DNA from: Mayamaea pseudoterrestris
Taxonomy: Eukaryota; Bacillariophyta; Bacillariophyceae; Sellaphorales; Sellaphoraceae
DNA: 64,000 nucleotides
Reading direction: 5' to 3'
Assembly (NCBI GenBank): GCA_027923505.1
Contig: BROI01000015.1
Span: 124,001-188,000, forward strand
A program made the position numbers and the translations under genes. Below the pieces are notes generated by a model. It saw only the letters and a list, made by a program, of their open reading frames with translations, had not been told where the DNA came from and did no database searches. Shown here piece after piece: positions 1-64,000 of the stretch (the stretch's first letter is position 1; every line of letters begins with the position of its first letter).

Positions 1-142
1 CTGTTTGTGCGGGTGGTAGCTTGAATACATGTGCGTCGGAAATGTTGCATCTGACCCGCTCGATCACTTCGGAATCTTCCAGTGAATGTAAATAGGCGGC
101 TGCCTCGTTGGGGACGCCGGCTTGTTCCGCTGTCAGCGTCAT
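1..142 (-). CDS. NECAP-like endocytosis adaptor, N-terminal fragment (cut by window edge)
   Basis: An open frame starts with ATG at 142 and runs leftward off the window, giving about 47 residues. After a short acidic leader (MTLTAEQAGVPN) comes a stretch ending in VFKLPPAQT. This resembles the start of the NECAP PH-like domain, in which a Cys-rich strand is followed by a V-[YF]-[RK]-[IL]-PP motif. NECAP proteins bind the ear of the AP-2/AP-1 adaptors in clathrin-coated vesicle formation. Only the first part of the domain is visible, so the identification is tentative. The gene is divergent from the U1-70K gene, with about 310 bases between the two start codons. Confidence 0.45.
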   Translation of the reverse strand, partial: MTLTAEQAGVPNEAAAYLHSLEDSEVIERVRCNISDAHVFKLPPAQT

Positions 143-452
143 GCTGTATGCAAATGCAAAATTGATTGTTACAGCAGAGACTACTAGTGACTGCTCTCGC
201 CGAAAGTCAAACGCAAGTGATAAGATGGGACGAACGTAGAGAGGGAGAGGACGGCAGCAGACGATTGTGAGTTGCAAAATAAATGTGGCGCGCCACGAGG
301 AGACGAGGGTCATTCACGAGGAAGGAGGCACGCGAAAGGAATGACCGAGTGTTTATCAAAACGTCATTAAGTCTTTCCAAATCTGCGAAATTTGTTGCTG
401 CCATTCCACTCGCACCACACAAAGACAACATTATCATTCAATACTTTCCACC
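143..452. other. Divergent intergenic region, NECAP-like / U1-70K
   Basis: About 310 bases lie between two outward-facing start codons. The region is presumed to hold both promoters and 5' leaders. The short open frames inside it on both strands look like no known protein. The right end reads into a good start context, ccaccATGG. I see no RNA gene or repeat. Confidence 0.5.
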
Positions 453-1466
453 ATGGCCATGCGTCAAAGCACCGCCCGCGGCCAAATGACCCGCGGGGCC
501 AACAGCGGCCCCGCAATCATGTTGATCCCGCCAGCAATTCGCGCAACGTTCATGCCAAATCCGCCTCTACAACATATCTTGCCAACACAGCTCCGTCGCA
601 AGCATCCAATCACTGGCGTTTCTCACATTCTAAGTCACTTTGAAAAGGTTCCACCACCCGAGCGTATCGCAAAACTTACACCAGCAATGATCAAAAAGGA
701 GAAACGAATTGCACAGGAAGAAAAACATCGCGCCGAGCTGTTACCCCTCATTGAAGCCTATCGCCTGGAGCAAAAGGAATCTGGCGGCACCTACAAGGGC
801 ATGAATTGTTATAATACGCTCTTCGTCGGACGACTGGCTTACGAAGTGACGGAACGCAAATTGTTGCGCGAAATGGAAAGTTTTGGACCTGTCAAAGATA
901 TTCGCATCGTCAAGGATCAGGACGGCAAGTCGCGTGGTTATGCCGTGGTTGAGTTTGAATTGGAGAATGACATGAAGCGAGCTTTTCGGGCGGCGGACGG
1001 CATGCGCATTGAAGGGCGGGAGATTGTAGTCGATGTTGAGCGCGGGCATACAGTGCCGGCGTGGTTGCCGAGGAGGCTGGGTGGTGGTCTCGGAGGAACT
1101 AGACTGGGAGGCAAGGCGGACAATGTCTGTCGGCCGGGACGTTTCGATCCATCACGGCCAGATGCTCCGCCTCCGGCAGCGGCAATCTTGCCTGGTAACA
1201 TTGGACGCGGTGGGCCTCCACCGTCAATGACGCAGCAGCAAGATTACCATCATCAAGGAATGGGCCGAGGAGGAGGCTTTAGAGACGGACCGCCTTCTCA
1301 TCATGGCGGCGGATGGGATCGAAATGGTGGAGGCGGAGGATATGGAGGGCCACCGCCGCCGCAAGATTGGGACCGCGGCGGTGGTGGTGGAGGATATGAT
1401 GATCGCAAGAGACGACGCTCTCGAACGCCGCCGCATGACAATCGAGATAGCAGACGTCGCTACTAG
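453..1466 (+). CDS. SNRNP70: U1 small nuclear ribonucleoprotein 70 kDa (U1-70K)
   Basis: This 337-residue protein is the U1 snRNA-binding subunit of the U1 snRNP, which recognises 5' splice sites in the nucleus. A lysine/glutamate-rich helix (about 70-110) precedes one RRM with RNP2 LFVGRL (123-128) and RNP1 RGYAVVEF (161-168). Directly after the RRM comes the U1-70K signature ERGHTVPAWLPRRLGGGLGG (about 197-216), which fixes the identity. The C-terminal third is Gly-rich with RGG-like repeats and ends in a short Arg/Ser block (RKRRRSRTPP). It has less RS sequence than the metazoan protein. The ATG lies in a strong context; a second in-frame Met at residue 23 is an alternative start. No intron is needed. 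Confidence 0.95.
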   Translation: MAMRQSTARGQMTRGANSGPAIMLIPPAIRATFMPNPPLQHILPTQLRRKHPITGVSHILSHFEKVPPPERIAKLTPAMIKKEKRIAQEEKHRAELLPLIEAYRLEQKESGGTYKGMNCYNTLFVGRLAYEVTERKLLREMESFGPVKDIRIVKDQDGKSRGYAVVEFELENDMKRAFRAADGMRIEGREIVVDVERGHTVPAWLPRRLGGGLGGTRLGGKADNVCRPGRFDPSRPDAPPPAAAILPGNIGRGGPPPSMTQQQDYHHQGMGRGGGFRDGPPSHHGGGWDRNGGGGGYGGPPPPQDWDRGGGGGGYDDRKRRRSRTPPHDNRDSRRRY

Positions 1467-1522
1467 TAGTCTATGCTTTAATGTATGCATGTTCTTGTAT
1501 TATTAGATGATATTGTGCGTTT

Positions 1523-2086
1523 TTAAATTGCGTCATGATTATCTTGCTTGGCCATAGTTATAATCGCTTGTTCTAGGAGCATCCATACTCGATCGGCGTC
1601 TTCGTCATTGACGATTCGATGAAAGACTCGCCCCGCAAACTCTGCTTGGTGCATTCCTTCCAGCGCGACTGGTCCTATATAATCATCATGTTCAATCGCA
1701 ACGCATGGTGCCTGTTGGCAGGCCCCCAAACAGGGGCATTCTTCAATCGTTACCATTGGAGCAGCGGCTTGGATTCGTTCATACAACGCCGAGTAGGTTG
1801 CAAATTCATCCAATTGCAAAACTTTGCGTTTCTGAGAGCATGCTTTTGAAGAACATGCCACAACCTTGAATTGACTGGCAATATTTGTATCAAGAGTTAG
1901 TTTGTAGACGTATTGGGCGTTACTCGCTCTTTCGGTATGCGAATGCCTGGTGTCTTTAGCGTCATGCGCATGGACGAGACGGCGGCTACAAGTTTGCGGC
2001 CGACACCGTGCGCTAATGTTTATAAAGGCATAGCAACGGGAACATGTTGCAAAGCAAATAATTTTTGTCGTTGCTCGAAGCCTCAT
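1523..2086 (-). CDS. Thioredoxin-like [2Fe-2S] ferredoxin domain protein, organelle-targeted
   Basis: The predicted protein has 187 residues from the Met at 2086; the frame stays open upstream to 2173, but that part reads like leader. The N-terminus (MRLRATTKII..., Arg/Cys-rich, almost no acidic residues) looks like an organelle presequence. The domain carries two cysteine pairs, CSSKAC (C-x4-C) and later CLGAC (C-x3-C) in ECPCLGACQQAPC. This is the pattern of thioredoxin-like [2Fe-2S] ferredoxins, the fold shared with the 24-kDa subunit of complex I. A role as electron carrier or cluster protein is inferred from the fold; the partner is unknown. It converges with U1-70K and is divergent from the amidohydrolase gene. 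Confidence 0.7.
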   Translation of the reverse strand: MRLRATTKIICFATCSRCYAFINISARCRPQTCSRRLVHAHDAKDTRHSHTERASNAQYVYKLTLDTNIASQFKVVACSSKACSQKRKVLQLDEFATYSALYERIQAAAPMVTIEECPCLGACQQAPCVAIEHDDYIGPVALEGMHQAEFAGRVFHRIVNDEDADRVWMLLEQAIITMAKQDNHDAI

Positions 2087-2112
2087 TGTCTCGATGATGC
2101 CATGATGGGTAG

Positions 2113-2120
2113 TACCGGTA
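2113..2120. promoter_or_regulatory. TACCGGTA palindrome (recurrent intergenic motif)
   Basis: A perfect 8-base palindrome 27 bases upstream of the [2Fe-2S] protein start. The same word recurs upstream of genes at 8318, 38820 and 43358, with the overlapping ACCGGTAC at 62969. A binding-site role is inferred from recurrence only. Confidence 0.35.
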
Positions 2121-2165
2121 GTCGCAAATGATGAGGATGATTGAGATGATGATGAATGCGATGTG

Positions 2166-2185
2166 TGACTCACACGGTGACGTCA
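2166..2185. promoter_or_regulatory. AP-1-like plus CRE-like site pair
   Basis: TGACTCA (2166-2172) sits inside the inverted repeat GTGTGA-C-TCACAC and is followed by the perfect CRE palindrome TGACGTCA (2178-2185). Both are classical bZIP targets. TGACGT elements are known to mediate CO2/cAMP responses in diatom carbonic anhydrase promoters. The pair lies between the divergent [2Fe-2S] and amidohydrolase genes and could serve either. Confidence 0.45.
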
Positions 2186-2251
2186 TTCATCAATCATCCG
2201 TTTTTTGTGTTGTGAGACTGACCGAGATCGGCAATTACCGACTATTGGATT

Positions 2252-3178
2252 ATGCGAATACTCCAAGCCCTTTGTCGGGCAGCAATAATCCATCTACACT
2301 TATCAACTGCCGCAGGTATGGCGCCTAAAATTCGCGTCATTGATTCGCATTTACATGTTTGGGCAGATACGCAGGAAGCAGCCAATGCCTTTCCATATGC
2401 TCAGCCACCGCCAGAGACAATCAAGAATGATGGATCGATCGATGCTTTGATTAAACAAATGGATTCGAATGGAGTCGACGGAGCCTTGGTAGTGCAGCCA
2501 ATCAATCACAAATTTGACCACTCATACGTCATACAAGCGATCAAGGATCATCCTCATCGGTTCAAGGGCATGTTGCTACACGATCCGGATGACAACGATC
2601 CGATAGCACGTATAGAAGAGCTATGTTTAAAAGGTTTTGTTGGCGTCAGATTCAATCCCTATCTGTGGCCAAGGACTGGTGACAAAAAGTGGAAGTCCAT
2701 GGCTGAAGGGATTAGTTTGGATGTTTATAAAAGGTGCGGCGAATTGAAATTACCAGTCGGGATCATGTGCTTTCAGGGAATCTCCTTGCATTACGATGAC
2801 ATTGTGCAGTTGCTGGAACAATCACCAGCCACTATGTGCATCTTAGATCACTTTGGATTCACTTCACTTAAGAATTCCCTATCATTTGAGCAACTTCTGT
2901 CGCTGTCCAAGTATCCACAACTCTACGTTAAAATTTCGGCACTCTTTCGACTTGGAGGTGTTCATCCTTACGACAAAGTAAAGGAAGAGCGCTTCTTGCC
3001 GCTACTGCGAACCTTTGGGTCGAAGCGACTCTTGTTTGGATCCGACTTTCCGTATGTTTTGGGGCAGCCTGCAGCCTACTCGGTCCACAAACTTGTTGAA
3101 GCATGGATAGAAGATGTACAAGACAGACGAAACATCATGAGTCAGACGGCGGAGCGGCTTTTTGGCGCATGGAGTTAA
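2252..3178 (+). CDS. Amidohydrolase family 2 metal-dependent hydrolase
   Basis: This 308-residue protein has the TIM-barrel fold of amidohydrolase family 2 (ACMSD/4-sulfomuconolactonase-like hydrolases and decarboxylases). The metal-binding HxH motif is in VIDSHLHVW near residue 30. Further ligands fit GMLLHDPDD, ILDHFGF and the C-terminal LLFGSDFPYV, where the Asp is the usual catalytic or metal residue. The substrate cannot be read from sequence. There are two possible starts. ATG 2252 adds a basic, hydrophobic 22-residue leader (MRILQALCRAAII) that could target an organelle; ATG 2318 starts at MAPKIRVIDSH, the family's normal N-terminus. Confidence 0.8.
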   Translation: MRILQALCRAAIIHLHLSTAAGMAPKIRVIDSHLHVWADTQEAANAFPYAQPPPETIKNDGSIDALIKQMDSNGVDGALVVQPINHKFDHSYVIQAIKDHPHRFKGMLLHDPDDNDPIARIEELCLKGFVGVRFNPYLWPRTGDKKWKSMAEGISLDVYKRCGELKLPVGIMCFQGISLHYDDIVQLLEQSPATMCILDHFGFTSLKNSLSFEQLLSLSKYPQLYVKISALFRLGGVHPYDKVKEERFLPLLRTFGSKRLLFGSDFPYVLGQPAAYSVHKLVEAWIEDVQDRRNIMSQTAERLFGAWS

Positions 3179-3313
3179 GATAATTGTTGAATCTAGCATA
3201 TGGAATGTTTGGCTGGTTTGTGTCGTTCGAGTCTACGATGTCATGTCACTGCCACAGATCTAGCTACAAGCGACGAAGCTCTCGATTTGCTTAATACTTA
3301 GCAGCTTTACCCA

Positions 3314-4003
3314 TTACGCCAATTTGGCTTTAATATGTTGCGTGGCCGCATCCAACTGCGCCTTTTTCGATGGGTCTTTGAGCATGTCTTTCATCGCTTC
3401 CTGATACATTTGAAACTCTGGGTCCTTGGTCATTGCTTCCAGTTGCCGAGCAAAATTTGGGTCCTTGAGCATCTTTGTCATTTCTGCCATGACCTCAGGA
3501 TTGGTCAAGGCGGCTTGCATGGCAGCTTCCATACTCGCGCCGGCTTGGTCCTTGAGTTGCTCCTGTCCAATCTTTGCCATGGTCTCAATCTTGGCTTCGG
3601 CTTTGGCCGCTTGGTTTGGGTCACTGAGGAGATCCTTTGTTTGCTTCAAATTTTCTTTGAACTCCTTCGAGTTTTGTAATTTCTTCATTTCTTTCTGGAA
3701 TGCTGGGTCTGACATCATTCTTTTGGCCTCGGCCATGAGTTCTGGATTCTGGAATGTAGCAATACAAGAGCAAGTAAGCACACATGACAGTTGCATCATA
3801 TGTCAAAATAATGTAAGATTAACTGAGCTTACATTCATGTCTTGCAGCAATTGGGCAAGGATGGCAGGGTCTGACGCCGCCTCTTTAAGACCTTGCATTC
3901 CCAAGGTGACATCGGCCATGGCTTGCCTTCGAGGGTCGACCTTATCATCGGATCGGACAAAGACAGCAACTACTAGTACTATGAGTACTTTAGGAAACAG
4001 CAT
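3314..4003 (-). CDS. Small secretory-pathway protein with STI1-type DP repeats (two exons)
   Basis: Exon 1 runs 4003-3833 and exon 2 runs 3748-3314. The 84-nt GT-AG intron (3749-3832) joins them in phase 0, giving about 201 residues. The Met at 4003 begins a clear signal peptide (MLFPKVLIVLVVAVF). The mature part repeats short helices of the form DPAILAQLLQDM-NNPELMAEAKRMMSDPAF and later NPEVMAEMTKMLKDPNF. These are STI1/DP-like modules of the kind that bind hydrophobic segments in Hsp70/Hsp90 co-chaperones. The splice junction lies inside one repeat and restores it, which supports the intron. It is head-to-head with the ERdj3 gene, so a role in ER or endomembrane protein folding is a reasonable inference. 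No ER-retention tail is seen. Confidence 0.7.
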
Positions 4004-4050
4004 GGTGACTAAGGAGTCGTCTGTAAAGTAATTGTCGTCTTGTCGTCGAA

Positions 4051-4063
4051 GTGGAACATCCAC
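4051..4063. promoter_or_regulatory. Inverted repeat GTGGA-ACA-TCCAC
   Basis: A perfect 5-base inverted repeat with a 3-base spacer lies in the shared upstream region of the STI1-like and ERdj3 genes. A role in co-regulating the pair is a guess based on position. Confidence 0.25.
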
Positions 4064-4273
4064 TTGGGCGCGTCGCGGATCGGCTGGTTGAAGTTGACGA
4101 GTACCGGTTGCTGTCGTACAGGTTCCTGTGTAACCCTTCCACTTGGAGCGACCGATGCCGCCATTCGATCATTTCGAATCGTTCATCGTCCAACAAGCTT
4201 GTGTATCGTTAACCTTTTTTACCAAAAGAATATAAATCTACTCTTCAGCGGCTTGGGAAAGAGCAGCCGAAAC

Positions 4274-5561
4274 ATGAGAATACCATCACAGTACACGAAG
4301 CTGTTTGCCATCTTTTCTTCATTGTGCTACTTGGTCACAGCTGCCCAGGATTTTTACAAGCTTCTCGGAGTATCCAAAGATGCAACTGTGAAAGAAATAA
4401 AGAAGGCGTATCGTCAAAAGAGTCTCGAATTTCACCCTGACAAGAACAAGGATGAGAATGCAGCCGAAACGTTTTCACAGATTGCAAGAGCTTATGAGGT
4501 CCTTAGCGACGACGAAAAGAGAAAAATTTATAACCGACACGGCGAAGAAGGTTTAAAACAGCATGAGCAACAGTCTGGAATGCAAGATGGATTCGGGGGA
4601 GGCTTTGATGATATTGTGAGTGATTCCGGGCTGGCAGTTGTCGTCATGTTAATTCGACGTATCGCTGTTACGTTCGAAGTATAGCGTTGGGCGATTTGAC
4701 ATCGTTTGCATAATACCAACGCCTCGTACCTGCATATTACTCACACCCTTTTTTCAATGAATTTAGTTCAGCCACTTTTTTGGTGGTGGTGGCGGTGGTG
4801 GAGGTCGTCGGCAACAGCGTGAACGGCAAACGCCAAGTGTTGAACTACCCATGTTTTTGACGCTGCAACAGTTGTACCTGGGCGAAACCTTCCACATTAA
4901 CTACGAGCGTCAAGTCTTATGTCTCAATTGGGAAATGTGTCTCAAGTCGGCTCCCGAATGCCAAGGGCCTGGTGTCAAGGTCATTCGACAACAAGTGGCG
5001 CCAGGTTTTGTCCAGCAATTTCAGCAACACGACAGTTCCTGCGTCGCCCAGGGCAAGCGGTGGAAGACTCCATGCTCATCATGTCCACAAAAGACACAAA
5101 CAGAGTCGATACCACTAACGGTTGATATACAAAAGGGAATGCGTGATGGTGAAATTATCACATTCGAGGGAGTGACGGACGAACAGCCTGGACACACTCC
5201 TGGTGATTTGAAGGTTGTGATTGTGGAGCAACCGAACGATACGTTTCATAGAGATCGCGACGATTTATACAAAACATTTGAGGTTCCATTGGTCGATGCA
5301 CTCACTGGATTCTCCATTTCACTGACACACCTCGACGACAAGGAGTTTACAGTGCAAGTCGAGGATGTGACGGACTGTGACCACGTCTTACGTGTACCTG
5401 GCAAGGGAATGCCGAGACGAAATGGTCGTGGGTTTGGAGACTTGTATCTCACGTTTGAGGTTGACTTTCCGGACCGCCTTACGGTAGAGCAAAAGAAGGC
5501 TATTCGAGAGATCCTTGGCGATAGTGGGGACTCAGTAAATATCAAGAATGGCGAATTATAG
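4274..5561 (+). CDS. DNAJB11: ERdj3/DNAJB11-type ER-luminal J-domain co-chaperone (two exons)
   Basis: Exon 1 is 4274-4615 and exon 2 is 4767-5561. The 151-nt intron splits the Gly/Phe linker in phase 0 (GGGFDDI | FSHFFGGG). The product has 378 residues. It begins with a signal peptide (MRIPSQYTKLFAIFSSLCYL...), then the J domain (QDFYKLLGVSKDATVKEIKK, with HPD in EFHPDKN), a GF-rich linker, and a substrate-binding region with several Cys. The C-terminal dimerisation domain contains VEDVTDCDHVLRVPGKGMPR. Human ERdj3 is similar in size and also lacks a KDEL tail. It stimulates BiP ATPase activity on unfolded clients. The ends of the Cys-rich insert differ from type I DnaJ zinc fingers, which fits the ERdj3 group. 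Confidence 0.9.
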
Positions 5562-5636
5562 AATTAAAGCAAGTTGCAGTGCAAAAGACATATACACGAG
5601 ACGACATTTATGGTGTTAGCGTACGTTTAGTTAGTT

Positions 5637-6818
5637 CTAACTAGCAACTGCCTTTTCTTGCTGCTCGCGTAAATAATTCTGTAAGAAAAATTCGCCAGCC
5701 TTGTAGCTCGACCGCACCAATGGACCAGAAGCAACATACTTAAAACCCATGTCTTCTCCCACTTTTTGCCATTCATCAAACTTTTCGGGTGTTACATAGT
5801 GCTGGACTGGCAAGTGTTTACGTGTTGGCTGCAAATATTGGCCAAACGTGACAACATCCACATCCACCGCCCGCAAATCACGTAGCGTTTGTAATATCTC
5901 GTCATCCGCCTCCCCTAGACCGAGCATAATTGATGTCTTGGTCAAGATTGACAACTGCTGCAGTCGATCCACATGCGACATCGATTTGACACTTTCTAAA
6001 ACGTTGAGTGACTGCCGATATTTGGCGCGCCGATCCCTCACGCGAGGCGTAAGTCGTTCCACCGTTTCCACATTATGCGCAAACACATCAACCCCTGATG
6101 ACGCCACCAGTCTCACCAAATCCAAATCGCCCTGAAAATCTGGCGTCAAGGCTTCGACAAGCAAGTCTGGTTTTTTTAGTTTGAGTTGCTGAACAACTTG
6201 TCGAAAATGGTTTGCTCCTTGGTCTGGCAAATCGTCGCGATCAACACTCGTCAAGACAACATAGTCAAGTCCCCACTGCGCAATAGCATTGGCTACTTTA
6301 TTAGGTTCATTCGGATCGAGCGGAGGCGGCGCTTTGGATGTGGCCACTGAGCAAAATCGACAGCCCCGCGTGCACGTGTCGCCCATAATCATGATTGTCG
6401 CCGTCGCGGCGTGTCCATCCTCATTTCCGCCCCAGCAATCTCCAATATTTGGGCATCGAGCTTCTTCGCAAACTGTGGCAAGTCCTAAATCGCGAACGGT
6501 TTGTCGTAGGCGGTGGTACGTGGCCGAATCGCCAGGTGGTTTGGCCTTGAGCCACTTTGGTTTCGGGAGAATCTTACTGGAACGTGGTTGAGCTTTCTTG
6601 CGGAGAGAGGTTGCAGTTTCGTCATCTTTTAAGCTCAATGAAAGGGTGAAATCATCAATGGCAGGCTCTTCTTGGGCGAGTTGTGATCGAAGTGCTTCGA
6701 GGCGATTCGGTGTGTTGGAAGCGGACGACTGTGTAAGAGTCACGGATGAAAAAGACCGAGAAGCCCCTAATCGACAAAACTCGACTCCCAATCGTTTTCT
6801 TGATAAATGTATCAGCAT
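5637..6818 (-). CDS. LIAS: Lipoyl synthase, mitochondrial
   Basis: This 393-residue radical-SAM enzyme inserts two sulfurs into octanoyl groups on lipoyl-dependent enzymes such as PDH, OGDH and glycine cleavage H protein. Both iron-sulfur cluster motifs are present. The auxiliary cluster motif is [12 protein letters not shown] (C117, C122, C128) and the radical-SAM motif is CTRGCRFC (C149, C153, C156). The C-terminal RSSY motif ([10 protein letters not shown]), which donates the Ser ligand of the auxiliary cluster, is also intact. The N-terminus ([20 protein letters not shown]) is basic and amphipathic and fits a mitochondrial presequence. Single exon, length normal for the eukaryotic enzyme. 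Confidence 0.96.
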
Positions 6819-7130
6819 GATTACGATATAGAGATGGTGTCCTGTATGGAAAGATGTTGTAAATGAGCGACCAGCTGCCTGCAGCAGAATTGAACCTGAT
6901 TCAGTTTTTGTTCTCGAATCGTGTCATTTCGGTACTCATAGAGTCGCTCCGGTTTTTGTGATGCCGAAAGAAACGGACCGTCCCGCCGCGAGCCAAAAGC
7001 CGACACGCGGCTCGCTCAACATCACAACCTATGTGCCGGGCAAACGCCAAACAGCCGTCACCTCGACCGTTCTCTTGCTGCTCAATAGTGTGACGCGACT
7101 GATTTTGAGGTTACTATACTCGTACGCTGA
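6819..7130. other. Divergent intergenic region, LIAS / TPT-family transporter
   Basis: About 310 bases separate two outward-facing genes. Short frames exist on both strands but none resembles a protein family or extends the neighbours convincingly. No RNA gene or repeat seen. Confidence 0.45.
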
Positions 7131-8279
7131 ATGGCTTCGTCATCTGCACAAACTGCTGTCGCCATGCTGATTCCGATAGATTCCTCACGTCCACTGGCAT
7201 CGGCTTTGACAGCCTTTTCGCAAAATGCACCAGCCGTCGGAATAGCTTGGATTGCCTCTAGTGCCTTATTGACTACGTACAGTGCAACTTCCTTTTTGAA
7301 GTACAAGCCAGATGACGCGTCACTGCCATTAAACTCCAAGCGAACACGGACGCAGCCAGAAACGAATCTGAACATGGCTAGCCGACTTCTTGCCCAACCA
7401 TTTCAGCAAATGTCACGACCGGCTAGGTTGACTCTTTACAGATTTGGAGGATCATTTGCATTGGGCCTTTTACTACATCCAAACTTTTACGTTGCACAAA
7501 GATTATCTGAATCCATTCACGCGTCCAAGGCGTTTCTACTTCCAGCTTTACTGCTCTTCGCAGCAAACCTCAGCAATTCCATTGCTCTTGATCGAATTGG
7601 TATTCCATTGACGTATACATCAAAATGTGCGATTCCACTCATGACTGTCTTACTGACATGCATCATTGACGGACCACATGCATTGCCGTCGCCATTGGCT
7701 TTGGCAGCTTTGGTGCCTATTGCCATTGGTATTGCGGCCGCCTCGTGGAGTTCACCAACCTTTCAGCTGGTTGGTTTCTGTGCCGCATTGGGGTCAACAT
7801 TGGCCCAGAGTGCCCTGAACGTATACAGCAAGCGCGCCATGTCTAGGACGGGTGTGAGTGGGCCAGCAGCGCAGCGAGTCATGGTGGGCATTGGATTGGT
7901 GCTGACGATTGGCGTGACTTTGCTACAGCATCTAATTAAGTCATTTCACCAGGCTCAACGTCGAAGTGATGAAATTGCTGGCAAAGGATTTAGGTTTTCG
8001 GGCAATTTACCACTTGTTGCAAAGCATGATGCTACCCCGCTATGGCTGTCCAGTCTCGCCTTCACGGCCTACCATATTGAATACGTTTTGAGTTTTATGT
8101 TTGTACGACTTGTCCAACCCATTACTTACGGAACATGCGATGCTATTCGAAGGCTCACAATCATTGTGTCGGGCAAGAGAATGTTTGGTGGAGCACCGTT
8201 GACGCGGACCAACTGGTACGGCATTGGATTGGCCCTCATGGGAGCGCTGGGCTACTCGATCGCTACCAATTTAAAATAG
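7131..8279 (+). CDS. TPT/DMT-superfamily (sugar-phosphate or nucleotide-sugar type) transporter
   Basis: The 382-residue product has repeated hydrophobic helices of the drug/metabolite transporter superfamily, triose-phosphate-translocator branch. Helical hairpins are seen near 115-165, 180-230, 255-270 and 310-380. The C-terminal half has family-like features: SALNVYSKRAMS, LSFMFVRLVQPITYGTCDAIRR (a common TPT signature region) and a final helix in GIGLALMGALGYSIATN. The N-terminal 60 residues are weakly hydrophobic and do not give a clear plastid leader. Substrate and membrane are therefore undetermined. Single exon; divergent from lipoyl synthase. Confidence 0.8.
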   Translation: MASSSAQTAVAMLIPIDSSRPLASALTAFSQNAPAVGIAWIASSALLTTYSATSFLKYKPDDASLPLNSKRTRTQPETNLNMASRLLAQPFQQMSRPARLTLYRFGGSFALGLLLHPNFYVAQRLSESIHASKAFLLPALLLFAANLSNSIALDRIGIPLTYTSKCAIPLMTVLLTCIIDGPHALPSPLALAALVPIAIGIAAASWSSPTFQLVGFCAALGSTLAQSALNVYSKRAMSRTGVSGPAAQRVMVGIGLVLTIGVTLLQHLIKSFHQAQRRSDEIAGKGFRFSGNLPLVAKHDATPLWLSSLAFTAYHIEYVLSFMFVRLVQPITYGTCDAIRRLTIIVSGKRMFGGAPLTRTNWYGIGLALMGALGYSIATNLK

Positions 8280-8317
8280 ACTGAAAGTTAGCTAGAGAGT
8301 GTGTTAAAAAGGACTGC

Positions 8318-8325
8318 TACCGGTA
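8318..8325. promoter_or_regulatory. TACCGGTA palindrome upstream of DUF3727 gene
   Basis: It lies about 140 bases before the start of the plastid DUF3727 gene. Its right flank continues CTTGTATG, close to CTTGTGTG following the related site at 62969. Function inferred from recurrence only. Confidence 0.35.
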
Positions 8326-8465
8326 CTTGTATGCTCATCGTGCCCTCGATTGATTACGGCTTATTATCCGTGTCGCAATCCTGTCTTTTCATCCGCGCAT
8401 GATGATTTCCTCCCACCATCAATCACCGTCATGCCGTCACACTTCATCGTCTATCGTCTATCACC

Positions 8466-9442
8466 ATGACATCAAGACGGCCGCGGTTCGCGGTACATGC
8501 TTTGGTAAACGTGCTTGCAATATGCACGGGACCATTATTTGCTCAAGCCTTTGTCCCAGCATTCAACAGAAAAGCAACGCCATTCTTTGTCTTGCAAAAG
8601 GTCACACATAGATCCAGAGAGACAACAACGTTTCTTTCAGCTGTCGACGACGACACTTCTGAATCTGGCCTTCGCCGTGTTCCCGTTGCATTAGAAGGAG
8701 TGCCCATTCCATACGTCGATGTACCTGGAAATGCATTTATTGAGTGCTATGCAGATTCAATGGCAAAGATCAATGGCGTCGAGTATACGATAGGTGTGCC
8801 TTGCGACTACGCCGTCGCTCTATGTTACAACAACAAGGAGAACCAGATAGTGCCGATTGAGCTTGATGATGAGATAATGGAGGATGTATTTCCTATTGCC
8901 GAAGGGATTGTTGCAGAAGGTATGTTCGCTGCTTGAATGGATAATGCTGTAATGTACAAACTGAATCGTGTGTAAATTATTCATACTCATTGATATACCT
9001 GCTTGTCCTTTGTAGAGTTTGGCGAGGAGCTAGTTCTTCAGCGCACACCGCAAACTTTGACGTTAGTAGGTGAGCTAGACGACAAGACTGACGACGAAGA
9101 CGCAGATTTATCGCTGGACGACGATGAAGCCGCGAGCGAAGAAGTTGAGGTGCTTTTAAGCTTTGAGCATAGAGGGAAGGAGTACAACCTTGTCAGGCTA
9201 TTGGATCCTTTGCTGCTGGTTGGAAAGATAGATTCCAGCATGCCTGACAATCGCGTCTTGTTATCACCTGAGGAAGCTGACGCTGTCATGCCTGCCTTGG
9301 TAAGTAATTAGCATCAGGGACGTATGCTGTTTGCTGCATCCATATCTTTCTCCGCTTTCCATACTAACGAAAATACAACTTCCTTACCTAACAGGAAAGT
9401 TTATTTCTGGAGTTTCACGACGGACCCGATAGTCTGTTGTAA
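8466..9442 (+). CDS. Plastid DUF3727 protein (three exons)
   Basis: Exons are 8466-8919, 9016-9299 and 9395-9442; introns of 96 and 95 nt have GTATGT/TTGTAG and GTAAGT/AACAG ends. The frame is kept across both junctions and gives 261 residues. The N-terminus is a signal peptide ending in AQAFVP (26-31), followed by an Arg/Ser/Thr-rich transit region. This is the ASAFAP-type leader of complex red plastids. The body contains VPYVDVPGNAF-type strands, a very acidic central segment (about 175-195) and LLSFEHRGKEYNLVRLLDPLLLVG. It matches DUF3727, a family found in cyanobacteria and plastids. Its biochemical function is not known to me. Confidence 0.8.
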
Positions 9443-9577
9443 GGCACTTGTCTAAAGCTTAGCTACTTCTACGGCGTCTGTTTGTGCTTCAATCGTTAAA
9501 TAATACTATACGAATCGCATCCACCAGTCATTTAAAACAATAGAACCCTTATTGTGTTGGTATGCTATAGTTTATAT

Positions 9578-10009
9578 TTACGAACGGGGCTTCTCCTTCT
9601 TCTCCTTGTACAAAGCCCAGAGTGAAACTCCAGCAACCTTGACAACCTTGAAGCGTACTCCTGGAATGTCACCGACAGCATGACCGGCACGACCAAAACC
9701 AGCAATTAAAACTTCGTCGTTTTCGTCTACAAAGTTCAAACAACCATCGCGTGGTACAAAGGCAGCAATCTTCTTTCCGTTCTTGATAAGCTGCACGCGG
9801 ACGCATTTTCGAATAGCAGAGTTGGGCTGTTTCGCTTCAATTCCAATCTTCTCCAAAACAATTCCCTTGGCCATGGTTGATCCTCCCATAGGATTGGCCT
9901 TCATGGCAGTGACGGAGTGGGCCTTGCAGTAGCCATTGTCGTGCCAACGTTGGTTTCTTCGGTGCGTGCGCAGTTTACGCGCAGTGCGGAGACCGGCTGG
10001 CTTACCCAT
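9578..10009 (-). CDS. RPS23: 40S ribosomal protein S23 (uS12)
   Basis: The 143-residue protein is full length for eukaryotic uS12. It sits at the decoding centre of the small subunit and contributes to translational accuracy. The conserved loop KQPNSAIRK, holding the proline that is hydroxylated in other eukaryotes, is present. So is the family-specific start [20 protein letters not shown]. No intron and no plastid or mitochondrial leader, so this is the cytosolic ribosome component. Confidence 0.98.
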
Positions 10010-10269
10010 GGTTAAAGATTATAATGAGCTGGATAAGACAAGAATTTGCTGTGAGACGAGAAACCGTAACTGCCAAGACTCTTGTTAATGCAACAACAAT
10101 TGCCAAAACACACCTTCGAACACGACAACGACGCTTTGGCCTGAAACCATCGCAGCATGCGGCCGCGCGTAGTTTAGTAAAGCGGTAAGACGGGTGAGGT
10201 TCGGTTAATCAAAACCGCTGCGACGTTGAAAATCGACTCAGAGGCCGACACAAAACGAATCCATCCACC

Positions 10270-11739
10270 ATGGACTTTGCTGCCGCTCTTGCTAAGTTGG
10301 AAAAGACAGCCAACGCGACAACAAATAGCAGTCAGGACAGGAAAGAAGAAAGCGACGATAAAAGACGAAGACATCCAGAAACCTATTCAGAACCCCATGA
10401 AGGCCGACCTCATCAACGCATGCGATACGATCATCACAGCCAACGTCATGGCCCATCCAATTCACTCGATGAACTGGTCCGATTCGGCTATCACATTCGG
10501 CCAAGCTCTCATAGAGAGGCCTTATATGAGTCCACCTCCGATCCGAAACATATTTGTTTAATGCTGCTTTGCATAGACTCAGTCCCTTACTTTGACATAT
10601 GGAAAGCCTTCGCTAACCCGACCGACCACGATACAAATACCATTGTGAGCCTCGTCATTCATGCCAAATATCCTCAAACACTTTTTCAAGACGAAATTAT
10701 GAAGAAGTTTCTACTTGTTCACCCTCCTCGCTTGGGACGTGGAAACTCATACGATGATCCCGAACCATTTTCATTATCGCCAAACTGGGGGAGCGTTCAG
10801 CTTACGCAAGCAATGATTTGTTTACTGAAACGAGGCATGCAGATAGGGCTCGACAAGGAGCAGCGTGACGAAAGGTTTGCAACACGTCGATTTGTCTTGT
10901 CGTCTCATGGTGCCACACTAGAAAACGTTTCGCCGGTGGACCATTTTGTGTTTATCAGCGAATCTTGCCTGCCAGTGCGAACACTTCGAGAATGCGTACA
11001 CATGATTTGGGGCTCAGACGAAACGGTGGTAGACAAGCCACCAAACGGCGGTGTAGTTAATGGCTCAGCAGTTGCGGATGGAGCGAATACACGTGAGGGA
11101 ATAACAGGGTTCGACGAATTCGCCGGTAATGACAATGCGGCCTTTCCACCAAGTAACGTAACGGGAACCGAAAATAAGCCCGTCACTCCGCACATCGATG
11201 CATTTGCCAAGAGCTGGTTACACGCTCGGAATTTGAGTACGCCCGGAGTTCCTCGTAACAAGTATGAGCGGGATCAGTTTCAAAACATTCATCGAATGGT
11301 GCCACAGTTTTGCCGCTGGAAGGCTGATCAGTGGGTTTTACTGAGTCGACCCCATGCTTCATCGGTGCTGCAAGTGGATGCGCACATGCGACCCGAAGAC
11401 CAGCTGATCCACTCTTTTTCGAAGGTACCTGCGAGCGACGAAATGTACTTTCCGACAGTGCTGGCGGTGTTGGGCATTCTAAAGGAAGGTGATATATCGT
11501 CCGGGATTTCGACACGCCAAGTTACTTACGTTGATTGGACGGAAGGAATGCGAAATCCTGCTTGCTTTGAACGTGGCATTCGCGACTTTCGTCGAGTTGC
11601 CATGTTGGCACGACAGCAGGGCTGCCTTTTTGCAAGAAAGTTTGTTTTGCGACACCCAGGACGCGATGAAGTGACGGGACAGATAAGTGGCAGTGAATGG
11701 ACTGCGTCGGTTATAGAATTTACGCGCATTCAATGCTAA
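10270..11739 (+). CDS. GT14-like (core-2/I-branching) glycosyltransferase-family protein
   Basis: The 489-residue product resembles the core-2/I-branching (DUF266-type) family. It has LVIHAKYPQTLF, then a variable segment, then DHFVFISESCLPVRTL, which matches the family motif around F-x-L-S-[ED]-[ST]-x-[IV]-P. Later come QFCRWKADQWVLLSRPHA and TYVDWTEG. In this family these features surround the donor-site Glu and basic C-terminal motif. The N-terminus is charged and hydrophilic, with no signal anchor, unlike most Golgi members. Either the true start is on an unseen upstream exon or the protein is cytosolic. Activity is inferred from family only. Confidence 0.7.
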   Translation: MDFAAALAKLEKTANATTNSSQDRKEESDDKRRRHPETYSEPHEGRPHQRMRYDHHSQRHGPSNSLDELVRFGYHIRPSSHREALYESTSDPKHICLMLLCIDSVPYFDIWKAFANPTDHDTNTIVSLVIHAKYPQTLFQDEIMKKFLLVHPPRLGRGNSYDDPEPFSLSPNWGSVQLTQAMICLLKRGMQIGLDKEQRDERFATRRFVLSSHGATLENVSPVDHFVFISESCLPVRTLRECVHMIWGSDETVVDKPPNGGVVNGSAVADGANTREGITGFDEFAGNDNAAFPPSNVTGTENKPVTPHIDAFAKSWLHARNLSTPGVPRNKYERDQFQNIHRMVPQFCRWKADQWVLLSRPHASSVLQVDAHMRPEDQLIHSFSKVPASDEMYFPTVLAVLGILKEGDISSGISTRQVTYVDWTEGMRNPACFERGIRDFRRVAMLARQQGCLFARKFVLRHPGRDEVTGQISGSEWTASVIEFTRIQC

Positions 11740-11886
11740 GCGGATGGAATTGCTTATGGACATTAGCAATTTTCAATGATGAAAGGATACCATCGATTTA
11801 GAGACTCTGCATTACCGATGCAGCATACGACAAGCGTATCAACATGGCTAATCATAATACTAAAGTGGTACATTATTGCAATGCAT

Positions 11887-13836
11887 TTACTCATCAGCAT
11901 GGTGTCTATTCCACAATTCAAGGAGCGGCAAGTTCTGATAGTACCCAAGACCTTGAGCGCCATCCTTAAAAGTAAATCCTACCTTAGAACCGTCGAATGT
12001 CTCGCTCATCATGAACGACACGTCGTTGTGCTCCAAGTCTCTCAAGAGCTTGGAGCATAGATCACTGCTATAATCATGTGCATGAACATTAGCCATTTTG
12101 CCACGAAGACCTGCCGTGGGAATCGCAAAGTTGGCACTCTTGGCTCCCATGACAGTCGTATCACCCTCGACAGGAGCCTTGCCAACTTCATGCGGATGGT
12201 CTGGTCCACGAACATCCAAATGGGCAATTCGATCGGGTAATTCACTCATTACATCAGTTCCATAGTTCTTCGTTTCACTCGTCTGGTAATTTTCCGTCTT
12301 CATGTCATTTATACCCAGAATTTCGTTCTGCTCATGGCTTCTCTCGTACTCTTCAATCGCCAAAGCGGCATCGACATATGCCTCGTAGCAGTCGTTGTTT
12401 CCTTCCTTCTCCGCTTTTAATGAAAGCGCAATGGCATCTTTCGGGATGGGGCCGACGAATGAATTAGAGAGTGGATCGGATATGATCATGGTGAAGGGAA
12501 ACGAGGCCCCGTCCGCCATTCCCTTCAGTTTCTGCAAAAACGCATTGTACCGCACATAGTTGGGTGATGGCTCGGAAAAGGCGCCTCCATCATTCGTCAA
12601 GTGTTGTTTCGCCGCAGCATCTCCACTGCCAAACGGATTCGCCTGCTTGAGCCGATCGTGCATCTTGTTCAACAACCCCTCCACAGTCGAATACACACCA
12701 TCTAGTCCACCTTCCTCCATTTCCAAATCAAGCTCAGGTATTGCGATTCCTGAAGTATCACTTTTTAAAACTTCTCTCGCCAAGTCATCTGCATGTTGAA
12801 CTCGTAGAACAATCTTGGTGCCAAACCGAGGAATCGCTCCACCTCCCTTGATTTCATTGCTCTTAAAACCACAATTTTCGCACAATAGGCTCATAATAAT
12901 AACCTCCTTAAAATGTGGAATGTTTGTAAAGCACATGTTTGTCTCAGCCGGTGCATGGCAGTGGGAGCAAGTGGTTGGAAATTTGTGAACCTCCTGTCGA
13001 ATGGCCTTGGCTGTGGTGGCATCGTCACCAGGGTCCACTTGAATGGAATGCTGCCCTGCTGCAACGTTTGCAATATTCTTGTGCAATGGATTAAAGTCAT
13101 CAATCTTGCTGTCCTCCAAAGCTTGCTTTGAGGGTTGCAGACCGAGCGACATGTCCTGGTTGGCAGTTCGAAAGTATTGCTCAGCGACAAGGTTTGTATC
13201 TGGCTGTGGCGCTTGAGTATCTTCAATGAAGGAATTTCCAGCAGGATCGTCAAGAATCACATGAAACGGAAAGACTGGGGGATTCTCTGCCGCAGGAAAT
13301 TTGGTTTCGCCTCCGTCGTCACTATCCACGTCGTCGAGCGTTTGTCCAGCCAAGCGTCTTAGCTCACAAATAACGCGACGGCACCTATGGAAATTGTCGA
13401 CATCACCGAGTCTTAAACGCTCCGGCTGTAGCTCCTCCAAGTTCGACGCTGCTCGTAACAAGACTCCTTCTAGTGTTGAAATCATGCCTCGTTGCGTCGA
13501 TGGTGGAATCTCAAATTCCAAATGAGGGATCCGGAGCGACGCAGAGTCCGACTTGATAATTTGTCGATTCAAGTCGTCGGCGCACGAAACAGTCAGACTT
13601 ATCCTTTCACCCTTTTCTTGAATCTCGCCTCCAAAATTGACTTCCGAGTTTCGGAAGTTACAGTCAGGACAAGTGAGACTCATAATGATGATTTCTCGAA
13701 AGAGAGGAATCTTGGTTGGAAGCATCGTGGTAACTGCATGGCCTTGGTTACATGCGGGGCAGTAGCAGTCGCGAATAATGCTGACATCGTCCTCGTAGCC
13801 TTGCGTCCAGCCATTAATATCAGGTAGAGCTGCCAT
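11887..13836 (-). CDS. ZPR1: Zinc finger protein ZPR1
   Basis: This protein of 649 residues (start at 13836, MAALPDINGW) has two ZPR1 modules in tandem. Each has a C4 zinc finger (CYCPACNQGH...CPDC and CSHCHAPAETN...CENCGF) followed by the FREVIIMSL-type strand and the beta-barrel homology domain. ZPR1 chaperones folding of elongation factor eEF1A and shuttles between cytoplasm and nucleolus. The protein is somewhat longer than the human one (about 460), with a loose linker between modules and a Glu/Asp-rich segment near 530-570. The frame remains open upstream to 13980, but that stretch overlaps the divergent Hsp70-like promoter and reads like leader. Confidence 0.93.
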   Translation of the reverse strand: MAALPDINGWTQGYEDDVSIIRDCYCPACNQGHAVTTMLPTKIPLFREIIIMSLTCPDCNFRNSEVNFGGEIQEKGERISLTVSCADDLNRQIIKSDSASLRIPHLEFEIPPSTQRGMISTLEGVLLRAASNLEELQPERLRLGDVDNFHRCRRVICELRRLAGQTLDDVDSDDGGETKFPAAENPPVFPFHVILDDPAGNSFIEDTQAPQPDTNLVAEQYFRTANQDMSLGLQPSKQALEDSKIDDFNPLHKNIANVAAGQHSIQVDPGDDATTAKAIRQEVHKFPTTCSHCHAPAETNMCFTNIPHFKEVIIMSLLCENCGFKSNEIKGGGAIPRFGTKIVLRVQHADDLAREVLKSDTSGIAIPELDLEMEEGGLDGVYSTVEGLLNKMHDRLKQANPFGSGDAAAKQHLTNDGGAFSEPSPNYVRYNAFLQKLKGMADGASFPFTMIISDPLSNSFVGPIPKDAIALSLKAEKEGNNDCYEAYVDAALAIEEYERSHEQNEILGINDMKTENYQTSETKNYGTDVMSELPDRIAHLDVRGPDHPHEVGKAPVEGDTTVMGAKSANFAIPTAGLRGKMANVHAHDYSSDLCSKLLRDLEHNDVSFMMSETFDGSKVGFTFKDGAQGLGYYQNLPLLELWNRHHADE

Positions 13837-14082
13837 GGTGAGAAGAGATGGATGACATGAGCGGAAGCGAGGGAAAAAATGAAGGGGTGATGTTCGATGG
13901 CCTCGAGTTCCACGTCGGAAATGTACCAAACTTACGTGAGAACCGGTAAGACGTCGCAACACACTTTTTCGATTCGACAACCAGCACCATGGCCATCACC
14001 CCGCATTTTTGTTGCAACGCACATCAAGCAACTGAAGCTGAGCTTGTCGGAGAAAACGAGCAGTAGACAGTTAATAATAACC

Positions 14083-15990
14083 ATGAGAGAAAGAAGACAA
14101 AATTACGCACCAACTCGCTTCGCCTCCGTTCATCGAAGGAACCTTATCATCCTCGCCTCCGTCTGCGTCGCAGATCCAACACTAGCGTTCCGTCCAACAT
14201 GTCATGCACCATTTCATAGATCTTCCTACTTGCATCTATCTAACGCTGCTAATGACGGAGGAATTGGCATTGGCATTGATCTTGGTACGACATTCTCAGC
14301 CGTTGCATACCTCGATGACGACGGCTTTCCACAAATCGTTCCAACAACTCAAGGATACCGGACAATGCCTTCTGTCGTTGCGCTTGATGGAGATGCAGTG
14401 GTTGTAGGTCATGACGCTCTCAACACGGATGGAGCATATCGACACGTTAAGCGAGTCATTGGAACGGGAGGCAAGTTGGATCCAGCCATTGCCTCGGTTG
14501 TTCCTCATGTTCGACCGAGTCGACAAGGCAAAACCTTCAAAAAGAACTCATTGCCAAACCAATTACACGACGCAGAACACTTTCCAACATTCCTTTACTC
14601 GACGGTCGAGAAGGAGACAAACATTCGGCCAGAATTCATTTCCAGCTGCTTGCTGCAGTCACTTCGATTGCAAGCGGAAGCTCACACCGGCAAAACTGTG
14701 ACGCGTGCTGTCATTGGGGTTCCAGCCTATTTCAACGACGCGCAGCGACAAGCCACATTGGACGCTGCTGCAATGGCAGGTATGGACAAGGTCAAGCTAC
14801 TCCGCGAGCCAGAGGCGGCTGCACTTGCCTATGGCAAGCTCCTCGAGCAAAAGAGTAATTCCACTGCGCGAGGCGACATGATGGACGACGACGACGACGA
14901 CGAGTTGGTACTAGTGTTGGATTTGGGTGGAGGCACCTACGATGTCTCTGTTTTAGTGGTAGGAAATGGCGTGACTGAGATCGTTTGCACGTCGGGTAAC
15001 GTTCAGCTTGGCGGAGCGGACATGGATCGCAAAGTCTCGAAACATTTGATGCAGCTCGTTCAGCGACATGCAACTGACGCAAAAACAAAGTGGTCGGAGC
15101 AGGCTATCATGTCGGTTGTGAGAGTTTCAGAGAAGGTCCGTATTTTTCTCAGCAATAATCGATTTGCAAATCTTGCATTGCCATTGGAGGAGTCAGGCTG
15201 GAGGAATTTAAATGATCTGTCAAGCGTGCTACTTCCTAATGATTGCCAGAAAGGTGACGAGAGCATGTTACCAGAGGATGGAAGAAGCAATTCTACGCAC
15301 GTACTGTGTCGCTTCTCACGAAAAAAGATGGAAGGCTTGTGTCAGGAGGAGTTACTCGCGCTTCTGCGGCCGATGCGCGAGGTGGCCATTGCTGGAGGCG
15401 TTCTTCTGCCTGGCGATGCCGATCCTGCCGTGCTACAGATGGCACTTGATTTGGAGGAAGCCGATAAGCAGGTATTTTCAGACTTTTACGTAAATGACGA
15501 TGCAGAAAACGCTGTTGATACAACCGAGGACGAACTCATGCGCCAAATGAAAAGCATAAAAAAATCGCAGCAAAAGGGTCGCCGGAAGGCGCACGACGTT
15601 GCCAAGAACCAACGGAAGTTTAGAGCGGAAAAAAGTCGACTACAGCAAAGCAATCAAAAGGTTCAAACTGGTATTCATGGTCGCCCATTATCCCGAGTCG
15701 TGCTGGTAGGCGGAACGACGCGTATGCCAGTGATTGGCAAGTTGATTTCTGTCGTGACAGGAGTGGTCCCGCAGCGCACTGTGAACCCAGATGAAGCCGT
15801 TGCACTTGGTTGTGCGGTCCATGTCGGTGTTTTGGATGGGGATGAGCGAATAGGCACAGTTTTGAACCCCATGCAGGCTGCCATTTTGCGGGCATTGGCC
15901 AAGCAGCAAGGTTTGCTTGACGGAATTGACGATGACAATGACGATGACTTTGAATTCGATGGTGAAGAGGTAGAAACTTTAAGCATATAG
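14083..15990 (+). CDS. Plastid-targeted divergent Hsp70-type ATPase lacking a substrate-binding domain
   Basis: From ATG 14083 the product has 635 residues. The leader is basic, then hydrophobic, ending DPTLAFRPT, an ASAFAP-like plastid motif. Hsp70 actin-fold motifs follow: phosphate-1 GIDLGTTFSAVAYL (64-77), VIGVPAYFNDAQRQAT, phosphate-2 VLDLGGGTYDVSVL, and adenosine motif VVLVGGTTRMPVIGKL with NPDEAVALGCAV. Two things are odd. A charged segment of roughly 130 residues, partly coiled-coil-like (KKSQQKGRRKAHDVAKNQRK), separates the last two conserved blocks. After the ATPase domain only about 45 acidic residues remain, so there is no beta-sandwich and no lid. A DDDDDD run lies mid-protein. 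It may act as a nucleotide-dependent switch rather than a classical foldase. Confidence 0.85.
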   Translation: MRERRQNYAPTRFASVHRRNLIILASVCVADPTLAFRPTCHAPFHRSSYLHLSNAANDGGIGIGIDLGTTFSAVAYLDDDGFPQIVPTTQGYRTMPSVVALDGDAVVVGHDALNTDGAYRHVKRVIGTGGKLDPAIASVVPHVRPSRQGKTFKKNSLPNQLHDAEHFPTFLYSTVEKETNIRPEFISSCLLQSLRLQAEAHTGKTVTRAVIGVPAYFNDAQRQATLDAAAMAGMDKVKLLREPEAAALAYGKLLEQKSNSTARGDMMDDDDDDELVLVLDLGGGTYDVSVLVVGNGVTEIVCTSGNVQLGGADMDRKVSKHLMQLVQRHATDAKTKWSEQAIMSVVRVSEKVRIFLSNNRFANLALPLEESGWRNLNDLSSVLLPNDCQKGDESMLPEDGRSNSTHVLCRFSRKKMEGLCQEELLALLRPMREVAIAGGVLLPGDADPAVLQMALDLEEADKQVFSDFYVNDDAENAVDTTEDELMRQMKSIKKSQQKGRRKAHDVAKNQRKFRAEKSRLQQSNQKVQTGIHGRPLSRVVLVGGTTRMPVIGKLISVVTGVVPQRTVNPDEAVALGCAVHVGVLDGDERIGTVLNPMQAAILRALAKQQGLLDGIDDDNDDDFEFDGEEVETLSI

Positions 15991-16191
15991 GGATAACTAT
16001 GTTTGTGTTGTTATTATGCAGGGAGTATGCCGAATTTTAGCTATTTACGGTACGAGTCTGACGCAGACGAAATGACGTTTTCGAAATTCATCGCCGCCGA
16101 ATGAATGATGTTGCCGACAACGATGACCAGGGTTGGTCATACCATAGTATTGTACTTAATGGCGCCAGTTTGCCCAAAAAGCTTTTAGACT

Positions 16192-17283
16192 ATGTTCCCA
16201 TCATTCCGGAGCAGCCATTTCGTCGCAGCTCTCTTGAGCTTCATTGTGACTCTCTCAATGTCCCGCGGAGGCGCCGCGCTTCCGATGGACCATCACCATC
16301 CGACATCTAAGACAGCAATTCCATTGCCGACATTACAACGAAGTGAGGGTGTTTCGAGCATTACTTTTCCCGAGCCAAAGCCCCCGTCCAACATTGAAAA
16401 CGGATCCTTGTCTTACATTGAATTTCCGCAAAGCCTTTGGGAACGACTCGAGTGGATGATTCCTGTGGCAGCCGGCATCGCATCCTTCACAACGTTCGCC
16501 TCTGTGAGCGCCACCTTTCACAAAATTGTACAGTGGATGAGCTCTAATACGTGGCTGCCAGAATCAAAAGACGATATTAACCTTCAAGCCAACGTCGTGA
16601 CGCAAGTCATTAATGGTCCAGTCATTACTTCCATCTCGGTGCTCTTTGGGACGCTAGTTTCTGTCACAGTCGCAACTCTGCACTCGCGGCAGTTTGATAT
16701 CCAAAAGTCACTCATCATCGAAATGCAGACGCTCCGACAGCTACAGTTCCTGCTCAACTCAAAGTCTGTTAGCACTGTTCTAGAATCGACAGTCCGTCTA
16801 TGGGCAATCGGATGCGTTTCCCAGCATTCCAGGCAGTTTCTCCTTGACCATTACGACAATGACACGGAACGATCAGACACTGACCCTCACGCACGCATTG
16901 AGTCCAACCTAATAACGTTACTAAATGGATGTAACGATTTGCTACTGAGCGATAAAGACTTCGATGCTCGAATGAGACTTGTTATATCGGCCACTCGTGA
17001 TCTTGCCTTGAAACTTATCAAGCAACGCACGAATCGCTGGCTAGCGCTCAAGGCACTCAAGTTTCCCGCCGTTCATTACATGACACTCTCTCTGCTTGCT
17101 CTTGGCATAAGCATTTCGTTTCTTGTCGCCACGGACGAAGCCGATTTCATCTTTCTACACGGACTACCCGTGAAAATCCTTTGGACCATTTTAATGTCAA
17201 GCTTCGCGGCGCTGGCAGTGGTGCTGAACGACTTGACGCGGCCATTTGGAGGTTCATACCGCGTTGTGAGTACGGGTAAATGA
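16192..17283 (+). CDS. DUF4239 (bestrophin-like) membrane protein
   Basis: The 363-residue protein starts with a probable signal peptide (MFPSFRSSHFVAALLSFIVTLSM). A hydrophobic segment lies near 85-105 (IPVAAGIASFTTFASVSATF), and a pair of TM segments near 145-165 (VITSISVLFGTLVSVTVATL). The C-terminal third reads FPAVHYMTLSLLALGISISFLV then ILWTILMSSFAALAVVLNDLTRPFGG. This arrangement is typical of DUF4239, a poorly characterised family called bestrophin-like in plants. A channel role is only suggested by the family name. Targeting cannot be settled. Confidence 0.65.
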   Translation: MFPSFRSSHFVAALLSFIVTLSMSRGGAALPMDHHHPTSKTAIPLPTLQRSEGVSSITFPEPKPPSNIENGSLSYIEFPQSLWERLEWMIPVAAGIASFTTFASVSATFHKIVQWMSSNTWLPESKDDINLQANVVTQVINGPVITSISVLFGTLVSVTVATLHSRQFDIQKSLIIEMQTLRQLQFLLNSKSVSTVLESTVRLWAIGCVSQHSRQFLLDHYDNDTERSDTDPHARIESNLITLLNGCNDLLLSDKDFDARMRLVISATRDLALKLIKQRTNRWLALKALKFPAVHYMTLSLLALGISISFLVATDEADFIFLHGLPVKILWTILMSSFAALAVVLNDLTRPFGGSYRVVSTGK

Positions 17284-17741
17284 GGCAATTAATCGTAAGC
17301 ATTAGGCGATTTGAAATGCACGTTGAACAATGGACTGACAGCAAGCAAAGGTGCGAGGTGCGAGTCGCTTGATCTGCCTTTAAACTTTGAAAGGAGCCAA
17401 ACCCACTGCTCGCAAAGACGACGCTGCATTGTCTTGCCTTGCGTGGTCACTTTAATGTTTAAATTACTTTCTCGACGAGCTTGCTCAAGTCAACATGCTA
17501 ATCCACTGCTACTTTAATGTCAAAACATGTTTCAATTTAACTCGTGTTTTATATATTGGCAGGGTTCTAAACTTACAGTATGTACCTAGTGTCTCGGCGC
17601 CACCATGTGTTCATTAACAAGGTATCACATGGCAACTGTCGCGATGGAACGACTAGGTGAGGGGCGCACAAGAAGAGGTGCGTGGGGTTTGTAGCATCGT
17701 TGTGCAATCATGTCCGCCCGACAATGTTTTGACGGCCACAT
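17284..17741. other. Convergent intergenic region after DUF4239 gene
   Basis: About 460 bases between two converging genes. It contains AT-rich runs (for example TTTTATATATTGG near 17550) fit for 3' ends. I see no coding frame with protein-like composition, no tRNA-like B box and no repeat. Confidence 0.45.
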
Positions 17742-18512
17742 CTAGGCGGCAGCAGCTAGCTTTGGTGCTTGTAGTATAATAGCATTTAGCAAAAAGTTGG
17801 ACTTTTGCTGATCAAGTAAAGATCCAACATAGGCGTCACCGTAAAGGTTGGGAACCACTGTGAGCGCGAAGCGAATCAATGAATCAAAAAACTTTCTGGA
17901 TTCATCGTATGCCTGCATCTCAAAAGTGACATGGGCAAGGTTGTTGTACAATGCCATGGAAAGCATGTCAATCACTGGATTGCTCGTCGCGTTCAAAGGA
18001 ACGCCAGCATCCGCTAGCAAATTGTGCGCCTTTTGGTAAAGGGACTTGGCCTTGCGGAGTCTCATGTCGCTCATGCATCGACCCTCCAGTCCCTTCAAAT
18101 GGTAAATGATGGACAGGTTGAATATGATGATGCTTGAAACAACAGTCGTGTTGATCAACGGGTCAGGCGAGTAAGCCGATTCATGAGGAATGAGGTTGAT
18201 ACCACGACCATAGGCAAACGGAGCGGAAATGGGATTCATCTTGCCCTCCTGCAAGGAAGCAGCGTCCCTTGGCTTTGGCCGCGTCGTCGCTGGAGGTTCT
18301 CCGCTTCCACTGCGACGGTGCGACGGAGCATGAACGTCAGTGTGTTTTGTAACATTGCGGACGCCTTGAGGAAGCTCTCGAGCCAGGGGATCCAAGTCAC
18401 CCATGGTGTACTTGAGCGCGAGACTGAAATGCTCCAACGCGCTGCGAAGGTCGCCAGCTTCTAGCTTGGCAACTCCATGATTATTCTCGTCGACAGCTTC
18501 CTGGTAGTGCAT
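17742..18512 (-). CDS. TPR-like protein of unknown function
   Basis: A 256-residue product. The first 35 residues (YQEAVDENNHGVAKLEAGDLRSALEHFSLALKYT) form a tetratricopeptide-like helix pair. After a low-complexity Pro/Arg segment (about 60-95), helical units return: IIFNLSIIYHLKGLEGR, RLRKAKSLYQKAHNLLAD, MALYNNLAHVTFEMQAYDESRKFFDSLI. This is the TPR pattern of N-L-[AS] at turns. No catalytic motif is visible, so a protein-interaction role is all that can be said. A TGA lies just upstream in frame, so the ATG at 18512 is the first possible start unless an upstream exon exists. Confidence 0.6.
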   Translation of the reverse strand: MHYQEAVDENNHGVAKLEAGDLRSALEHFSLALKYTMGDLDPLARELPQGVRNVTKHTDVHAPSHRRSGSGEPPATTRPKPRDAASLQEGKMNPISAPFAYGRGINLIPHESAYSPDPLINTTVVSSIIIFNLSIIYHLKGLEGRCMSDMRLRKAKSLYQKAHNLLADAGVPLNATSNPVIDMLSMALYNNLAHVTFEMQAYDESRKFFDSLIRFALTVVPNLYGDAYVGSLLDQQKSNFLLNAIILQAPKLAAAA

Positions 18513-19060
18513 GTTCCTTTGTCAGCGTATCGAGTGATACTTGCAATGCTTGAGGACTCTTTTTGCTGCTGCTGGTGCTTGCAGTTGTGGCGTCGATGCT
18601 GGCAGGGGGATCGGAGAAATTAGTCGACGCACCTCATCGTGTGCGAACTTGTTCTACCACCAACTGCACCGGATCTGATCAGCCCTTTCAGACGGCAATG
18701 CCTTCGGTCGGGCGACCATAAGTAAACTTTGCAGATGTCTACGCAACGCAACTTAGGGCAATGGTAAAAGCGACTCTATCTATTATAGCTGATGACAAGA
18801 TCCACAAGCTTCAATGACGTAAGTCGACACACCCTTCAACTTGCCAGCGCAGGCAGACGGTCCGATCCGGATGACCAATGCGAACGCACGGAGTTTCCGA
18901 GCTTTTCAGTCACGCGTTGCCGCTTGAAAACATCACATCGTTACTCGATTTGCGGCGTCGCGCATCCAGCTTGCGGTCACCATGGCTTGCGGATGCAAAA
19001 GTCAATGTAGAACGCACGGCATACTGATTCCCATCTTGCGTTGATTATTCTGCAATAATC
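18513..19060. other. Divergent intergenic region, TPR protein / PAF1
   Basis: About 550 bases with no convincing gene. It holds a TGACGTAA (bZIP-like) element at 18815-18822. On the minus strand, just upstream of the TPR gene, there is a short out-of-frame Ser/Thr-rich stretch without an ATG. A distal 5' exon cannot be excluded, but I could not define splice sites for one. Confidence 0.4.
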
Positions 19061-20942
19061 ATGAACGACGACGAGCATAGACGAGAAGAGGAAGAGAGAC
19101 GTCAGAAGCGTAAGGTAAGGAAGAACCTTTCCGATGCATGCGACGAACACAAAAATTATTTCGTTTCGTTTTGTTTGACTGCTCTACGCTTTGATTGCCA
19201 AGCTTGATGTTTAATTGGTAGAACATGCTGACCAATCTCACAATTTAATCTCTTCTCTTTGTCACAGGCTAGCAAAGCCTTCAAGACAGATGCCCAGAAA
19301 GAGAAGCAGCGCAAGCGCGATGAGGTACGTCCATAAAACGGAGCATCTGCTGGTCTGCTGGTAGTTTAGCTAAGCAGTGTGGTGGTGATGTCACATTGTC
19401 TCTGACGCTTTTAATGCGGTCCCTGTCATATAGCACAAGCGCAAAGTGTTGCAGCAACAAGGTGGTGCATCTTCAGGTGGAGGCGGCAAGAAAGGCAAGG
19501 AGATTGTCGGTTCCAAGTTTCAGGAATTATTCGAGCAAAGAGCACTAGGCTTTCATATTGATTTTCGGTTTCGAAATGCTCCGCCTCGTCCACCCGTTGG
19601 GCCAACATTTGTGGGTCACTCTCTTGACGCCGTTTTGATTGAGGTGTGTCGACAGTACAAACAGCATAATTCAGTGGAAGCGAATCACACGTGGCGCTTG
19701 CACACGGAGCCAGACTTGGGCGTTCCATTGGCGCCGTCCGCTATGGACCCCAAGTCATATCCTGTCCCTGGCGAAACCAAGACTCCTAAGCCGCGAGTCA
19801 AACTTCATCCCGACGACGAGGCGTTGCTTAATTGGAAGGGCCATATGGGCGACACGGCTTCCGATTTGCTCAAGCGACGACAAGATCGCGCTCGCGCTGC
19901 AACTCGAGCAGCGTTGAGTGGTAAGACTATTGCAGCTTCGTCGTCTATTCCAGCCCAGTATTCCCAGCGGCCCGACCGGAAACACTTTTCTCGCGTGTTG
20001 GATGAAGACATGCAGACTTGGATGAAAAAGACCACGTACTTGTCCAATGACTATTCGCGAAAGGTGCACGACTTCAAGTCACTGGCACAGACGAAGCAAG
20101 ATGTCGTAATTGACTTGGATGCCAAGCAGGAGGAGATGTTGAAGCGTCGGTCTGTTCAGGCAATTCAAAGGTCGTTCCATTTGGAGAGTTGCCCGATCGT
20201 TCACCCAACCAAGAAACATATGCAGCCCAAGTCGGTTACTCAACTCTTGCCTAACGTGACTCATTGGGGCCGAGCGTATACGCACGTTGTCATTGACAAG
20301 CCACCAGTACTTAGTCAACAATTTAAATTGGAGGATCTCGAGTCGGCAATTGTGGCGCACGTGGAAAGGAAACACGCGAACTCACGCATGACGTGCCAGC
20401 TACTGTTGCGAACGCAAGGCAACAGCGAGGAGGATGCGACGAAGTTTGACGACGATGCCGATGCCGTCCGATACCAATCTGCACAAGCGTTTGATCTTGA
20501 TGTGGTACCGCTTAAGGATGAAGAAGCTCCGCATGTGCATTTTAGTTTTTCGGTCGATGAGAAGAACGGAGAAGCAACGTACTTACCGATTGCGTCACGT
20601 GTCCAGCTATCATCTGGACGGCCTATTTCGAATGGTGGCATCCGTAAGGTGTCGCGGCGAGCGCTCACTTCTTCTGAGCAAGATGAACTGGAAGAGCTGC
20701 AGGCCGAAGTTGATTGGGATCTTGCAGAGAAGCACCATCTTCACACGACACTTGGGCGCCGGACAGTTGGAAGTTTAAACGGAGCAGCAACTAACAAAAG
20801 AGCCACGACAGAAACCAGCGTGGGCGAAGGAGCAGAAAACGATGATGAAGACGATTTTGGCGACGAAGACGACGAGTCGTCTGATTCTGGCGACGACACG
20901 CTTTTTGGCGCCACGCGTAGAACCATTGTTGCTGAAGGATAG
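19061..20942 (+). CDS. PAF1: RNA polymerase II-associated factor 1 (PAF1), three exons
   Basis: Exons are 19061-19114, 19268-19324 and 19434-20942; introns of 153 and 109 nt keep phase 0, giving 539 residues. The first two exons are tiny and encode a highly charged helix (MNDDEHRREEEERRQKRK). The body shows PAF1 landmarks: FRNAPPRPPVGPTF, LHTEPDLGVPLAPSAMDP (the TEPDLG motif) and MQTWMKKTTYLSNDYSR. The C-terminus is very acidic, as in yeast and animal PAF1. PAF1 scaffolds the complex that travels with elongating Pol II and promotes H2B ubiquitination and H3K4 methylation. Without the splicing the first in-frame ATG would fall inside the body, so the small exons are well supported. Confidence 0.9.
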
Positions 20943-20995
20943 TACAAATTAAATTAGTAAATGAGTCTTCTTTAAATATTGAGTAGTGTAGCATT

Positions 20996-21925
20996 TTAAG
21001 CATCCACGCACTTAGGAAAATGTGTGAAAACTCCTTGCTCTTCTTGAAGCCTGGCGTATTGCCGGCCCTCTTCAAGCAATCCCCATATTCCTTCGGGCGA
21101 CAAAGCTGAGACAGCGTCAAATATACTCTTTTGCCTATGCTTTGGGTCCATCGAGTAGTCTAGTATCAATGTAACCACATCATTAGCATTCAACAATGTG
21201 GATACATAATGTTTGGGACGCGACATGAAACTGCCGTCGATGACTCGCCGATCTCTTAGCTTGTAAAAGAGTTTCCCGTCCAAGAACCATGGAATATGAA
21301 CACTAGCTATATTGCAGGCTATCAAATCGTGTTTGTTGAGGAACGTGTTAACCCTTTGCTTGCCAAAGGAAGGAAAAGGTGTAACGAGCAAAGTCACGTT
21401 TTTCTGCAGCATAAGCTCCACAGCGTCGTCCGGGAGAAGCTCGTGCAACCAGTCCTGGATCATGCCCGACCAGATCCCCTGTAAACCGCCACTTCGATCC
21501 CAAACTCCAGCGTGTTTTGCCATATCCAATGCTAATTCTGTTGCTTGCTCGAAGCATACATCGCAAGCTGTCAATGTTGCGCAAAGTGCACCAGCAGAAG
21601 CTCCCGTCATGGAGATGGAATTGGAAAGATCATAGTTGTTTTGTCGAAGAAAATCTATATATCCCGCTTGCCAGTAAAAGAAGATGCCGCCTCCAGGAAA
21701 AACAAGATGCCTTGCTTGCTGAGTAGATAGCGGCGCAACGTCATCGTCCGGACCAGTTATAAGTTGCACCGTCTGCGCCAACTGCGTCATTCCTTGCTGC
21801 CGAGGGTGGATCCACTTTGCTGCCAGTGCTGATACTACGACGGAATGGAATAACAAGACAGTAGATAAAAGCAGAGTGAGCATGACGACGATGTCTGAAG
21901 TGTGTGTGTGATGATAGTGATGCAC
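20996..21925 (-). CDS. Patatin-like phospholipase domain protein
   Basis: The 309-residue product has an N-terminal hydrophobic segment (about 11-35, signal peptide or anchor). A patatin core follows: oxyanion-hole glycines in LVFPGGGIFFYWQAGY (75-89), nucleophile elbow GASAG with Ser110, and the dyad Asp in VIDGSFM near 222. Patatins are lipid acyl hydrolases with a Ser-Asp dyad. Both catalytic motifs are intact, so activity is likely. The second half is short compared with plant patatins. Secretory or plastid-membrane location is possible from the N-terminus but no ASAFAP motif is obvious. Confidence 0.85.
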   Translation of the reverse strand: MHHYHHTHTSDIVVMLTLLLSTVLLFHSVVVSALAAKWIHPRQQGMTQLAQTVQLITGPDDDVAPLSTQQARHLVFPGGGIFFYWQAGYIDFLRQNNYDLSNSISMTGASAGALCATLTACDVCFEQATELALDMAKHAGVWDRSGGLQGIWSGMIQDWLHELLPDDAVELMLQKNVTLLVTPFPSFGKQRVNTFLNKHDLIACNIASVHIPWFLDGKLFYKLRDRRVIDGSFMSRPKHYVSTLLNANDVVTLILDYSMDPKHRQKSIFDAVSALSPEGIWGLLEEGRQYARLQEEQGVFTHFPKCVDA

Positions 21926-22107
21926 AAACCTTCATTCCGATGCTCGTCGAACCTATAATGCGTTTGTTCTTCGCACCATAGCTAAAACGTCACAGTGTCA
22001 CACCTACTTATCGCGAAAGAGCTACATCATGCACTTACTGATAACTGTAAATGAAAACGTATTGCTTACCTTTCCACCGGAAGTCAACAAAGACGCCAAC
22101 TGTTTGT

Positions 22108-23766
22108 TTATTTAGCCAATGCTACTCGCCCAGGTTGAAACTTTAGGATCTGCTGTAGCTTCGCCCTATTGAAAGGGGCGCGGATAAAATCGCCAGACTC
22201 GCTTCGTCGGTCAATTTGAACCAAGCCATGATCCGTCAACTCGTTTAAAAACGAGTCAAGCCCCGAATCTTTGGCGATAATGTGGGAGTTCTTGCACTGT
22301 TTTCGAAAGACCGGCATTTTAACCCACGACTCCTCTAAAGTTTGCTCCAATTGCAGCTTTGCCAAAACTTGCATCACCTCCGTGTGCCGAGGGGCAAGTA
22401 ATTCAAGCACTCCCTCAACGCGTTCAATCCGTTCAAGTTGTGATAACTCTGCTTTGTGTATAGCAGATTTCTTCTTTGATTCCGAAAGCATGACAAGTTC
22501 CTTCACATATGGTCGGTAAGTATGCAGCGGCAAGTAAATCCACGCCAAGTTCGCGGCGACATGTGAGGTAAACATGAGCTCTGAGGCCGAAATATGATCG
22601 ACACTTGCCACAAGACGTATTGCGTGCGCATTAACCTCCACGTTGCTATTGACGACCAAAGCTGCTAGTGCGTCTGTAGCAAGCTTACTACGCAGTGAGT
22701 CTCCATCCAAGCTATGAATGACGAGAAAAATTGGCAAAAGCGATTCGCTCGCCTCGTATGCGCATGCTCGGCCGACCAAAATGGCCCGTTCCACCAACGC
22801 ATGAGCTCGCCAGGGAATTGACTCGCCAAGTACCTTATGTGTCCCGTCATGACTTTCGATCCGTCCTTTGGAAACTGGCTCATTACCACCCAGAAACTGA
22901 TTGACAAGCAAGTCAAGAACTTTTGTCATGCTAATGTCTTTGTCGAAGCCATCTATTTGCAACACATATCCTTCCTTGCGTAATTCTTGGTCACAAAACT
23001 TGGTCAACAAGTCGTACTTTGACCCAGCCCCCAGAAACAAGAGCGAATGGTTGGTCGAGAGCAGAAAGCGCCAGTGTGGAAATGCAGGCTTGTAAGATTC
23101 TTCGTATTCTGCAGCGTCTTTGTGGAGGTGATTGTTTTCTTGAAGATGGCGCGCAACTTGTGAGATGGAAGGTAATTGCAATTGTTCGTCCAAACGAGCA
23201 CTATTAGTCGTAACAGGAGCTCTCTTGCGTTTCAGATTAAGTGCCCTTTTGCCATGCAAGTACAGATCCGTACCGACATCGGTCTGCGTGGTGGATCCTT
23301 GCTTGCTGCTCGGTAGCGTATTTCGTCTCGTATTACTGGTTGCGCCTTCCTCCATGACGTGCTCGGGCTCGAATTTGTTGGGTTTGCTTTCATGCCTTAA
23401 GCGTTTGTTCAACTCATCCTTTGTATTTTCAAACATCATCCGCAGTGCCTGCCGACGGATTTCCATTCCTTGCTCGACTTCTTCCTTTGTTTGAAAATCT
23501 TCATTGGAGGTGACGAGCTCCAGAGTACTATAAACGTCCGGGAGAGCATATTGGTCCAAGTACGCCATTACTTCCTCCCATCTGTCAAAACGTGGCCCGT
23601 TCTCGGCGGGTGCTTGATACTGATACCCAGTCACTGAGAGAGTCGTTGTTCGATACGACCATCCAGCTTGTTGCAGGCAGTTCCAAACGAAGGCGTACTC
23701 AAACTCTTGGAACTTGAATCTAACTTCGATGGCCTTGTGTGTTTCATCAATTTTTAACTCACTCAT
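22108..23766 (-). CDS. ORC2: Origin recognition complex subunit 2
   Basis: The 552-residue product (start at 23766, MSELKIDE; an in-frame Met at 23787 is an alternative) has a divergent N-terminal half. The ORC2 core follows: FLLSTNHSLLFLGAGSKYDLL, the degenerate AAA+ P-loop region typical of ORC2; QIDGFDKDISM; LVIHSLDGDSLR; IRLVASVDHI. A C-terminal winged-helix region ends GDFIRAPFNRAKLQQIL. ORC2 is part of the six-subunit complex that marks replication origins and loads MCM. A GC-rich patch and an inverted CCAAT box lie just upstream. Confidence 0.9.
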   Translation of the reverse strand: MSELKIDETHKAIEVRFKFQEFEYAFVWNCLQQAGWSYRTTTLSVTGYQYQAPAENGPRFDRWEEVMAYLDQYALPDVYSTLELVTSNEDFQTKEEVEQGMEIRRQALRMMFENTKDELNKRLRHESKPNKFEPEHVMEEGATSNTRRNTLPSSKQGSTTQTDVGTDLYLHGKRALNLKRKRAPVTTNSARLDEQLQLPSISQVARHLQENNHLHKDAAEYEESYKPAFPHWRFLLSTNHSLLFLGAGSKYDLLTKFCDQELRKEGYVLQIDGFDKDISMTKVLDLLVNQFLGGNEPVSKGRIESHDGTHKVLGESIPWRAHALVERAILVGRACAYEASESLLPIFLVIHSLDGDSLRSKLATDALAALVVNSNVEVNAHAIRLVASVDHISASELMFTSHVAANLAWIYLPLHTYRPYVKELVMLSESKKKSAIHKAELSQLERIERVEGVLELLAPRHTEVMQVLAKLQLEQTLEESWVKMPVFRKQCKNSHIIAKDSGLDSFLNELTDHGLVQIDRRSESGDFIRAPFNRAKLQQILKFQPGRVALAK

Positions 23767-23840
23767 GATTCTTAATGGTATGATCATTCATGGCGCTCAA
23801 GCTGCGGGACCACAAACTGTGTGGTGTGAGGGGGTTTTGT

Positions 23841-23876
23841 CGCCTCTCGCGCGCGCGACGGCGCGGCGCGGATTGG
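23841..23876. promoter_or_regulatory. CpG-rich block with inverted CCAAT box upstream of ORC2
   Basis: A run made almost only of C and G (for example CGCGCGCGACGGCGCGGCGC) ends in ATTGG, which reads CCAAT toward ORC2. It lies roughly 75-110 bases before the ORC2 start codon. It is far richer in CpG than the surrounding DNA. Promoter function is inferred from position. Confidence 0.4.
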
Positions 23877-24026
23877 CAGTCAATGTCGCACCAAGATTTG
23901 ATCTCGACGCTAGCAGCTATTGCTTTGGAGGATATATAACGCTGCCAACTAATTCATAATGGAATTCATTACGAGAGAAATATAGTGTCGTTTCTCTAAG
24001 CCTAGCTTATTCGCATTGATCCATCT

Positions 24027-24869
24027 TCAGTGTGTCGAACAAAGTAGGGACGAGCTCGCCTTTGTGATGACAACTTTTTGATAAAGACCTTGAAAAAAGA
24101 CGTCTTTCCGCATGCTATAGCCAGTTGCCTTTGGCAGCCAATCAGTAATTTGACTTTTCCAGAGATCCATGGCGAATGGCTCGAGCGTGTGGAAAACAAA
24201 CGGCATGAAATAGCGATGAAAGCTCCATCTAGTAGGCCGATGATAATCAATAATGATAAGCTTGCCACCATCGGCCAGTACTCTCCAAGCTTCTGCTAGA
24301 GCTTCTCGACGCGCTTGTTTTGGAAGCTCGTGGAGTAGAAAGAACATCACCACTTGCTCTCGACTGGCATTCGAAATATTGGTTAGCTTTGTGGCATCCG
24401 ATAACATCAAGCCAACCTCCTTGTCCAATGCTCCGGCAGCTTCCAGCTTGGTTCTCAAGTTCTCAATCTGTATTGGGGCCACGTCCACAACATCTAGCGG
24501 TGCCCTCATGCCAAGCGCAAGTCTCGTCGTGACGTTGCCGTAAGCACAAGCTATTTGAAGAGTCGTCTTGTCTGGATTAATTTCTCGAAGCATTTCAGTC
24601 GCGAGCAAATTGTAATTGCCCCATAGAATCGCATTAACAATCCAGTCTCGCTCGAATAACTGAACTCCTTTTGGATGAAGATACGCCCACCAGTATGTGT
24701 CGACGAGGTATGCTGGAATAATAGTTGAAGTGGCAGGTCGAGCTTGACTTTTGGGATGAGGCAGAGTCCCACAGCTTTTATCGTGAAAGAAGCTCGAGCT
24801 GGAGCTCATTCTCGCCCTTGGGATTAACCACAGGCGTCGGTAGAGTGAAATTCGATGTAACATGTTCAT
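24027..24869 (-). CDS. rquA: RquA-type methyltransferase-fold enzyme (rhodoquinone biosynthesis)
   Basis: This 280-residue protein matches RquA, which converts ubiquinone to rhodoquinone by replacing a ring methoxy with an amino group. Diagnostic features are DTYWWAYLHPKGVQLFER (58-74), NAILWGNYN, and the atypical SAM motif QIACAYGNVT (106-115), which replaces the usual D-x-G-x-G-x-G. LDVVDVAPIQIENLR, FFLLHELP (176-183), DYHRP (208-212), LEPFAMDLW and the end GLYQKVVITK also match. The first 45 residues (MNMLHRISLYRRLWLIPRAR...) are basic and Ser-rich, as in a mitochondrial presequence. Rhodoquinone carries electrons to fumarate reductase under low oxygen. RquA is bacterial in origin and patchy in eukaryotes, so transfer is likely in its history. 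Codon use looks like its neighbours, so it is not a recent contaminant. Confidence 0.85.
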   Translation of the reverse strand: MNMLHRISLYRRLWLIPRARMSSSSSFFHDKSCGTLPHPKSQARPATSTIIPAYLVDTYWWAYLHPKGVQLFERDWIVNAILWGNYNLLATEMLREINPDKTTLQIACAYGNVTTRLALGMRAPLDVVDVAPIQIENLRTKLEAAGALDKEVGLMLSDATKLTNISNASREQVVMFFLLHELPKQARREALAEAWRVLADGGKLIIIDYHRPTRWSFHRYFMPFVFHTLEPFAMDLWKSQITDWLPKATGYSMRKDVFFQGLYQKVVITKASSSLLCSTH

Positions 24870-25074
24870 TTTAAGTATGGGAAGATGGAAAGTGATGAGC
24901 GTGGGAAACGGAAGAACAAGATCTCATCGTAGTCGAGGTTCGGTTTCGTGCATGACAATCAGCGAGCTGTCGCAGCGCGTCTTAACGAAGAAGCAACGCA
25001 TCATCGCGACCAGCATGGAATGCCCAAGCTTTCTTCCGTCTCCGCCTACCTTTTAATTCAAGCAGAGGAAACGG

Positions 25075-25386
25075 ATGATTCAACTTACAGTGGAATGCAG
25101 CTGCGAACAGATGCAAGTCAACGATCCAAGAGAAGTGGCAACAATTTTACAATGTAGTCTTCGCGAACTTTACGGGGACTTTGATTCATATGGCTGCAGT
25201 CGCATTCAAGTCCTTAATTCTAGTGAAAGAAGTGAGATCGGTTGTTTCCTAGTGACATGTCCAGAAGAATCAGAACAAGCTGTTCGAGCTGCATTGACTT
25301 GGATAACACCGCCTCCGTATCTCGACAGCAACATTTATCGATTTGACGTTGTCGGCCACACTTCGATCGAGAGTGAGCTAGCATAG
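25075..25386 (+). CDS. Rpp14/Pop5-family RNase P/MRP subunit-like protein
   Basis: This small 103-residue protein has the alternating strand-helix pattern of the Rpp14/Pop5 family: LTVECSCEQMQVNDPREVATIL, then CSLRELYGDFDSYGCSRIQVL, GCFLVTCPEESEQAVRAALTWIT and IYRFDVVGHTSIE. The helix ending L-[YF]-G and the final V-[VI]-G-x-T resemble the family's aa-beta fold. Pop5 and Rpp14 are protein subunits of RNase P and MRP, which process tRNA and rRNA precursors. The match is by eye and short, and the start could lie on an upstream exon. The window also holds an Rpp30 gene. Confidence 0.5.
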   Translation: MIQLTVECSCEQMQVNDPREVATILQCSLRELYGDFDSYGCSRIQVLNSSERSEIGCFLVTCPEESEQAVRAALTWITPPPYLDSNIYRFDVVGHTSIESELA

Positions 25387-25439
25387 ATAACGGTATGCGC
25401 ATGATACAATCTATTGTCTAAATCTTCTAATTTTTTCAT

Positions 25440-26852
25440 TCATTCATCCTGATCCTTTAACATTGTCTCGGTGATGTATTTTGCTATCTGCTCATTCTTT
25501 ACGACTCCCTCACCTGTTGCATAGCAAGCCACAACGTTTCTCCAGCCCTCCATGCTTCCCAACTCGCCAGCATGCTGATACATGGCAAATGCTTGCTCTT
25601 GGTTGCGGGGCACATCCGGGAAATGGCCATTGAACAAAATGGCGCCTGCCGAAACTGCCGCATCAGCGTTTCCTTCGTCAGCTGCCAGTAAAAAATCATC
25701 GAGTGCCCTGCGCATGTCATGCGAATACCCATGATCTCCGTTGTAAAAGCAATGTCCCCTCAAAAACAAGGCGTCTGCCTGGCCAGAGTCAGCGGCAGCA
25801 TTCAAGCGACTCACAAACTCCGACGGTGAACAAGGAGGAATATTTAAGATTGCGTGTCCATTTAGGTGTAGCAGCGCCAGATAGTAAAGCGCACCACCGT
25901 GACCTTTATTGGCTGCTTGTTGGATGAGCTCGACAGAATTTGCAAGTACCGAATGCGTGGACTCATCCAATCCAGTGTAAGTGTTGTTGCCATCGTCCAC
26001 CGCAACATCCATCTCAGCGACCCCTACAAAGTACATGGCATCTGCGTCGCCCAACCGAATGGCCTCACGAAAGGCAAGCATACTTTGAGCTCGATCGGCT
26101 GGCAATATACGAGTCACTCCGTCAGAACCTTCGTCGAAAGAATCCGGGTAACCAAGCCACAATAAATTGCCAAGATTAAACCATCCTTCGGGCGACCTGG
26201 AGTTGCGGTAGTGGGCAATGGCTTGGTCTAGTGCCAGTCGCGTCTCCTCCATACTTAATCTCTTCCAAGCTTCATGGGCTCGTTCCAGCGCCTGATTCCC
26301 AAGCTGTACCAAGGCTTGCGCGTGTCCCTGATCCGCCGCCTGCTCCAACAACGACTGCGCCTCTTGTTTCAACGAATCTTCTATTTCTTGTAATTTGGCT
26401 CGATCCTTATGCGTTTCCTTAACTAAAGTCTTGACAACAGCAACACCAGTGTTCCTTCGCTTGGTGCTGTTGGCATTTTCTTCTTTAGTCCGTTCATCGG
26501 CTCGTTGCCACGCCTTGTACATTTTTTCATTCTTGACTCGCTCTTGCTCTTGGTGATAGTGCTTCAATTCGTCAACCTTTTGACTATATCTTTGATAAAT
26601 ATCATCTGCGGTTTCATACTTGATCTCATCCTTCGTCGACAATGTTCCCGACGAGAACCGTTTCAGTTGGGCGACTGTCGCCGTTGTTGCAGTGCACAAA
26701 GGAGACGAGTAGGTGATGGATGGTCCAGTTCGAACGACCTGAAACGTCGTCAGTAATAAGTTTCTGTCATTGTTCGAAACATTGGTTCGAGGTACACTTC
26801 TGATGTGCTGATAGCGCGATTCATGCCGTGAAAGCCGCGTGAACAACGCCAT
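25440..26852 (-). CDS. Sel1-repeat protein, probably mitochondrial
   Basis: The 470-residue product starts at 26852 (MALFTRLSRHESRYQHIRS), a basic amphipathic leader. A coiled-coil segment (about 90-175, rich in K, E, Q) precedes a string of Sel1-like TPR repeats. Examples are ADQGHAQALVQLGNQAL, PEGWFNLGNLLWLGYP, GDADAMYFVGVAEMDV, KGHGGALYYLALLHLNGH, GQADALFLRGHCFYNGD and GNADAAVSAGAILFNGHF. Sel1 repeats form a superhelical scaffold for protein assembly. No enzyme motif is seen. The frame is open further upstream to 26990. Confidence 0.75.
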   Translation of the reverse strand: MALFTRLSRHESRYQHIRSVPRTNVSNNDRNLLLTTFQVVRTGPSITYSSPLCTATTATVAQLKRFSSGTLSTKDEIKYETADDIYQRYSQKVDELKHYHQEQERVKNEKMYKAWQRADERTKEENANSTKRRNTGVAVVKTLVKETHKDRAKLQEIEDSLKQEAQSLLEQAADQGHAQALVQLGNQALERAHEAWKRLSMEETRLALDQAIAHYRNSRSPEGWFNLGNLLWLGYPDSFDEGSDGVTRILPADRAQSMLAFREAIRLGDADAMYFVGVAEMDVAVDDGNNTYTGLDESTHSVLANSVELIQQAANKGHGGALYYLALLHLNGHAILNIPPCSPSEFVSRLNAAADSGQADALFLRGHCFYNGDHGYSHDMRRALDDFLLAADEGNADAAVSAGAILFNGHFPDVPRNQEQAFAMYQHAGELGSMEGWRNVVACYATGEGVVKNEQIAKYITETMLKDQDE

Positions 26853-27152
26853 GGTCGCACGGAAGAAAAATGAGTAGCGCGGCGGCGTTTCGAATGATAC
26901 TGTGTGTGAGTACCGGAACGACATCTTTGAAAAGCGTCGTCCAATGAAAAATCGTGAGGCTCGACTTTTGCCAATCGCGACAAAAGGCAAATGGCAGCTG
27001 ACTCGTTCATCGCCTTTCCTCGTTGTTCATGTCGAGTAGTCGGAACGAAGCGCATTGTGTAGTTGGTGAAAGATACAAATACCTTTGCATCTGCATTATT
27101 GAAGCTTGATTTGATTCCCGAGGCGCATCTGCACTGCACTCCAACCATCACC
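26853..27152. other. Divergent intergenic region, Sel1-repeat protein / CNOT11
   Basis: About 300 bases between outward-facing starts. It includes a TACCGG half-motif near 26907 and a GC-rich segment near 26878. No separate gene seen. Confidence 0.4.
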
Positions 27153-28751
27153 ATGTCAGTCGACCCATTTTGGATCGAGTATTGGCAGGCCTTGTCGTCC
27201 GTTCCACCACATACGATCGGTCCTCCGAGAGCTCTTCTCGAGGCATACAGATCCATTGCACAGCAGACACTTCAAGGAGTCTCGCATCAGAAATCAGAGT
27301 CAAAGACGGAGCATGATGCTAGCGACAGCAGTAACTGCAACGATACTTTTGCAGTGGCGTGGGCTGCACACTCGCTCCTTTCCACACGACCAGATTTGGC
27401 GTCAGTGTTGGCTGGATGCAAATCATTTTCTTGGCAACAAAAGGTGGGATGTGTCGTCATGCTAGAAGCTTGCTGCCGCAAGTTCCTCAAGCACAACAAG
27501 TTGGTTGAGTCTCCGATATTTCCTCTACTTTTGCAGGATACGCTGGCAGCAGTACAGGCGACGCACATGCAGCAGCAGCAACAGCGTCCGAGTTCACACC
27601 AACACTATCACATGCTGCGAGCAGAAATGGAGTTGGAGCGAGAGTGTTTGTTGGAAATTGCAGAGTCGCTCATTCCAGACATGATTGGCCGTGAAGAGTT
27701 TGATCACATGAGGCGACTTTTGAGTGAAGGCAAAACATCGCCCGAGCTTATGCGACTGCTCGAGCAGTCGATTCATCGATATACGGATGCTTATCGAGAT
27801 GGTTTGTATGTCATGCCGGCTGTCTTGGCAAACAAGGAGTCGGAAATTAATGATATCAAGCGATTGTTGGAATCCAACCGTGCCATGGCCAAGGTTTCCA
27901 TTCACAATTTGCTCAATCCCATTTCTTCGCTCAAGGCACCGTTTGCTAGACCACTTCCACCTTCGCTCCTACCATGTGTTGGTTACCACGTGGATGATGA
28001 GGCAGTCGCGGAGCGGGATGAGCCAGAAGTATTAGATTATTTGCATGCCGAGCTGCTTTGGTTGACACCCACCAATTTACGGCTGATGCTGATTCCTGAT
28101 GACGAATCCGAAGACAAGGAAGCAAACGAACGATACCAGCAAGTTTTGGCATTGGTAAAGAAGCAAGCGTTTAGCAAGGCATTAGCTCCGAATGAGCAAC
28201 ACAACGTCATGCAAGTGCTGGGCACCAAAGTGGTTTTGGCCGATGGTGGGTCGGCGGTTGTCGAAGACGAAGATCACAACGAAACTGCAAATCGACTCAT
28301 TAGAGAGTCTGGCCTGACACCACAAAACTTGCCACGCCTGGTTGAATATAATCCATTGGTGGCAAATGAGTGTGTCTTGCGCATTCTCAGCGGAGATGAC
28401 GAAAACCTAAAAAATGATTATCTTGCCAGCTTGGTGGGAATGGACATGAGTCTGCAATCCATGGAGGTTGTAAATCGATTGGCAACTCACCAGCCTCCAA
28501 TTCTGCACCCTGAGTATATCAATTTGTTCATTTCTAGTTGCATTGCGACTTGTGAAAATGTGCCAGATCGTCATGCTCAGAATCGCTTGGTGCGATTGGT
28601 GTGTGTGTTTATTCAGTCGCTCCTGCGCAACAAGATTGTACAAGCGAACGATATCTTTTTTGAACTGCAGTCGTTTTGTGTGGAATTTTCGAGAATTCGT
28701 GAGGCATCGGCACTTTTCAAATCGATGAAGGAACTTTATGGATCAAATTGA
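27153..28751 (+). CDS. CNOT11: CCR4-NOT complex subunit 11
   Basis: The 532-residue product starts at MSVDPFWIEYWQAL (27153, context accatcaccATG). The C-terminal CNOT11 domain is very well conserved: NPLVANECVLRIL, LVGMDMSLQSMEVVNRL, HPEYINLFISSCIATCEN, QNRLVRLVCVFIQSLLRNK and FCVEFSRIREASALFKS. CNOT11 docks with CNOT10 on the N-terminal part of CNOT1 in the deadenylase complex that controls mRNA decay. The N-terminal half is helical and more variable, with a Gln/His-rich insert near 150. Single exon. Confidence 0.93.
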   Translation: MSVDPFWIEYWQALSSVPPHTIGPPRALLEAYRSIAQQTLQGVSHQKSESKTEHDASDSSNCNDTFAVAWAAHSLLSTRPDLASVLAGCKSFSWQQKVGCVVMLEACCRKFLKHNKLVESPIFPLLLQDTLAAVQATHMQQQQQRPSSHQHYHMLRAEMELERECLLEIAESLIPDMIGREEFDHMRRLLSEGKTSPELMRLLEQSIHRYTDAYRDGLYVMPAVLANKESEINDIKRLLESNRAMAKVSIHNLLNPISSLKAPFARPLPPSLLPCVGYHVDDEAVAERDEPEVLDYLHAELLWLTPTNLRLMLIPDDESEDKEANERYQQVLALVKKQAFSKALAPNEQHNVMQVLGTKVVLADGGSAVVEDEDHNETANRLIRESGLTPQNLPRLVEYNPLVANECVLRILSGDDENLKNDYLASLVGMDMSLQSMEVVNRLATHQPPILHPEYINLFISSCIATCENVPDRHAQNRLVRLVCVFIQSLLRNKIVQANDIFFELQSFCVEFSRIREASALFKSMKELYGSN

Positions 28752-28959
28752 CGAAACGTATAGCCCACAAAGGTTAAGTGTTGGTTATTAGCTCCGATTA
28801 AATGTCCAAAAGTAATATATGCATTGCAAAAGGATATGTTGGCATCGTCAATCAAGGCCAAGGCGACCGCGTATAAATGGGCAGCATCGATAGCGTGGAA
28901 GTGGTGCGACAATATTGAACAAAAATATTAAACTCCCGTCATGCCATACGCTGCATAGT

Positions 28960-29851
28960 CTAGTGAGTACTTTGACCACCTGCCAAGGCGGAGTTGATGC
29001 CGCCACCTAAACGGAATGCCTCGGCTGTTGCATCGACACACTCTAATCGCTCATCTGGCGACCAGCTCGCCGCCATTTCCTCTATGCTCTGCTTGACTCG
29101 AGCTTTGATGGCGTTCAAATCTTCTTTCCACTATAAAAAGTATCATAGATGGACATTATAAAAGATTGAGTGCAAGTTTTCGAGCAAAAGATTTCCAACA
29201 CTCGAGTATGACTGCTGCGCGTACCTTGTAGAATTCTAGTGTCTTTTTGTTCAACAAAAGCGAGCTCATTTGCTTGCCGATCATGCGTCCTCCAGCCGTA
29301 TGAGCAAAGTAGAAGTTGTAGAAGTGACACATGAATTCTGGAATGGATTGGATGCTTCGTAGCTTGGTTGCATATTCGACTCCGGACGGTCTGACGGAAG
29401 GTCGTTCCAATCCATATTCTTGTATCATGAATGCAAAATCCGTATCCAACGCTGTCGTTCTTTCCAAGCCAGTGTTTCGATATGCTTTTAACTCATCTTT
29501 ATCGTTGACAATCTCTTCCATTGCTTCATAAACATGCTTAGAATCCACAAGGAATTGTAGGTAATCACTGCGAGTTGTCACGTACGGATCTTTCTTCGGC
29601 GTTTCCGCTGCCTCTCCTTCCTTGGGTGCCTGAGATCTCGTGTGGAGTCGCATAGCCGCTCCTCTAAGCTCTGTCTCAATGAACGATCCTGCCACCGTCT
29701 TGGTGGATAAGGAAAGGTGGGTTGATGATTTCGGCAAAATTGTTCGCGGAAGCACAGAAATCGTGAAGCTTTCCACGACGGCAGAATTAAAGGCAAATGC
29801 TGCCAAGCCCAGTATCCTGGGCGCATTGTGTACTCTCATCGTGTTTGGCAC
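28960..29851 (-). CDS. HO1: Plastid heme oxygenase (two exons)
   Basis: Exon 1 is 29851-29225 and exon 2 is 29130-28960; the 94-nt intron (GTACGC...TTATAG) keeps phase 0, giving 265 residues. The N-terminus is a hydrophobic signal segment ending VESFTIS, then a Ser/Thr/Lys-rich transit region, fitting complex-plastid import. The core shows plant-type heme oxygenase features: AMRLHTRSQ with proximal His70, DYLQFLVDSKHVYEAMEEIV, YRNTGLERTTALDTD, and FYFAHTAGGRMIGKQ, the distal-helix Gly motif. It opens heme to biliverdin with ferredoxin electrons, feeding bilin and phytochrome chromophore synthesis. Exon 2 completes the C-terminal helix expected of the family. Confidence 0.92.
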
Positions 29852-30187
29852 CCAGTGGAGGTTCTCTTAACTAGTAACGTATGTTTCCGTTCGGTCTGCC
29901 GAGCCCTTGATCATCGCGTCAGTCGCGTCTCGTCGCTACGGATCGATTCAACATGGTCGGATAGGTGCCTAGCAGGTGACCTGGCTCGGAGCCAGTCCAT
30001 TGACAAGATTAGGCTGGAGAAAAAATGATGTTGTATAATGTATAATAGCTGAAATTTTGCTATCATACCTCCGAGGCATGTGATTTATGTACTACATCTA
30101 CAGATTTTGAGTACACACCATGAATTAAAAGTGCACCTCCGTCTTTCCGAGTCGATTTAAACAGTTTGACCGAACAACCGGTTGAAG
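29852..30187. other. Intergenic region, upstream of heme oxygenase and downstream of CLU
   Basis: About 340 bases hold the heme oxygenase promoter and, nearer 30188, the CLU 3' end. AT-rich stretches such as TGTATAATGTATAATAG occur near 30035. No coding frame or RNA gene is supported. Confidence 0.4.
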
Positions 30188-33100
30188 CTATTTGTTCTTG
30201 CCTTTCTTCTTCTTGCTTGCCTTGCCCTTTTTTGAAGACGAAGCTGCCTCGGCTGCCAAAAGGTCAGCCGCAATTGCTTCCGCCTTTGCTTCTTCTTCTA
30301 CCAACTTGATCGCATGTAAGCTGCGGCTGCCTCGTTCGGCAGCAGACTTGGCATAGCTCGTCAACTCGGCTTTACTTTCTTTTGTCCAGGTGTGTTTATT
30401 GCCAAGAAACGCGCCGAGAAAGTCATACGCTTTCGTTTCCCACTTCACGGCATCCTCGTAGTTTCCAGCCTGCGCGAGTGCCTTTGCAAACTGCTTTGCG
30501 GTAACGCCCTCGTTAAATCGATCAGAGGAGTCACGTTTCAATGCTTCTTCGTAACACCTTAATGCAGAATTTAGATACTGACCGTCGTATTCAGGGATTG
30601 AATATATACCTCCTAGTTTAGAAAGCGAACTGAAGCATTCGAAATGATTGGCACCCGCCATTGTCTCGTGTAGATACATAGCGGCTCGCAGATGCTTGAC
30701 CGCTCGATCCAAATTTCTTGCGCTGTAATGCACATGAAAGAGATTCAAGTGCGAAGCCACCACGTTAACGCTATCAAACCCTCCTGTTTGGATAGTTAAG
30801 CTTAGCGCTTTGTCCCCATGTGCAATAGCCAGCGGCAAATCACCAGCTTCGTGAAAAATAGTTGCCATGAGCTCTACCGCTTCTACTACGCCAGGATGAT
30901 TGGGAGTTTCAGTCACTCGCTGAAACAACGTGCAAGCCTCTTGAGCAAGTTCTAAGCCTCTACTTAGCTCGCGAGCGCCCGTCTGAGCGTGTGCGCGCTC
31001 TAATGCAGCGCGCGCATCCTGAAGTGATATTTGAAGGGGTGGAAGCGTAACCGGCCACGCAGAACATGGGGAGAATCCCTCGTTGAATGCTGCCGTGTGT
31101 TTCACCAAGGGGATAATGTCTACAACGTCAACAGGGGATATCGGGTATGACCTGGCCAATTGTCCGCCGTGCGTATCTCCTCCGCTACACAAGCACTTGG
31201 CACCTAGGTCGTAATTCCTGGTAATCAATCGAACGCCCGTTCGCTGGCATACTCGACGCAGCAGCGCCGTGTACCGAGCCCTTCTGGATCGGTTTCCAGA
31301 ATTGTAGAGGGTGAGGGTGTACCTAAAGCGTCGGGCCACCTCAACTTCAATATCCGCCCATACCTCACTACGAGTGCGAACAGGTATTAGCATTGCATCA
31401 CCTCCACCGCCAAGTCCACTTATTGTTAATGATGCAAAATCGTCATCATCAGGCTCTTCAGACTGACGCTTGCTAAGGCGCGCTTCAGTCTGAGCAGCAG
31501 ACTCTTCGGCCTCAGATACTAACGCACTCAGGAACGATGCAATTGTTTGAGCAGGCTGCGCAATAGCGACATTGCCGCACTCTTGCAAATACCCATCAAG
31601 CACATGCTTGGCAGCTCGGGCGACCATTTCACATTCAAGAAGTTCCAGCCAATATTTTGATAAAGTTTTCCTTGGCATTCCCGACATTACTTTTCTATCC
31701 TGTATTGCTGCAGTCACCTTCGAATCCTGGGTCTCTTGTTCGAGCGACATAACGGCCAACTGGCCAAGGTATCTACAGTTAACCCCATTGCGGTGCAAGA
31801 ACTCAGTCAGCGTTTTGCCATCCGCGGGTAGCTGCACTGATCCCTCAATAACAGTTTGAATTATCTTCGGCAATACCTCGCCCCAAAGAAAATTTGCGGC
31901 GTCTCGAGCCCTTTCCTCGTCAGCCGCGATCAACTCAGCCGCGTGTTGATCGGTTCCTTTGAATGATTTGACTGCAGGAAGGAAGACATTGACGTTGAAC
32001 CGTATACTTTGGATGTATGCCACATCGTCTTCCGTTAAAACAAACTCGTGCTTTCCATTTTCCGTGAGGTCCTTTCCGTCAGCAGAACCGTTCGACGCGC
32101 CGTCGGTCACCGCCTCCGCAGCATCACTCTCCAAGAGATTTCCAGCAAGTTGCAAACTCTTCGCATCAATCTCCTTCGCATGACGCTCGCGTAAATACTT
32201 AGATATCAGCATTTGCGAGTAACGATGTACAAGCTCTGGTCGGAGAACACACAAAGCCCACTCGTCGTCCTCGAGGGATGCAGGGATGAGCCGAGATACC
32301 TTGCCGTTTCCCGTTCTTGTGTTCTCAAATTTTCCAGTTCCTCCCACTGACTTTGGTAACCAATTCGCATCCCTCGGCGTAAAGCGACCTATGTCAAGCA
32401 CGTAATGGCGCTGGTCGCTTCCCATGATGCCTTTCGCTTCGAGCGGTAAACAAGTAGGCATTGTTTCATTTGGTTCTAATACTTCCTTCTCCGGTGTCGG
32501 CAAAAAAATTCCTGGCACAAGAGGTGGCATGTCTCTCTTTGCTGCTTCAATTTCCGATAAACGGCTTTCAGTCAACGGCTCTCGAAACACAGGCCGCGAG
32601 GACAACATCATTGGTCCCGCTATTTTCTCCTCCAAGACGCTTTGTAGATCATCGCTTCGTCTCAAAGGAAATGTTGACTCAACTGCGCCAAGTATGAGCG
32701 TATGAGATTTATCGCCGACAAGAATGCCCGGAAGTACGCTCTGGCAAACGTAGCGCATGCCAAAATAATCAATTAGAACAGTGGCGAGTGTTGAAATACC
32801 GGTGCTCTCTAGTCGGTACAAGGCCTGATTGCACTGAATATCTCGATTCGCCTGCTTACGAGCTGCTTTGTCGCCTGTATGCAGCTTGAAAGTATCGGGT
32901 CCAGCATCGACAGCACGCGAAAAGAATATGTTGTTGTGAAGGTAAACCTGGGTTCGCATGCTTTCGTTCGGATTCATCGGGGCAATCTGGCCATCTGCAA
33001 TCGCCTTAACTCCCAACACAGAAGCCTCGCCAAATTCCGCCATGAGTTTGTACAACAGCCGGGCACGCTCAATGCGCTCGATTTGTGTTGAAGTAGGCAT

Positions 33101-34621
33101 TTCCCTCGCCAGCTGAAATTCCTCGTTCCAGTCTCGACTGCCGCCACTACGAAGGTCGATGCCAAACGACTTCATTAGGTCTTCCTCCATCCTAGCCACT
33201 TGATACGGATGCAAGTGATTCAGAGACCAGAATGCCGTTTCTTCGGACGAATTTATACGCGGCACAGGAACCAACCACGATGGAGATTGGACAGTAGCAT
33301 CGAACGATTGAATCGCGGAGGCTGCCGCCGCTGAAGTCGACAAACCTCCAAAATCACCACGCACGGCGACGCGGAAGAGCGATAGGTGAGGCCGAGCAAG
33401 GTTAAGATCTCGATTTAGCTCCGCCCTCTCCTTTGACGCGATCAAAGCCTTTTCCCAGGCTCTGCTGAATATCGTCGACGCTTGCAAGAGACAGTCCAGC
33501 AAAGCATGAGAATAGCACGGATTCGAATTAGGGGACGGATCAAAATAATATTTGCCATTCTCTGTCGTCGACTGATTAATATAAAAGCCATTTACTGTCG
33601 CCGTGATGTGGAGGACGGGCGTATCGGGCATGGCAAATTCATAGTATGCAAGATCGCCAATCCATTTTCGCGAAGCAGGCGGCGGATGGAAACCACTATG
33701 GCGAATTTGACACTTAACCAAGCACTGTTCGTCGAGCTGGTTCCAACGAGGGATCTTTTCACGCAGATCCTGTTCCTCTGATATCACAGGAGAATCGTCT
33801 GTCGTAGCAGAGACGTTCTTTCCCTTCTTTTTCTTTTTTAAAGCCTTGGAAGTAGCGGCTGTATCAGATTTGTCATGGTACAACTTCCGATCCTCACCAC
33901 AAACAAGATAATAATAGTCTTTCAGATTGTCGCTTTTCCATTCCAGAAAGTCGGGTAGGGCTGGCAGGGGTTTCTTCGGCTGTTCCTTTCCATCGGACAA
34001 AGGTTCGTCCTTTTCCGTCTCGACAACGGGTTCGTTTTTCGGTAACTCATCGCTACTAACGAGCTCAACGATACAAGGAGCACTCCCTTGCAACAACGAT
34101 CGCAATCTCAACACGTGTTCAAACACTGTTGCTGCATCGTACCTCAGCAGCACAATGCCAAAGGCAATGCCGTCCCGAAGAACACCAGCCGACGAAACGT
34201 CGCCATACTCATCCAACGCTAGTGTCTGATTGATCGAATTTGTTTTATCCTTCTCATATGCCTTGATTCCTGCTGGCAAAGAAATGACAGCATCCTTGCC
34301 CGTGTAGGGGGAAATGAGTTCGGCCTTCCAGGGAATCGTATCGCTTGGAGCATCGCGCTCCAGCTCAAAGCGGTAGTTTGTTATGTGAGCAAGGCCAACC
34401 ACTTCAGCTAGCGCAGCCTTAACAGCATGAACTAGCTCATCAGCTCGAACAGGGGGAAGCGCAAGCACAGGCACCGCAGTTGTTGGCTTGGTTTGTTGCC
34501 GAGGAGGCAGAATCATGAGGCCTTTCACAGCGGACGCGTCTTCCGCCAATTCCACCTCGCCGTTTGTCTCCTCATTGGCCATTGGCGTGTTAACGGGCTG
34601 CTCATCTCCGGCTTCGGACAT
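30188..34621 (-). CDS. CLUH: Clustered mitochondria protein homolog (CLU/CLUH)
   Basis: This is the largest gene in the window, a single exon of 1477 residues from MSEAGDEQPV at 34621 (context GTAACCATG). In order there are an N-terminal ubiquitin-like region and a CLU-N segment. A GSKF-like repeat contains KCQIRHSGFHPPPASRKWIGDL. The central CLU domain includes GIDLRSGGSRDWNEEFQLARE, IADGQIAPMNPNE and GSDQRHYVLDIGRFTPRDANW. An eIF3-p135-like domain follows, then TPR repeats (about 1240-1400) and a Lys-rich tail. CLU proteins bind mRNAs of nuclear-encoded mitochondrial proteins and keep mitochondria dispersed. All parts look intact. Confidence 0.93.
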   Translation of the reverse strand: MSEAGDEQPVNTPMANEETNGEVELAEDASAVKGLMILPPRQQTKPTTAVPVLALPPVRADELVHAVKAALAEVVGLAHITNYRFELERDAPSDTIPWKAELISPYTGKDAVISLPAGIKAYEKDKTNSINQTLALDEYGDVSSAGVLRDGIAFGIVLLRYDAATVFEHVLRLRSLLQGSAPCIVELVSSDELPKNEPVVETEKDEPLSDGKEQPKKPLPALPDFLEWKSDNLKDYYYLVCGEDRKLYHDKSDTAATSKALKKKKKGKNVSATTDDSPVISEEQDLREKIPRWNQLDEQCLVKCQIRHSGFHPPPASRKWIGDLAYYEFAMPDTPVLHITATVNGFYINQSTTENGKYYFDPSPNSNPCYSHALLDCLLQASTIFSRAWEKALIASKERAELNRDLNLARPHLSLFRVAVRGDFGGLSTSAAAASAIQSFDATVQSPSWLVPVPRINSSEETAFWSLNHLHPYQVARMEEDLMKSFGIDLRSGGSRDWNEEFQLAREMPTSTQIERIERARLLYKLMAEFGEASVLGVKAIADGQIAPMNPNESMRTQVYLHNNIFFSRAVDAGPDTFKLHTGDKAARKQANRDIQCNQALYRLESTGISTLATVLIDYFGMRYVCQSVLPGILVGDKSHTLILGAVESTFPLRRSDDLQSVLEEKIAGPMMLSSRPVFREPLTESRLSEIEAAKRDMPPLVPGIFLPTPEKEVLEPNETMPTCLPLEAKGIMGSDQRHYVLDIGRFTPRDANWLPKSVGGTGKFENTRTGNGKVSRLIPASLEDDEWALCVLRPELVHRYSQMLISKYLRERHAKEIDAKSLQLAGNLLESDAAEAVTDGASNGSADGKDLTENGKHEFVLTEDDVAYIQSIRFNVNVFLPAVKSFKGTDQHAAELIAADEERARDAANFLWGEVLPKIIQTVIEGSVQLPADGKTLTEFLHRNGVNCRYLGQLAVMSLEQETQDSKVTAAIQDRKVMSGMPRKTLSKYWLELLECEMVARAAKHVLDGYLQECGNVAIAQPAQTIASFLSALVSEAEESAAQTEARLSKRQSEEPDDDDFASLTISGLGGGGDAMLIPVRTRSEVWADIEVEVARRFRYTLTLYNSGNRSRRARYTALLRRVCQRTGVRLITRNYDLGAKCLCSGGDTHGGQLARSYPISPVDVVDIIPLVKHTAAFNEGFSPCSAWPVTLPPLQISLQDARAALERAHAQTGARELSRGLELAQEACTLFQRVTETPNHPGVVEAVELMATIFHEAGDLPLAIAHGDKALSLTIQTGGFDSVNVVASHLNLFHVHYSARNLDRAVKHLRAAMYLHETMAGANHFECFSSLSKLGGIYSIPEYDGQYLNSALRCYEEALKRDSSDRFNEGVTAKQFAKALAQAGNYEDAVKWETKAYDFLGAFLGNKHTWTKESKAELTSYAKSAAERGSRSLHAIKLVEEEAKAEAIAADLLAAEAASSSKKGKASKKKKGKNK

Positions 34622-34899
34622 GGTTACAATTATGCTTGTTGGCAGTGGCGGAATAAGTGGTTCTTGCTCTGTGATGGTAATGTACACTTTCGAAGGATCC
34701 AAAAAGTGGTTGGAACGAATTGTGTGAGTGAGAACGAATCGAATGGCGGGTGACGGCCAGGCGGATCGACTTGCGCATGAATGAATTGATGATGCAGTCA
34801 CGTATGACGAGAAGATACCTTTCCGCCAAACCGTTTCCGCATTTTTTCGACAACGACGATGGACTTTGCTATCATCAGCTTGCGATTACAGAGAGCACT

Positions 34900-35950
34900 A
34901 TGATTCGAACAGTGGCAGCAATTGCGATAAGCTTGGCCGGAATTCTTGTCCTGCCTGTCCAAGCTGAAGTGGTATGTGTTTTCACTTGCTTACGTTCGTG
35001 TTCAGCGAAAGTAGTGCAGGCACCTTTGCTCTTGCTCGCACCTCATCGTGATCGTCCTCTGACCCACCTTAATTGCATCAAAACAGATCATGGAAGCGAG
35101 TGCTGTTATGGAAATGAGCTGGTCAGCATCACCTGTAAAAGATCTATCTACAGAAGAAGTTTACCAATTCAGTCGCGAAATGGCTCAGTTTTTATTGAAG
35201 AGCCTCTCCCAAGACGAGCAAGCAGCTTCGCTAGGTCCTGATAATTTCCCCTTTAAGGTGGATGTAGACATTCGCGAGCAGATTCAGAGCAATACTGAAC
35301 TTCGCCAGACAGTCGAAGCAGTGGTAACATGTCTTTACACTTCAGAAGGCATGCAGGTCGACCTGGACACCGTTTTGATGCGTTACGCCGATCCTTCTCA
35401 ACTTCCATATAGCGACGCAGAGCTTTCCTTCCGACCCTACAAGGAGGCCTACGTGCTCACAAGCTCAGCACAAGGGCCTACAAAAGCGGATCTTGGTTTA
35501 ATAGTTGCGACATGCTTCTTGACGGTCATGCTTGTGGTTGTTTCAGCCGTGCTTCTGCACGTAACCGGCGGATGGGACATTTGTCACCAAAAGCTCTCCA
35601 ACTGCTGTTTCGAGGAAGTTGACGATGACTACCCAATCGACAACAAGGGAACTTTTCAAGTCGAAGATGCATACGACGAAAACGACAATGCCAGCATTGA
35701 AACTGGAATTATTACAGCAACTGGATCTGGCGTACTCGGTGCACAAGTACATTTGAATCATTCAAGCACTGGCCTTGGCGTTCAAACTCCCGCTCGATCC
35801 ATGACGGAAGATGAAACAGCGACTCCTATGTCGACAAGTCAGCCGTTGGGCATTATGAGCATGCGAAAGATGCACCCAGACTCGCCAGACGACAAGGGTG
35901 GGCTCACCAATATGATCATGAACAGAATCATGCCCTACTCGAACAAGTAA
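34900..35950 (+). CDS. Type I single-pass membrane protein of unknown function (two exons)
   Basis: Exon 1 is 34900-34971 and exon 2 is 35087-35950; the 115-nt intron starts GTATGT and ends AAACAG, giving 311 residues. Exon 1 encodes almost exactly a signal peptide (MIRTVAAIAISLAGILVLPVQAEV). The ectodomain of about 140 residues is followed by one TM helix (LGLIVATCFLTVMLVVVSAVLL). The acidic, Ser/Thr-rich cytosolic tail carries clusters such as DVDDDYPIDN-like acid runs. No family is recognised. Topology suggests a cell-surface or endomembrane receptor-like or adhesion protein. It is divergent from CLU. Confidence 0.65.
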
Positions 35951-36027
35951 CCATAGCACATATCTTTATACACGCCTATCAAAACTTTTATGGAATAAAC
36001 TGATAGTTACATTATCGGGTCCTGTTA

Positions 36028-38586
36028 CTACCCATGCATGTGCGTATCGGTTTCAGATGGTGGACTGGATCGGCCGCCCTTCATCTCCGACTTTGTCCAT
36101 TCAGGAGCTTCTCCAGGTACATTAGCGGAAATCGCACCGAAAAATTCCTCCGCTGCACGACCGTCTCGTAGCATAAGTAGAGATGCCAATCTGGCAATGA
36201 CAAGTTTCATTCCAAAGACAATCCGTTCGCATTCGTCAGGTGTTTGTGCCTCGAACACTAGAGTATCAGATTGTGTCTCAATAAGAAATGATCTCCGAGC
36301 CACCGCAAAAGGATGGCGTTGTCGATCGATAGTGTCAGCCGTGTGTATCCGGCATATATCCAGCAAGTCAAGCTTTTGCGGATCAGTTTGCTCTGTTCGT
36401 CGTTTAGTTGCTGATTGGCTCTCGTACTTCATCCAGGAAAGTTTTGGAAGAATGAATGTGCCGTCAATTAAGCATACACCTGACTCAATCCACATTTTTA
36501 CGCATGCAGGCGATCGGCTTGGTTCATTACTGCGCTGCGTTGGATGCCCAATGAGCGTCAGTCGCTCGTTCGTCATTTGCTGGACTATCTGAACAATTGT
36601 ATCTTCGTCCAGTTTGCGACTGACTCTCCTATTCGACCCTTTCACCTTCTCAAAACCTGGTCCACTCAGCGCACGGACTGGTAGTGCTGTATCTGTTCGA
36701 CGTCTGCGGTCAACGATCACTTGGCGCGGATCTTTGCGAGACTTCGGTCTTGTATCTTCTGGATCACTGTCGTAGAAGGCGACATCTTCTTCATCTTCTG
36801 GTTCTGCCTGAGCCGAAATCATCATCTTGCCAACAACATGCTTTAGCAGGGCAGAAGAGTGAAACTGATCGGCAACTTTCTTTTCAAGCGACTTGCTCTT
36901 GAGCATTCGGGCATCATCAAACGATTGCGTCGTTTGCAAAGAAACCCGTTCCTTGGAAGCTTTTAGCGCAGCAGCAAAGGTCATTTCTTGACGAAGGTTA
37001 CGCAACCGATCGCATTGTGCGTTCAAGACACTAGCTCGATTACGTATTCTACTTTGCGACGTGTTACTGCTGTATTCAGTTGCGCCTCCCTCCGTCCCTT
37101 GAGAGTTCCATACATCGGCCTCTGACAAGTAGGAGAGAACGGCAGAAGGTGCACCCAACGCTGATGCAATGTATTCCTCAATTAACAGACGCTGCTCTTC
37201 CGTGATTCCCGAAACGGTGCATATATTGGCCTCCGCTTGCTTTAAAACAAAAATTCCAGCGCAGCTATCAGCTATGTCCTTTAATGCCAAGGTGCATATG
37301 TCATCGGCGCACCATGCGCTGGCAATCTGTTTGGATCCTTTACATTCGCTCAAGATATCATCCGCATTTCCTGGTAAAGTAGGACATCCATTCAAATCAG
37401 TTTGAGACAAAGTTCGGCGACGCAATTCGTCAAGCCTTGGAGTTAAAACTGTCGAATCGTCCAGGTCCACAAGATCAATAATCAGGCTTGCCTCTGTGTC
37501 CCCAAATTGCCCATTGTGTAATCTCGTTGTACGACGCGGCGAGAACTGTCCTTCCTTCGCAAGATGTTCTTCCAAGGAAGGACTGCACACAATTGGCTGG
37601 TCCCTCGTGCCTACGTCAACATCATCTGTCACCTCATAACTTTCAATCTCCTCCTCGGTGCGACTTCTTCCTATGTCAGCATGTGCTTGTTCTAGAACGA
37701 TCATGAGGGTAGCAACAATAATTTCACGCTCAATGGGTGAGGCAGCTTCAAAGTCATAGTATGTGTGCCCCTTTTCGAGCCCAGAATCAAGGACGAGACT
37801 AAATGATTGGAGCTGGTTCCTCGGCCGTCGAGACTTGCGATCAATTTCGAGTCGGAGAATCCTGGCTATGGGAAGCTCTTGCCAAAAGTTAATCACATCC
37901 TCCATCTTATTTTCTTCTTCGTAACCACGAAGGCACAATCGATTCCGTCCAGAGTCGAGATACAGCAGAACTTCTTCGGATATCGTGCCCGAGTAACCGT
38001 AAAGTTTTACGCGAAAACCATCCTTGAGGCGCATCAAAAGGCCCTCTATCGAGCCCGACGCCGATCGCTTTATTTCATCATGCGCATGATATCGAACTTG
38101 TGAATCGCATGAAACATCTTGCAAGGCTCGGTCAGCCCCAATACCATTGCACAAGGGAATGAGAGTGACTGGACTTGGCGCTAGGTGCTGGTGCTGTCCT
38201 TTTCCTCCCTTCATTCGCAACTTCCTCGATGCAGCCGTACCAGTGGTTGACGCCGTAGTCGACGACACATTGCTAATTGATGACTGATATTTTGGTCGCT
38301 CGTGATTTGGCATCACTGACAGGTCTCGTCCTTGACAGACATCGTCGCGCTGCTCACTACGTTCAGCGTCGTACGCTAGTCGCTCCTCAATCACATCCAG
38401 TGGATACTTTCTTAATTCCGTCATGAGCGGCGCTTCTTCCGAAAGTACTGTATCAAGTCCTTCCTCCGAAAAGACTAGACCAAGATGAGGTCCTTCATCC
38501 TTCACGCAAGGTCCACATTGAAACGAAGCGTGTGCTGGCTTCGTATCTTGCACTTGTTGCTCGTAGTCGGCTCCACAAAAATTCAT
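36028..38586 (-). CDS. Large protein with two PH-like regions, function unknown
   Basis: An 852-residue single-exon product. Residues about 175-320 look like a pleckstrin-homology-type fold, with strands such as GFRVKLYGYSGTISEEVLLYLD and RNRLCLRGYEE and a closing helix ATLMIVLEQAHADIG. The last 200 residues look like a second such fold, including GVCLIDGTFILPKLSWMKYES, FAVARRSFLIETQSDTLVFEAQT and a helix ECERIVFGMKLVIARLASLLML. The middle is low-complexity and charged, with a DEEDVAFYDSDPED run. This suggests a membrane- or protein-docking scaffold. The PH assignment is from pattern only. Confidence 0.6.
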   Translation of the reverse strand: MNFCGADYEQQVQDTKPAHASFQCGPCVKDEGPHLGLVFSEEGLDTVLSEEAPLMTELRKYPLDVIEERLAYDAERSEQRDDVCQGRDLSVMPNHERPKYQSSISNVSSTTASTTGTAASRKLRMKGGKGQHQHLAPSPVTLIPLCNGIGADRALQDVSCDSQVRYHAHDEIKRSASGSIEGLLMRLKDGFRVKLYGYSGTISEEVLLYLDSGRNRLCLRGYEEENKMEDVINFWQELPIARILRLEIDRKSRRPRNQLQSFSLVLDSGLEKGHTYYDFEAASPIEREIIVATLMIVLEQAHADIGRSRTEEEIESYEVTDDVDVGTRDQPIVCSPSLEEHLAKEGQFSPRRTTRLHNGQFGDTEASLIIDLVDLDDSTVLTPRLDELRRRTLSQTDLNGCPTLPGNADDILSECKGSKQIASAWCADDICTLALKDIADSCAGIFVLKQAEANICTVSGITEEQRLLIEEYIASALGAPSAVLSYLSEADVWNSQGTEGGATEYSSNTSQSRIRNRASVLNAQCDRLRNLRQEMTFAAALKASKERVSLQTTQSFDDARMLKSKSLEKKVADQFHSSALLKHVVGKMMISAQAEPEDEEDVAFYDSDPEDTRPKSRKDPRQVIVDRRRRTDTALPVRALSGPGFEKVKGSNRRVSRKLDEDTIVQIVQQMTNERLTLIGHPTQRSNEPSRSPACVKMWIESGVCLIDGTFILPKLSWMKYESQSATKRRTEQTDPQKLDLLDICRIHTADTIDRQRHPFAVARRSFLIETQSDTLVFEAQTPDECERIVFGMKLVIARLASLLMLRDGRAAEEFFGAISANVPGEAPEWTKSEMKGGRSSPPSETDTHMHG

Positions 38587-39012
38587 GATGGTTCAGCAAT
38601 TGTGATAATAATTAGCTTTTCTCTAAAGCCTGCGCTTGGCACCGAAGCCGCTGTGCTGTACGTACTGTTACATGTAGTCGAGCGTCGGTGAAGGACAGCG
38701 AGCCTTGGGGGTTTCTCAACATCCACACAGAAAAGCTGGTTTCGAGCTTGGCGAATAAGATACGCGAAATTACCCGCCCGGCGCTTGTTGCACGGTTAAA
38801 TAGAGGTTCATCGCGTAAGTACCGGTACAAACACACAACTTTGGTGTGTGCTGACGCATCTACTATCGACCCCACAGTGATTCAACAAGTGCGCGACAAC
38901 CATGGGAGAACGACCAGATCCGGCCTTGCACCATCGAGTCTGAACCTAACCATGATCAGCTTGTTATTCAAAGCATAACGCATACGCGCACAGACATATA
39001 AGATACTGTCAA
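38587..39012. other. Divergent intergenic region containing TACCGGTA
   Basis: About 425 bases between outward-facing genes. Overlapping short frames on both strands look unlike proteins. The only distinctive element is the palindrome at 38820-38827. Confidence 0.4.
38820..38827. promoter_or_regulatory. TACCGGTA palindrome in divergent upstream region
   Basis: Lies within the 426-base region separating the PH-like gene from the GNAT-like gene. Followed by CAAACACAC. Function inferred from recurrence at other upstream regions. Confidence 0.35.
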
Positions 39013-40560
39013 TTGAGAGGTATGAGGATCTTCACATTTCTCTGGTTCTTTCAGTCGAGCTATCTTGTCACGGAAGTGAAAGGATTCGTCGCAACAAGCA
39101 GCTCATATGCGCCAACACGGCAGCCTTGGTTGACCATCGATAGAGCCGAAAGCAGCGAATCAACGTTGGCCGCTTTTCTTGGATCACAAAATCTGGCTGA
39201 AGGGCCTTTGAACTCAGTACCGACGAGTATCACCCTGAGCTTTAATTTGCATTCTTCCATTGATGATATTCCTGCCTTTGAGTGGGATGCTTGTCTGACG
39301 AAGGAGTCTTCTCCATTTGTACAACACTCCTGGCTAAGATGCATGGAGCAATCTGGATGTGCCGCGCCAGATAAGGGATGGGTAGCTCAGCATCTTTCAA
39401 TCCAAGTGAATGGACAGACCCAAGGCTACGTCCCATTGTACATCAAGGGGAACTCGCTTGGAGAGTTCATCTTCGACCAGCAATTTGCGGAAGCCGCCTA
39501 CGACAATGGCATTCAGTATTACCCAAAATTGCTTGTCGGAGTTCCCTTCACTCCGGCGACTGGTCAAAGAATATTGTGGAAACCCTTTGTGTATGAGACT
39601 CTTGCGTCGGATTCACGCACCATGAAGGCGCTACGGCGAGCCGTTGGTCAATTTCTTAAAGAGATCGCTTTGTCGAACGACATTTCATCGGTTCACATCA
39701 ATTTTTTACGCGACGAAGAAGCGACTGATCTAACTGTTCCGCTCGAATGCTTGACTGCCAGCGATGGCTCTGTATCTAGCTCCTTCCTCGACCGATTGAT
39801 CGGTAAGCCGGTTGAAGATACGTACATGCGACGAACGTCCCTTCAATATCACTGGATCAATAGCAATGTCAAGAATGAGGGGGAATTATTTCGCGACTTT
39901 GATGACTACCTCAGTTGCTTTAAAAGCAAACGCCGGATTACTGTCAAGCGCGAGCGCTGCTCGGTCTTGGAGGAGTCAAGCATTCGTGTTGATCCGATTG
40001 TCGGTCGAGAGATACTCAAGTACAACGGACTTGTGGAGCGCATGTTTGAAATTTACCTGTCGACCATCGATAAAATGGTATGGGGGCGGCAATACTTGAC
40101 GGTGGAGTTTTTCCAAATGCTTGCGAAATCGGACTTTATCGACAACTTGTGCTTTATGTGTGCGCGACGAGCTGACTCTGGCGATGAGCTACAAGCAAAA
40201 CATGTCTTTGCTGGCACATTTAATATTATTAAAGACAAAGTATTCTACGGACGCTATTGGGGTTGTTTGCCGGAATATGACGTGAAGAATCTCCACTTTG
40301 AGGTGTGCTACTGGTCGGCCATTGACTACTGCATAAAAAATGGACTGAAACGAATGGAACCTGGCGCTGGTGGTGGCGACTACAAGTGGGCTCGTGGGTT
40401 CGATCCATCATTGATTCATTCAGTCCACTATATATGCCACCCTGGGCTTCGAAGAGCGGTGGGCAGGTTTCTCGATTACGAGACAGAAAATAACGTTGAG
40501 CTTACGCAGTACTTATTGGAAAGGAGTGCTGTCGGGAGCAACAGAACGGCCACGGATTGA
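39013..40560 (+). CDS. GNAT/FemAB-like (DUF482, COG3146) protein with plastid-type leader
   Basis: The 515-residue product starts with a hydrophobic signal ending TEVKGFVATSSSYAPTRQ, consistent with complex-plastid import. The body matches the DUF482 family, a double-GNAT fold related to FemAB peptidyltransferases: SSPFVQHSWLRCMEQSG, GWVAQHLSIQV, YVPLYIKGNSLGEFIFDQQFA, YYPKLLVGVPFTPATG, SLQYHWINSNVKNEGELF, KSKRRITVKRER, LKRMEPGAGGGDYKWARGF. The family is common in proteobacteria and present in plants and algae. Its substrate is not established; an aminoacyl or acyl transfer to a small molecule or protein is likely. Confidence 0.8.
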   Translation: MRGMRIFTFLWFFQSSYLVTEVKGFVATSSSYAPTRQPWLTIDRAESSESTLAAFLGSQNLAEGPLNSVPTSITLSFNLHSSIDDIPAFEWDACLTKESSPFVQHSWLRCMEQSGCAAPDKGWVAQHLSIQVNGQTQGYVPLYIKGNSLGEFIFDQQFAEAAYDNGIQYYPKLLVGVPFTPATGQRILWKPFVYETLASDSRTMKALRRAVGQFLKEIALSNDISSVHINFLRDEEATDLTVPLECLTASDGSVSSSFLDRLIGKPVEDTYMRRTSLQYHWINSNVKNEGELFRDFDDYLSCFKSKRRITVKRERCSVLEESSIRVDPIVGREILKYNGLVERMFEIYLSTIDKMVWGRQYLTVEFFQMLAKSDFIDNLCFMCARRADSGDELQAKHVFAGTFNIIKDKVFYGRYWGCLPEYDVKNLHFEVCYWSAIDYCIKNGLKRMEPGAGGGDYKWARGFDPSLIHSVHYICHPGLRRAVGRFLDYETENNVELTQYLLERSAVGSNRTATD

Positions 40561-41086
40561 ACTACGATTTGCAGCATTCTGTGTGGTTTGAGCACATGCA
40601 AGTTCAGTCGTCCGTTTCGGGATCGCATACAAGCTGCCACTGGCGTCGTCAACAAAAACCCACTCGATCTTTCGCGACTCAGGCAAAGCGGACACCATCG
40701 GACGGCACTGGCATTGTTTTGTCGAGTCTACCCTGCTAGTGTTCACACTATCAGAGCGCATTGGGGGAGAGGTGCGTGCGTATCTGCTGGTGATTGGTAT
40801 CTGCAATGCGACTAATAACGACAAGCTATGGCTCGCTATATTGTGCCACGGTGAGCAAACAGTGCCGTCTTAACGCGGGAAGTCGTCGATAGGTTTAAAT
40901 AAGATTTGACTCAAAGTAGGTGCTGCTTGGCATTCGCTTTGTTTGTAACAAGTCGTAGGAGCAAATCAGCTGCTAGCCTTTTTTGTACCGTTGCGACGCA
41001 TTGATCAATGTATGATTGACTGATTGATGAGCGCGAGACGGTTTGTTCTTTCTCTCGCAGCTTGGCACATCTTATGACCAAGAATC
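40561..41086. other. Intergenic region upstream of cathepsin X
   Basis: About 525 bases between two genes on the same strand. A minus-strand frame (40513-40824) has some protein-like composition but matches nothing and overlaps the end of the upstream gene. A TGACTCA element lies near 40906. No RNA gene recognised. Confidence 0.4.
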
Positions 41087-42175
41087 ATGCTGCAAACCAC
41101 GCCCTTAGCTTTTACTTCACTTTTCTTGTGCCTTTCAGTGATGCTCGGCATTGTCGAAGCGCAGGAAGTAATCTTAACAGGTCACAATAGACTCGAAGAC
41201 TATTACAATCCACTTCCCGCTTCCTACATTTCAATGGTGGATCTTCCAAAGGCTTTCTCGTGGCACAATGTTGGGTCTAAAAGCTACTTGACCAAGTCAT
41301 TGAATCAACACATTCCACAATACTGCGGAAGTTGCTGGGCTCATGCCGCTGTGAGCAGCTTATCGGATAGAATCAAAATTGCCCGAGCGCGGGCTCGCGC
41401 AGTTGAAAAGGAGGACGATGACGACCAAGACATTGACATGACCGAAATCAACCTTTCAGTACAGTATCTTCTCAACTGTGGGGCAGATATAGCTGGGAGC
41501 TGTCATGGTGGATCAAGCACGGGTGCCTTTCAATTCATTCGCGAGATTGGGTTCATTCCTTACGATACTTGCCAGCCTTACATTGCATGCTCGACGAATA
41601 GCGAGGAGGGCTTCTGTGCAAACGTTGACACAAGCTGCGCCCCAATGAATATTTGTCGGACATGCTGGCCGGGACAGCAATGTATGGCGGTTACGAGTTT
41701 CCCAAACGCTACCGTGTCTGAATACGGCGTTTATCAAGATTCGAACGACTTGTTTTCCATTCTAGCTGAAATTTACGTGCGAGGACCCGTCAAGGCATCC
41801 GTCGATGCCCATCCATTGGTCAATTACACAGGCGGCGTCATGTGGGACGCGCCCGAGTATCGATCGACAACACACAATCATGGGGTCTCTATTGTCGGAT
41901 GGGGTTATGATGAAGACGAAGAGAAATCGTTTTGGATTGTTCGCAACTCATGGGGCCAATATTGGGGCGAACTTGGCTTTTTTCGCGTGGAAATGGGACA
42001 TAATTTGCTGATGATTGAGTCAAACATTGCCTGGGCGACTCCTGGAAGCTACTCGACATCTTGTGGGAGCAATTGCTTGAAACAATTTCAGTACCAAGAC
42101 CCATCGAACGATGTATCTATGGTTCACCGGCTTTTACGAGGAAGAGAGGAGTGTACAAGCACAATCAATATATAA
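41087..42175 (+). CDS. CTSZ: Cathepsin X/Z-type cysteine protease
   Basis: The 362-residue papain-family (C1A) protease starts with a signal peptide (MLQTTPLAFTSLFLCLSVML). The catalytic Cys83 lies in NQHIPQYCGSCWAHA. The His-Ile-Pro insertion just before it is the cathepsin X hallmark that makes these enzymes carboxypeptidases. The catalytic His is in TTHNHGVSIVGWGYD and the Asn in WIVRNSWGQYWGE. As in human cathepsin X, the propeptide is very short (about 25 residues after the signal). The product is expected in a vacuole or lysosome. The active site is complete. Confidence 0.94.
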   Translation: MLQTTPLAFTSLFLCLSVMLGIVEAQEVILTGHNRLEDYYNPLPASYISMVDLPKAFSWHNVGSKSYLTKSLNQHIPQYCGSCWAHAAVSSLSDRIKIARARARAVEKEDDDDQDIDMTEINLSVQYLLNCGADIAGSCHGGSSTGAFQFIREIGFIPYDTCQPYIACSTNSEEGFCANVDTSCAPMNICRTCWPGQQCMAVTSFPNATVSEYGVYQDSNDLFSILAEIYVRGPVKASVDAHPLVNYTGGVMWDAPEYRSTTHNHGVSIVGWGYDEDEEKSFWIVRNSWGQYWGELGFFRVEMGHNLLMIESNIAWATPGSYSTSCGSNCLKQFQYQDPSNDVSMVHRLLRGREECTSTINI

Positions 42176-42249
42176 CAATTATCGCTTACGTGCATGTTAA
42201 ATTTCAATGTGATTCTGCACATGCCTAGAATTTAAAAAAGTGACAGCAT

Positions 42250-43167
42250 CTACGACAACGACATGCTATCCACAAAAGCTTCCGCACTAAATGCAGCGGG
42301 TGGACAGTATGGATGACAGGCATGAGCAAAGGGAAGTCGACAAAGCTGCAAGTCTCGATCAATCTCGGCCAGCAGCGCACGGTACTCGAGGTGAACTCGT
42401 TCCAAAATGGCTTGACCTAGACTCATTTGCATCATGGCCTGTTGCATTAATTCAGATGGCTTCCAAGTTCGATGTACTTCTGTTTCAATTGCGGTCCGAG
42501 CATGCGACAATGTATCCAAGGTAATGTGTCCACAATCCTTTTCGTTTGAAGCGCAGGATTGATCCATCAAGGCATCAATCATAAAGGCTGGAGTCGGTGC
42601 AACGACGCGGACCGCAGGCGATGCAGCAAAGCAGTTGTGAAGAATTCTCATAAGCGTCCACAGCAAGTTGAAGTAGAAAAAGGCCGAAACGCAAATAGGC
42701 GACTGCGACGCCCGTCGAAATATCTCTGTCGCATGTTCCAAATAAATCTTGCCTCGCTCCAAAAATACCCTGACTTGCTCTTTGTATAAATTCTTATCGA
42801 AGTTATCGAACCATGAACGCCAGTACGACTGTTCTCCATCATCATTCGATTGTAGATTGCTGCTGCTCTCTTGATTGACTGGCGACGATGCTGCCGATGA
42901 GACTGGGCTGCTGCGCGTAAGTAGCGGCGTCACAAGATCATGACTGCAATTATCATTGGAGCGCTCCTTGCGAAGACTAATTTCCCTGGGCGGAGGACTT
43001 TTAAAGAGTGACGAGTTGCCGATAAACAATGCGACGCCCGAGTCGTCCTCGTTGTTTAAGGTGCCTGGACTGGCAAAGAGCGAGGAGATCCAAGTGCTAG
43101 CCGGCGTCTCTGGAGGTGCAGCGCTCGCAATTGTTGTGACATTCCTCTTAGGCGAACCTTCGGTCAT
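42250..43167 (-). CDS. Protein of unknown function
   Basis: A 305-residue product from MTEGSPKRNVTT at 43167; the frame is open to 43347 but the extra part is very Arg-rich and overlaps the shared upstream region. The first 130 residues are Ser/Pro-rich and disordered. A helical region follows (SYWRSWFDNFDKNLYKEQVRVFLERGKIYLEHATEIF), then a hydrophobic stretch (ICVSAFFYFNLLWTLMRILHNCFA) that could be a membrane segment. Further helices follow to the C-terminus. No family recognised. It converges with cathepsin X. Confidence 0.5.
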   Translation of the reverse strand: MTEGSPKRNVTTIASAAPPETPASTWISSLFASPGTLNNEDDSGVALFIGNSSLFKSPPPREISLRKERSNDNCSHDLVTPLLTRSSPVSSAASSPVNQESSSNLQSNDDGEQSYWRSWFDNFDKNLYKEQVRVFLERGKIYLEHATEIFRRASQSPICVSAFFYFNLLWTLMRILHNCFAASPAVRVVAPTPAFMIDALMDQSCASNEKDCGHITLDTLSHARTAIETEVHRTWKPSELMQQAMMQMSLGQAILERVHLEYRALLAEIDRDLQLCRLPFAHACHPYCPPAAFSAEAFVDSMSLS

Positions 43168-43469
43168 CGTTGCTTTTATAGATGGAATCAATATGCTATA
43201 CAGTGAAAGAAAATGCCTTGCAATTGGTTGTCGTTGGCTGTTCGACGAGGTGCGACGAGATGCGCATCTGCATTTATTTGAGCGTCGTGGTCGTTGCAAA
43301 TGATGCCGAGCGAACCGAGTGCCGCGAGCCGGGCGAGTCGACAACACATTCTATCGCTACCGGTAGCGAGTGTCACAACGAAAACTATCGCTGTTTTTTC
43401 TCGGGTGGAAGGAAATCGCACCTCGGGTCTATAGTATCTCCTGCATTAAGAAACACCTAGCAGTGCGCC
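43168..43469. other. Divergent intergenic region with a 14-base palindrome
   Basis: About 300 bases between two outward-facing unknown genes. The distinctive element is the palindrome at 43355-43368. No coding frame of its own. Confidence 0.4.
43355..43368. promoter_or_regulatory. 14-base palindrome CGCTACCGGTAGCG
   Basis: A perfect 14-base palindrome centred on TACCGGTA, about 100 bases upstream of the gene at 43470. It is the longest form of the recurrent motif and could bind a homodimeric factor. Confidence 0.4.
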
Positions 43470-45074
43470 ATGGACCATCTCCCGCTAATTGTGAAGGAGA
43501 GCAAGAATCCAATGAGCCCTCCTTTTGCTGTGGATGCCGCTGCCGGACCATCGCCGATCTGTGGACCGACCGCGCTCACCAAGCTAATGCGAAAGAGCAA
43601 AGAAGCAGTCAGTGCAAGTAATGCGAGTGGAAGAATGTCACCATTGGATGAACTAAATCGCAGTAGTATGGTCATCGGTAGCAATGCAGCTGCACCTCTC
43701 GCACTCTTTCAAAGCAAATTATCTTACGAGGAGGTCGACGATCCTTTCCACACCCCGCACGAAGTGGACACGGCATCAAGCTCCGGCAGCGACAAGAGCC
43801 TTGACATGTTTCTAAATGCGCCAGTTAGCTTTTTTCCGCAGTTTTGTCCATCGACTCCTACCGGTCAGGAAATGATGAATGAGAAGGAAGCGCTAAATGT
43901 CAACAAGAACAAGGCTTCCAGTCCTGGGCCAAAGACACCAAACCGCCCTCGCACCTCTTCATGGTCGTCGACACTAGCTGCCGTAACGGAGGAAACATCA
44001 TTTGACGAGTTGTCGCGAGATGCATCTTCGAATGAGCAGCAGATTCCACCCGAAAAGGCGAAGCCGACTGCCGTTGAAGAAGAGCAGCAAATGCTAAACC
44101 CGCAGCCAACGAACCCGGGCTTCGAGATGCCAACAGAAAAGAAGGAAATGGTGGGAGCTATGCGCAATCTCATTATAAAGCAGCAATATGCTTTGAAGGA
44201 ATTGGCCGATCAGAATGCAAACTACCGGAAGAGAATCGTGGAGTACCAAACCAAACTTATTGATATGAAAAAGGAGGCTGTCAATTGCAACGCTAGAATC
44301 AATGAGCTTATACTGGAAAAGGATGCATTGACCACCGACTGCATGTGGCTGCATGAAGAGCTACGTTCTTTGCAACACGAGCGTGGAAGGGATTTAAACT
44401 TGGCAAAAGGCGAGGCGGAGAATGATGTTACGAGTAGTGCTCTAGCATCTATCAACAGCCAAAGTCGCCTCAAAGAGAAGACTGACAATGTTGGCGAGAA
44501 GGAATACGACGATGACGAGGACGATAGTTTGCGCCTCAAGTTCAAAGAGTTGATGACATCGCACGTGGCCGGTCCAACTTCCACCGGTCAATTATTACTT
44601 CCTCCAGATTTACGAACGACTGAAGCCTTTGCTGCCGATGCAAGCGAAAACACGTGGGAAAACCTACAACTTGCTCCTCGCAGCACGACGAATGAATGCA
44701 TGTGGGAAAATGGATCTATGGTAGTGCAACACGTTGCTGAAAAGAAAACAGGAGCTGTCACGAAAAATGAGATGAAAGAGGAGCCCTTTCGAGACTCGAC
44801 ATTGGAAAGTACGAATGAATTGCTACTCTTACATGACCCAGGAAGCGCATTCAGTCCAGTAACGGCATCGGAATGCTTCAAAGGGTCGACGGATTCTATC
44901 AATAGCTCGTCGTGTGGTATGGCAAGCCGGAGTCGCGAGGAAGCGAAGGAGGAGATGGCCAAGTACAAAAGTCGACTCGAAAGCATTCAAAAGAAGCGAA
45001 TCGAACGGCGCAATGGGAGTCAAGCATGCAGTCGCCCTATGGTACGCTTTGATGCTTCGAGCGGTTTAAAGTAA
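43470..45074 (+). CDS. Ser-rich protein with central coiled coil, function unknown
   Basis: The 534-residue product has a long Ser/Thr/Pro-rich N-terminal part (1-220) and a predicted coiled coil (about 222-310: MRNLIIKQQYALKELADQNA, YQTKLIDMKKEAVNCNARI, EKDALTTDCMWLHEELRSL). An acidic run (YDDDEDDS) and a charged C-terminus with a second helix (REEAKEEMAKYKSRLESIQK) follow. No catalytic motif is visible. It is likely a structural or scaffold protein. Single exon. Confidence 0.6.
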   Translation: MDHLPLIVKESKNPMSPPFAVDAAAGPSPICGPTALTKLMRKSKEAVSASNASGRMSPLDELNRSSMVIGSNAAAPLALFQSKLSYEEVDDPFHTPHEVDTASSSGSDKSLDMFLNAPVSFFPQFCPSTPTGQEMMNEKEALNVNKNKASSPGPKTPNRPRTSSWSSTLAAVTEETSFDELSRDASSNEQQIPPEKAKPTAVEEEQQMLNPQPTNPGFEMPTEKKEMVGAMRNLIIKQQYALKELADQNANYRKRIVEYQTKLIDMKKEAVNCNARINELILEKDALTTDCMWLHEELRSLQHERGRDLNLAKGEAENDVTSSALASINSQSRLKEKTDNVGEKEYDDDEDDSLRLKFKELMTSHVAGPTSTGQLLLPPDLRTTEAFAADASENTWENLQLAPRSTTNECMWENGSMVVQHVAEKKTGAVTKNEMKEEPFRDSTLESTNELLLLHDPGSAFSPVTASECFKGSTDSINSSSCGMASRSREEAKEEMAKYKSRLESIQKKRIERRNGSQACSRPMVRFDASSGLK

Positions 45075-45277
45075 ACTATGAAATTTCTAGCTACATAATG
45101 TTATGGGTTGCATTGAGGTGCGTTGGTCATGGAATGGCAATCCCGTCCTGTCGCGCCGCTAGCCCGTGGTAAAAGTAGCACTATAACGATATTTACCAAT
45201 CATCTAAAAATCCTTGCATGATTGCATGATGTATAATTACGATCAAACGACCGAAAATGTAGGCACGTTGTTTACTG

Positions 45278-46276
45278 TTAATTCACTTCAAATTTGCCGC
45301 ACGCCTTCTCAGATTCTTCCCAAAGCAGTAAGCGGTTACTCTCGCTCGCCGAGCCCTTATCCCAAGCTACCTTAACGGCTGGCCCATACCATTTAAAAAA
45401 TTTTCCAGGCTCCCAAAAGTCTCCATTCTCAGTGGATGGATCAAAGCATGCCGCATGCAAAGGCATTGAACCATCTTCAGCTGATTGCGACATTTTCATA
45501 ATAAATAAGTTTTCCATACCGCCGTTTTGAGCTGACGTTGTCTGAAGGTTGGTACTAGCAACGCCGGGCGCTGCAACAACAGCCTTGATACCACTGTCGC
45601 CAAAGCGCTCCTTGAGCGCCGCCGTAAAGACGCTGTTGGCTAACTTGGTTTGATGGTAACGTTCCCACCGACCACCGCCAAACAAGTGATTTTGCATAGT
45701 TGATCCATTGCCACCGAGGTTGCCTCCGTTTTTACCGAAATATTCAGCCTTTAATGACGCACCGTAACGTGCAATGGAACTGTGGTGTACGACGCGAGCT
45801 TCGCCATGGAGTTCCTTGGCTCGCTTCAAGAGTGGGTAGAGTTCCTTAGTCAGCAAAAAGTGACTGAGATGATTCGTCTGCATCTGGATGTCGTAACCAT
45901 CCTTGGTAGCCATATCCTCGAGTGCCATGACTCCTGCATTGTTGCACAATACATCAATGGCTTCGTACTTGGCCTTTATCTGATTCGCAGCCGACTTGAC
46001 GGATTCCATATCCTGAAGGTCACACGGAATCGTCTCAATATTCGTCGTGCTTCCTTCCTTAACGTAAGTCTTGAGCTCAGCCTCGGCCTTTGTGGCACGT
46101 TCGGAAGGACGGTTAAGGAGCAATACATTCTTGGCCCCTTTTTCAATGCTTGTTCTTGCCAAAATGAAACCCGTTCCTGAGGTGCATCCTGTGATGGCAA
46201 TGGTCTTGTTCTCGAGTGAGGGCAGCTTCTCCTTGAACTCGGGAAACCATTTTGTTTGAGGCTTTGATGCTGACAT
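45278..46276 (-). CDS. Short-chain dehydrogenase/reductase (retinol dehydrogenase/POR-like)
   Basis: A 332-residue SDR with cofactor motif TGCTSGTG (TGxxxGxG), an Asp in PCDLQD, NNAG (VLCNNAGVMALED), catalytic Ser in VVHHSSIARYGA and YxxxK in WERYHQTK. All catalytic residues are present. The overall layout resembles the group containing retinol dehydrogenases and light-dependent protochlorophyllide reductase, but the plastid leader expected of POR is missing. The substrate is not predictable. The N-terminus starts directly with a soluble domain, implying a cytosolic enzyme. Confidence 0.85.
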   Translation of the reverse strand: MSASKPQTKWFPEFKEKLPSLENKTIAITGCTSGTGFILARTSIEKGAKNVLLLNRPSERATKAEAELKTYVKEGSTTNIETIPCDLQDMESVKSAANQIKAKYEAIDVLCNNAGVMALEDMATKDGYDIQMQTNHLSHFLLTKELYPLLKRAKELHGEARVVHHSSIARYGASLKAEYFGKNGGNLGGNGSTMQNHLFGGGRWERYHQTKLANSVFTAALKERFGDSGIKAVVAAPGVASTNLQTTSAQNGGMENLFIMKMSQSAEDGSMPLHAACFDPSTENGDFWEPGKFFKWYGPAVKVAWDKGSASESNRLLLWEESEKACGKFEVN

Positions 46277-46703
46277 TTTGTTTGATAGAGTTTACTTGTA
46301 GTGCACTTGGCGTTTGTGAGGAGAATGGAATGCTTTCGTTCGAGGCGCGCAGATCCTTGCATCCAGGATGTTCGCAACGCCACGTCAGCAGATGTCGCAT
46401 CGCGTCGCATGCAACGTCACAGGCGCGCCATGGCTCGGTGCAGATCAAAACAAAAGTGTGTGATGCGATACTTGTAACATCAACCACTATCATCTCACCA
46501 TTTTCCTTGTATATCTAGTCCTGGCGGTCCATCGTTTGTCATTTGAAAAAGGCAGTGAGTCAATGCGATTGGCAATTTGCTTTACCGATAGTGCTGAGTG
46601 CTGACTTTTTCGTGTGTCGTTCTTGCAGCTGACAGCGACAGCCGTATACGAAGCTGACTACATCCACTTTCCTACTCAACAACTGTGTTTTTCAACATCA
46701 AGA
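46277..46703. other. Divergent intergenic region; possible 5'-UTR intron of the thylakoid protein gene
   Basis: About 430 bases between SDR and the thylakoid protein. A candidate leader intron is 46555-46628: GTGAGT donor, then GTTCTTGCAG acceptor, 74 nt. The donor overlaps a TGAGTCA bZIP-type word (46556-46562), so the two readings compete. No other gene seen. Confidence 0.3.
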
Positions 46704-47153
46704 ATGATTTTAGGAAATTTTTTGATGATGCTGGTTGCGGCTTTGGCAGTCGTTCCAGGGTGTTCATTTGCGCCACGGCAACTGCGGCCACTGTTGATTC
46801 GACAACACCTGACTGAGGGCAACGAATACCATACAACAAAGACACTCAACAATGAAATATCGGAGAATATACAATTGTCAATTCCATGGATGGCCATGGC
46901 GACTGCACTGACGCTGTCGCTTCCCATGCAAGCGCTAGCTGTAGCCGCCGATGAGGAGGACTACGCTGTTGCTGAACTTCCACCGCCATATATTCCGGTC
47001 ATTTTCACCCTTGCCTTGCTTGGTGGTGTGGGCTGGCTGACATCTAGTCTCGGTAATGTCATGGACGAAGAAGCATCACTTGGCTTGCAAAGTGGCGCCA
47101 GGGCCAAGAAGGAGCGAGAGCGATCATCTTCATCCTACTTTAAAAAGCGGTAA
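46704..47153 (+). CDS. Thylakoid-targeted single-pass protein, probably a small photosystem-associated subunit
   Basis: The 149-residue product has a three-part leader. A signal peptide (MILGNFLMMLVAALAVVPG) ends in CSFAPR (20-25), a near-perfect ASAFAP motif. A transit region follows, then a second hydrophobic segment (AMATALTLSLPMQALA) with an A-L-A processing site near 79, typical of thylakoid transfer. The predicted mature part (about 70 residues) is acidic at first, has one TM helix (YIPVIFTLALLGGVGWLTSSL, about 96-116) and ends in a basic tail (SSSSYFKKR). This size and topology fit a small subunit or assembly factor of a photosystem. I do not recognise a named subunit. Confidence 0.75.
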   Translation: MILGNFLMMLVAALAVVPGCSFAPRQLRPLLIRQHLTEGNEYHTTKTLNNEISENIQLSIPWMAMATALTLSLPMQALAVAADEEDYAVAELPPPYIPVIFTLALLGGVGWLTSSLGNVMDEEASLGLQSGARAKKERERSSSSYFKKR

Positions 47154-47248
47154 ATGATCCTTTATATTTGAAAAAATGACTAGTTCAATTTGCTAGCTTT
47201 TAGTGGCATCTTTAATCTTCTAAGTATGCTGCAAGTACAGTCGCAAGC

Positions 47249-48502
47249 CTACAGGTCGGAGGTAGGTGCCGTCTTGGTACCCAGTCGACTTGGATCCGCA
47301 CTTGGATAATACGGCTCAACCGATCCCGTCGCTCGCTTGGCAACCGCCATGCCCGCACTGGGCACTGAGCCTGCGGGTCGAGGGACATTTGAACTGACGC
47401 GACCGGATGGTCGTGGCACAACGGCTGTAAATTTGGGCACGTCTTTCTTCTTGACAAAGCCACCAGGCGGCGCTACCGGACGTACCACTGCTGGTGCTCC
47501 AGTGGAAGACTCCTCTTGTTCAATCGAATTCGATGGCAAATGACCTTCGCCTCGCTTTGGCGCCCGTGCCCATGAGCAATATATGGGTCGACCCGACAGC
47601 TCTTTTCGATTCATGGCAGCAATAGCAAGCTCAGCAGCCTCTGGCTGTGAGTACTCAACAAACGCTTGCCCCTTATCTGGTTGTGCTCTAACAGAAAGGA
47701 TTTCCCCAAACGAATAAAACTGGTCGCGAACCAGCATTTCGTCCAAACTCGGATACGGCTCGTCTCCCTGAAAGCGCAAATACAGCGTAGCCCGAGCCTT
47801 ATCGTAGCCTTCATTCTCATCACTCTTCACTCGCTCCTCCTCGTGACGCCTTTTACGCCCCAATATTTTGTTAGCAACAGGGTCACTGGTTCCGAAAAAG
47901 CGGTCTTTAGTATTTTGCTTGGACATCGGATCGTTTCGATCCTTGGGCAACTCGTGCCGAAAGGGACAAGAGTCTCCGCGGTTACACTCGCCCCGCGCAA
48001 AGAATGAACACAGCTTGGCAAGGTTCCGTTCATACCGAGGTTCCATTCTCGCCATTTCACGTAACTGCGCATGCGCAAGTTCATTGGTATTGTCAACCAT
48101 TGTTTGGCCTTGTGCCAACATGCGGTCCTGTTGCGCCGTGTACCAGGCTCTATTCGCCATGGACTGCGGGACGGCTGCAATTGCCGAAGAAGATCCAGCT
48201 TCCCGCAACACCTTGTCGCGAACCTTGACGGGGAGTCCGTACTGCAAGTCGTAGATGCAGACTTGGCAAACATTCTTGGCCTGTGCACAGGCACGGCAAA
48301 TCTCCACTCGCTTCAACCGTCCCTTTGTGCCTGCCTGCCAGGCATACACTGTAAACGGATTCTCGCAAACCTTGCATTTCTTGCCGTGCTCTTCCTTGGT
48401 CATGCGAACGTATGGATTATCTCCCAGGCAAGTTTCGCACACCAAGGGAAAATCCGTCTCCTCCCATGCTTGCTTGACGGCGTCACGCTTGACGTTTGCC
48501 AT
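47249..48502 (-). CDS. RBM22: Pre-mRNA-splicing factor RBM22/Ecm2/Slt11
   Basis: The 417-residue protein has the N-terminal Cys-rich zinc region (CETCLGDNPYVRM, CKVCENPFTVYAW, CRACAQAKNVCQVC). A CCCH finger follows (CSFFARGECNRGDSCPFRH), then an RRM (ATLYLRFQ... to GRPIYCSWA, with GQAFVEY as RNP1). A Pro/Gly-rich tail ends the protein. RBM22 contacts the U6 snRNA internal stem-loop and the pre-mRNA in the catalytic spliceosome. With U1-70K this is the second spliceosome gene in the window. Confidence 0.95.
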   Translation of the reverse strand: MANVKRDAVKQAWEETDFPLVCETCLGDNPYVRMTKEEHGKKCKVCENPFTVYAWQAGTKGRLKRVEICRACAQAKNVCQVCIYDLQYGLPVKVRDKVLREAGSSSAIAAVPQSMANRAWYTAQQDRMLAQGQTMVDNTNELAHAQLREMARMEPRYERNLAKLCSFFARGECNRGDSCPFRHELPKDRNDPMSKQNTKDRFFGTSDPVANKILGRKRRHEEERVKSDENEGYDKARATLYLRFQGDEPYPSLDEMLVRDQFYSFGEILSVRAQPDKGQAFVEYSQPEAAELAIAAMNRKELSGRPIYCSWARAPKRGEGHLPSNSIEQEESSTGAPAVVRPVAPPGGFVKKKDVPKFTAVVPRPSGRVSSNVPRPAGSVPSAGMAVAKRATGSVEPYYPSADPSRLGTKTAPTSDL

Positions 48503-48785
48503 GCTGCTGCGATTGTATCGAAAGAATACTATGCGAATTGAAGTCTCCCAAAATTAGTTGGTGAGATGAAATGCAGCAATCAGCCTTTGTCTGATAAATG
48601 GCAAATGAAGCAAGTCACAAAGCTTGCAGCAGACGACGAATGGCTGAGAACTGGGAACGAGACGTGACAATTAATCGCAAATTGGCGCGTGTGCTTCGTC
48701 TAATCAGCTACCACGCGGTTGTACATCATACTTCCGCGACTACTCTAACAACCGAAAGATGCGCAGTACCCTTCATCAAACTCGT

Positions 48786-50006
48786 TTATAAAGAAGAGTT
48801 ACGCTGCTTCGACTTGCTCATCAACTTGATATTTAGCTGCAGTACCACGCGGCAAGTAAATATGGCAGCCAAGTCGCGCTCAGCAGTTTCTCGAATGCGC
48901 TCCAGCGTCCTTCCGCCAGCGCCAAACACTAGTTCCTGGTGACTCCTTGACTTGACGATAATCTCTTGATGAATTAGTAAACCAGGTTTCTTTGTTGCCG
49001 AGTCGTTGCGAACTTCGAAAAGCAAATTCCGCTGCGAAATGCTGTAGGGCACTTCCTTGTGCAAGCACCGATACAATTTCTCACGCACAATCTCTTCGAC
49101 GCGCTCTTCCTCCGTCAGTGATGTGGAGTGCTCCGGATCAATGTCCCACGTTTTGCAGGGCGTGGCTCGATTTAACATAAACTGTAAGACATCATCGACA
49201 CCTTCGTCTTTCAACGCGGAAACGTAAAAGAATGGTGGCAGAAGCTCATCGATCTGCTCCTCCGTCAACATATGTTGCTCGCCAGAAAATTGAGCTTTGA
49301 CAAGGCCTTCGGCTATGTCGGATAGCTCCATGGCAATGTCAAGTAGATCTGTTTTGGGATAGACGAGGTCAACCTTGTTGAGAGCAATTGATAACCTTTG
49401 TGTGTGCATGTCAAAATAACCATCGTTCGAAACATGAACATCGTCGCCATGTTCATTCTCGTTGGCAGACTCATCGTCCGCGTCTCCATCCATGTCGTCA
49501 TCACTATCTTCAGCATCCTCAACGCGACCTTGAGCTAATAGCGCCTGTTGCATGAGCTCGGCCAATGTTTGCTTGACGTCCCGGGTCAGACCCCGCGCCG
49601 CGTCCACCACCAATAATGTATGGTCTACATTTACCATCTCTCTATTGGCTGCCGAAACCATGCTCTGCAATCCTTCAGTTCTCGCATCGGATCGTCGCAA
49701 AAATCCAGGAGTGTCAACAAACAAGAGCTGAGTGTTCTGGTCCATCAGTGTTCGCGCACCAAGAATTCCTTGTCGGGTGGTATGTCGCTTGCGAGACACT
49801 GCCGACACAGGTGATTGCGTGAGGACGTTGAGTAGTTGACTCTTTCCAGCATTGGGCAAACCCACAATGGCAACGTCGAGGCGTCGGCGAGCCAATCGTT
49901 GCGTCGACGCTACTTTGGAATTCGATGAGGATGAGGAAAGCCATCGGTAAATGGCATCGCAATTTGCGCTTGTTTTATTTCGACGATTTATTATACATGA
50001 CTTCAT
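48786..50006 (-). CDS. ERAL1: Era-family GTPase with KH domain (ERAL1-like), organellar
   Basis: A 406-residue GTPase. G1 is GLPNAGKS (49-56), the switch Thr lies in RHTTRQG, G3 is DTPG (98-101) and G4 is NKVD (about 209-212). A C-terminal KH domain includes LIHQEIIVKSRSHQELVFG and the GAGGRTLERI loop. Era binds the 3' end of small-subunit rRNA and helps assemble the small ribosomal subunit. The N-terminus (basic, Ser-rich, MKSCIINRRNKTSANC...) suggests mitochondria; plastid is possible. A very acidic insert of about 35 residues (EDSDDDMDGDADDESANEN) sits between G3 and G4 and is not typical of bacterial Era. Confidence 0.9.
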   Translation of the reverse strand: MKSCIINRRNKTSANCDAIYRWLSSSSSNSKVASTQRLARRRLDVAIVGLPNAGKSQLLNVLTQSPVSAVSRKRHTTRQGILGARTLMDQNTQLLFVDTPGFLRRSDARTEGLQSMVSAANREMVNVDHTLLVVDAARGLTRDVKQTLAELMQQALLAQGRVEDAEDSDDDMDGDADDESANENEHGDDVHVSNDGYFDMHTQRLSIALNKVDLVYPKTDLLDIAMELSDIAEGLVKAQFSGEQHMLTEEQIDELLPPFFYVSALKDEGVDDVLQFMLNRATPCKTWDIDPEHSTSLTEEERVEEIVREKLYRCLHKEVPYSISQRNLLFEVRNDSATKKPGLLIHQEIIVKSRSHQELVFGAGGRTLERIRETAERDLAAIFTCRVVLQLNIKLMSKSKQRNSSL

Positions 50007-50268
50007 ATTCCCATATGTTCAAAGATTCACCATGAGTGTAGTCGCTCCGATGGGCTCTCGGTTGATATAATGGCGATGGATGATCCGATCTCCGATCCTT
50101 CTTGGAATTGGAACTTTCGTGGCTGTCACGCTGTTGAAACCAGTGCGACGTCGTCCATCATTTTTGACTCCAGCAGTGAAACCACACAAAATCGATGTGA
50201 CGAATCGATTTCACTTTGGAGCGATGAGACGCAATTCCTCGTTCGTACAACTTGAATAGATAAGAAAC

Positions 50269-51426
50269 ATGGGAAGAGGAAGAAGTTGCAAGAGGCATCG
50301 TTTCCATAAGCCCAGAGCTGCTAAGGATGTCGGCATTTCACTGCCACCTTCCTCGTCATTGACTTGGCCGTCATTCTACTCGGACCTTTACGTTCCACTG
50401 CCCAAAAGCGATTCTTCTAGCGCAGGCGTATCAATTCAACAACTAATAGATCGTTTTGAATCGATTGGATTTGCGCAAATTGCTTTGACGCACACAATAT
50501 ACGGACCACCCAAGGTCACTGACGATTCAGTGGATCACATTCAGCGTACATTATTCAAAAGGAAAGGCAGCAGCGACAACGCAAAATCATCAGTACACAT
50601 TATATATAGACTCCATGCAGTCATTGAAAACTTGTCTGATGTTGGTTTGTACACGATACAGCAAAACAAGGAACGTCTAACTACAGCAGCCGTCGCGACT
50701 GAAGGCGTATTGAAGCAGTTTGATCTCGTCTCCATTGCGCCTCGCAACGACGCAGTCTTTTCAACCGCTTGTTCGACTGCCACTGCAGCTGAAATTATTA
50801 CGTTAGACTACACAACTACTCCTCGTGGCAATCTACCCTTTCGCATCACTCGATCAAACGTCAAGGCTGTCATTGCGCGGAACGCAGTCTTTGAAATTCC
50901 AATCGCTGCCGCATGCCTGAATCGCCATTACCGCAAGGGATTGATACAAACATGCCGCATGCTGCAATCAGCAAGTTTGGGATTAAAACCAAAGATTATT
51001 GTTAGTTCTGGTGTGAGACGCGTGCTTGTCGCTGGCAGCAACAATATCAGCATCAGTCATGACGCAACGAATAAGAATGATGCCAATGATGCTGGAGCAT
51101 TAGCAATTTGTCTGCCAAGTGATTTGATTAACGTTGTTCATGCTGTTCTTGGATGGGAAACGAAGACGGCAATTGGAGCTTTATCAACAAGTGGGATGTT
51201 TGCAGTAAATCAAGGTAGGCGTCGCCGATATGGGAACGACTCACTCGTGGTGGGTGTTTCAAGTATAGCACCACAATTGATGAAAATGAAAAGCGACTTG
51301 ACAGCAGACGCTGGAAAACGCAATAAATTGCCTGCTGACGGTGAAGTAGAGTCTGTCCCCGATATCCTCACTTTGGGCAAGGTTGAAGATGCGACGGCAG
51401 GAGAAGATGGTTACATTGTGTTTTGA
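50269..51426 (+). CDS. RPP30: RNase P/MRP subunit p30 (Rpp30/Rpp1)
   Basis: The 385-residue protein contains the PHP-like TIM-barrel of Rpp30: FYSDLYVPLP at the start, GFAQIALTHTIYG, FDLVSIAPRNDAVFSTACST, EIITLDYTT, NAVFEIPIAAACLNRHYRKG and KPKIIVSSGVRRV, ending IGALSTSGMFAVNQG. Rpp30 is a core protein subunit of nuclear RNase P and MRP. The basic N-terminus (MGRGRSCKRHRFHKPRA) could be a nuclear or nucleolar signal. The tail after residue 330 is variable and charged. The upstream frame 50070-50255 is more likely leader. Confidence 0.88.
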   Translation: MGRGRSCKRHRFHKPRAAKDVGISLPPSSSLTWPSFYSDLYVPLPKSDSSSAGVSIQQLIDRFESIGFAQIALTHTIYGPPKVTDDSVDHIQRTLFKRKGSSDNAKSSVHIIYRLHAVIENLSDVGLYTIQQNKERLTTAAVATEGVLKQFDLVSIAPRNDAVFSTACSTATAAEIITLDYTTTPRGNLPFRITRSNVKAVIARNAVFEIPIAAACLNRHYRKGLIQTCRMLQSASLGLKPKIIVSSGVRRVLVAGSNNISISHDATNKNDANDAGALAICLPSDLINVVHAVLGWETKTAIGALSTSGMFAVNQGRRRRYGNDSLVVGVSSIAPQLMKMKSDLTADAGKRNKLPADGEVESVPDILTLGKVEDATAGEDGYIVF

Positions 51427-51497
51427 ATAGCAATCGTTTACTTTAAACTGATGAACATGAATCTAAGATATGTAGTGGTTGCATCTATGTCTAAAAA

Positions 51498-53138
51498 CTA
51501 ATTGTCAAACTGTAGTTGTACCTTTGCAGTTGTTGAAGGCGATTGTGAATCAGAAATCATTGTTCTGAGCTTGGAAGCAGCCGCCTCGATGGTCTCGTCA
51601 GATTTACAAAAGGCTATCCGAATAAATCCGTCCGACACTCCTTTCTCAGCCTGCTCTTGTGAAAAGAATGGGCTCGAAGGGATGCACAAAAGGCCTTTCT
51701 CTTCTGCCATCCATTGACACAGCGCCCAGTCTTGCCGAGCGATACCTCCAGGCGCAGCCACGTTTGCAGCAAATATTCGATCCTCGGGAACAAGTTCTTG
51801 TATTCCCTTTCCTATCCGAGCAAAAATGAAAAAACCACCGCCAGGCGTAATGCTAAAATTGGGAACAGCAAAACCAGCTTCTGTCAAAGCCGCGACAAGC
51901 ATGTCACGTTTCCGCATGTATTTTTCGCGTAAGTAGTCATAGTAAGAGTCATGCCCTTCATATGGATCATCCGCTCGTGGCAAACTCCTTGCCAAAGCTT
52001 CTTGCATCACAGTTGACGCACAAAATTGCACATAAGGCAGTAGTTGGTGAATTGGCCGTATCAAATGCTCGGGTCCGATGCACCAACCCACTTGCCAGCC
52101 CGTCGCCGAGAACGTTTTCCCAGCTGAGCTGATTGTTATGGTTCGATCCCACATCCCAGGCAAGGACGCGAAATGGACATGGCCGCGGCAAAACAGCGAT
52201 TCGTCTTCAGCACGTGCTACCGGAGGTGCATGGACAATATACTTGTACACTTCGTCCGACAAGACGACGCAGTCTGGATTGGCAAGCTCCAAAGCTTCCG
52301 CAATATACTCCATCTCACTTCGGGAAAAAAGTTTACCAGTTGGATTGTGTGGCGAGTTCAGAATGATGGCACGAGTCTTTGGTCCCACTGCCTTCTTCAA
52401 CAAGTTAAAATCTAGTTTCCATTCTCCTCCGGTGCTTCTTTCGCTGTCCCCTTCGTTGTCAGGTAAGTATGGACAAAAGACGAGAGGGACGTATACGGGC
52501 GTCCCTCCGGCCAATTTAACTTGATTCTGATATAGGTCAAAGAAAGGCTCAAACAAAATCACTTCGTCGCCATGTTCGACCAGTGTCTGTAGTGATAAGT
52601 AGAGCGCTTGGCTAGCGCCAACAGTGACTGCAACCTGGGTGAATGGATGAATATCGCGCCGCAAGTGTTTTTGATATCGACTCGCTAGCTGCTTGACAAG
52701 ATTGGGGTGGCCTTCAGTTCTTGTATACTGATGGGGCGACTGAGCCGAGTCCAAGACTGCTTCAACGAGACTGTCGACGGCGAACTTTGGTGGAAGCCAA
52801 TCCGGAAAGCCTTGACCAAGATTGACTATGTCGGCCTTGTCTCGTGCGATTCTTGAAAACTCAGTCCAAACAGTTGGTTTGGCATCGATCCCAAGCCGCC
52901 GAATTGCTTCACCAATCCTGCTGTTCAACAACGCTGAACGGGGTTCTGAAATATCGGTTTGATCCGAAGGGTTTGCCCCTTCGCTGGGCCATGGTCGTTC
53001 ATTTAAGTGACGGCCAGCGTAATTGTTCCGTGATCCGACGATTGTGTTTCGTGAGCTGGAAAAAGACAGCAATGCGCATGATTCAGTAAACAATAAAACA
53101 ACTTGACTCGCCACTTTTATCAAGGTGCATGATTTCAT
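51498..53138 (-). CDS. KYAT: Class I aminotransferase, kynurenine aminotransferase type
   Basis: The 546-residue PLP enzyme resembles KYAT/CCBL (glutamine transaminase K): NLGQGFPDWLPPKF, QYTRTEGHPNLVKQLA, VGASQALYLSLQTLV, LNSPHNPTGKLFSRSEM, VLSDEVYKYIV, and the PLP lysine in ISSAGKTFSATGWQVGW. It transaminates kynurenine, glutamine and aromatic or sulfur amino acids. The first 100 residues form an extension beginning with a hydrophobic signal (MKSCTLIKVASQVVLLFTESCALLSFSSSRN). Hence secretory entry and perhaps plastid import, though the ASAFAP-like site is weak. A shorter cytosolic form could start downstream. Confidence 0.9.
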   Translation of the reverse strand: MKSCTLIKVASQVVLLFTESCALLSFSSSRNTIVGSRNNYAGRHLNERPWPSEGANPSDQTDISEPRSALLNSRIGEAIRRLGIDAKPTVWTEFSRIARDKADIVNLGQGFPDWLPPKFAVDSLVEAVLDSAQSPHQYTRTEGHPNLVKQLASRYQKHLRRDIHPFTQVAVTVGASQALYLSLQTLVEHGDEVILFEPFFDLYQNQVKLAGGTPVYVPLVFCPYLPDNEGDSERSTGGEWKLDFNLLKKAVGPKTRAIILNSPHNPTGKLFSRSEMEYIAEALELANPDCVVLSDEVYKYIVHAPPVARAEDESLFCRGHVHFASLPGMWDRTITISSAGKTFSATGWQVGWCIGPEHLIRPIHQLLPYVQFCASTVMQEALARSLPRADDPYEGHDSYYDYLREKYMRKRDMLVAALTEAGFAVPNFSITPGGGFFIFARIGKGIQELVPEDRIFAANVAAPGGIARQDWALCQWMAEEKGLLCIPSSPFFSQEQAEKGVSDGFIRIAFCKSDETIEAAASKLRTMISDSQSPSTTAKVQLQFDN

Positions 53139-53238
53139 GTTAAGCAGACGGATTGTAGATTATGGGACGCTGCGGCTGATGGCTCCATGGTGACCGTGTG
53201 AACTTCGATGGAACGAAGCAGAACGCGTGACAATGTGA

Positions 53239-53282
53239 TGACGTAATCACGAATTCTGGTGAGTCATTGGTTGGATGACGTA
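53239..53282. promoter_or_regulatory. Cluster of three bZIP-type sites
   Basis: TGACGTAA (53239), TGAGTCA (53260) and TGACGTA (53276) lie within 44 bases in the 264-base region between the divergent aminotransferase and ABC1-kinase genes. The density is well above chance for 7-8 base words. Binding is inferred. Confidence 0.45.
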
Positions 53283-53402
53283 TGCACGATTCCGATTTTT
53301 CGTCCTTCTGCGAACCAGCAAGCCTCGTCGTCGCCATGGCGCTTGGTTTGGCCTTGTATGATAGGTACTATAGGCAGCATTTAGGCGGTTTACAAAAACA
53401 TC

Positions 53403-55097
53403 ATGCTGCGACTGGCTGCTGCTTCATCAAAGGTGGTTACGTTGCATACGCTTCGGGGTACCGAACGAGCATTCTGCTCTGCAACCACCAGTGCTCCTCT
53501 CGCACGCCGCAGACCTGGTCGCGTGTTTGGAGGCGCCTTGGCGATAACGACGCTCGGAGGATTTGTTTACATGCATGATGAACTTGGAGGTTTCGAAGGC
53601 CTTTCTCGATCGCTGTCGTTTTACAGTGTCGCCATTCCAAAGTATATTGTCTACCGATTTCACAGCTGGCGACAGAGTCCTGATCATGTCTGGGACGAAC
53701 TCGACAAGGAAACGTCGCAGCAAGGCCTGGATAAGATTTTGGAATTGCAAGGATTTTATGTCAAAGCAGGTCAAATGTGCGCCGCAAACATTGGAAACGC
53801 GTTTCCCGTTATTTGGCGAGACACTATGAGCATCTTGCAGGACCAAGTGCCCGCCCAACCGTTTTCCGTTGTTCGAGAGATTGTATCGAGGGAACTTGAC
53901 TTTGCGCAAACATTCCAGTCATTTGAGGCAGAGCCGATTGGAGCTGCCTCAATCGGTCAAGTGCATCGGGCCATTTTGAAGGATGGTACACGCGTGGTTG
54001 TTAAAGTTTGCTATCCTAATGTGGAGCGTTTGCTCCGAGGCGACGTGCGGACCATCAAGCTGTTTGCGAGACTGGCGCAGCCTGTTCATGTTCCGTCGCT
54101 CGAAGAAGTCGAGGATCAATTTTCGAGAGAGTTCGACTATCGGCAAGAAGCACGAAATCTGGAGCTAGTGCGAAACAATTTACAAAGGGCTGGATTGCTG
54201 GGAATTCTATGCCAAGTCCCGAAGCCGTACCTCAATTTGTGTACGAAGAACGTACTTGTGATGGAGGAGTTGATAGGCGACAAGCTGGTAGACGCTTTGA
54301 GGCAGGATCTTAAGAATAATGCTGAGCGAAATGGGCAAACGGTGGAGCAATTTACGGATAGTGTCAAAAGTAAGGTGAAGTACCTCGAGGGTGCGACCGG
54401 TCCACCTGTTGGACCAACGGCCAAAGATTACGACTTGTATATCAATTTACTGGACTCAAAACGACGCCTGTACAATGCTTGGGTAACGCTATATAACATG
54501 ACACTCGGCTTGGTTGGAGCGACAAAACGTAATTACATGGACAAGAGCAACCTGCCAATTAACCATGCCAAGCTCCTCGACGAGTTAATTTACATTCAAG
54601 GACATGAAGTCCTTGTTGACGGCAAATTTAATGCCGATCCCCATCCTGGAAATATTTTGGTTTGCCGAGCCGCCGATGGAACTCCACAACTCGGTCTAAT
54701 TGATTACGGACAGGTCAAAGATATTGACTCAAAGGAGAAACGCCATTTATTTGCCAAGATCGTCATAGCACTTGACAACGACGATCGGTCAGAAGTTGTT
54801 CGCCTTATGAAAGAAGCTGGATTTAAGTCAAAGCGAATGGATCCCGAAGTCATTTGGTTGTACGCAAAGGTTTGCTACGACGACGACAATGCTGAACTCA
54901 CAGGAGGCAAGCATATTCAAATGTTTATGGAAGACATAGAAGCGCGTGATCCAATTATGGAGCTCCCAAAGGACTTTATTATGGTTAGTCGCTGCACACT
55001 GATGCTTCGAGGCTTATGCCATGCCATGTTACAGAGCCGCAGCATTGCTAGGGCTTGGCGACCTATCGCTGAGCGTGTATTGCGAGAGGACATATAA
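53403..55097 (+). CDS. ABC1/ADCK-family atypical kinase
   Basis: The 564-residue protein carries the ABC1 (UbiB) kinase signature. KxGQ is in FYVKAGQMCAANIGNAFP, the Ala-rich loop motif is AASIGQVHRAILKDG with ATP-binding Lys in RVVVKVCYPN, and the catalytic and metal motifs are DPHPGNILV and LIDYGQVKD. These ADCK/COQ8-type proteins act in mitochondria or plastids in quinone and lipid homeostasis. The first 60 residues are basic and Ala-rich (MLRLAAASSKVVTLHTLRG), as in an organelle presequence, then a hydrophobic segment. An insert around residues 300-370 is longer than usual. Confidence 0.9.
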   Translation: MLRLAAASSKVVTLHTLRGTERAFCSATTSAPLARRRPGRVFGGALAITTLGGFVYMHDELGGFEGLSRSLSFYSVAIPKYIVYRFHSWRQSPDHVWDELDKETSQQGLDKILELQGFYVKAGQMCAANIGNAFPVIWRDTMSILQDQVPAQPFSVVREIVSRELDFAQTFQSFEAEPIGAASIGQVHRAILKDGTRVVVKVCYPNVERLLRGDVRTIKLFARLAQPVHVPSLEEVEDQFSREFDYRQEARNLELVRNNLQRAGLLGILCQVPKPYLNLCTKNVLVMEELIGDKLVDALRQDLKNNAERNGQTVEQFTDSVKSKVKYLEGATGPPVGPTAKDYDLYINLLDSKRRLYNAWVTLYNMTLGLVGATKRNYMDKSNLPINHAKLLDELIYIQGHEVLVDGKFNADPHPGNILVCRAADGTPQLGLIDYGQVKDIDSKEKRHLFAKIVIALDNDDRSEVVRLMKEAGFKSKRMDPEVIWLYAKVCYDDDNAELTGGKHIQMFMEDIEARDPIMELPKDFIMVSRCTLMLRGLCHAMLQSRSIARAWRPIAERVLREDI

Positions 55098-55154
55098 ACG
55101 AAGGACTTTTCCTTGTAACTCAGGTAATATGCTTAGAGATACGATATCTACTTT

Positions 55155-58062
55155 CTAAGTCTCTTGAAAGGCGACCTTATATACGGCGTCGTAATTCTCT
55201 GCATAATGCACTTCCAGTCCTTCTTTCAAATAGTCTGCAACTTCCTCAAAATCTCGGCGATTGGATTCTGGAAGGATGACGCAGGTAATTCCAGCTCTTC
55301 GGGCTCCCATAATCTTTTCTTTTATTCCCCCAACAGGCAACACCTTCCCAGTTAGACTTACTTCGCCCGTCATGGCCAAATCGCATCTAACAGGCGAGTC
55401 AAGAGCCAGCGACAACATGGAAGTGATCATTGTAACGCCAGCCGAAGGCCCATCCTTCGGTGTGGCACCTTCCGGAACGTGGCAGTGAATGTCGTTTTGG
55501 TCAAAGAATTTGCTCGCTGGATAAATAGCATGAAGACGAGCTCGTGAGACTGTATACGCAATCTGTGCGCTTTCCTTCATCACGTCTCCCAGTTGCCCGG
55601 TAATTTTCATCGATCCTCCCCCATTTGGATTTCCCTCACTATCGGTGCTGCGTTTGATGCTCTGCGTTTCAATGTACAACGCAGAGCCTCCCATGGAAGT
55701 ATAGGCGAGGCCCATGGCAATGCCACTGGGCAATGGGTCGTCTTGATAAAGTCGGTCACTTGTGAATATGGGTTTGCCGACATAATCTGAAAGATTTTCC
55801 TCCGTTATCTCCCAGCCTGACTTTCTTTTACTCTTTGCATTCAGTTCCGCTCCTTCATCTTCAGCTACAAACTGCAACGCAAGCTTGCTTGTTATCTTGT
55901 CTATGTATTTCGATAGGCTTCGCACGCCAGCTTCTCTCGCGTACCAACGGACTAGGTTGTGCACAGCCTCCGTTGAAATCTTTAATGTCTCGGGGATCCC
56001 AGGAGCATGTTTTAACTTTTCCAGTGGGGTAGTCAGACTTTCATCAGAAGCACTCGGAGATTCCGCGCCATCTGAATCTTTCGAAATGGAATCCTTCTCT
56101 ACCATAAGGCCGCTTTTCTGCAAAGACTTCGGCACTAGATAATTCTCAGCAATGGCGACTTTCTCTGGCAAATCATACCCAGACATTCGAATGTACTCCA
56201 TTCGATCCAACAGGGGCGCTGGAATTCTTTCCAGCTCGTTGGCCGTACAAACGAACAAAGCTTTGCTGATATCAACCGGTACGTCCAGAAAATGGTCACG
56301 AAACGTAGAGTTTTGGTTTGGATCCAAGACTTCAAGCAAAGCACTCGCAGGGTCCCCGCGAAATCCGCTTCCGAGCTTGTCTATCTCATCAATGAGGATG
56401 ACTGGATTTGAAGTCTTCACTGTCTTGAGGCACTGAATCACCTTCCCAGGCATCGCCCCAATATACGTTCGTCTGTGACCTTTAATCTCACTGACGTCGC
56501 TAAGTCCACCAACACTAAATCGATAAAATTCTCGACCAAGACCATCGGCAATAGACTTGGCAATTGATGTCTTTCCTGCGTCAAGATATATCCAACTGGC
56601 TAAGTGCGCTTCATCAACCTTCAAACTCACGACGAGCTACTAAAAAATACATACCTGTCCCCGGTGGACCAGCTAGACAAAGAATTTTGCCTTGTACCGA
56701 TCCGTGGAGTTTCCCGACTGCAATAAACTGCAGAATCGTGTCCTTGACGTCTTCCAACCCATAGTGATCTCGGTCAAGAATCTGTCTTGCCTTTGTAATG
56801 TCAAAATTCTCTTCCGTCAATACACCCCATGGAACACCGCACAACCAATCCAGGTAGGTGCGAGTCACCTGGTATTCTGGTGACTGCTTTTCGAGTGTTG
56901 AGAATTTGCTTATTTCCGATTCGATAACCTCCATAATGTCGTCTGGAATGCCATCCTTCGGATATGCAGTAAGCTGCGCTCGATATTTCTCAATGAGAGC
57001 ATCCTTATCGTCCTTTTCTAACCCTAATTCTTTCTTAATCGACTTGAGTTGTTCATTTAAAAAGTATTTGCGTTGGGCTTCCGTCATTTTCTCTTCCACC
57101 TTTTGACTAATTTCCTGCTGCAGTCTCGATACTTCGCGCTCGCGACTTAAAAGCACCAGCGCCAAGTGCAATCGCCGCTCTGGATCCTTCTCCTCCAAGA
57201 CTGCCTGCAAATCTTCCGGTGTTCCCGACGCGCATATACTAGCTGCAAAGTCTGCGAGCTTGAAAGGATCATTCGCGTCAACTCGCATTGGACTAAACTG
57301 CAAGTTTTCTCGAAAGAGTTGATTGGATTGCGCAACCTCTCGAATAGTTGCTAGAATTTCGTTCGTCAATGCACGAATTGTTTCACTATTCGGACTTCCT
57401 GCGTAGTATTCGCTGCGAGGCCAGTGTGAGACGGTGACATCAATCGGCGGCCCAATATTGTCAATTGATTTAATGTCGACCCGTCGGTGAGCGAGCAAAA
57501 GTACGGCAGCACCGGTAGACGTCTCTTCTTGGTCGGTCTCTGTATCTGCAGAACCAGTCGTTTTAAGTCCACTTGCTCCAGCCATGTGAATACCTCGCGT
57601 GAGTCGTTGAACCTGCGCAAAGGTTCCAGTGTGATACAAGTCGTCGGTGCTCGTAATGACCTCGGGCGCATGAAGTAAAACACCTCCATCCGCCACGCCA
57701 GATGGATATTTCTTGCGCAAAAAGCAGCTAATAAATGGATTCTCATGAGTATTCTTTTGCAACAGATTTTCGATAGCGACAATGGTTGGTTCATCGGTGA
57801 GTGTGACCGTCGTGATCAGGCTTGGAAACAAAGGTCGAGAAACAAGGGGGAGTGCCAAGCAATGTGGATATCGAGGTGCCCCTTCACCGAATGGAAGCCT
57901 AGACGGCAGAACAACCGAATCACCACTTGTAGACGTTGCTGATGCATCTTTGAAGAAGATGTTAGCATGACTTCGAGTGCAGCCGAGAGACGAAGTTGGA
58001 AAAGATCGAGGACTTAGCGTTCGAAGCGAACTTCTCGTCGTGATCCGCAGCGCTTGAATCAT
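55155..58062 (-). CDS. LONP1: Mitochondrial Lon protease (two exons)
   Basis: Exon 1 is 58062-56655 and exon 2 is 56575-55155. The 79-nt intron (GTATGT...ACGCAG) interrupts the Walker A loop and splicing restores GPPGTGKTS, giving 942 residues. The N-terminus (MIQALRITTRSSLRTLSPRS) is a mitochondrial presequence. The LON substrate-binding domain, a coiled coil (VSRLQQEISQKVEEKMTEAQRK), AAA+ module (Walker B VILIDEIDKLG) and protease domain follow. The catalytic Ser is near 847 (PKDGPSAG) and Lys near 889 (VGGIKEK). The enzyme degrades oxidised and misfolded matrix proteins. A Ser/Asp-rich insert lies near 630-660. Confidence 0.96.
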
Positions 58063-58400
58063 TTGGTCGATATCGTAACCAAGTCTTAGATCGGCAGACG
58101 CGTATTGTCAGATGCGGCAACAAACTATAAACGATGAGGATCAAGTTGTTCGACAGCAATCGACCATGTTCTTTGAAATGGTCTTTCGCGACGATGAGTG
58201 ATGGATGATGATGAGCGCGCCGCGACGTGCGTCATGTCACTCGTATCGGTACTCAATGCGACACATCTACGTATTTCTTTGCGCCACGAAACTACACCAT
58301 GCATCACCGATCCAAACTGCAATGACGGCTGCCGGTGCAATCCAAGGCCATCCATAACTCTTCCTAATCTGTAGTTATATATTGAAGTACTGCCTGGACA
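58063..58400. other. Divergent intergenic region, Lon / POLE3
   Basis: About 340 bases between outward-facing genes. It includes a GC-rich word (GCGCGCCGCGACG, about 58215-58227), similar in style to the one upstream of ORC2. No separate gene seen. Confidence 0.4.
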
Positions 58401-59162
58401 ATGTCCAGCGAAGAACTCGGAGCAGCTGCAAGCGTCGCAAAGGATGACGATGACGAAGCCTCCAAAGCAGCCGAACAGAACGAGTCGTCCATGACGCCCA
58501 CCACCACCACTACTACCGGTGCTAATAAAAGCGACAATAACATGCCCACTGCCGTCGAATTTGAGCCTCCACTGGCATGCGTGCGTCGCATTTTAAAGCA
58601 TACGTTGCCGTCATCGACCAATGTTGGCAAGGATGCTTCGGCTGCCTTTGCTCGAGCCACTGGGATTTTCATCATCTATTTGACAAGCTGCGCCAACGAC
58701 TTTGCGCGCGAAAACAAGCGACAAACCATCACGGCCAATGATGTATTAGCGGCGACCAAGGAACTTGACTTTGATCAGTTCTTGCCTGACATGACTACAT
58801 TTTTGGAGAATTACAGAGCGACGGAAAAGAGCAAGAAGGATGCCAAGGCCAAGGCTGCCGCTGACAAAGCTGGAACTCCATCAAAGGATGGTGAAGCGCA
58901 CGACCAGGCGGATGATGACGAGGACGATAATGAAAGTCACGATTATCAAGAGGAACAAGATGAGGGGCACAAAAGAGGGCACGATGAGATCTCCGAGGCA
59001 AATGACGACGAAACGTCAGTCACTGCCGAGTCGGCTGCCAAGAAACTCAAGATGGACACGTCCGAGCAAGCAGCTTTTACATCACATGCGGCGGAAGATG
59101 CCGAAGAGACCTCAGCGGTTGCAGAACAATTGGAAGAGGACTCGACGCTAGCTGCAGAGTAA
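58401..59162 (+). CDS. POLE3: DNA polymerase epsilon subunit 3 / CHRAC17-type histone-fold protein
   Basis: The 253-residue protein has an H2B/NF-YB-class histone fold (about 55-140): PPLACVRRILKHTLPS, KDASAAFARATGIFIIYLTS, NDFARENKRQTITANDVLAA, ELDFDQFLPDM. This is the Dpb4/POLE3 pattern. The fold pairs with POLE4 or CHRAC15 in Pol epsilon and chromatin remodellers. The N-terminal leader is Thr/Ala-rich. The C-terminal half is unusually long and strongly acidic, with DDDEDDNESHDYQEEQDEGH, and carries KR-rich patches that may act in chromatin binding or nuclear import. Confidence 0.88.
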   Translation: MSSEELGAAASVAKDDDDEASKAAEQNESSMTPTTTTTTGANKSDNNMPTAVEFEPPLACVRRILKHTLPSSTNVGKDASAAFARATGIFIIYLTSCANDFARENKRQTITANDVLAATKELDFDQFLPDMTTFLENYRATEKSKKDAKAKAAADKAGTPSKDGEAHDQADDDEDDNESHDYQEEQDEGHKRGHDEISEANDDETSVTAESAAKKLKMDTSEQAAFTSHAAEDAEETSAVAEQLEEDSTLAAE

Positions 59163-59326
59163 ACTACACAGGTACCTGTCAAGTTACAATATAAGTTGTA
59201 GCCAACACTTTCACTAAACATGTATTGACTATTGAACCTTACGTCCTGCAAGCAAATTAAACATTCAGAAGTGTGTGAGAACACCAACATAATGCGATTT
59301 TGCATAGTTGGATGTACATGCTACGG

Positions 59327-60711
59327 TTATCTCCCATCACGTAATGGCACCAGAGTGCTCGCCAAGGAGTGGGAATGTAGCTTCGACGAAACGATGAGAC
59401 TACCCGCCACAAGGGCAGGCCGTCCCAGTCCTCCCGTCACGTAATCTAGAGCTTTCTGCAATCGCTTATACCTCAGAAGATCCGCAAGCCACCGGAATGG
59501 CATAACAGTCGGCGCGAAACAGGCAAGTGACACTGCTAACATGCGTACAAACTGTGACGACTGTACACGCGCAGGCCGAGCTCATAATGTATTCACTTCT
59601 CACACATGCAGCCTCAAGTACTACTTACCATTTTCTGTCACATCCTCGTGGCTTCCTCCCACCATATTTAGTGCGTTCCCGACTCGTGGATCATACAGTG
59701 ACCGTTTCCACCACGGAATCATTTTGCGTGCCAGCATTGGTATATACTCTTCAAACAGTTGAAGCTCAATTGGATCCTTTTTTGCCTGTAGAGCCTGATG
59801 CATGCCGACAAGATACAGTCTCGAGTCTAGCAGTCCAAGCTTTCGAATGACCTTGTCATTGAATGCCTTTTGCTCTTTGGCCGGAACAAGTGCTGCAATG
59901 GTCGGAACCAAATAAACATCTTCCATGTGAAGCATTGATTGTGCACAGCTGGCAATGGCGGCCGATGTGAATGCCACTTTTGCAAGCCCGCTATTTGAAA
60001 GGCTATTTGTCGCACTTTTGGCAATTCGCGACGTCTCCAGCTGCGGCGAGTAACATAAAACGTGCGATGAGTCCGTAGCGTGTGCAAATAGAAAAAGATA
60101 AGAGAAAACTCATGTCTTCAACGTACCAGCAGGGATTCTCCCATACTAATAAGTGCCTTTTGGTCTTGCTCTAGCTGATTCATCACCATGTTGAAAGCGC
60201 GGTCAACGTCGTTCTCGACAAAAATATCAGCGACTTTCTTCCTCGCCCAAGGAAAAAACAGTTCCCTTTCAATTCGATGCAATCCCTTCATATTGAAGTT
60301 CACAACGTAGTCAGACGCCAAATGCAACGCATTCCCAGGCGATAATGTAGTTGCCGATTCTGTCGACTTAGGAACGAAGGACTGCTGCGACATGCTTTCG
60401 GCCAGACGCTGGATCTCCCCAGCTTCTCGAATCAGTGACATGGTGTGCCATCTCCATCCCTGAATATAGAAACGATCTGAATTTTGATCATTGTGAGTGT
60501 TGTCACTGCCGCTGGCACAAGACGCTCTGCGGTTGGCAAGGAACCGAGTCAACGCGGAGCAAGCGTCGGCGATAGCCGTTTGCTTGTCACCACCTCCTCT
60601 GGGGCATGACCATGTTGCAGACGCATTTAATGTCCGAGTTAACAGACACAGAACTGCAACGCTGATAAAGATCCTTGTTATGGTCCGAGGAGATTGTGAC
60701 GAAAGCTTCAT
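59327..60711 (-). CDS. Hemerythrin-like (HHE) protein with signal peptide (three exons)
   Basis: Exons are 60711-60127, 60040-59629 and 59532-59327. Introns of 86 nt (GTACGT...CGCAG) and 96 nt (GTAAGT...TAGCAG) keep the frame, giving 400 residues. A signal peptide (TRIFISVAVLCLLTRTLNA) starts the protein. Helix A has WRWHTMSLI (His89), helix B has GLHRIERELFFPW (His145, Glu150), and a later helix has SMLHMEDVYLVPTIAALVPAKEQ. This HxxxE-F/L-P spacing repeats the hemerythrin HHE pattern for a di-iron site. A second helical domain follows exon 2, ending with a basic tail. The likely role is oxygen, iron or NO binding, or redox sensing. Targeting beyond the secretory pathway is unclear. Confidence 0.65.
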
Positions 60712-60911
60712 TGCGAGGCGCGTCGCTCCAAGAAATGGATGGTCACGGCTTGGCGCGCTGGCGCGGCAGTGACATTTGCAGTGGCACGGAAAAGACACAC
60801 TCTCCGAACTAATGACGACGACCGACGGCTTTGTGAACAACATGCATGAACAGCACAGCACCATTGTCGTTCTTCAAGTAAAAGTGCAAGCATCAAGATT
60901 TCATTCTGACC

Positions 60912-61964
60912 ATGAGCGTAGCTAGCGGCGCCATTCCCAGCGTGGTCTGGATGATATTCGCCTTCCCAACAATTTTCTGGTTGGTGGCTTACCTCCTTCC
61001 ACAAATCTACATGGTTCTTCGGCCGGTTCCGGACCTCAAGAAGCGCTACCAAGCAGCATGGGCCTTGGTCACGGGAGCTGGAACTGGCATTGGAAAGTCC
61101 ATCGCCTTTAAACTTGCCAACCAGGGTCTGAATGTTGTCATTGTCTCGCTAGACGATTCCTCTTTAAAGGAAACGCTAAAGGAACTGGAAGCTGCCTTTC
61201 CAAAGCAATCCTTTCGATCAGTCGGAGTCAACTTTGCACCAAATGTTGACTACATGTCCAAAATTCGAACGGCAGTTAAAGATATCAACATCCCAATCGT
61301 GTTTTGCAACGCTGGATTCATGGTTACTGGCTTCTTTGATCAAACACCAATTGAAAAGCTGACGGCAAACATTGAATGCAACGCCATGTCGGGCGTTCAT
61401 ATCTCGCATTTCTTTGCGCAGCAACTTGTCAGCAAGAAGCAAAAGGGATGCATCGTCTTTACGAGTAGCATTGCTGCCGCCATTCCGACCCCCTTCGCCG
61501 CCATGTATGCTTCCACCAAGGCGTTCACGAGTCAGCTAGCAGCCTGCCTGCATATTGAGCTACAACCGCTTGGAATTGATGTTTGCGCGATTCATCCGTC
61601 CCCAGTGGCCTCCAACTTTTACAACAATCTCACACATAAGGTGGATATGATTGAAGCAGCGGCAAAGTCGGCCGTCACGCCCGATAGTATAACGGACGAC
61701 ATTTTCAAAAGTATTGGAGCTTGCGCGTGGCGTGACTTGGGAGGTATGAGCTGGTTATTGAATCCATGGTCTATGCGAAAGCTTTTGTCTCAATTGCTGC
61801 TTACTTACGCTTTACTTGCTTACCTCATGTCTTTGTTCACGACAGGCATGGCCATTGGAACGCGCATTGGTACAGTATTTTTGCCGTTTAATTTTTTTGC
61901 CGAGGTGTTTAAATTCGTTGCACCTCAACTACCGGACTGGAAGGTGCACAACAAGAACCGCTAG
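60912..61964 (+). CDS. Membrane-anchored SDR, very-long-chain 3-oxoacyl-CoA reductase/HSD17B12-like
   Basis: The 350-residue SDR has an N-terminal membrane anchor (VWMIFAFPTIFWLVAYLLPQIY). The cofactor motif is TGAGTGIG, with CNAG, Ser in VFTSSIAAAIP and YASTK. A C-terminal TM pair lies near 295-330 (LLSQLLLTYALLAYLMSLF). All catalytic residues are present. The layout fits ER 3-ketoacyl-CoA reductase (fatty acid elongation) or 17-beta-hydroxysteroid dehydrogenase type 12, but the family's substrate cannot be resolved. Confidence 0.8.
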   Translation: MSVASGAIPSVVWMIFAFPTIFWLVAYLLPQIYMVLRPVPDLKKRYQAAWALVTGAGTGIGKSIAFKLANQGLNVVIVSLDDSSLKETLKELEAAFPKQSFRSVGVNFAPNVDYMSKIRTAVKDINIPIVFCNAGFMVTGFFDQTPIEKLTANIECNAMSGVHISHFFAQQLVSKKQKGCIVFTSSIAAAIPTPFAAMYASTKAFTSQLAACLHIELQPLGIDVCAIHPSPVASNFYNNLTHKVDMIEAAAKSAVTPDSITDDIFKSIGACAWRDLGGMSWLLNPWSMRKLLSQLLLTYALLAYLMSLFTTGMAIGTRIGTVFLPFNFFAEVFKFVAPQLPDWKVHNKNR

Positions 61965-62048
61965 ATGGAGAATACGTACTTGCGGAGAAAGCACATGACA
62001 GAATATAAAACTTATCATTATCGCACTTAAGCTTTTCGACACCAACCT

Positions 62049-62813
62049 TTACCCCCTGTTCTTGTCGCTTTCGAGCAATGCCTTGATTTGCTTTTGCCAT
62101 TCAACTTCCTCTTGCCGCATTTCCTTGTACTTTTCATCCACGGTGCGCCTCCAATCCTCCACATTGACGCCTTCACCAGCCCACGCTGGAACGTCATCGC
62201 CGAGCCATCGCGTTAGAACAGGAACGCCAATATCTTTGCCTTGCTGCTGTCGCTCAGCAAGTAGCTTTAGCTTTTTCTTAAGTTTCTCTGTAATCACCAA
62301 AGACCGATAGAAAGATGAGCAAACAAGTTCATGCCAGCAAACGTGGACATGCCATGCATGCGAACAAAAACACGTACTTTCACCTTCGACCCAACGATTA
62401 GCTCCCTGTAGACCACCATCGGACAAAATTGAAGAGTCTCTTTCTGCAATTGGTGGCTTTTGATGTCCATGTTCGGCCCACCAGTCCATCATTTCCCTCT
62501 CCAGTTCATGCTCGGCAGCCAGTGCAGCGTTGGCAACATGTTCGGCTTCACGCTTCAGCAGATTGTCGTTCGGAGTCACCCAGTATGTAATAGCTGTCAC
62601 AATAAACGCAAGACTAATCTGTACGACAAAACGAAGATTGCTGGTGTTGGCGGCATTCTTTTTCTTCTCGTCAAAGTCACGATAATCCTTGTTGCGCCGC
62701 AATCCTGCAGCTTGAACATGACTGTGAGAAGGTGATGGCTTCTCTCGTACAGAGTCCTCGCCAGAAGCGTTTCGTGCGCGCCGCATGAAATCGTTCAGGT
62801 TTCTTTTGAGCAA
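62049..62813 (-). CDS. Small single-pass membrane protein with an in-frame intron
   Basis: The open frame is continuous from 62813 to 62049 (254 residues). It contains a stop-free 90-nt segment (62288-62377) with GTACGT and TTACAG ends that is best read as an intron. Spliced, the protein has 224 residues and joins VEGEK to KLKKKLKLLAERQQQ, a natural coiled-coil start. The N-terminus is basic and disordered. One TM helix lies near 61-80 (RFVVQISLAFIVTAITYWVT). The region after it is charged and helical. No family recognised. It converges with the SDR at 60912. Confidence 0.6.
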   Translation of the reverse strand: MLKRNLNDFMRRARNASGEDSVREKPSPSHSHVQAAGLRRNKDYRDFDEKKKNAANTSNLRFVVQISLAFIVTAITYWVTPNDNLLKREAEHVANAALAAEHELEREMMDWWAEHGHQKPPIAERDSSILSDGGLQGANRWVEGESTCFCSHAWHVHVCWHELVCSSFYRSLVITEKLKKKLKLLAERQQQGKDIGVPVLTRWLGDDVPAWAGEGVNVEDWRRTVDEKYKEMRQEEVEWQKQIKALLESDKNRG

Positions 62814-63129
62814 GCAGTTGTTGATTTAGATAGAACTGCGCGCTCTTTGAATGCAATGTAAGTCGCATCAAGAAATCTTGTGCACAACCTTTCGTCATTT
62901 AGGTCATCGCTTGCCATCAGGCGATGCTTAAGTCAGTTAGTCGCAGCGTTACCCAGAATAGGCGACGCACCGGTACTTGTGTGACAGGGAAACGGACGAC
63001 CAAACTTCCGTCACAGAAATCGTCCGCAACAACCGCCGTATCTAATTGAGTGCACATGCAACGATAGATTCATATGATTTAGTTGTAAATTTGCTTTGAT
63101 AATACTCTGCATCCAAAGGAAACCCGCAA
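62814..63129. other. Divergent intergenic region before the Gfo/Idh/MocA-like gene
   Basis: About 315 bases between outward-facing genes. It holds the motif ACCGGTAC (62969) and nothing protein-like. Confidence 0.4.
62969..62976. promoter_or_regulatory. ACCGGTAC element, variant of the recurrent palindrome
   Basis: CACCGGTACTTGTGTG here closely resembles TACCGGTACTTGTATG at 8318. Function inferred from recurrence. Confidence 0.3.
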
Positions 63130-64000
63130 ATGGCCGTAGGACCGACTCGTGAGGCCGTCCAGCAGCGTTTCAACTTTCCTCAACCTGACGCAGGGCATGC
63201 AACTGGGGTGACGAGATTTGCCGTTATGACAAGCGTAGCGCTGGTCGTCTCTGACTGTCACTTCGCGGATCGTACGGTCCGTCCGATGTCGAATCCTTGC
63301 ACTGGCTGCCGTCTTAGCTGCTTGGTTGTTTTGGACAGCGCTGAGAATCCATCGTCACGCGACGAAGCCGAAATATGGCTTAATGATCGAGTCCAAGACA
63401 TTGACAAGGTGACAATACTATTTGATAGAGAAGGGGGATTTGGTTCCATGTTGATGAATCCCAAGATTGATGCCGTATACATCATCACACCTCCAGCTTT
63501 GCAGCACGTCTGCGTCATGAAGTCGCTTGAAGCACGTAAGCATGTACTCGTCTTTGACGCAGTCTCTCAGCCCCTTGCCGAGTTTGTTCCGCAGCTTGAC
63601 TTAGCTGTAAGACAAAAGCGATTCCTTCAATCGAGTACCATGTTTGTTCACCATCATCGCGTCCAGACTTTTTTGGAATCGGTACGCGCTGATACCTTTG
63701 GAACAATCGAGTCCATCGATGTGGTGCTGTTGATTAATGAAGATGATCTAGCATTAATAGGAATTGATATGCCATTGGAGCCGGGGAACGGCTGCATTCG
63801 TCGACTCGGCCGCTTTGGTGTTCTCATGAGTCTTCTTCTGCTGACGCACACAACTGGAAGCCGACCAATTTCCGCACAAGTTTCCGAGTACGAGGGTCTG
63901 TCTGATATCCCCACGACGGCCAAGGGAAGTGTGACATTTTCGAATAACTGCAAGCTCCATTTCACCGTGTCATACTCGAATACGACGGCGCCAACTCGAC
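63130..64000 (+). CDS. Gfo/Idh/MocA-like oxidoreductase, 5' part (cut by window edge)
   Basis: An uninterrupted frame from ATG 63130 runs off the right edge, giving about 290 residues. The segment IDAVYIITPPALQHVCVMKSLEARKHVLV and the following AVRQKRFLQSSTMFVHHHRVQ match the Rossmann/second-half pattern of Gfo/Idh/MocA oxidoreductases. Two features are odd. The usual catalytic EKP after KHVL is replaced by FDAVSQP, and the N-terminal G-x-G-x-x-G nucleotide motif is not visible. It may therefore be a non-catalytic or structural member, or the true N-terminus is on an unseen exon. The C-terminus is missing, so no substrate is proposed. Confidence 0.7.
   Translation, partial: MAVGPTREAVQQRFNFPQPDAGHATGVTRFAVMTSVALVVSDCHFADRTVRPMSNPCTGCRLSCLVVLDSAENPSSRDEAEIWLNDRVQDIDKVTILFDREGGFGSMLMNPKIDAVYIITPPALQHVCVMKSLEARKHVLVFDAVSQPLAEFVPQLDLAVRQKRFLQSSTMFVHHHRVQTFLESVRADTFGTIESIDVVLLINEDDLALIGIDMPLEPGNGCIRRLGRFGVLMSLLLLTHTTGSRPISAQVSEYEGLSDIPTTAKGSVTFSNNCKLHFTVSYSNTTAPTR

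Follow-up and report, generated by a model that had tools for sequence, protein, structure and literature searches.

Rhodoquinone is an electron carrier on which mitochondria can run in the absence of oxygen. RquA converts ubiquinone to rhodoquinone with S-adenosylmethionine (SAM) and Mn2+, and joint replacement of Asp118 and Asp143 in the R. rubrum enzyme is described as abolishing rhodoquinone synthesis (PMC9814641). The published signature of the family lies in motif I, where Gln and Val replace Asp and Gly, and the Val is described as diagnostic for every RquA (PMC7813818). Stairs et al. 2018 (PMC5953543) report that eukaryotes acquired RquA through gene transfer, and their Group B includes "a diatom group"; the same paper gives a precedent, from protists, for rhodoquinone working alongside complexes I and II. 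Our literature search on RquA and rhodoquinone in diatoms returned no report beyond PMC5953543, as judged from titles and the opening parts of abstracts. RquA in diatoms is already known, and the gene described below is a solid further example of an enzyme of known kind. What is added here is a diatom rquA with a secure nuclear position, on a long contig and flanked on both sides by conserved eukaryotic genes, together with a list of its partner enzymes.

The window, that is, the whole 64,000-nucleotide stretch analysed (C15:124001-188000), is part of a 788-kb contig in a 30.6-Mb, 41-contig genome. All feature coordinates are positions in the window, and the gene itself is as follows.

24027..24869, minus strand: rquA open reading frame, 280 amino acids, intact from ATG to stop, intron not required

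The initial annotation had assigned this frame to RquA from its motifs. The curated NCBIfam equivalog model for the family, NF038261, matches residues 51–269 with 262.2 bits (E 3.9e-78, profile positions 1–217 of 218), which exceeds the cut-off of 175 bits by 87 bits. The second-best NCBIfam model, a corrinoid-protein-associated methyltransferase, reaches 58 bits against its own cut-off of 180. The model discriminates well: of 14 control genomes, 12 give weak matches and none gives a match above the cut-off, and in four rquA-bearing bacterial genomes the rquA copies score 284–309 bits versus at most 47 bits for the next-best methyltransferases. A 96-residue open reading frame runs antisense within the gene (24253-24543, plus strand), and nothing marks it as a gene.

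Bacterial relatives were collected by scanning contigs with a synthetic probe built from the diatom RquA motifs, using the single pattern YWWAYxHP. The scan returned 427 stretches, 415 of which were confirmed as relatives. The best 80 of these 415 are 48–54% identical to the diatom protein, share its motifs, and match the same model; by title they come from Rhodoferax and other Comamonadaceae, Competibacteraceae, Contendobacter, Roseateles, Magnetococcales, other beta- and gammaproteobacteria, and a handful of bins with odd labels. NF038261 was also searched against 398 genomes from the phylum of one Magnetococcales genome, a set that includes this rquA-bearing centre genome itself; of these, 74 came out at E 1e-40, 60 of them above the cut-off. 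From this search, loci were taken for 30 of 75 matches and for 20 of the remaining 45. In total, 133 bacterial rows were assembled, including four loci from rquA-bearing genomes and with some genes present twice, and thinning at 82% identity left 72 bacterial rows plus the diatom RquA.

In a quick tree with three UbiE-like outgroup rows, which sit on long branches, the diatom protein falls inside RquA. In a tree of 72 rows, with no outgroups and with the aberrant row L141 removed, it groups with 56 bacterial rows with a support of 96/92, and no smaller well-supported set within these 57 rows contains it. Its terminal branch is long (1.21 changes per column), and the closest bacterial identity in the tree alignment is 56%, with none higher among the 133 bacterial rows. 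Thirteen divergent bacterial rows form a clade of their own (100/99). In AU tests, placement of the diatom protein outside the 56 bacterial core rows was not rejected (p 0.294), and its placement with the divergent low-scoring group was marginally not rejected (p 0.079). The tree and AU tests singled out no donor lineage, and a search for relatives in plasmids, phages, and IMG/VR found none. Membership in RquA is firm. Group B, as described in PMC5953543, contains beta- and gammaproteobacteria, the groups to which the nearest bacteria found here belong. By description, the Group A enzymes of Pygsuia, Blastocystis, and Euglena have the enzyme family and proposed role in common with the diatom protein.

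These data also bear on whether a UbiE/COQ5-type or generic methyltransferase was mistaken for RquA. In Pfam the protein matches only at the level of the methyltransferase fold (Methyltransf_25, 41.5 bits; Ubie_methyltran, 33 bits), and this Class I SAM methyltransferase fold is indeed common to UbiE/COQ5 and the diatom protein. However, the UbiE-type NCBIfam models give at most 38 bits versus 262 for RquA (TIGR01934 does not pass, with 37.9 bits against a cut-off of 158), and the tree sets the protein with the bacterial RquAs and apart from the UbiE-like rows, the long branches of the latter notwithstanding. The NCBIfam scores and the tree refute the methyltransferase reading, to which we assign a negligible probability. 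The phylogenetic check proposed at the outset, in which a position outside RquA would have overturned the assignment, therefore came out in favor of RquA.

Two further observations concern the bacterial sequences. The members of the divergent RquA-like group (L142-L156, L159, and L160) score 156–186 bits, around the cut-off, and are 31–38% identical to the diatom protein; DYHRP and GLYQK are missing from most of the 13 rows aligned, and genome G227 carries two copies. They might be Group A proteins or have a different function. In addition, rquA occurs in bins labelled Chloroflexota (L050, Anaerolineales) and Cyanobacteria (L042, Synechococcaceae). L050 groups with a betaproteobacterial copy in the tree, and for both cases mis-binning of contigs or a recent transfer is the likelier explanation.

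The motifs and key residues of the diatom protein are placed as follows.

24672..24695, minus strand: YWWAYLHP motif, residues 59–66, conserved columns in 59 bacterial rows
24528..24560, minus strand: degenerate SAM motif I, LQIACAYGNVT, residues 104–114 (QIACAYGNVT, 105–114), with Gln105 kept and Ala109 variant
24483..24485, minus strand: Asp129, by motif position the presumed equivalent of R. rubrum Asp118
24396..24398, minus strand: Asp158, by motif position the presumed equivalent of R. rubrum Asp143
residues 176–183: FFLLHELP motif
residues 208–212: DYHRP motif
residues 261–267: GLYQKVV motif, with a 13-residue tail beyond

All five motifs named at the outset are present, but GLYQKVV is not the end of the protein, as had been stated, since the 13-residue tail comes after it. 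Within YWWAYLHP, Tyr59, Trp61, Ala62, Tyr63, and Pro66 are invariant and Trp60 is 97% conserved across 59 bacterial rows, 35 of which came from the scan seeded with YWWAYxHP, so that in those rows the columns are conserved by selection. In motif I, Gln105 replaces Asp/Glu as expected of RquA, and the same residue occurs in 132 of the 133 bacterial rows. The signature Val is replaced by Ala109, where 132 of the 133 bacterial rows have Val and one has Ala. In a comparison with UbiE along the lines of PMC7813818, the Asp and Gly of UbiE correspond to Gln and Ala in the diatom protein. Ala109 is not the methyltransferase Gly either, and we read it as a variant, because the protein passes the curated model and falls with RquA in the tree; the substitution nevertheless lowers the certainty that the activity is unchanged. 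Asp129 is shared by all 59 main bacterial rows and by all 13 divergent ones. At the Asp158 position, Asp occurs in 57 of the 59 main rows, and the divergent group has mostly Asn (11 of 13 aligned rows). Both Asp residues presumed to contact SAM are kept, their equivalence to Asp118 and Asp143 being drawn from motif position.

In the alignment of the 59 main bacterial rows, conservation reaches 95% or more at 59 columns, and the diatom protein agrees in 51. Six of the eight mismatching columns are gaps in the bacteria, which leaves 51 of 53 residue columns kept and two true misses, Ala109 and Phe217, the latter at a position where Pro is 98% conserved. Residues 146–148 and 163 are inserted relative to bacterial RquA. 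We infer lasting selection on a working enzyme, because the frame is intact and nearly all conserved residues are kept at such divergence. An alternative is an RquA homologue with a shifted function, still SAM-dependent but with no or weak rhodoquinone synthesis (e.g., methyl transfer or another quinone change). Ala109 in place of the signature Val, Phe in place of Pro217, the insertions, and the long branch could all be taken in that direction, but the 51 of 53 strongly conserved residues, both presumed SAM-contacting Asp residues, Gln105, and the 87-bit margin over the equivalog cut-off speak against it, and we consider a shifted function unlikely. With the curated model passed, the tree placement with bacterial RquAs, and the motifs all there, the RquA identity given in the initial annotation is borne out, and the sequence evidence supports the frame well as a genuine member of the family.

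The conserved core begins at residue 51 and is preceded by the following stretch.

24720..24869, minus strand: N-terminal stretch, residues 1–50, candidate mitochondrial presequence

The first 30 residues contain five Lys/Arg and one Asp/Glu. There is no signal-peptide-like hydrophobic stretch, the highest nine-residue mean being 0.48 versus 2.48 in the N-terminus of one plastid light-harvesting protein, and a plastid or ER signal is therefore unlikely to be encoded here. The amphipathic moment is reached by 1956 of 2000 shuffles and so is not above shuffled sequence. In bacteria, over 133 rows, the candidate start most distant from the core, which may differ from the true start, lies a median of 35 residues ahead of it and at least 50 residues ahead in 36 rows, so that the N-terminal stretch is not clearly an addition. 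The description of a mitochondria-like presequence was thus overstated: the basic charge and the lack of a signal peptide agree with it, but the amphipathicity is no better than that of shuffles and the length is not distinctive. Every complete eukaryotic RquA is reported to carry a predicted targeting signal (PMC5953543). Taking the charge together with the analogy to eukaryotic RquA and the site of ubiquinone synthesis, a mitochondrial location is most likely for the diatom enzyme.

On either side of rquA, the nearest genes are the following.

22108..23787, minus strand: ORC2, origin recognition complex (PF04084, E 9e-36)
25075..25386, plus strand: Rpp14/Pop5-like RNase P subunit (PF01900, 25.5 bits, cut-off 23)

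ORC2 is about 240 bases from rquA and the POP5-like gene about 200 bases away on the other side. Eight neighbours were scanned (ORC2, the Pop5/Rpp14-like subunit, a Sel1-repeat protein, CNOT11, heme oxygenase, CLU, patatin, and Paf1), and all belong to families with eukaryotic members. The GC3 of rquA is 0.48, compared with 0.36–0.52 for these neighbours and a mean of 0.72 (range 0.43–0.89) for 80 bacterial rquA genes. Measured against the eight neighbours, rquA has a codon fit of 0.015, the neighbours themselves 0.010–0.059, and the 80 bacterial genes −0.083 to 0.046; because these ranges overlap, we place the weight on GC3 and context alone. A search of the genome with the RquA protein gave a single match, the one copy found. 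The single copy, the eukaryotic neighbours, and the neighbour-like GC3 agree with the earlier view of the gene as integrated in the nucleus, and rquA is a resident nuclear gene. That view also took the gene to look expressed, which was an overstatement.

Bacterial contamination of the assembly was weighed against the same data. The gene is intronless and its bacterial relatives are about 50% identical, as contamination would allow. The passages of PMC5953543 that describe introns in rquA concern other eukaryotes, and the eukaryotes named there with intron-bearing genomic rquA do not include diatoms. Contamination is very unlikely, because the gene lies in long contiguous nuclear sequence between conserved eukaryotic genes, with ORC2 and the POP5-like gene close by on a 788-kb contig and with ORC2, CNOT11, CLU, and Paf1 among neighbours of eukaryotic families; none of the 133 bacterial rows exceeds 56% identity, and GC3 matches the neighbours. 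The flanking genes, GC3, and the identity ceiling refute it in practice, and we give it next to no credence. As a resident nuclear gene, the diatom rquA differs from its bacterial relatives in its eukaryotic setting, and its product differs in the basic N-terminus, the two insertions, Ala109, Phe217, and the 13-residue tail.

Partner enzymes were sought in the same genome in six frames, exon by exon, with the best candidates scored (15 of 42 in the SDHA and fumarate reductase search), a procedure that copies with short exons can escape. One gene for the complex I 51-kDa subunit and one intron-containing gene for SDHA, the complex II flavoprotein, were found. Complex II and a further quinone enzyme are thus both encoded by the host. 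In this combination of RquA, complex II, and complex I, the host resembles the eukaryotes of Group B as described in PMC5953543. PFO and [FeFe]-hydrogenase had been suggested as further partners, and neither turned up in this genome: PF01855 (PFO/PNO) gave 0 matches, and no recognised HydA was found. The sole Fe_hyd_lg_C gene, on contig C40, was rejected as HydA, with 45–75 bits against cut-offs of 406–900 in three [FeFe]-hydrogenase models. It looks like a Nar1/NARF-like gene, its ending ...DIQW being one that we take to be typical of Nar1/NARF. Fumarate reductase and complex II variants had also been suggested: beside the one SDHA there is one strong match to a soluble fumarate reductase, inside a fusion with ERO1 described below, and this search brought up no additional complex II flavoprotein of an anaerobic kind. 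A candidate second SDHA on contig C13 (L014) was rejected as L-aspartate oxidase-like (382 bits, under that model's cut-off of 453).

With PFO and [FeFe]-hydrogenase not found, any metabolism in the dark or under hypoxia would depend on complexes I and II. The implication originally drawn from RquA, a hypoxic or dark metabolism, is broadly right. We regard it as probable that an RquA of bacterial origin, encoded in the diatom nucleus, makes rhodoquinone from ubiquinone in the mitochondrion and that fumarate is then reduced by ordinary complex II. The gene would have been transferred from bacteria to the eukaryote, a direction taken as in published work, and would be expressed as an active enzyme. 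At the inner mitochondrial membrane, RquA would replace one ubiquinone methoxy group with the alpha-amino group taken from SAM in a Mn2+-dependent reaction, yielding rhodoquinone. When oxygen is scarce, in the dark or under hypoxia, rhodoquinone would take electrons from complex I and give them up to ordinary complex II, which would turn fumarate into succinate, and proton pumping and NADH oxidation could then continue without complexes III and IV.

A working RquA might instead supply rhodoquinone to sulfide:quinone or ETF dehydrogenase chemistry, or to nitrate-linked dark survival, rather than to fumarate respiration by complex II. Diatoms are reported to survive dark anoxia on stored nitrate (PMC10407231, PMC3660698), and PFO and HydA were not found here, both of which would suit such a use. 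The presence of the complex I subunit and SDHA argues the other way, as does the statement in PMC5953543 that every rquA-bearing eukaryote surveyed encodes complex II, and we judge this other use improbable. The preferred reading remains rhodoquinone-linked fumarate reduction through complexes I and II. The presence of these subunits, with PFO/PNO and a recognised hydrogenase not found, narrows the metabolism that is possible. The nuclear diatom gene lets one ask of a photosynthetic cell whether it makes rhodoquinone in the dark without oxygen and respires fumarate.

The soluble fumarate reductase match lies on contig C35 at about 16369-20019 on the minus strand (L166:2369-6019), where a single ATG-started frame of 1216 residues joins ERO1, fumarate reductase, and the first part of cytochrome b5. 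The ERO1 domain (E 7e-76) matches ERO1-like protein alpha with 173 bits and with the CxxCxxC site aligned. The fumarate reductase domain, of the soluble Osm1/flavocytochrome c type, scores 390 bits with the flavocytochrome c model (cut-off 285) and 304 bits with "Fumarate reductase 2" (5glg). We take the structure entry 3ahr to be human and 5glg to be yeast Osm1. Judging from the frame translation, a short intron appears to separate this part of b5 from the remainder of the domain. With yeast Ero1 and Osm1 in vitro, thiols are reported to be oxidised after oxygen is exhausted, with fumarate as the acceptor (PMC6242907). Among the matches listed in our literature searches (Ero1/Osm1/fumarate reductase, and Ero1 in diatoms), none describes a natural fusion of ERO1 with fumarate reductase, and the fusion is perhaps more novel than RquA itself.

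Judged by its domains, the fusion could make fumarate, in place of oxygen, the end point of oxidative protein folding in the ER. Its presence in an rquA-bearing genome points to fumarate as a wider electron sink. We offer only tentatively, as a possibility less probable than its negation, the broader idea of a fumarate-based, oxygen-sparing programme, in which RquA-made rhodoquinone and complex II would serve the mitochondrion and the fusion would serve disulfide formation in the ER. If true, this would be a photosynthetic cell with two fumarate-terminated electron routes and with no PFO or [FeFe]-hydrogenase found.

Finally, the genome is that of an alga, as first described: 53 matches to the light-harvesting family PF00504 were found, exon pieces included. 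For two of these proteins, the best PDB matches are diatom fucoxanthin-chlorophyll proteins (277 and 247 bits). We take PDB 7vd5, 7vd6, 6jlu, and 6ly5 to be from Chaetoceros and 8iwh to be from Thalassiosira. A third light-harvesting protein (L002) best matches a multi-unit chain of 9vfj with 180 bits, versus at most 86 bits for single-unit chains. The plastid seems to be absent from the assembly, because the photosystem core family PF00223 gave 0 matches in it. The silicon transporter family gave ten matches in the genome, nine of them above the cut-off and six of them long (459–659 bits). Together with the light-harvesting matches, these transporters make a diatom much the most probable host, with a closely related silicified alga (Parmales) as a far less probable one. 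Three of the six long matches lie in one frame at C1:2970622-2974956 on the minus strand, where three transporter units are arranged head to tail in 1444 residues, the first listed start being TTG; further silicon transporter matches lie on contigs C17 and C18.
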